From the IMG/VR virus record IMGVR_UViG_3300042326_001265, positions 1-20,789 of that record: a DNA stretch of 20,789 nt. The stretch is one strand, 5' to 3'. The notes beneath the pieces were generated by a model. It saw only the letters and a list, made by a program, of their open reading frames with translations, searched no databases and had not been told where the DNA came from. Each line of letters begins with the position of its first letter. The stretch's first letter is position 1. The translations under genes and the position numbers were made by a program. Source of the DNA: a virus. Positions 1 to 20,789 of this stretch are shown here, one piece after another.

Positions 1-58
1 TTACTAAACCGCCGTAGGTACTAGATACTTACCGGGGGTTCGAATCCCTCTCTATCCG
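1..58 (+). tRNA. tRNA, 3' part, type II (probably Ser)
   Basis: The window opens inside a tRNA. Visible parts are a long variable arm (7-bp stem 14-20 with 26-32, one G:U pair), a T arm (34-38 with 46-50, loop TTCGAAT at 39-45), the 3' acceptor strand at 51-57 and the discriminator G58. A long variable arm with G73 fits tRNA-Ser rather than Leu or Tyr. The anticodon loop appears to be 1-7 (TTACTAA), which would give anticodon ACT. That is unusual, since GCT is expected for AGY codons, and the 5' half needed to fix the loop is outside the window. No CCA is encoded. It lies 2 nt before the next tRNA, so this is the end of a tRNA array. Confidence 0.85.
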
Positions 59-60
59 TT

Positions 61-134
61 CGGAGAGTAGCACAGTTTGGTAGTGCGCCTGGTTTGGGAC
101 CAGGAGGCCGCAGGTTCAAATCCTGTCTCTCCGA
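61..134 (+). tRNA. tRNA-Pro (anticodon TGG)
   Basis: A complete cloverleaf is visible. The acceptor is 61-67 with 127-133 (CGGAGAG/CTCTCCG), the D stem is GCAC/GTGC, the anticodon stem is 88-92 with 100-104, and the loop TTTGGGA places TGG at 95-97. The T stem is 110-114 with 122-126 and its loop is TTCAAAT. The discriminator is A134 and CCA is not encoded. TGG reads proline codons, including CCA and CCT, which are common in the AT-rich genes here. Confidence 0.96.
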
Positions 135-138
135 TTCT

Positions 139-146
139 TATAAATA
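139..146 (+). promoter_or_regulatory. T4-type late promoter (TATAAATA)
   Basis: A perfect match to the T4 late-promoter octamer, which is recognised by the phage sigma factor gp55 with gp33 and the gp45 clamp. It lies 5 nt after the tRNA-Pro gene. By T4 spacing transcription would start near 152, only about 3 nt before the ATG at 155, so the mRNA would be nearly leaderless. Confidence 0.7.
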
Positions 147-154
147 CTGGCACT

Positions 155-631
155 ATGAAAAAGTTCTCTCAATATATTAATTCACAAATCGAAGAAGCAC
201 TTTCATTTGGTATGCCATTAAGTATGAAATCTTTTGCTAAAGGTGCAGCAGTGGGTTTAGCAAAAAAAGTAGGCATGGGTGCTTTAAGTGCCGGACTAGG
301 ACAGGGTGCGGCTGATATTGTTTCTGCCGGTAAAGAAGGTGATATTGAATCTGCTAAAGTAGTTGATGCCAAATTGGGTTGCAAAGAAAGAGAATTGGGA
401 TTAAAGAAACAAATTGCAACAGCCAAGGGTAGAGTAAAAACGGCACAAAATCGTGGCGATCCAGACGAAGAAAAAGACTTCCAAGAAATATTAGACGATC
501 TTGAATTGGAATTGCAACACCATCAATCTGAATGTGGTAAAATTCAAGGCGCCAGAAGTATGCACGATGTAGAAAAAGCCAAATTGCGTGGTTCACAAGA
601 AAGACTCACATCTCTTGGTGGGAAACCATAA
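155..631 (+). CDS. Putative capsid-targeted internal head protein
   Basis: A 158-residue protein of unknown function. The ATG at 155 is chosen because upstream in-frame codons run through the tRNA-Pro gene and a late promoter lies just before it. No Shine-Dalgarno sequence is visible. The N-terminus, MKKFSQYINSQIEEA, resembles the capsid-targeting sequence of T4 internal proteins (MKTYQEFIAEA type). It contains I-E-E before A, matching the (I/L)-x-E cleavage rule of the gp21 prohead protease. A glycine/alanine-rich, weakly hydrophobic segment follows at about 27-55. Residues about 65-150 are highly charged and probably coiled coil. I infer a late protein packaged in the capsid and perhaps injected with the DNA. 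Its activity cannot be read from the sequence; a minor virion protein is the main alternative. Confidence 0.7.
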   Translation: MKKFSQYINSQIEEALSFGMPLSMKSFAKGAAVGLAKKVGMGALSAGLGQGAADIVSAGKEGDIESAKVVDAKLGCKERELGLKKQIATAKGRVKTAQNRGDPDEEKDFQEILDDLELELQHHQSECGKIQGARSMHDVEKAKLRGSQERLTSLGGKP

Positions 632-651
632 GGCCACTCCTACAGAAGTCT

Positions 652-667
652 ACATACCTGTGTATGT
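652..667 (+). repeat. Short inverted repeat ACATAC-CTGT-GTATGT
   Basis: Six-base arms around a 4-nt loop in the 140-nt gap between two genes. An alternative overlapping pairing joins 657-662 (CCTGTG) with 672-677 (CACAGG). There is no T-tract, so it is not a terminator by itself. The same arms recur at 17759-17773. The rest of 632-700 shows no gene or recognisable signal. Confidence 0.45.
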
Positions 668-702
668 GCTGCACAGGCGCATAAAGACCTAAGACCCAAA
701 AC

Positions 703-730
703 TTGACTTACAACTAAATAAGACTATACT
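703..730 (+). promoter_or_regulatory. Sigma70-type promoter
   Basis: TTGACT (703-708), a 16-nt spacer and TATACT (725-730) make a near-consensus host-type promoter. The predicted start is around 737, inside the stem of the hairpin at 731-753. It would drive the two small genes at 772 and 970, which suggests early or middle expression, in contrast to the late promoters on either side. Confidence 0.65.
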
Positions 731-760
731 AGAGGACGAGAAGTGCGTCCTCTTTTATTT
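731..760 (+). terminator. Rho-independent terminator
   Basis: An 8-bp perfect stem (AGAGGACG 731-738 with CGTCCTCT 746-753), a 7-nt loop and a T-rich tail (754-760). It would end transcripts from the gene at 155-631. The promoter at 703-730 starts inside this hairpin, so its own transcripts lack the left arm and escape termination. Confidence 0.8.
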
Positions 761-771
761 GGAGTTATATT

Positions 772-966
772 ATGAATCGCAAGAGACATTGGGATGAGTT
801 TGATATGGCTGCTGAACGAGAAGGTAACGCCTTTAAAAAGCAAGTGACTACACAAATTGCTAAACGAGGTCTCGGCAAGGTGACACTTAAGACTCGCAAG
901 ATGCATGGAGATGCATTTTTTGCAGTTCAGCGTAAGACTGTTAAGAACTCTTTCTTTGTGAGGTAA
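772..966 (+). CDS. Small basic protein of unknown function
   Basis: A 64-residue, strongly basic protein (many Lys and Arg) with no family I recognise. GGAG at 761-764 is well placed for the ATG at 772. Lysine is often AAG here, unlike the AAA-rich glycosyltransferase genes. It is followed after 3 nt by the zinc finger gene, and both would be read from the promoter at 703-730. A small early nucleic-acid-binding protein would fit the charge, but that is inference. Confidence 0.6.
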   Translation: MNRKRHWDEFDMAAEREGNAFKKQVTTQIAKRGLGKVTLKTRKMHGDAFFAVQRKTVKNSFFVR

Positions 967-969
967 CAA

Positions 970-1182
970 ATGGCTAAGTGTAAGAATTGCGAAAAGAATA
1001 TTCCTAAGGCTCGTCAAGAAGCCCTTCCAGGCGTAGATACCTGTGTTGGCTGTTCGGAAGCAAAGCCAATGATGGGCTTTATGGATTGGGCACATAAGAC
1101 TGCTCCGGAATTGGTCATGGTTAGTACCGCAAATCCAGAAAATATTCGCAGAGCAAAAAGAATAAATGTGAGAGCCAGATAA
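970..1182 (+). CDS. DksA/TraR-type zinc finger protein
   Basis: A 70-residue protein. Cysteines at 4, 7, 25 and 28 give exactly C-x2-C-x17-C-x2-C, the spacing of DksA and TraR. Between them is the familiar IPKARQEALPG stretch (the I-P-x-A-R-x-E-A-x-P signature). DksA-family proteins bind the secondary channel of bacterial RNA polymerase. The long N-terminal coiled coil of DksA is absent, as in short phage and plasmid versions. The C-terminus (29-70) is family-specific and ends in a basic helix. It sits 3 nt after the previous gene, with an AGG ribosome-binding element overlapping that gene's stop. A role in redirecting host polymerase is inferred; a plain zinc-binding protein is the alternative. 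Confidence 0.85.
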   Translation: MAKCKNCEKNIPKARQEALPGVDTCVGCSEAKPMMGFMDWAHKTAPELVMVSTANPENIRRAKRINVRAR

Positions 1183-1191
1183 CTTGCCTAT

Positions 1192-1199
1192 TATAAATA
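1192..1199 (+). promoter_or_regulatory. T4-type late promoter (TATAAATA)
   Basis: A second perfect TATAAATA, 9 nt after the zinc finger gene. A start near 1205 would produce an RNA covering the 23S-like segment and ending at the hairpin at 1324-1350, before the next gene begins. The promoter therefore seems dedicated to a non-coding RNA. Confidence 0.65.
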
Positions 1200-1237
1200 G
1201 AGGTGGTTGGAGGGATTTGAATACCGGGGATCGATTA

Positions 1238-1315
1238 GGAGACAGTGCCGCGAACACTGGAAACCATTGATTACGCTATTCATGCGCTTGAGGAATTTCG
1301 CTACCTTTCGACCGT
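1238..1315 (-). other. 23S rRNA-like segment (after helix 69, H71 arm deleted)
   Basis: Read on the minus strand, 1315 to 1291 matches 23 of 25 bases of the universal 23S segment around E. coli 1919-1943, including AAGGTAGCGAAATTCCT as an unbroken 17-nt match. The next rRNA arm (helix 71) is replaced by CAA (1290-1288). Then 1285-1270 matches 14 of 16 bases of the GCACGAATGGCGTAAT stretch. After a longer linker with a small hairpin, CTGTCTCC (1245-1238) matches again. The blocks are in the same order and orientation as in rRNA. The comparison is from memory of the E. coli sequence. Confidence 0.8.
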
Positions 1316-1323
1316 CAGGGGAG

Positions 1324-1350
1324 CCGGACTCCACAAGAGTCCGGTTCTTT
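1324..1350 (+). terminator. Hairpin terminator
   Basis: An 8-bp GC-rich stem (CCGGACTC 1324-1331 with GAGTCCGG 1337-1344), loop CACAA, followed by TTCTTT. The T-tail is on the plus strand only, supporting plus-strand transcription of the preceding RNA. Confidence 0.7.
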
Positions 1351-1410
1351 ATCTATAAAGGTAGAGGTTCCCGGAGTACTAAATAGTTGTAAATAACAGG
1401 AGTAATGGCA

Positions 1411-1989
1411 ATGGCAATCGACTTTTTTGTACTCAGACAAGTAACTCAATTAATTGAACAAAAACTAGAAGAAGCGAGAAAGTCTGTACCAAAGGCTTAT
1501 ACTGCTGCAACTGATGCCAGTGGTGTGTTTGCGGGAGATGTTGCCAAATCAAAAGCACAAGTTGCTCCTCCATCCAGAAATATTCCAGCAGAAGTAACCG
1601 GTGCAGCGAGACAAAAAGCAGCACAAGCCTCTCATGATACAATTAGTGGTCATTTGAAAGGTGGAAAAGGTGTTGCTGTTTATCTTCAAAAAGAACCAAA
1701 GTTTGGGGATGAACATGAAGGAGACTTGGAAAGACATTATTTGGTTCCACATTCAGATGGTAGCACCTATTTGGTGAGTGGAAAAAAGACTCATAAAGTT
1801 TCTGGTATGAGCGCAGGACCACATGGATTTATTTCTGTGATGCCTCATGCTTCTGGTAAAAAATCCGCATCTGCTCTTGGATACATTTCCAGTTCTGGCA
1901 TACGCACATTCGATCCAGAACAAGTAGAGCGTTCCGGGCTAGGTAAAAAGTTTAATATGAGATTACGAGGCAATCCGACATTGGATTGA
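1411..1989 (+). CDS. Unknown protein with possible capsid-targeting N-terminus
   Basis: A 192-residue protein of no family I recognise. AGGAG at 1398-1402 lies 8 nt before the ATG at 1411 but only 2 nt before the ATG at 1405, so 1411 is preferred. The first 25 residues form a probable amphipathic helix with L-E-E before A (KLEEA). This again fits the (I/L)-x-E prohead protease rule, as in the protein at 155. An Ala/Lys/Pro-rich linker covers about 27-70. A Gly/His/Ser-rich region (about 78-170) has many short beta-like segments and suggests a folded domain. Weak late-promoter-like octamers precede it (TATAAAGG at 1354, CTAAATAG at 1379). Being a head-packaged late protein is inference. Confidence 0.65.
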   Translation: MAIDFFVLRQVTQLIEQKLEEARKSVPKAYTAATDASGVFAGDVAKSKAQVAPPSRNIPAEVTGAARQKAAQASHDTISGHLKGGKGVAVYLQKEPKFGDEHEGDLERHYLVPHSDGSTYLVSGKKTHKVSGMSAGPHGFISVMPHASGKKSASALGYISSSGIRTFDPEQVERSGLGKKFNMRLRGNPTLD

Positions 1990-1997
1990 TTTAAAAT

Positions 1998-2669
1998 ATG
2001 TTTAATCATGAGTTTGTGAAAATTGAAAATCTAAAAACAGAAGAAGTAAACGGTAAACGGTTTTATGTAACTCCAGATGGTCATAAGTACCCTTCTGTTA
2101 CGACTATTACCGGTTGGCAAAAAAGAGCATTCTTTGCCGAATGGCGCAAAAAGAATCCAGAAGAATCTCGTAGAGTACTCAGTCGTGGAACCGCATTTCA
2201 TTCAATCATAGAAGATTATTTGATGAATGAAACGGATAAGGTAGAAGAAAAGAAAAAGACAAGACTTGCAGATTATTATATGTTTGCACAAGCAAAACAA
2301 GAACTTGCAAATATCAATAATCTTCGTGCATTAGAAACTGCATTGTGGTCAGATAGATTAAAAATGGCTGGAAGAGTAGATTGTATTGCAGAATACAATG
2401 GCAAATTATCAGTAATAGATTTTAAAACAAGCAAAGCAATTAAAGACGAGAATGATATTCTTGAATACTTTATGCAAGCAACAGCATACACAATAATGTT
2501 TCAAGAAAGAACAGGAATACCTGTTCGAAATATAGTAATTATTATGTCTTGTGAAGATGGTTCTGTAAAGGTATATGAAAAGAACCCGATTAATTATGTT
2601 GTTGATTTAAAAAATGCTATAGACACATTCTATAAAGATAACAAAAATGAGTCATTTATTTCCTGTTGA
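1998..2669 (+). CDS. PD-(D/E)XK exonuclease, RecB/MGME1-like
   Basis: A 223-residue protein with the RecB-type nuclease layout. GTAFH lies at 64-68, the metal-binding core is AGRVD (D128) followed by IDFKTSK (D141, K143), and Q160-x3-Y164 is the family's Q-motif. This set is typical of the small single-domain nucleases related to mitochondrial MGME1 found in marine T4-like phages, which act on single-stranded DNA ends. A role in phage recombination or host DNA degradation is inferred. It overlaps the first glycosyl-cluster gene by 23 nt, so it is co-translated with genes of a quite different role. Confidence 0.82.
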   Translation: MFNHEFVKIENLKTEEVNGKRFYVTPDGHKYPSVTTITGWQKRAFFAEWRKKNPEESRRVLSRGTAFHSIIEDYLMNETDKVEEKKKTRLADYYMFAQAKQELANINNLRALETALWSDRLKMAGRVDCIAEYNGKLSVIDFKTSKAIKDENDILEYFMQATAYTIMFQERTGIPVRNIVIIMSCEDGSVKVYEKNPINYVVDLKNAIDTFYKDNKNESFISC

Positions 2670-3537
2670 TACCTGTGTTGTTGCGTGTTCTGGACCCTCA
2701 TTAAACAAAGTTGATGTTTTTTCTTTGGGTTTACCAGTTTGCGCTATAAGTACGGCGATACGATCAATACCTAATCCAAATTATTGGTTCTTGGCAGATA
2801 ATCTAAATCAAATGCATGGACCCGAGGGACAATCTGCTTGGGAAAATCCCGCCGTAATTAAGGTAATACCCTCCAGAAATAATCAAAGTGGAAACAATAT
2901 TGTTTCTCATCCATATAGGGAAGGCAAAGAACAAAACAAATATTATGAAAGATTGCTTTTTGATCCGCATGAACCTTTACTCAGAGGACCTCATAAAACT
3001 TTGACTTTTGCAATACAATGGTTGCATGTAAGTGGAGTGAAAAACATAATATTTGCGGGAAATGATTTAGAAGCAAACACTTTCGAAGAAAAATATTCTT
3101 ACAAATTAAGCGAATACGATAATAAAAAAAAGCACAACTTTAAAAAAACTTTAGATCAAATTAAAAATGCATTAGTTGCTTGGTATCCGATTGCACAATC
3201 AAAAGGATATAACTGGTATTCGTGGGAATGTGGTGAAATATTCGAAAAGTTTGTACCAGTTTTTGATAAATCTATATTGAACTCTGTAAAAAAAAATAAT
3301 GTAGTAACACCGGTTGTAATACCAGATTTGACAGATTTACAAAAAAAGATGTTAGAACAAAACGAAGTTCCGGTGAAACCTCAGAAAAAAATACAAACAA
3401 TAGAAGAATCTAGTTTTATTAAAAGTGCTAATCTATTTACAGAGTTATTAAATCAAAACAAACAAAAACAAAAAACAAATAAAATAAACGATCATATGAA
3501 TTTGTATTTTGACATGCTTCATAAACGCAAAAAATGA
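2647..3537 (+). CDS. Putative sialyltransferase-like or DUF115-type protein
   Basis: A 296-residue protein. The start (CVVACSGPSL, 10-19) resembles the Rossmann-like opening of GT42 sialyltransferases and of DUF115/MptE-like proteins (hydrophobic strand then G-x-GPSL, here SGPSL). A second family-like element is the helix and strand TFAIQWLHVSGVKNIIFAGNDLE (roughly 118-141), like the 'G-x-x-x-I-x-L-x-G-x-D' element of those families. The last 90 residues are Lys/Gln-rich and probably disordered. The ATG lies inside the nuclease gene (23-nt overlap) and the stop overlaps the next ATG by 4 nt. It opens a run of sugar-transfer genes, which supports a glycan role. The acceptor and donor are unknown. 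Confidence 0.55.
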   Translation: MSHLFPVDTCVVACSGPSLNKVDVFSLGLPVCAISTAIRSIPNPNYWFLADNLNQMHGPEGQSAWENPAVIKVIPSRNNQSGNNIVSHPYREGKEQNKYYERLLFDPHEPLLRGPHKTLTFAIQWLHVSGVKNIIFAGNDLEANTFEEKYSYKLSEYDNKKKHNFKKTLDQIKNALVAWYPIAQSKGYNWYSWECGEIFEKFVPVFDKSILNSVKKNNVVTPVVIPDLTDLQKKMLEQNEVPVKPQKKIQTIEESSFIKSANLFTELLNQNKQKQKTNKINDHMNLYFDMLHKRKK

Positions 3538-4160
3538 ATAAAGTAACATTTGTATCTTTTTATACAAATACTGGAATATATCCTAAACTAATTAAAGATT
3601 TAGAAAAAAGTTTAGAAAAGTATTCTTTGAATTATGTAATTCAACTTCAAGAAGATATGGGTTCTTGGGTTAAAAATTGTGCATTCAAGGCACAATTTAT
3701 GAAATCTATGCTGATGCAAACACCAAAGAACGAATGCATAGTATGGATCGACAGCGACGCGGAAATCATGAAATATCCTGATTTGTTTTTATTAGGTGAA
3801 CAAGAATTTATGATTCGGGGAGAACCAGGCGGTAAAAGTAAAGTACCGGCTGGTAGAGAACGAATTCATTTACCTAATAATTGGCCACAATCGATTTCTC
3901 CATGTTGGTTTAATTCTGGTACTATTTTTATGCGAGTATGTGAAAATAGTATAAAATTGTGCGATAGATGGATTCAATTAAAAAACGAAAAACCAACGGA
4001 TTGGGATCAGTGGACACTTCAACAGGCTTGGTGTGACATACAACCCAAGACGGAGTTTTTACCACAATCTTATTGTCAGATAGATAGATTGCACGGTCGT
4101 CAAGGTGCAGTAATTTTACATCGTTTAGCATCAGTAGAACAGAGAGTGAATAGACAATGA
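3534..4160 (+). CDS. GT-A fold glycosyltransferase (paralogue A)
   Basis: A 208-residue protein with the GT-A nucleotide-sugar transferase pattern. It starts with a hydrophobic strand (VTFVSFYT), has the SWVKNCAFKA motif at 44-53 and a DxD metal site in WIDSDAEI (D73, D75). It then has a 'C-W-F-N-S-G-T-I-F' strand and a WDQWTLQQAW helix before FLPQSYCQ. The same motifs in the same order occur in the next gene, so the two are tandem paralogues. It resembles the nucleotide-diphospho-sugar transferase group near GT77. ATGA overlaps link it to both neighbours. The sugar is not predictable. Confidence 0.75.
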   Translation: MNKVTFVSFYTNTGIYPKLIKDLEKSLEKYSLNYVIQLQEDMGSWVKNCAFKAQFMKSMLMQTPKNECIVWIDSDAEIMKYPDLFLLGEQEFMIRGEPGGKSKVPAGRERIHLPNNWPQSISPCWFNSGTIFMRVCENSIKLCDRWIQLKNEKPTDWDQWTLQQAWCDIQPKTEFLPQSYCQIDRLHGRQGAVILHRLASVEQRVNRQ

Positions 4161-4813
4161 TATCCGTAATTACATTTTATACACCCGAATATAATGAAGA
4201 AGCACTGGAATGGCGTAAAAGTTGTCATGCTCATATACAAAGACCAATTGATGCAACACATCAAGAAAACGTAGATTATAAGCAATTTCCATTTAAGTCT
4301 TATGATATGCCAAGTAAAAAATCTTGGGTTCATAATTGTACTATGAAAGCAGAAGTAATATTAAAAGCAATACATGAATTAAATTCTGGTATTGTTTGGA
4401 CTGACGCCGATGCAAGATTCAAAGAATATCCAAGATTATTTGAACAGTTGGAAGAATATGATTTTGCTTGTTACTGGATTCCAAATGTTTGGAATCAACC
4501 AAAAAATGCACATTTGAAGCCTTGGACTCGCGGCAACGAAGCACTTGCCGGAGGCACTTTGTTTTTTAATAAAACACAAATAGCAATAGATTTGATAGAA
4601 GCATGGAAAAAACAAAGTGAAGCAAATCCGACTGTATGGGAACAACAAAGTCTTCAAAAAGTATGGGAAGAGTTTGATAATAAAGGATTACGAACATTTA
4701 ATTTTCCACAGTCATATTGCAAAGTATTTGATTGTAAATGGTTTGAACCCGAACAAACTATTGTAATAGAACACATGCAAGCAAGTAGGCGGTTGAAAGG
4801 TAAAGTAAAATGA
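4157..4813 (+). CDS. GT-A fold glycosyltransferase (paralogue B)
   Basis: A 218-residue protein sharing its layout with the preceding gene. The shared elements are SWVHNCTMKA at 56-65, the DxD site in VWTDADARF (D83, D85), the acceptor-side strand LAGGTLFFN, the helix WEQQSLQKVW and FPQSYCKVF near the end. The shared motifs show an old duplication with much divergence. 4-nt overlaps with the genes before and after point to coupled translation. It is expected to transfer a sugar from an NDP-sugar, with specificity unknown. Confidence 0.75.
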   Translation: MISVITFYTPEYNEEALEWRKSCHAHIQRPIDATHQENVDYKQFPFKSYDMPSKKSWVHNCTMKAEVILKAIHELNSGIVWTDADARFKEYPRLFEQLEEYDFACYWIPNVWNQPKNAHLKPWTRGNEALAGGTLFFNKTQIAIDLIEAWKKQSEANPTVWEQQSLQKVWEEFDNKGLRTFNFPQSYCKVFDCKWFEPEQTIVIEHMQASRRLKGKVK

Positions 4814-5490
4814 TTATAGATTTAAAAACAATAAAAAAAGTTTACATTAATTTGGATAAAGATGTTAATCGACAACAAAGATTTGAAAATACTTTGCGCG
4901 AATTAAATTACACAAACTATGAAAGATTTTCCGCCAGATTGTTACCAAAAATACGAGATTTTAATCATGGTTGCAGTCAGAGTCATTTTGATTTAATGAC
5001 TGAACACAAAGACAATCTACCCTTATTTGTTATGGAAGATGATGCAAAACAAACAATTTGGTATAATGAATATGTGAATGATGGTAAGATTGTTATTCCG
5101 GATGATGCAGATGCAATTTATTTAGGGTTTTCTACCGCAGGATCTTGGAAAGAACTTGGTGTAGATTTTTATGTAGAACCACTAAATGAAAAATGGATAA
5201 GATTGAAACATTGTTTAGGAACACACGCAATTTTGTTTTTGAATGATAAGATAAATACCTTTATAGAAAACTCTAAAAGTACTATACAACGAAAAGTACC
5301 ATTAGATATAGGATATGCAAAAGAAGTTTTGCCTAATTTAAAAATATATGCGCCAACAAAATCATTATTTTATCAGTGGGACAAGTGTTGGATAACTACA
5401 AATACTATAGTTGACGCGCACAATAAAACTTGGACATCATACAAAGAAGATGGTTCTATCAATTTTATACGAACATATACGAATGGATAA
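4810..5490 (+). CDS. Glycosyltransferase family 25-like
   Basis: A 226-residue protein with the GT25 signature. The N-terminal YINLDKDVNRQQRF (12-25) corresponds to the family's 'x-N-L-D-x-x-x-x-R-x-x-x' opening. GCSQSH at 54-59 matches the GCxxSH motif, and LFVMEDDA at 72-79 holds the acidic metal/donor site. GTHAILF follows later. Bacterial GT25 enzymes (for example LgtB-type) often add beta-1,4-galactose to lipopolysaccharide. This makes galactose transfer a reasonable guess here, but not one the sequence proves. The ATG overlaps the previous stop by 4 nt. Confidence 0.8.
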   Translation: MIIDLKTIKKVYINLDKDVNRQQRFENTLRELNYTNYERFSARLLPKIRDFNHGCSQSHFDLMTEHKDNLPLFVMEDDAKQTIWYNEYVNDGKIVIPDDADAIYLGFSTAGSWKELGVDFYVEPLNEKWIRLKHCLGTHAILFLNDKINTFIENSKSTIQRKVPLDIGYAKEVLPNLKIYAPTKSLFYQWDKCWITTNTIVDAHNKTWTSYKEDGSINFIRTYTNG

Positions 5491-5492
5491 AA

Positions 5493-6317
5493 ATGTTAGA
5501 TTTTAATGATTGTACTTTTTTAATACCTTATATGAAAGATTCTAATGATCGTTCATTTAATTTACATATCATATTAAGATACTTAAATAATATTATGAAA
5601 ACTAATATCATTATAGTCGAACAAAATAAAAAACATTATACTACCAATGAATTTAATTTGTATAACAATTTAAATATTCAACATTTAATTTATGAAAATA
5701 GCGGCAATTTTCACAAAACCAAATTATACAATATAGGTCTTAGTAAAATTAATACGGAAATCACAGTCTGTTTAGATAGTGATGTAATGATCCCCAAAGA
5801 ACAATTATTGCAAGCAAAAAATTGTTTATTAAATGGCATGGATTACGTTTTTCCTTTTAGTGAAAATTATATTGAAATATCTAAGATTTTAACAAAAAGC
5901 AGAAATGATTTTTTAGCATCTTTTAATTTTGGTCAATATTTACTAAATGTAAAAGAATATCAAAAAACTTATGATACAGTATCTTCAAAAGAAAGACATC
6001 CTGGTTTAATACGCGGGTGTCCACCGGGAGGATGTTTGTTTGTTAAAACTAAAGTATATGTTTCTATTGGTATGGAAAACGAAGAGTTTTTTGGTTATGC
6101 ACCAGAAGACGCGGAAAGAAAACATAGATTAAATATTTTTGGATACAAGACACAAACAATTCCCGGTCACTTATATCATTTAGATCACAGTATAGTACAT
6201 AGACGAGTATCAAATAATGTGGGTAGATATTTGTTTGAAAAACTCAAATCATTTGATCCGCAACAACTTAAAAAATATTACGATAATTTAAATTATAAAC
6301 AGAAATACAATTTATGA
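5493..6317 (+). CDS. Glycosyltransferase, galactosyltransferase (7C)-like
   Basis: A 274-residue protein. The start at 5493 is preferred to an earlier in-frame ATG at 5430, because it falls 2 nt after the previous stop and the earlier start would overlap the GT25 gene by 61 nt. The N-terminal half is a GT-A fold with DxD in CLDSDVMIP (D95, D97). The C-terminal part has the Glyco_transf_7C pattern: PPGGCLFVKTKVY (178-190), then a Gly/Phe-rich turn and APEDAERKHRL (203-213). That pattern occurs in beta-galactosyl- and N-acetylgalactosaminyl-transferases and in chondroitin synthase. Hexosyl transfer to a phage or host glycan is likely. It overlaps the next gene by 4 nt. Confidence 0.78.
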   Translation: MLDFNDCTFLIPYMKDSNDRSFNLHIILRYLNNIMKTNIIIVEQNKKHYTTNEFNLYNNLNIQHLIYENSGNFHKTKLYNIGLSKINTEITVCLDSDVMIPKEQLLQAKNCLLNGMDYVFPFSENYIEISKILTKSRNDFLASFNFGQYLLNVKEYQKTYDTVSSKERHPGLIRGCPPGGCLFVKTKVYVSIGMENEEFFGYAPEDAERKHRLNIFGYKTQTIPGHLYHLDHSIVHRRVSNNVGRYLFEKLKSFDPQQLKKYYDNLNYKQKYNL

Positions 6318-7087
6318 TTACAGTTAATTTAATGGGAAGATTGGGTAATAATTTGTTTCAAATTGCTGCTGGATTGTCTCTTGCACATCGTCATGAAACA
6401 GATTGTTATTACATTAATCATTTTGATTATCTAAATGCTTTTGAATTAAAAGATATAAAACAAACAACAAATTCCTGTAATTCTACTTTTTATGAGAAAA
6501 CATTTAATTTTAACGAGAATTTTTTAAAACTTGGTAATAATATTCATTTACATGGTTATTTTCAAAGCTATAAGTATTTTTTAAATGCTGAAGAAAAGAT
6601 TAAAAGTAATTTTACATTTAAACAATTTGTTAAAGATAATGTATGGAAAAATGGATATTCGTACTTAGAACAAGAAAATAATGTTACAGCAATACATGTT
6701 AGAAGAACCGATTATTTAAGCATACAACATGTACATCCTATTTGTTCTATGGAATACTATACTGATAGTCTTTTGCGTATTGGAAAAACCGATAAAGTAT
6801 TAGTATTTTCTGATGATGTTGTTTGGTGTAGACAAAACTTTGATTTAAATTATGAAATAGTCGATATGGATTTACACTGTTCAATGTATATGATGAGTAA
6901 AGTAAAAAATATAATCATAGCAAATAGCACATTTAGTTGGTGGTCTGCTTGGTTAAATAATACACCAAATAAACAAGTATATGCACCAAAACAATGGTTT
7001 GGTAATACCTTACCATATAAAAATGCTGATATTAATTTAGAAACATGCACTAAAGATTTATTTTTGCCAGAATGGAATGTTTTATGA
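6314..7087 (+). CDS. Alpha-1,2-fucosyltransferase (GT11)
   Basis: A 257-residue protein with all main GT11 motifs: GRLGNNLFQ at 8-16, HGYFQSYKYF at 80-89, the GDP-fucose-binding HVRRTDY at 128-134, FSDD at 165-168 and IANSTFSWWSAW at 202-213. GT11 enzymes transfer fucose from GDP-fucose to galactose, as in bacterial O-antigens that mimic H antigen. Length is slightly below the usual 280-300. It overlaps the next gene, a fucosyltransferase of another family, by 4 nt. No GDP-fucose synthesis genes (gmd, fcl) occur in the window, so the donor must come from the host or from elsewhere in the phage genome. Confidence 0.92.
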   Translation: MITVNLMGRLGNNLFQIAAGLSLAHRHETDCYYINHFDYLNAFELKDIKQTTNSCNSTFYEKTFNFNENFLKLGNNIHLHGYFQSYKYFLNAEEKIKSNFTFKQFVKDNVWKNGYSYLEQENNVTAIHVRRTDYLSIQHVHPICSMEYYTDSLLRIGKTDKVLVFSDDVVWCRQNFDLNYEIVDMDLHCSMYMMSKVKNIIIANSTFSWWSAWLNNTPNKQVYAPKQWFGNTLPYKNADINLETCTKDLFLPEWNVL

Positions 7088-7830
7088 GAGTATTCGTGAA
7101 TTGGTCGTATAATTTAATACCAAAACAAAATCATACATGGATTTCGTCTGATTATAATTCTTGTGATATTGTTGTTGGTATCAATAATTCAAAATCATAC
7201 AATAAACCATTTGTAAATTGGTTATATGAACCTTCCTCAATAATAGAAAGACATTATTTGAGTTTAAAAAATAGCAATAATAGAGTAGCAACGCATTTAA
7301 CTCAAAAGCAATTTAATAATCAAATATCAATTCCTCCTTGCTTTCCGTCTTGGATTTCTGTAGAAGAATCCAGAATTTATGATAAAACTAAATTAATTAG
7401 CATGATTGCTTCTACAAAAAATATGTGTAATGGTCATTCTTATAGACAACAAGTTGCGTCTAAAAATGAAAATATTTTAGATTTGTACGGATTAAATCGC
7501 CCAAATCAATTAAATTCCAAAATAGATGGTCTTAAGGATTATATGTTTTCGGTGGCTATGGAAAATATAATAAGTGATACGTATTATACAGAAAAAATAT
7601 TAGATTGTTTTTTGACCGGAACTATACCAATTTATTGGGGTACAAGTAAAATTTGTGATATTTTTGATAAAAATGGAATATTGTTTTTAAATGCCGATGG
7701 TTCTATACCAGAAATAAATAAAGATGTGTATATGTCTAAAATAGATTCAGTTAAAAACAACTTTGAAATTGCCAAACAGTATAATTACACAAGTTCTGAC
7801 GGGATTCAGTTTATAACGGAAAAATTATGA
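7084..7830 (+). CDS. Alpha-1,3/4-fucosyltransferase-like (GT10)
   Basis: A 248-residue protein. The ATG at 7084 forms an ATGA overlap with the preceding stop and is preferred over the in-frame ATG at 7072. The C-terminal half carries the GT10 signature: KDYMFSVAMEN (151-161), YYTEKI (167-172) and TGTIPIYWG (178-186), corresponding to the family's F-x-x-x-x-EN...Y-x-TEK...G-x-x-P-x-x-x-G. GT10 enzymes add alpha-1,3 or 1,4 fucose to N-acetylglucosamine or glucose in Lewis-type structures. The N-terminal acceptor domain is short. Being next to a GT11 gene suggests a doubly fucosylated product. Confidence 0.88.
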   Translation: MRVFVNWSYNLIPKQNHTWISSDYNSCDIVVGINNSKSYNKPFVNWLYEPSSIIERHYLSLKNSNNRVATHLTQKQFNNQISIPPCFPSWISVEESRIYDKTKLISMIASTKNMCNGHSYRQQVASKNENILDLYGLNRPNQLNSKIDGLKDYMFSVAMENIISDTYYTEKILDCFLTGTIPIYWGTSKICDIFDKNGILFLNADGSIPEINKDVYMSKIDSVKNNFEIAKQYNYTSSDGIQFITEKL

Positions 7831-8501
7831 ATAAAATAATTTCATATTCTCTCTATGGTACAAATAAAAGATACACCATAAACGCACTCGTTAATTTAGA
7901 ATTGTGTAAAAAATTCTATCCAGATTGGAAAGTGTATTTACATTATGATACTAGTGTACCCTCCGTTATTATTAAAGAATTACAAAAATTTGATAATTGT
8001 ATTTTAATAGAAAAAACTGGTATTCATCATGGACGAATGTGGTGGAGACTTTTGGGTTATGACTATGGTGATATATTCATTTCTAGAGACATAGACAGTC
8101 ATGTAACAGAAAGAGAAGTTGATGCTGTAGAAGAATGGTTAAATTCTAGCAAACATTTGCATATAATGCGAGATCATTCTGGTCATAATAAAAAAATTCA
8201 AGGTGGTATGTTTGGTATTAAAAAATCAGAAAGATTGTTATCAATGAAAGATATCATTGGTAATAGAATTTATTTGCATCAAAATTATGGCGATGATGAA
8301 GAATTTTTATCAACAACGATATATTCTATGTTTTTAGGAGATATGATGGTACACGATTCTCATCCAAGACCATGGGAATTGGATAAAACAAACGACTGGA
8401 GAAAACCTATTCTTGGAGAGCAATTTATAGGTACACCACAATTTGTTGATTGGCCTTGGATTAATAAAGATTTAGTTGAAAAATATAAAGAGTTATATTA
8501 A
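7827..8501 (+). CDS. Putative GT-A glycosyltransferase (RDxDS type)
   Basis: A 224-residue protein of a family common in large phages and viruses. It opens with ISYSLYGTNKRYTINALVN and YPDWKVYLHYD, and has the acidic site SRDIDSHVTERE at about 86-97. This is followed by LHIMRDHSGH and a Gly-rich IQGGMFGIK. The RDxDS acidic motif in a GT-A-like frame suggests nucleotide-sugar binding. I know no member with a proven activity. It overlaps the GT10 gene by 4 nt and is separated from the next gene by 1 nt, so it is part of the same coupled operon. Confidence 0.65.
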   Translation: MNKIISYSLYGTNKRYTINALVNLELCKKFYPDWKVYLHYDTSVPSVIIKELQKFDNCILIEKTGIHHGRMWWRLLGYDYGDIFISRDIDSHVTEREVDAVEEWLNSSKHLHIMRDHSGHNKKIQGGMFGIKKSERLLSMKDIIGNRIYLHQNYGDDEEFLSTTIYSMFLGDMMVHDSHPRPWELDKTNDWRKPILGEQFIGTPQFVDWPWINKDLVEKYKELY

Positions 8502-8502
8502 T

Positions 8503-9258
8503 ATGAAAATAGAAAAAGTCATACATGCATCAAATGATGAGCCTTTTTATTTGGATTTTTGGCCAATAGTATCAAAAATTTGGAAATTAAAATTTAATAT
8601 ACAACCAATTTTATTGTATTTTGGGGAAAATAAAATAGATGAAACATATGGACAAGTTATAAAAATGAAATCTGTGAAAGGAATTCCTATAAACACACAA
8701 TGTCAAGTTTCAAGATATTGGATTCCAGCGACCGAACCAAACACAACATGGATGACATCTGATATAGATATGTTTCCTATTTCCAAAGAATATTTTGTAA
8801 AACAATTAGAAAATATACCAGAAGATAAATTTGTTAATATAAATTGCAACAAACGTGATATATATCCAAATATACATTATTCTTGTTGCTACAATATAGC
8901 AAAGGGAAAAACATTTTCTGAAATATTAAAACTTGCACCCGATTGGGTTGATTTTATTAATACTAAATTTTGGCAAAATAATAATCACGATCATAAACCA
9001 GATGGATTAGATAAAGTTTGTAGTCATTGGGGAGCAGATGAAATGTGGTCCAGTTTAATGATAAATAATTTTTATGATCAAGACAAAATCGTTCGACTTT
9101 ATCGAAACGGGAACCAATCTTATAAAAGAATAGACAGATTGAATTGGAATTGGAATGATAATAAATTTTCAGAATATATTGACTGTCATTCGATTAGACC
9201 ATATGATAAACATAAAAAATCAATTGATTCTTTAGTTAAAAAAATAATAGAGGCATAA
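8503..9258 (+). CDS. Putative GT-A glycosyltransferase
   Basis: A 251-residue protein. The ATG at 8503, 1 nt after the previous stop, is chosen over an in-frame ATG at 8476 that would overlap by 26 nt. The likely active site is TSDIDMFPIS (D87, D89 of the DxD), followed by a Cys-rich strand (IHYSCCYNIAKG) and SHWGADEMW, which may place the acceptor or a catalytic base. The Trp/Asn-rich C-terminus ends in IDCHSIRPYDKHKK. The fold is inferred from the DxD and its flanking strands only. It lies in the middle of the glycosyl cluster. Confidence 0.6.
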   Translation: MKIEKVIHASNDEPFYLDFWPIVSKIWKLKFNIQPILLYFGENKIDETYGQVIKMKSVKGIPINTQCQVSRYWIPATEPNTTWMTSDIDMFPISKEYFVKQLENIPEDKFVNINCNKRDIYPNIHYSCCYNIAKGKTFSEILKLAPDWVDFINTKFWQNNNHDHKPDGLDKVCSHWGADEMWSSLMINNFYDQDKIVRLYRNGNQSYKRIDRLNWNWNDNKFSEYIDCHSIRPYDKHKKSIDSLVKKIIEA

Positions 9259-9259
9259 C

Positions 9260-9997
9260 ATGAATTTAGGTTTCGTTACTTTTGTTAATAGAGATCCCAA
9301 ATATCTAGAATTGGCAAATATATTAGTAGAATCTGTATTAAGATTCACAAATTTACCAATAGAAGTTAATGGTATTAATTTTGATTATAAGCACAAATCG
9401 GATAGAGTTATATCTAAAAAATTAAATGTAAATCCAGAAAATTTTGCTACAATATGCTTTTCTAAAATTGAAGCGTATATGACAACTAATTTTGATTATG
9501 CTGTAGGTATGGATGCAGATTGCATTGTTTTACCCGAAATAATTAACATATTTAATAAACAAAATTATTTAAAAATGGGAAATTACATTCTTCCTCCAAT
9601 ACATCCACAAGATCCAAAAGATTGTGAAGCATTGTGTAATTTTTTTGGAACTCGGCAAACGCAACCATATATTCATGCTGATATATTTTTATTAGGCCAA
9701 AAATCAAAATCATTTTTACAAGAAGTGTACGATAATTGTTATGCAGCATATCGAAATAAAATTAGAATAGGTAATGTAGATGAAAGTGTTTTAAATGTTA
9801 CTTTATGGAAACATAAATTAACAGAACATTATTTACCATTATATGATCCATATTATGAAATATGGTTAGATTCAACGGAATCAAAAATTCCAACAAACAT
9901 TCCAAAAGATATGTTTAAACGAGAAAATTATATGATAGTGCATGGATGTAAAGAACCAGAAATTGCTAAAGTTATATTAGATAGTATAACTAGATAA
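9260..9997 (+). CDS. Putative GT-A glycosyltransferase (GT8-like)
   Basis: A 245-residue protein. It opens with LGFVTFVNRDPKYLELANILVES, typical of GT8-like enzymes in which a strand is followed by a helix aligning with NDP-sugar binding. AVGMDADCIVLP (D85, D87) is the DxD site. The segment YIHADIFLLGQKS and the helix with NVDESVLNVTLW match the later GT8 pattern (acceptor strand, then D/E-Q/S-containing helix). The C-terminal MIVHGCK could be the family's terminal H-x-x-G-x-x-K metal/phosphate motif. It lies 1 nt after the previous gene. Sugar specificity is unknown. Confidence 0.68.
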   Translation: MNLGFVTFVNRDPKYLELANILVESVLRFTNLPIEVNGINFDYKHKSDRVISKKLNVNPENFATICFSKIEAYMTTNFDYAVGMDADCIVLPEIINIFNKQNYLKMGNYILPPIHPQDPKDCEALCNFFGTRQTQPYIHADIFLLGQKSKSFLQEVYDNCYAAYRNKIRIGNVDESVLNVTLWKHKLTEHYLPLYDPYYEIWLDSTESKIPTNIPKDMFKRENYMIVHGCKEPEIAKVILDSITR

Positions 9998-10006
9998 GGA
10001 TTATTA

Positions 10007-10648
10007 ATGAATCAAACTTTTTTAGATGAAATAGTAAATAAAAAAGAAGCAGAATTTTTTTTGCACGAAGTTTCTAATTGGGACAGTCATCGTCCACTTT
10101 TATATCTAGCTTTAGAATTAACAAAAAATTCAAATGCCCCTATACTAGAATTAGGTTGTGGTGATGGAAGTACACCATACTTACATAACTACATTCAAAC
10201 AGATAAAAGAAATTTAGTTAGTTTTGATACAAAAGAATTTTGGTTAAATAAATTTATACATTTTAAATCAGAAAAACATAATTTTGTTTATTTACCAGAC
10301 AATTATGGTTTTAATAAAAACACACAAGAATGGTATGATAAATCTCCAGAAATTATAAATTGGTTGGATGATGTAACTTCTAATAATATATCTGTTTGTT
10401 TGGTTGATCACGCTTGCGGTGAACGGCGACACAGTGATTTAAAAAGAATACACAAAAAATGCGATATAATGATAATTCATGATTCGGAGCCTCAAGCAAC
10501 AGGTTATATGATGAATAAAGTATGGCCATTATTTAAATACGTTATACATTTTAAACAATTTGGAGCATGGACAACTATGGTTAGCAATAGACACGATGTA
10601 ACTAAATTTGATAAAATGAAAATAAAAGAATTTGAGTTAAATGTATGA
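10007..10648 (+). CDS. Class I SAM-dependent methyltransferase
   Basis: A 213-residue protein. Motif I is ILELGCGDGST at 46-56, the SAM-binding glycine loop. An acidic residue after the second strand (SFDTKEFW) and VCLVDHACGERRHSDLKRI (strand 4 region) fit the Methyltransf_24-like group often found beside sugar-transfer genes. DIMIIHDSE supplies the next strand. The likely substrate is a sugar or glycan hydroxyl, judged only from the context. It sits 9 nt after the glycosyltransferase gene and overlaps the next methyltransferase by 4 nt. Confidence 0.75.
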   Translation: MNQTFLDEIVNKKEAEFFLHEVSNWDSHRPLLYLALELTKNSNAPILELGCGDGSTPYLHNYIQTDKRNLVSFDTKEFWLNKFIHFKSEKHNFVYLPDNYGFNKNTQEWYDKSPEIINWLDDVTSNNISVCLVDHACGERRHSDLKRIHKKCDIMIIHDSEPQATGYMMNKVWPLFKYVIHFKQFGAWTTMVSNRHDVTKFDKMKIKEFELNV

Positions 10649-11169
10649 TAGTTAAATACCCCAAAAATGGGTCTAGCCCAGATTTTGATTGGAGGTATTT
10701 AGATACATCTAATGATTTAATTTGTCCTTGGTATACAGTTGATACTTTATTGTGGTTAGATTCTATTCATTTAAGTGACAAATCTGTTTTTGAATATGGT
10801 TGCGGATTGTCTTCTTATTGGTGGCAAAAGAAAACAAAAAAATGGAACGGTGTAGATGACAGTAGAATTTGGGCAGAACCTTGCGGTTGTACAATAAAAA
10901 CAGATTTAACAAATTATGTTGAAAGTTGCACAGATACTTATGATATTGTAGTAGTCGATGGCAGTTGGAGAAATGAATGCATAAAACACGCATTAACAAA
11001 AATAAATAAAAATGGCTATCTAATTGTAGATAATTGGAATCAAGCATCAGTTGATATGCCAGAAAGTTTTTGGAAACCATCAACCGAATTGCTATTTAAT
11101 TACAAAAAGTGCATTTATAAAGAACCAAAACATGAAGATTGGAAAACCGCAGTATTTTTTATAGAATAA
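10645..11169 (+). CDS. Small SAM methyltransferase-like protein
   Basis: A 174-residue protein with a compact Rossmann core: VFEYGCGLSSYWW (48-60) as motif I, GVDDS as the acidic strand, YDIVVVDGSWRNECI (99-113) and NGYLIVDNWNQ as later strands. The motif order is that of a class I methyltransferase, but with 174 residues it lacks much of a substrate domain. It could be a minimal sugar O-methyltransferase or could act with the preceding methyltransferase, whose gene it overlaps by 4 nt. The pair does not look like a recent duplication. Confidence 0.65.
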   Translation: MIVKYPKNGSSPDFDWRYLDTSNDLICPWYTVDTLLWLDSIHLSDKSVFEYGCGLSSYWWQKKTKKWNGVDDSRIWAEPCGCTIKTDLTNYVESCTDTYDIVVVDGSWRNECIKHALTKINKNGYLIVDNWNQASVDMPESFWKPSTELLFNYKKCIYKEPKHEDWKTAVFFIE

Positions 11170-11185
11170 ATGAAAGAAAAACTTT

Positions 11186-12094
11186 ATGAAAATTGTAGTA
11201 ACGGGTGGTTGTGGATTTATAGGATCAAATCTTGTAGATGAATTGATCAGACAAGAACATAATGTTATTGTTATTGATGATCTTTCTTCTGATGCTCATG
11301 ATCGGTTTTATTTTAATCCAAAGGCAAGTTATTATCATTACAATGTTGTAAATGATAATCTTGTAAATGGTGTATTTGAACGACATGAACCGGATTATGC
11401 GTTTCATTTAGCAGCCGAAGCACGTATACAAAATTGTATATTAGATCCAAGTAGAGCGTTGGATATTAACACACTTGGTACTCAAAACATATTAAGTGCA
11501 GCAAAAAAAGTAAACACCAAGAGAGTGATTTTTTCTAGCACATCTGCAATATATGGTTTATCTTCTTTAGCAACACAAAAAGAAACAGATCAACCTGATT
11601 GTTTAAATGCTTATTCATATTCTAAATGGTTTTCTGAAGGATTGTGCAAAATGTATTCTAATTTATATGATTTAGATACCGTTTGTTTTAGATACTTTAA
11701 TGTGTATGGTCCAAGACAACCAAAAAGAGGTTCGTATGCTCCAGTAATTGGAGTATTCTCCAGACAAAAAAAAGCAAATCAACTAATGACAATTGTAGGA
11801 GATGGTTTACAAACCAGAGATTATATTCATGTATCTGATGTGGTTGCTGCAAATATTGCTGCTATGAATCACTTAGATAAATTGAATGCTAAAGTGATGA
11901 ATGTTGGTACTGGTACATATTATTCTGTATTAGAACTTGCAAAAATGATAGGTGGCGAGTATACTTACATCGCACCGCGTTCTGGTGAAGCGCGACATAC
12001 TTGTGCAAACATTCAAACAATCAAAGAGACTTTAAATTGGCAACCAACCAAATCTCTTAAGAACTATATGGAGAACAGAGAATATGATACTTGA
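11186..12094 (+). CDS. NAD-dependent nucleotide-sugar epimerase/dehydratase
   Basis: A 302-residue extended short-chain dehydrogenase. TGGCGFIG at 6-13 binds NAD(P). HLAAEA follows near 74-79. The catalytic set is SSTSA (117-121) with Y143-x3-K147. RYFNVYGPRQ, a Gly-rich GDGLQTRDYIHVSD and NVGTGTYYS are the nucleotide-sugar-binding motifs of the GalE/WbpP group. It would interconvert UDP-hexoses, for example glucose and galactose, to feed the transferases upstream; which sugar is not determined. The ATG at 11186 has only a weak AG-rich leader, 16 nt after the previous stop. It overlaps the gp33-like gene by 11 nt. Confidence 0.88.
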   Translation: MKIVVTGGCGFIGSNLVDELIRQEHNVIVIDDLSSDAHDRFYFNPKASYYHYNVVNDNLVNGVFERHEPDYAFHLAAEARIQNCILDPSRALDINTLGTQNILSAAKKVNTKRVIFSSTSAIYGLSSLATQKETDQPDCLNAYSYSKWFSEGLCKMYSNLYDLDTVCFRYFNVYGPRQPKRGSYAPVIGVFSRQKKANQLMTIVGDGLQTRDYIHVSDVVAANIAAMNHLDKLNAKVMNVGTGTYYSVLELAKMIGGEYTYIAPRSGEARHTCANIQTIKETLNWQPTKSLKNYMENREYDT

Positions 12095-12305
12095 ATCTGG
12101 TGAATTAAATATTCAAAATGAAATTGAAAAGATAATTAAAAAGAAGAATTGTTCTTATATGGATGCAGTTTTACAAATTTGTGAATTGCACAATATAGAT
12201 CCTTCTTATATTGCCAAGCATTTGTCAAAACCAATTGTTGAAAAGATTAAAGCCGAAGCACAGTCATTAAACTTCCTGCCCAAATCTTCTCGACTTCCTA
12301 TTTGA
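12084..12305 (+). CDS. 33: gp33-like late transcription coactivator
   Basis: A 73-residue protein. The core CSYMDAVLQICELHNIDP and the ending LNFLPKSSRLPI resemble the small gp33 proteins of marine T4-like phages, and the neighbour is gp32, as gp33 is near gp32 in T4. gp33 joins gp55 in host RNA polymerase and links late promoters to the gp45 sliding clamp. It is shorter than T4 gp33 (112 residues). The presence of TATAAATA promoters in the window fits a gp55/gp33 system. The assignment rests on remembered family features and synteny; a different small polymerase-binding protein is possible. Confidence 0.6.
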   Translation: MILESGELNIQNEIEKIIKKKNCSYMDAVLQICELHNIDPSYIAKHLSKPIVEKIKAEAQSLNFLPKSSRLPI

Positions 12306-12330
12306 CTTTGCTACATACTACGGTTATAAT
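12302..12330 (+). promoter_or_regulatory. Strong sigma70-type promoter for gene 32
   Basis: TTGACT (12302-12307), a 17-nt spacer and a perfect TATAAT (12325-12330). The -35 overlaps the stop codon of the gp33-like gene. The predicted start is near 12337, giving gene 32 a leader of about 43 nt. This is the best host-type promoter in the window, as expected for a protein needed in bulk during replication. Confidence 0.85.
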
Positions 12331-12364
12331 ACTTCGTATATCTGTCACACTTTAATACTTCGTA
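12327..12364 (+). repeat. Direct repeat TAATACTTCGTA in gene 32 leader
   Basis: The 12-mer TAATACTTCGTA occurs at 12327-12338 and 12353-12364, 26 nt apart. The first copy spans the -10 element and start site. The second lies in the leader, and its 3' end (TTCG, 12359-12362) pairs with CGAA (12367-12370) just before the ribosome-binding site AAGGA (12370-12374). This could be an operator for autoregulation, as T4 gp32 represses its own translation at its leader. Confidence 0.55.
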
Positions 12365-12379
12365 CACGAAAGGATACAA

Positions 12380-13300
12380 ATGTCATTTAAAGATTTAAAG
12401 AAGAAGTCCACCGATCTGTCAAAGATCACCCAAGAGTTGGATAAGTTGAACAAGGGTGGAGCAGAGTCGTATAAGGACGACCGGTTCTGGAAGCCTGAAC
12501 TGGATCAAGCATCAAATGGTTTTGCAGTAATTCGATTCCTGCCGGTCGTTGACGGCGAGGATGTTCCTTGGGCGCGCGTGTTTAGTCACGGGTTCCAAGG
12601 CAAGGGTGGATGGTTCATTGAGAACTGCCCAACGACTCTGGGTAAGAAGTGCCCAGTGTGTGAAGCAAACAATGAACTTTGGAACAGCGGTATTGAGGAC
12701 GACAAGACTGTTGCGCGTGATCGTAAGCGCAAGTTGAGTTATGTTGCTAATGTGTATGTTGTTTCAGATCCAAAGCATCCCGAGAATGAGGGTAAGGTGT
12801 TTCTTTTCAAGTTCGGTAAGAAGATCTTTGATAAGATCATGGAGAAGATTCAACCCGAATTCCCAGATGATTCTCCTGTCAATGTATTTGATTTTTGGCA
12901 AGGTGCAAACTTTAAGTTGAAGATTCGCAAGGTTGCGGGTTATATCAACTACGACAAGAGTGAATTTGAAGAGCCAACTCCGCTTCTTGGTGGTGATGAT
13001 GCAAAGTTGGAAGCACTTTGGAAGAAGCAGTATGCTCTTAAGGAGTTCACGAATCCTGAGAACTTCAAGTCTTATGACGAACTAAAGTCAAAGATGGAAT
13101 CAGTTCTAAAGGGTGGCACTGAAGGTAAGGCAAAGACTGCTGAGGAAATGGAAGAGATTGAGGATGCAGAACAACGTTTTGGTTCTGGTCCTAAGTCAAA
13201 ACCCGCCCCAAAGATGCCAGAAAAGAAGTCTAAGATGGAAGACGACGGAGAGGAAGAGGATGCTCTTTCCTACTTTGAGAAGTTGGCCAAGGAAGACTAA
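12380..13300 (+). CDS. 32: Single-stranded DNA-binding protein gp32
   Basis: A 306-residue homologue of T4 gp32 (301 residues). N-terminal KKKST (7-11) is the basic (Lys/Arg)3(Ser/Thr)2 motif that mediates cooperative binding. The zinc ligands appear as H70, C83, C91 and C94, close to the H-C-C-C set of T4. A central OB-fold region includes YVANVYVV and FKFGKKIFDKI. The C-terminus is strongly acidic (about 260-306), the tail that contacts replication partners. AAGGA at 12370-12374 is the ribosome-binding site. The gene uses AAG for lysine and C/G-ending codons far more than the glycosyltransferases before it, a sign of strong expression or separate history. It ends before a clear terminator. 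Confidence 0.97.
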   Translation: MSFKDLKKKSTDLSKITQELDKLNKGGAESYKDDRFWKPELDQASNGFAVIRFLPVVDGEDVPWARVFSHGFQGKGGWFIENCPTTLGKKCPVCEANNELWNSGIEDDKTVARDRKRKLSYVANVYVVSDPKHPENEGKVFLFKFGKKIFDKIMEKIQPEFPDDSPVNVFDFWQGANFKLKIRKVAGYINYDKSEFEEPTPLLGGDDAKLEALWKKQYALKEFTNPENFKSYDELKSKMESVLKGGTEGKAKTAEEMEEIEDAEQRFGSGPKSKPAPKMPEKKSKMEDDGEEEDALSYFEKLAKED

Positions 13301-13329
13301 AAACTTTATAATTAGGGTGTGATTTGGAG

Positions 13330-13359
13330 AAGACGGTGTAACAACCGTCTTTTCTTTTT
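13330..13359 (+). terminator. Terminator after gene 32
   Basis: A perfect 8-bp stem AAGACGGT (13330-13337) with ACCGTCTT (13344-13351), a 6-nt loop and a T-rich tail to 13359. It separates gene 32 from the convergent tape measure gene, whose stop codon is at 13358-13360. No comparable T-tail exists on the minus strand. Confidence 0.9.
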
Positions 13360-15289
13360 AACTATTAATACCCATTCTGGCACCATGTGCATCAGCAGAT
13401 AACATAGCATTCAGAACACTTTCAGAAGGTTGACTAAATGGCATACTGGTTTCTACACTACCAGAACCACCGCCGGCAACAGTATTATAGTAATAATTGT
13501 TTACTATAGTTGGTTGTGTTGTTTTTTGTTGTGGTAATTGTTGTTGGGGTGAATATTGAGCCAATATATCTGCATCTTCTTTATCATAAATCCAATCAAA
13601 ACCAGCATCTCTTGTCATAGTATACATTTTAATTTGTTCATCCGATGGTTGATTAGATGATTGCAATTGTGCAGCATCAGATGTCATAGAACTAGACGAA
13701 ATTGGTGAAGTAATTGGTTCCGGAATAGAAGCAACAGAAGAAGCAAATCCTTCAGGTGTTGGTATGTTTGTTGGAGCTCCAACTGTAGCAGAACTCATCA
13801 TTGATGCTGCGGGTGAAGTTGCCGCTGTCGATGCAATACCGGATGCTTGTTGTTCTTTTTTACTAATTGCTTCATTATTTTTTTGTATTTCACTTTCAAT
13901 TTCTTTGGCTTTAGAATTGTCTCCCATATAAAACGATTCAAAAATGTATTCGCCCAAACCCTTAGCAGGCGACCATCCAGTTAACCATTCTGTACCCCAA
14001 TCTAATGCTCCGATAGTAGAACCAACAACTCCTCCAGCCAATGTTCCAACACCCGGAAAAACTGAACCTAAAATTGCGCCTATTGTTGGATAGCCCAAAC
14101 TTCTTACAATTTCTACCCAGTGTTCTTTTCCTTGTTGTTCAAATTCCTCATCGGATATTTGTTTTGTTTCACGTTGATTTAGTAGGTTTACAAATTCATT
14201 AATAGAATATGCACCAATACCAGCATCTATTAATAAAGATATTGGTCCTAAAAATCTAGAAAGTCCTCTTGAACCCGCTTTTGCTGCTACCTCAGCCCCT
14301 TCTGTGGCAACTTTTGCAGCACTTGCGCCTCCTTTTGCTGCTACCTCAGCCCCTTCTGTGGCAACTTTTGCAGCACTTGCGCCTCCTTTTGCTGCTACCT
14401 CAGCCCCTTCTGTGGCAACTTTTGCAGCATCTGTGCCCATTTCTGCTGCGATTCCCGTACCAGTATAACGCAAATCTTTGCCAATATTTAACATGTCTTT
14501 TACTTTTGATGCAGCAGTTACTGCAACACCGCCAGTTTTTGCCGATGCACCGGCTGCTTTTGCAGTCTTTGCTGCTGCAATTTCCGCCTTAACTGAAGCG
14601 GGCACTAATTTATTTAATACTGGTATTTTATTTAATATTGCATATATTGGTTTTAATAATTTTCCAAATTTTGCCAGCAATAATCCACTAATTGCTCCTT
14701 TGAGCATATCTCCAAAACCACCAGCATCATTAGATTTACCTGTTAATTTTTTAAGTAAATCTGTAATTTCATCTAATTTTTCAATTAATGCATATTTAAA
14801 ATCTTCATCTGCTAAACTTTTTTCTCGTCTTGCTTCGGCAGTTTCTCCAAACTGAGGTATGCCTTGTATTTTTTCTGCTGTAATTTTTTGTTGTTTAGGA
14901 GAAGTAAATGTAGTTAATTGTTCTACTTTTTTGAATGCATTTATTGCGGCTTGTTGAATAGATTTTATTATTCTTTTTGAAAAATCTATAAAACTTTTAA
15001 ATAAACCAAATCCCATTTTATCAAATGAACTAAATGTATTATTTGTTATTGTTGATTTATTTACAACATTAGCAAATGGATCGTCAAAACTGTCTCTTTC
15101 TCTTTTTGCAATTCTTTTTCTTCTTTGGGATGTTGGGTTATTTCTTGAACTTATTTTTTTAAAAGCAGAAGATAACCCTCCGGTTAAATTCATACCAGCG
15201 GTAGCAACTTTATTAAACACCCCAGCCTTTGTTTGACTGGGTGCGCTTTCTTCCATATATTTTGCTGCTAATGTTCCTAAAGTTGACAT
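13358..15289 (-). CDS. 29: Tape measure protein (gp29-like)
   Basis: A 643-residue protein, close to T4 gp29 (590). Predicted regions are a basic N-terminal part (about 1-150), helical Ala/Lys-rich stretches, a triple 18-residue Ala-rich repeat (about 287-337), then a hydrophobic and Gly-rich segment (about 345-440: ISLLIDAGIGAYS and TIGAILGSVFPGVG) that may insert in membranes during ejection. A Ser/Gln-rich tail ends with IVNNYYYNTVAGGG. It follows the gp26/gp51 pair, exactly where a tape measure gene follows its chaperones in other tailed phages. The gene is convergent to gene 32. Its identity is judged from position, length and composition, without sequence similarity being checked. The start ATG overlaps the gp51 stop by 1 nt. 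Confidence 0.75.
   Translation of the reverse strand: MSTLGTLAAKYMEESAPSQTKAGVFNKVATAGMNLTGGLSSAFKKISSRNNPTSQRRKRIAKRERDSFDDPFANVVNKSTITNNTFSSFDKMGFGLFKSFIDFSKRIIKSIQQAAINAFKKVEQLTTFTSPKQQKITAEKIQGIPQFGETAEARREKSLADEDFKYALIEKLDEITDLLKKLTGKSNDAGGFGDMLKGAISGLLLAKFGKLLKPIYAILNKIPVLNKLVPASVKAEIAAAKTAKAAGASAKTGGVAVTAASKVKDMLNIGKDLRYTGTGIAAEMGTDAAKVATEGAEVAAKGGASAAKVATEGAEVAAKGGASAAKVATEGAEVAAKAGSRGLSRFLGPISLLIDAGIGAYSINEFVNLLNQRETKQISDEEFEQQGKEHWVEIVRSLGYPTIGAILGSVFPGVGTLAGGVVGSTIGALDWGTEWLTGWSPAKGLGEYIFESFYMGDNSKAKEIESEIQKNNEAISKKEQQASGIASTAATSPAASMMSSATVGAPTNIPTPEGFASSVASIPEPITSPISSSSMTSDAAQLQSSNQPSDEQIKMYTMTRDAGFDWIYDKEDADILAQYSPQQQLPQQKTTQPTIVNNYYYNTVAGGGSGSVETSMPFSQPSESVLNAMLSADAHGARMGINS
14279..14429 (-). 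repeat. 54-bp tandem repeat, about 2.8 copies, inside tape measure gene
   Basis: Three consecutive copies at 14279-14332, 14333-14386 and 14387-14429 (the last truncated after 43 nt). The copies are identical at nucleotide level, as far as can be read by eye. Each unit encodes 18 residues around KVATEGAEVAAKGGASAA, an alpha-helical, Ala-rich pattern. Identity including third codon positions implies recent duplication. Confidence 0.95.
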
Positions 15290-15486
15290 TATTTTTTACG
15301 CTTTCGTGCTGCTTCTTCTCTTTTTTTATTTAGTTCTTCCATGTGTTTAATTAACATATTGATGTAAATTGTTCTTTCCCACGGCATCATGTTTTCCAAT
15401 TCTGTAAGGCTGTATTTGTGTTCTTGTATCATTATAAAGTTTACTTTATAAAAATTAGCAAGATCTTCACCGGACAGCCCTATCAA
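15289..15486 (-). CDS. 51: gp51-like hub assembly protein / -1 frameshift extension
   Basis: A 65-residue open frame. The middle (ELENMMPWERTIYINMLIKHMEELN) matches the small gp51 proteins of T4-like phages, which catalyse baseplate hub assembly without staying in the particle. The frame has no ATG near its start. The first usable codon is TTG at 15486, overlapping the gp26 stop, and the first ATG is residue 19 (start of MIQEHKYS), so the gene may be read mainly by frameshift from gp26. The C-terminus is Lys/Arg-rich. It ends 1 nt into the tape measure start. An independent start at the TTG cannot be ruled out. Confidence 0.75.
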   Translation of the reverse strand: MIGLSGEDLANFYKVNFIMIQEHKYSLTELENMMPWERTIYINMLIKHMEELNKKREEAARKRKK

Positions 15487-16184
15487 AAAAAATCCATGAA
15501 TTTGTCAATTACTACCTTTACTTTCTTATTTGTATAGGGTGATAATTCTTCTGCTTCATAATAAATGCTTGGCATACTCTCAAAAAACTTGCCTAGTTTT
15601 TCATACATTTCTTGTGTAAATTGATCCAAGAATTCTTGCATTTCAGCTTGAGTGTAATCTTTAGCGTCATACACTGTTTCTTTATCGTAAATTTTTTCTA
15701 TGCAACTTGCCAAAACACTAAATCCGTTTTCCATTAATGTTTTACTTTGATCCATCAATAAAATAGTTTCTACGTTTGGATATTTCATTTGTATTGCCAA
15801 ATCGCTACCAAACTTTATAAGACTTTCGTGTTTTTGATTTTTCTTAATTGTAACTTTTGATAGATTTATATCAACTTCAAATTTTTTCTTTACTTCAGGA
15901 TCGGTTACATTAACTTTTATAACTTCACCTATTGATTTTTCTCTTAATTTTAGAAACAAATATTCAACATCAAATGATGGCATTTTTCGTATTTCAAGTT
16001 CCTCAAGAACACAATTTGAAATTACTTGCTCCAAAGAATTTAAAATAACTTTGTTATCGGCAGATTCTGCTGCCATTAATAAGATTTTTTCTTCTTTTAC
16101 TAAAAAAGGTCTATATTTGATTTTTTTACCATTAGATGGTAATGTAGTTTCGTATATTGGTGTGTCAATCTTTGGTAGTGGCAT
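15483..16184 (-). CDS. 26: Baseplate hub protein gp26
   Basis: A 233-residue protein. The N-terminus (MPLPKIDTPIYETTLPSNGKKIKYRPFLVKEEKILLMAAES) is the conserved opening of T4-family gp26 (T4_baseplate family). The rest has alternating Lys-rich strands and helices, with a final Glu-rich segment before MDFF. gp26 acts with gp51 in baseplate hub assembly. In T4 its presence in the finished particle is doubtful, which suits a chaperone role. GGAG in the sequence just upstream of the ATG at 16184 is a good ribosome-binding site. The stop lies on a run of eight T, creating a frameshift site into gp51. Confidence 0.85.
   Translation of the reverse strand: MPLPKIDTPIYETTLPSNGKKIKYRPFLVKEEKILLMAAESADNKVILNSLEQVISNCVLEELEIRKMPSFDVEYLFLKLREKSIGEVIKVNVTDPEVKKKFEVDINLSKVTIKKNQKHESLIKFGSDLAIQMKYPNVETILLMDQSKTLMENGFSVLASCIEKIYDKETVYDAKDYTQAEMQEFLDQFTQEMYEKLGKFFESMPSIYYEAEELSPYTNKKVKVVIDKFMDFF
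15485..15492 (-). promoter_or_regulatory. -1 ribosomal frameshift site (T-TTT-TTT) gp26 to gp51
   Basis: Eight consecutive T residues on the minus strand. In the gp26 frame the reading is GAT TTT TTT TGA TAG, so the last T of GAT plus two TTT codons make a perfect X-XXY-YYZ heptamer (15492-15486) directly before the stop. A -1 shift reads TTG ATA and enters the gp51 frame, giving a fusion of about 299 residues. Frame 0 has tandem stops (TGA TAG). No strong downstream pseudoknot was found by eye. Confidence 0.7.
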
Positions 16185-16206
16185 AATTAATCTCCATTAT
16201 GAATAT

Positions 16207-16758
16207 TCACGGACTTTGTTTTCCTTGTTTGTATTCAAAGTCTTGATATGTAAAAGTTAATGATTGTGTAACGTAACTGTCCCGATCTTCATGAGCGTAG
16301 TTTACTGTTCCAATTTCAGTTATAAGTGCTCTATAAAATTCAAATCTAAATTGTTCTAAATTGTTTGCAATAGAATATGAAATAAAATTGAATTGTCCTA
16401 GCATTTCATCCAAATAGACAGACGTATAACCCAAAGAAGGTTTTACTAATTCTTCCATGTATAAATTAAGTTGTCTTAATAAAGTTCCTGTTCTATCTAC
16501 TCTAAAATTAACAGTAATTGTTTGTGCCGGTAATCTTGCATATGGAACTTTAATTATTGGAAAAGTATTGTATTGGTAATCTACAGTTCCTACAGTTAAA
16601 GAAGGAACGTCCACGCTAACAACTTGAAATTGTCTATTTTGATCAATATTTCTAAAATTACTTAGTTCAATTGCAAATCTATTTGCTCTGACACCGCCAC
16701 CATAAGATGGATTTGTTAATAATTCTAGTGCTTCTTGTGGGTTTACTTTAGCGGGCAT
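16207..16758 (-). CDS. Tail-tube-like protein
   Basis: A 183-residue protein with an all-beta pattern typical of the tail-tube fold. RFAIELSNFRNIDQNRQFQVVSVDVPSLTVGTVDYQYNTFPIIKVPYARLP forms the first sheet (RANRFAIELSN is a common opening), and the second half has FRVDRTGTLLRQLNLYMEEL, then a long YLDEMLGQFNFISYS hairpin. It is close in length to T4 gp19 (163). It could be an extra tube or initiator protein (gp19- or gp54-type); which one cannot be decided. It overlaps the gene before it by 11 nt and lies 22 nt before the gp26 start, within the tail operon. Confidence 0.6.
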   Translation of the reverse strand: MPAKVNPQEALELLTNPSYGGGVRANRFAIELSNFRNIDQNRQFQVVSVDVPSLTVGTVDYQYNTFPIIKVPYARLPAQTITVNFRVDRTGTLLRQLNLYMEELVKPSLGYTSVYLDEMLGQFNFISYSIANNLEQFRFEFYRALITEIGTVNYAHEDRDSYVTQSLTFTYQDFEYKQGKQSP

Positions 16759-17335
16759 TTTTATTTACTTCTGTTCTGATTTCTGTATATAACTTTGCTG
16801 GAGATATTCCTTTAAATACTGGTAAAAATGCTAAATAGGACCATTCTTCGGGCGTTGTTAGTTTTGGTTTACCAACAATGTTTTTAATATTGTAACGATT
16901 AATAGCAGTTCCAGTATATTTAGCAAAGATTTTTTTATTTAATAAAGAGAATATTTTTACTCTAGTTTTTTGTAGATTGGTTTCTTTTTGATTAAAAAGC
17001 AAAGAATTCATTAATAATACTAATTTAATACGATCATTGGGTGGAACATAATGTAAGTTTAATCCAATGATGTGTGATCCTGTTATTTCTAAAACTATAA
17101 CCAAAGGATATCTGTCATAAAACTTAGTCTTACTTGATGGTTTGTATTTAAAAACAAGTACTTGACCCCTTAATCTCTTAATAAGATTTCTGTGTTTTTC
17201 TTTAAGAAGAGGTTCGTAATTTGTTGGATTTGCTGATTTTGATTTAGTTATGTCTCTCATAGACTTTCTAAACCACTGTACAGCAGTTAACTCATTATTC
17301 GTTAATTTCTGATTCGTCTGGTTCTTTTCCACCAA
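16748..17335 (-). CDS. Conserved T4-like phage protein, unknown function
   Basis: A 195-residue protein. The frame starts with TTG (17335) then GTG (17332); the first ATG in frame is at residue 26 (17260). The TTG/GTG start is preferred because the segment NNELTAVQWFRKSMRD looks like part of the conserved domain and gives a Trp at 21. YDRYPLVIVLEITGSHIIGLNLHYVPP (about 73-99) is a beta-rich motif I recall from marine T4-like phages, but I know no function. It overlaps gp4 by 41 nt and the tube-like gene by 11 nt. A structural role in tail or neck is inferred from its position. Confidence 0.6.
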   Translation of the reverse strand: MVEKNQTNQKLTNNELTAVQWFRKSMRDITKSKSANPTNYEPLLKEKHRNLIKRLRGQVLVFKYKPSSKTKFYDRYPLVIVLEITGSHIIGLNLHYVPPNDRIKLVLLMNSLLFNQKETNLQKTRVKIFSLLNKKIFAKYTGTAINRYNIKNIVGKPKLTTPEEWSYLAFLPVFKGISPAKLYTEIRTEVNKNAR

Positions 17336-17762
17336 ATAACTCTTTTTCTGTTATTATTTTAAATTTCCAGTTTCTTTTAGATGCATATTGTTCGGCAAAT
17401 GCCCATTTTGATTTATTTATTTCCCATTCTACTATTTCTTGTAAATAACCTTTTGTTATTTTTTTCTTTTTAATTGGTTCTTTGCACTTCCTGTGTGGTT
17501 TTATCTCAACCATGTATGTTTGTACAGAACCGTTTTTTTCTTTAACTTCTATTATAAAATCTACAAAATATCGATGATATTTTTTATCAACGGGAGAAAT
17601 ATAAGGAATTGATAGTTCTTCGGATGACCATCTTATGATGTTATCCGTATTATCACAAAAAACCATAAACTTTCGTTCCCAGAGAGAACGATATACTATA
17701 TTAGTAGAATCTCCGTTATACTTTGACGGATTCTTTGGCCTATATTTACCTTTATATGACAT
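17295..17762 (-). CDS. 4: Head completion protein gp4
   Basis: A 155-residue protein (T4 gp4: 150). The opening YKGKYRPKNPSKYNGDSTNIVYRSLWERKFM is the gp4 hallmark. The TnsA-like nuclease core is visible as E29 (LWERKF), D68 (YFVDF) and VEIKPH (E86-x-K88). WAFAEQYASKRNWKFKIITEKELF is the conserved C-terminal helix and strand. gp4 joins the filled head before tail attachment. Its putative nuclease activity fits trimming of packaged DNA ends, but that is inferred from the fold. It is the first gene of the minus-strand tail operon, 27 nt from the divergent gp48-like gene. Confidence 0.93.
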   Translation of the reverse strand: MSYKGKYRPKNPSKYNGDSTNIVYRSLWERKFMVFCDNTDNIIRWSSEELSIPYISPVDKKYHRYFVDFIIEVKEKNGSVQTYMVEIKPHRKCKEPIKKKKITKGYLQEIVEWEINKSKWAFAEQYASKRNWKFKIITEKELFGGKEPDESEINE

Positions 17763-17773
17763 ACATAGTATGT
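17759..17773. repeat. Inverted repeat ACATAC-ATA-GTATGT between divergent operons
   Basis: Six-base arms with a 3-nt centre in the 27-nt gap between gp4 and the gp48-like gene, overlapping the start codon of gp4. The same arms occur at 652-667. A site for a regulator that controls both operons is possible. Confidence 0.4.
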
Positions 17774-17782
17774 AGAAAAGGA

Positions 17783-17790
17783 TAATTATA
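17783..17790 (-). promoter_or_regulatory. Late-promoter-like element for the gp4 operon
   Basis: On the minus strand the octamer is TATAATTA, 7 of 8 bases of TATAAATA, 20 nt before the gp4 ATG. This is well placed for a late promoter of the gp4-to-tape-measure operon. The AT-rich background makes a chance match possible. Confidence 0.4.
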
Positions 17791-18527
17791 TGGGAAAAAT
17801 AGTAAACTTATTACCACCCAGACCTAATGCTTCTGAAGTTATTTTATATTCTTACCTCAAAGTATTAGGTCCGACAGACTATCAATTACAAAGCGCCATA
17901 GGGCAAGGTGGTTATATTTTACCATTACCAAAAGAACTGAACGATACTTTTCCACAAGAATGGCAACAAAAAGAACTTGGTGCAGATTTTATATCCGGAT
18001 TAATTGGGGGCGGTTCAACGGGTTCTGGAGTTGGTTCAACCGGAAGTCTTGCAAGCAGTGCTGTTGTTGCTGGTGCTAGTAGTTTAGAGCAAGTAGGTGT
18101 TTTGGGCGGAGCAATTGCACAATTTCAAAGATCTCAGGGACTAACACAAAACAAAATCAATACTTTGATGTTTCAATCTCCTGGTTTAAGAACATTTCAA
18201 TTTAGTTGGGATTTAATACCAACAAATGCAGGAGATGGTGGAGCACAACAAAATATGATTAAAGATTTAAGAAAAGCAATGCATCCGGAATTAAAATCTA
18301 ATATTGCATTTGTTAATCCTAATTTATTTGCATTAACAATAATTGCTGCCGGAAAAACTTTAATAAAAACTGCACCATGTGCTATGACTAATTTAACTGT
18401 TAATTATTTGGGTTCAAACATCCCTGCATTTCATAAAGATGGTGTGCCCGTTCATACTGTTTTAACAATAGAGTTGCAAGAACTCTCACCAAATGTAAAG
18501 CAATCAATAGATGCACTATACAGATAA
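17790..18527 (+). CDS. Tail-tube cap/initiator protein (gp48/gp54-like)
   Basis: A 245-residue protein. A Gly/Ser-rich low-complexity linker at about 73-100 separates an N-terminal region from a beta domain. That domain runs from about 120 (TLMFQSPGLRTFQFSWDLIPTNA) through a helix (IKDLRKAMHPEL) to VHTVLTIELQEL, the T4 gp48/gp54 pattern that joins the baseplate to the tail tube. T4 gp48 has 364 residues and gp54 320, so this is a short version. AAGGA at 17777-17781 is the ribosome-binding site for the ATG at 17790. It starts the plus-strand baseplate operon. Confidence 0.7.
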   Translation: MGKIVNLLPPRPNASEVILYSYLKVLGPTDYQLQSAIGQGGYILPLPKELNDTFPQEWQQKELGADFISGLIGGGSTGSGVGSTGSLASSAVVAGASSLEQVGVLGGAIAQFQRSQGLTQNKINTLMFQSPGLRTFQFSWDLIPTNAGDGGAQQNMIKDLRKAMHPELKSNIAFVNPNLFALTIIAAGKTLIKTAPCAMTNLTVNYLGSNIPAFHKDGVPVHTVLTIELQELSPNVKQSIDALYR

Positions 18528-18541
18528 TTGGAGTAAATGTA

Positions 18542-19273
18542 ATGTACTTTAATAAATTAGGAACAACTATTTACAATAATATTACTATACCAGATATTTT
18601 AAAAAGAATAGTTGTACATGAAGATTTGTCTGCAAGTGAATTGGTGAATCAATACACCATAGTAGAAAATGAAACACCGGAAAGTGTTTCGTTTAACTAT
18701 TACGGAAAAGTAGATTATTACTGGACTATAATGCTAATTAATAATATCAAAAGTAGATTTTTTGATTGGCCATTAAATTCTTTGGATTTGGGAAAACATA
18801 TTACTGTAAAATATGGCAATAAAACTGCTATTTATTTTACAGAAGATCAATTTCAATCTAAACAACCAATGTGCAAATCAAAATATATCATAATAGAACA
18901 AAAAAAATACAACGTGCATGAATGTGATAGAAATCTTAATAAAATTGTTGTTGATAAAATAAATGCAGCAGATATAAATGCAAATTATCCTATTACGGTT
19001 TCATTGATTGTTGATGATGAAACTAATGGGGTTTCTATGAATACTCAAAAAATAGATTATGAAAATGAATTAGCAGTGCATCATTTTGAAGGAAATGAAA
19101 GTTCTCCAAGACAATTTATACAAGAATACATAACAGGAAATATAAAAACAAATGCTATTTTAAATTATGATTATGAAGTTCAATTAAACGAAAATAAACG
19201 TCAAATAGTGCTGATAAAACCAGATTATATTTCCTTGTTTGTTAATGAATTTACAAAAATAGCAAACGAATAA
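18542..19273 (+). CDS. 53: Baseplate wedge protein gp53
   Basis: A 243-residue protein. YFNKLGTTIYNN and the LysM-like segment (ESVSFNYYGKVDYYWTIMLINNIKSRFFDWPL) match gp53, which clamps wedge subunits in the baseplate. T4 gp53 has 196 residues. After this come beta-rich segments with IDYENELAVHHFE. GGAG at 18530-18533 is 8 nt before the ATG. The next gene starts 1 nt after the stop, so gp53 and gp27 are translationally coupled. Confidence 0.88.
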   Translation: MYFNKLGTTIYNNITIPDILKRIVVHEDLSASELVNQYTIVENETPESVSFNYYGKVDYYWTIMLINNIKSRFFDWPLNSLDLGKHITVKYGNKTAIYFTEDQFQSKQPMCKSKYIIIEQKKYNVHECDRNLNKIVVDKINAADINANYPITVSLIVDDETNGVSMNTQKIDYENELAVHHFEGNESSPRQFIQEYITGNIKTNAILNYDYEVQLNENKRQIVLIKPDYISLFVNEFTKIANE

Positions 19274-19274
19274 T

Positions 19275-20561
19275 ATGATACCAACAGTAATTCAAACAAA
19301 TAGACCAACGATAAGAATTAAAGGAGTAGATGTTACTCCTTTAATAAGATCTATTTCATTAACTGAAAGTTTATTTGAACCCGTTTTGAAAGGATCGTTT
19401 ACTTCTTATGATACGGCGGATTCTAGAATTTATCAAGCAACGGGTGCTTTAGGTGAATTAAATCCTATAGAATTTTCCTTTTATAGTATGTTTAATGATT
19501 CTCCAGAACAAACCATAAAACCTCAAAACTTATTGGTGTACAAAATAGAACCGGGTTATACGGAGGGTATATCAAATTCATATAATACTGGATATTTTGC
19601 TTCTAAAGAGTTGTTTGTAAATCAATCGAGAATGATATCAAAATATTATAAAGGAACAATTTCTGATATAGTTCAAAAGTTGTGCAAAGAAATAAGCATC
19701 AAGTGTGAAACCAGTTCAACTAAAGGTCAAATTAAAAAAGTGCTACCTTATGATTCTGTCTTTGGACACATTATAACTCTTTCAAAACAAGCAAGATCCG
19801 CCAATAATCCCAAAAATGTTGATTTTGTATTTTATCAATCAATAGATAATAAGTTTCATTTTAAACCTATATCTGATTTTAAAAATAAAGGGAAAAAATG
19901 GGAATATAAGGTAGTGCAACCTTCTCCTTTGTTGAGTGTAAATGATGCAAAATATTCTGTTTTAAAACATTCTGCGGATCATTTTAGTCCAATAGAAAAT
20001 GCATTAAATGGAATGTATTCTTCTGAAATTATTTCCTTCGATACTACAACTGGTGATTATTTGTCAAAAACACATGTATATTCTGATAAAAAATATACAA
20101 AAATATCTAATAAAAAAATAGTAAACTCAGAAGGAACATTTCAACAAATTGCACAAAGTGGAGTTGCTGTTAGAAGGTTTAACAAACAAAGATTTTTGTT
20201 TGATTGTTCAGAAGAACCTGCTGGTTATGATGAAGTTGGACACCAAGATGATTGGGTCGGTGATAGAATGGCAGTAATGCAAACCGTAAATCAAGTTGTT
20301 TTAAATTTTGTTGCACCCGGCAATAGTAATATGAAAGTAGGAGATATCATTATTTTCCGAAGACCAAATAATGAAATTATTTCACAAACAGAAGGCAGCA
20401 ATTTTAAAGAAAAAGATGTGTTTTATAGTGGAAAATATATGATAACAGATATTACACATGATTTAGTTTTTAAAGATGGTGTTACTAAAGATTCTGCTAC
20501 CGCATCTTACACCATTAGAGTTCGCGCTATAAAAGATTCTAAAGGAGATGAATATGCCTAA
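19275..20561 (+). CDS. 27: Baseplate hub protein gp27
   Basis: A 428-residue protein (T4 gp27: 391). The N-terminal domain (TNRPTIRIKGVDVTPLIRSISLTESLFEPVLKGSFTSYD) and the segment MISKYYKGTISDIVQKLC (about 120-137) are typical gp27 elements. It also has VDFVFYQS and a later beta domain ending VRAIKDSKG. gp27 forms the trimeric ring on which gp5, the central spike, sits. The gene is immediately followed by gp5 (8-nt overlap), in keeping with the stable gp27-gp5 complex. It starts 1 nt after gp53. Confidence 0.9.
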   Translation: MIPTVIQTNRPTIRIKGVDVTPLIRSISLTESLFEPVLKGSFTSYDTADSRIYQATGALGELNPIEFSFYSMFNDSPEQTIKPQNLLVYKIEPGYTEGISNSYNTGYFASKELFVNQSRMISKYYKGTISDIVQKLCKEISIKCETSSTKGQIKKVLPYDSVFGHIITLSKQARSANNPKNVDFVFYQSIDNKFHFKPISDFKNKGKKWEYKVVQPSPLLSVNDAKYSVLKHSADHFSPIENALNGMYSSEIISFDTTTGDYLSKTHVYSDKKYTKISNKKIVNSEGTFQQIAQSGVAVRRFNKQRFLFDCSEEPAGYDEVGHQDDWVGDRMAVMQTVNQVVLNFVAPGNSNMKVGDIIIFRRPNNEIISQTEGSNFKEKDVFYSGKYMITDITHDLVFKDGVTKDSATASYTIRVRAIKDSKGDEYA

Positions 20562-20789
20562 TACTCATTTAGGTGATCCTACATTTAGGTGGTGGTGGGG
20601 TTGTGTGGAAGATAGATTAGATCCTTTGCAAAAAGGTAGAGTTCGTGTTAGAATTCATGGTTATCATAGTCCTTTTCAAAAAGATATACCAACAGAAAAT
20701 TTACCTTGGGCAGAAGTAGTACAACCTGTTACTATGGCCGCATCTCCTCAAGCTGCACCAGTAGGATTATTTGAAGGTGCGTGGGTTTT
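20554..20789 (+). CDS. 5: Baseplate hub/spike protein gp5, N-terminal OB domain (partial)
   Basis: The frame opens at the ATG at 20554, inside the end of gp27, and runs off the window (78 complete codons). AAAGGAGA at 20541-20548 is a strong ribosome-binding site. The sequence GRVRVRIHGYHSPFQKDIPTENLPWAEVV is the Gp5 N-terminal OB-fold signature, which holds the spike on the gp27 ring. The lysozyme and needle parts, if present, lie beyond the window. Marine relatives often lack the lysozyme domain, which cannot be checked here. Confidence 0.93.
   Translation, partial: MPNTHLGDPTFRWWWGCVEDRLDPLQKGRVRVRIHGYHSPFQKDIPTENLPWAEVVQPVTMAASPQAAPVGLFEGAWV

Follow-up and report, generated by a model that had tools for sequence, protein, structure and literature searches.

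Why would a T4-like phage carry thirteen consecutive genes of sugar metabolism, and on what would their product be placed? Clusters of glycosyltransferase (GT) genes have long been noted in marine T4-like phages, but it is an open question whether the host or the particle carries the product. Here, we analyse a stretch of 20,789 nucleotides (the window; IMG/VR record IMGVR_UViG_3300042326_001265) from a T4-like phage known from metagenome contigs only, for which megablast against named phages gave a 134-nt piece of gp32 as the sole match. The relevant features are as follows.

1379 to 1385, plus strand: CTAAATA, candidate late-type promoter element by putative function, 26 nt 5' of g1405
1998 to 2669, plus strand: exo, PD-(D/E)XK (Cas4/RecB-like) exonuclease, flanking the island on its left side (phrog_298, E = 2.6e-66; PF12705, 8e-9)
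2647 to 3537, plus strand: G1, Maf/GT42-like glycosyltransferase by predicted fold, SGPSL motif, first island gene
3534 to 4160, plus strand: G2, Nucleotid_trans-type GT-A, DSD motif, paralogue of G3 (32%) (PF03407, E = 2e-5, over cut-off)
4157 to 4813, plus strand: G3, Nucleotid_trans-type GT-A, DAD motif (PF03407, E = 4e-7)
4810 to 5490, plus strand: G4, GT25-like glycosyltransferase, EDD motif (phrog_24091, 1e-28; phrog_2835 glucosyltransferase, 3e-7)
5493 to 6317, plus strand: G5, GT2/galactosyltransferase-like GT-A, DSD motif (phrog_15655, 2.5e-34; phrog_1721 galactosyl transferase, 1.4e-7)
6314 to 7087, plus strand: G6, GT11 fucosyltransferase family, HxRRxD motif (PF01531, E = 9e-19; phrog_2644, 1.6e-49)
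7084 to 7830, plus strand: G7, GT10 alpha-fucosyltransferase family, start 7084 preferred (PF00852, E = 5e-8)
7827 to 8501, plus strand: G8, GT-A, GT8-like glycosyltransferase by predicted fold, SRDIDS motif
8503 to 9258, plus strand: G9, probable GT-A glycosyltransferase by motif (SDIDM) and alignment only
9260 to 9997, plus strand: G10, probable GT-A (Mannosyl_trans3-like), DAD motif (PF11051, E = 0.001, below cut-off)
10007 to 10648, plus strand: G11, probable class I methyltransferase by motif I (ELGCGDGST) and alignment
10645 to 11169, plus strand: G12, probable class I methyltransferase by motif only (FEYGCGLSS)
11186 to 12094, plus strand: G13, SDR nucleotide-sugar 4-epimerase/dehydratase, last island gene, at its right end (PF01370, 5e-55; PDB 4zrm, 2e-52)
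12084 to 12305, plus strand: gp33, late-transcription coactivator, right flank of the island (PF16805, 8e-19; phrog_254)
12302 to 12330, plus strand: sigma70-like promoter for gp32, 11/12, kept in L004, L088 and L097
13326 to 13355, plus strand: intrinsic terminator 3' of gp32 (12-bp stem and T run)

As the initial annotation had described, positions 2647 to 12094 (9,448 bp) hold thirteen intact ORFs of 174 to 302 aa each on the plus strand, with seven 4-nt overlaps of the ATGA type (G1/G2, G2/G3, G3/G4, G5/G6, G6/G7, G7/G8 and G11/G12). The remaining neighbours are separated by 2, 1, 1, 9 and 16 nt, within the range of 1 to 16 nt given before. The G6/G7 overlap requires the G7 ATG at 7084, not 7072, and the same 4-nt overlap in the L014 homologue agrees with this start. 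At its edges the block overlaps the flanking genes, G1 sharing 23 nt with exo and G13 sharing 11 nt with gp33, and its location between a nuclease gene and gp33/gp32 is confirmed by the family matches of exo, gp33 and gp32 (phrog_224, 2e-118). The absence of an evident internal promoter or terminator also holds: promoter-like sites inside the block are not in excess (93 observed versus 102.5 expected), no convincing terminator was found there, and exact TATAAATA does not occur within the island. The upstream CTAAATA element is also present in L088, L097, L134, L131 and L117. Since the independent contig L084 has the same block with a protein identity of 99-100%, the block is not an assembly artefact.

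A short distance upstream of the island, at 1200 to 1350, a conserved candidate phage small RNA, 23S-antisense-like and complementary to 23S rRNA, was also observed, which may be a stronger finding than the island itself.

Then, what do the thirteen genes encode? Ten of them probably encode glycosyltransferases and two probably methyltransferases; the remaining one encodes a nucleotide-sugar epimerase. Family matches bear out the first assignments of the two paralogous GT-A enzymes (G2/G3), GT11 (G6), GT10 (G7) and the epimerase (G13). G6 belongs to the GT11 family, with 68 bits against PF01531 (cut-off 23.9) and the HxRRxD motif in its translation, and has homologues in 102 phage records. G7 belongs to the GT10 family (PF00852, 33.3 bits, cut-off 23.9) and matches the H. 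pylori alpha-1,3-fucosyltransferase in PDB (2nzw, E = 6.7e-7); for both, fucose transfer from GDP-fucose is the predicted function. By its PF01370 match G13 is a member of the SDR superfamily. A GalE equivalog was rejected, as TIGR01179 is matched with E = 1.6e-49 yet with 168.5 bits against a cut-off of 262.3.

Other assignments stand in part. The GT25-like G4 and the gene first called Glyco_transf_7C-like (G5) have PHROG matches and sub-threshold Pfam matches, that is, E = 0.13 for G4 against PF01755 and E = 2.8e-4, slightly below cut-off, for G5 against PF00535. Note that the G5 family scans used 5478 to 6317 and so took in five codons 5' of 5493, the likely start; any influence on the matches should be negligible. 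Among the three further GT-A enzymes, G8 had no match in the Pfam scan, but its predicted fold (pLDDT 74) matches glycogenin/LgtC/GT8 with E about 1e-6, which supports the GT-A assignment; for G9 there is the SDIDM motif, invariant across 5 homologues, and for G10 the sub-cut-off PF11051 match. Neither methyltransferase matched Pfam, and G11 has no relevant PDB match and no relative in named phages.

The sialyltransferase-like character once given to G1 is compatible with a predicted Maf/GT42-like fold, but a family profile match at the sequence level was not obtained. The structure model is moderate (pLDDT 70.9, built with 5 sequences); its nearest neighbours are Maf (5mu5, Z 12.8) and CstI/CstII (Z 10.8-10.6), with other Rossmann-like folds at 9-10, and the match to Maf/GT42 spans residues ~6-212 at an identity of ~10-13%. 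The Pfam profile search of G1 returned MptE-like PF01973 alone (E = 0.035) and not a Maf/GT42 family profile, the NCBIfam search gave no relevant match, and nothing relevant came from PDB sequence searches with the G1, G8 and G11 profiles. G1 homologues, 44-61% identical, lie 3' of exo in sister contigs, while no relatives were found in named phage records, nor bacterial homologues in GTDB contigs by a pattern scan with only two usable short peptide patterns. No nonulosonate pathway gene was seen within the window. The predicted fold of G1 is compatible with a protein acceptor and with a glycan acceptor alike.

Homologues of the cassette genes are under constraint (omega 0.07-0.38), therefore the genes are not decaying. 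The family matches, the predicted folds of G1 and G8 and this constraint together support a glycan-building gene block, and it is plausible that the set is large enough for a putative complete decorated oligosaccharide.

Does composition mark the block as foreign? Its AAA-rich codon use does differ from gp32, as was noted at first, but gp32 is the outlier, with AAG in 42 of 44 Lys codons. The tail genes (AAA bias 0.76-1.00, GC 0.26-0.37) equal the block in both measures. Consequently, codon use is no mark of a foreign block, and a codon or GC anomaly was rejected as an indication of recent import.

More can be learned from related phages, where all comparisons use genome fragments and absences are provisional. 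In distant relatives exo directly adjoins gp33 with no island between, and therefore the exo-gp33 site is considered the insertion point. Of 28 loci, 16 have between -4 and 256 nt from exo to gp33 and 11 have 332-2,984 nt, while the spacing reaches 9,418 nt in the remaining one, L084, with the window's own allele. Contigs with gp33 88-100% identical show about ten different gene arrangements at this site. G1-G2-G3 and G13 are mostly retained wherever contigs extend that far, and G3 is found in almost every contig that reaches the left edge of the island. For example, L097 is nearly identical in gp33 (100%), dksA (99%) and g772 (100%), and its 11.6-kb island has clear orthologues of G1-G3 and G13 only. 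Conservation of the right end is not absolute, as L150 and L014 have no G13 before gp33. In addition, a full-length GDP-mannose 4,6-dehydratase (474-476 bits) occurs in four sister records, immediately 3' of G2 where mapped, and therefore deoxyhexose donors are part of the system. The window thus holds one of the alleles of a swapping island; both the swapping and the upstream RNA were missed by the initial annotation.

The middle genes differ freely among contigs, and other T4-like phages hold unrelated cargo at the exo-gp33 site, as would be expected of miscellaneous independent auxiliary genes at a permissive site with no joint pathway. However, random cargo would be less uniform: in this clade, the cargo, where identified, is almost all GT, methyltransferase or sugar-nucleotide enzyme, and the genes are tightly coupled between conserved ends. 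Independent cargo is therefore improbable.

The design is that of a serotype locus, with a persistent left end, usually a right end, and an exchanged middle. Bacterial capsule and O-antigen loci likewise have constant end genes and exchangeable GT or modifying genes in the middle. The architectural analogy has its limits, since the island is phage-borne, without a detected polyprenol-carrier enzyme or flippase. Glycan clusters are already known in P-SSM2, S-SCSM1 and pelagimyophages, and the island, with contiguous same-strand GT and nucleotide-sugar genes, is a cluster of the T4-like phage glycan/LPS type. The LPS-type cluster of the T4-like Prochlorococcus phage P-SSM2 (PSSM2_257-271, NC_006883.2) also packs epimerases, GTs and a methyltransferase in one direction, and G13 shares 44% identity with its PSSM2_270 epimerase, but the cluster is near hli/psbA/tail-fibre genes rather than between exo and gp33. 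The cell-wall/fucose cluster of Synechococcus phage S-SCSM1 (MK867354.2, ~108-121 kb) shares a GT11 (36% identical to G6), several GTs and methyltransferases; it is at another genomic site, exo and gp33 being nearly adjacent there, and includes GDP-fucose synthesis enzymes. Pelagiphage HTVC008M gp32 (56% identical) is among the most similar named-phage gp32, and the pelagimyophage host-recognition cluster is a GT-rich hypervariable island in T4-like phages. However, that cluster, which includes tail fibres, is bounded by VrlC and gp14, and its description in part of PMC7029224 mentions no conserved starter or terminator genes, whereas the present island is at exo-gp33 by gp32, without a tail fibre.

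Then, what is the acceptor? No clear TM segment is predicted in any of the 13 island proteins, and Wzx (PF01943) and Bac_transf (PF02397) are absent from them and from 16 related records, nearly all partial, unlike in a Wzx/Wzy-type surface polysaccharide locus. With no membrane protein, flippase or initiating phosphoglycosyltransferase detected, a lipid-carrier pathway is disfavoured, and the gene anatomy leans towards a cytosolic acceptor. Cytoplasmic O-glycosylation of flagellin by Maf enzymes is described in parts of PMC11339370 and PMC4065374, and virion glycosylation is the subject of Freeman 2023, according to a passage in PMC12619734. We give about an even chance to an exchangeable glycan-assembly island with a cytosolic pathway, for which a phage virion protein is the most likely acceptor. 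Soluble cytosolic enzymes would draw on host-made and partly phage-made nucleotide sugars; G1, G2 and G3 would probably place the first sugars onto a constant acceptor, and the middle set (GT25-like, GT2-like, GT11, GT10, GT8-like and further GT-A) would add outer residues. The two methyltransferases after the middle GTs would be part of the exchangeable outer or capping set, and the terminal G13 would serve sugar nucleotide supply. Particles may thereby bear different sugar coats, altered by exchange of middle genes, with a possible role in recognition or escape.

GT25-, GT10- and GT42-type enzymes are well-known builders of host LPS or LOS, and GT25/GT10/GT8-like enzymes are typical of the LPS outer core. 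These roles count against the virion reading, as does the fact that host enzymes could provide the lipid carrier and flippase; soluble enzymes can, moreover, reach the inner-leaflet LPS core. The enzymes might then extend or cap host LPS or capsule in infection, blocking superinfection or altering host recognition, as published in parts of PMC7029224 and PMC9602691 for pelagimyophages and S-SCSM1; there, the pelagimyophage authors prefer host O-chain modification (PMC7029224). However, the missing PF01943/PF02397 and TM segments argue against host-surface remodelling, and the candidate promoter element upstream is late-type, while exclusion is usually needed early. We regard it as possible but rather doubtful.

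The location among replication genes could also suggest DNA hypermodification, with an oligosaccharide built on a modified base, as in T4-like glucosyl- or arabinosyl-hmC; GT11/GT10/Maf-type enzymes, however, are known for action on glycans or proteins. Glycosylated DNA is known for T4-like phages (part of PMC6024577). PF00303 (thymidylate synthase/dCMP hydroxymethylase family), detected in 9 of 14 control genomes, is absent from 22 related records, including those of 108, 79, 77 and 73 kb, the window's own genome being incomplete, and Pfam scans gave no DNA-glycosyltransferase family match. Therefore, glycosylation of hydroxymethyl-pyrimidine DNA is disfavoured, and hypermodification is very unlikely.

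Returning to the virion-protein acceptor, we tentatively propose a serotype-like locus for the phage's own particles, in which virion proteins would be O-glycosylated in the cytosol by a conserved Maf/GT42-like starter and an exchangeable outer-sugar module. If so, near-identical phages with differing sugar coats would be in circulation. A clade of near-identical phages whose main difference is a single bookended sugar island offers a natural experiment: should particles that carry different islands bear different glycans, phage 'serotypes' would be real, and their effects on adsorption or defence would be directly testable.

Thirteen glycan-type genes on the + strand (G1-G13) fill 2647-12094, between the exonuclease gene exo (PD-(D/E)XK type, phrog_298; 1998-2669) and gp33 (12084-12305), which encodes the late-transcription coactivator and is followed by gp32 and then by baseplate and tail genes. 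The initial annotation described a one-direction block between a nuclease gene and gp33/gp32, with seven ATGA overlaps and gaps of 1-16 nt, and the list of open reading frames bears this out: seven neighbour pairs overlap by exactly 4 nt (ATGA), counting G7 from the ATG at 7084, and the remaining gaps are 2, 1, 1, 9 and 16 nt. Overlap also extends to the flanks, by 23 nt for exo/G1 and by 11 nt for G13/gp33. The same island, with 99-100% protein identity, occurs in an independent contig, L084, which reaches 3 kb further to the left than the window, itself an IMG/VR virus record of 20,789 bases.

Family assignments of G2-G13, graded as above curated cut-off, below cut-off or PHROG only, predicted structure, or motif only
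G2: PF03407 Nucleotid_trans, 32% identical paralogue of G3; above curated cut-off
G3: PF03407 Nucleotid_trans, 32% identical paralogue of G2; above curated cut-off
G4: GT25-like; below cut-off or PHROG only
G5: GT2/galactosyltransferase-like; below cut-off or PHROG only
G6: PF01531, GT11; above curated cut-off
G7 (start ATG 7084): PF00852, GT10; above curated cut-off
G8: GT-A fold near GT8 enzymes (glycogenin, LgtC); predicted structure, E about 1e-6
G9: SDIDM motif, invariant in five homologues; motif only
G10: Mannosyl_trans3-like; below cut-off or PHROG only
G11: class I methyltransferase motif I; motif only
G12: class I methyltransferase motif I; motif only
G13: PF01370, SDR epimerase; above curated cut-off

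Among the families named initially, GT11, GT10 and the epimerase thus score above curated cut-offs, whereas the GT25-like call is sub-threshold or PHROG only and the methyltransferases are recognized by motif only. The structure matches of G8 also include the PBCV-1 capsid-glycan enzyme 2p6w. G1 had been called sialyltransferase-like, and its predicted fold does align with CstI/CstII (Z 10.8-10.6, residues ~6-212), but the flagellin glycosyltransferase Maf (5mu5) is nearer, with Z 12.8; the model is of moderate quality (pLDDT 70.9), and other Rossmann-like enzymes also score Z 9-10. For island genes with homologues, omega is 0.07-0.38, compared with 0.03-0.08 for exo, gp33 and gp32; therefore, they are constrained and not decaying, yet most of them are less constrained than the core genes.

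The AAA-rich codon use of the block does differ from that of gp32, as first noted, but gp32 (12380-13300) is the odd one, with 42 AAG versus 2 AAA lysines and a GC3 of 0.49, against ~0.12-0.25 in most other sizeable genes of the window. Lysines are mostly AAA in the island and likewise in the tail genes, which have the same GC; therefore, the island is compositionally at home in the phage.

The lack of internal signals noted initially also holds: no convincing terminator was found inside the block and promoter-like sites there do not exceed chance frequency. gp32 has a separate sigma70-like promoter (12302-12330), which is strong and conserved. Only two exact copies of the T4-late-type TATAAATA are present in the window, at 139 and 1192, both intergenic. 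A variant, CTAAATA, lies at 1379 upstream of the gene g1405, where conservation extends to five sister contigs; it is possibly a late-promoter variant of this phage clade. Given this site and the absence of a convincing internal terminator, a transcript from ~1385 through g1405, exo, G1-G13 and gp33 is plausible. CTAAATA is also found at 714, and both copies are in intergenic gaps before genes.

Both exo and gp33 could be placed in 28 related loci: 16 of these have a gap of -4 to 256 nt between the two genes, 11 have one of 332-2,984 nt, and L084, which carries the window's own allele, has one of 9,418 nt. Adjoining exo and gp33 are thus the default arrangement, with the island inserted between them. 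Part of the other inserts is unrelated cargo. In other T4-like contigs, large minus-strand genes replace the sugar genes between exo and gp33 (L024 and L068) and upstream of gp33 (L096); therefore, the site looks like a general hot spot for insertions.

Contigs with gp33 88-100% identical to that of the window show about ten gene arrangements upstream of it, a count that is approximate because several contigs are partial. Some are found in more than one contig (window/L084/L139; L097/L137; L140/L143/L151/L136; L141/L142; L005/L148), others in one (L144; L145; L088; L146; L150). In contigs that reach the left end, G1-G2 come first and G3 next or one gene later; at the right end, G13 overlaps gp33 in nearly all, and the middle genes differ. 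The clearest swap is L097, where gp33 and g772 are 100%, the dksA-like gene 99% and exo 77% identical to the window's, and the island ends 56% (G1), 77% (G2), 90% (G3) and 81% (G13), with no orthologues of G4-G7 between G3 and G13. In relatives, the middle holds, among others, methyltransferases of the FkbM and TylF types, GT25, GT2, UDP-galactopyranose mutase and a DegT aminotransferase, and four sister records (L088, L134, L131, L117) have a full-length GDP-mannose 4,6-dehydratase, directly after G2 in those mapped. In a distant phage, L014 (gp33 57%), G1-G7 and G9 are 46-77% identical to the window's; therefore, modules move between lineages. On these gene orders, the island has the design of a serotype locus, with constant ends and an exchangeable middle.

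That the starter set stays constant and the middle varies suggests a fixed acceptor that receives different outer sugars. None of the 13 island proteins has a clear transmembrane segment, and Wzx flippase and an initiating phosphoglycosyltransferase are absent from 16 related records, which suggests a cytosolic site of synthesis and a cytosolic acceptor, or else the use of host machinery. Glycosylation of DNA by the usual hydroxymethyl-base route is argued against by the absence of PF00303 from 22 related records, including those of 108, 79, 77 and 73 kb. Two reports describe O-glycosylation of flagellin in the cytoplasm by Maf enzymes (PMC11339370, PMC4065374), so the Maf/GT42-like starter G1 fits a protein acceptor, for which a virion protein would be the obvious choice in a phage-infected cell. 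A strong rival is modification of the host surface by the island enzymes, the published reading for S-SCSM1 (PMC9602691) and for pelagimyophages (PMC7029224). Glycan gene clusters are known in the T4-like marine phages P-SSM2 (PSSM2_257-271) and S-SCSM1, and glycosyltransferases are common in pelagimyophage variable islands (PMC7029224). As far as the collections searched show, new here are the exo-gp33 site, the swapping between fixed bookends and the starter gene G1, which has no relative among 50,697 named phage records.

At the left edge of the window, an apparent cut-off tRNA 3' end (1-58) precedes tRNA-Pro(TGG) at 60-135, and tRNA genes also lie upstream of the corresponding region in L134. 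The DksA/TraR-type zinc-finger protein encoded at 970-1182 is 97-99% identical in several sisters with a different island. Between this gene and g1405 we found an element of ~150 nt (~1192-1349), with the following parts.

1192, + strand: TATAAATA
~1270-1315, + strand: conserved core
~1321-1349, + strand: hairpin terminator

The core is complementary to domain IV of 23S rRNA (AAGGAATTTCGCTACCTTnnGACCGT plus ATTACGCYATTCATGC), in what we take, on the E. coli sequence, to be the H69-H71 region. Of 43 stretches that a pattern scan picked out in IMG/VR, many were chance matches or genuine 23S; the element is common to about 12 distinct phage lineages (copies in L088, 5332-5446; L090, 9196-9314; and L111, L112, L094, L127, L104, L128, L096, L105, L125 and L098). 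In 8 of the 12 lineages, another 16-nt block with complementarity to 23S comes before the core; it lay outside the pattern that was searched (12-15 of 16 nt paired; none of 200 shuffles was as good). A same-strand intrinsic terminator follows the core in 10 of the 12, and TATAAATA precedes the element in some copies only. When the 12 phage elements were made into a sequence-only model, it matched the antisense strand of genuine 23S genes (L126, E 1.5e-12; L106, E 3.4e-10); in L126, the opposite strand of 1-1600 was confirmed as LSU_rRNA_bacteria. A phage copy also gives minus-strand matches to RefSeq 23S records. No consensus secondary structure was predicted, as would be expected if complementarity, not folding, is under selection. 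The element is absent from HTVC008M, S-SCSM1 and P-SSM2, three named T4-like marine phages; Rfam gave no match for it in the window, and no account of a 23S-complementary phage RNA of this kind turned up in a literature search. We regard it as a candidate phage small RNA, one that is possibly more novel than the sugar island itself.
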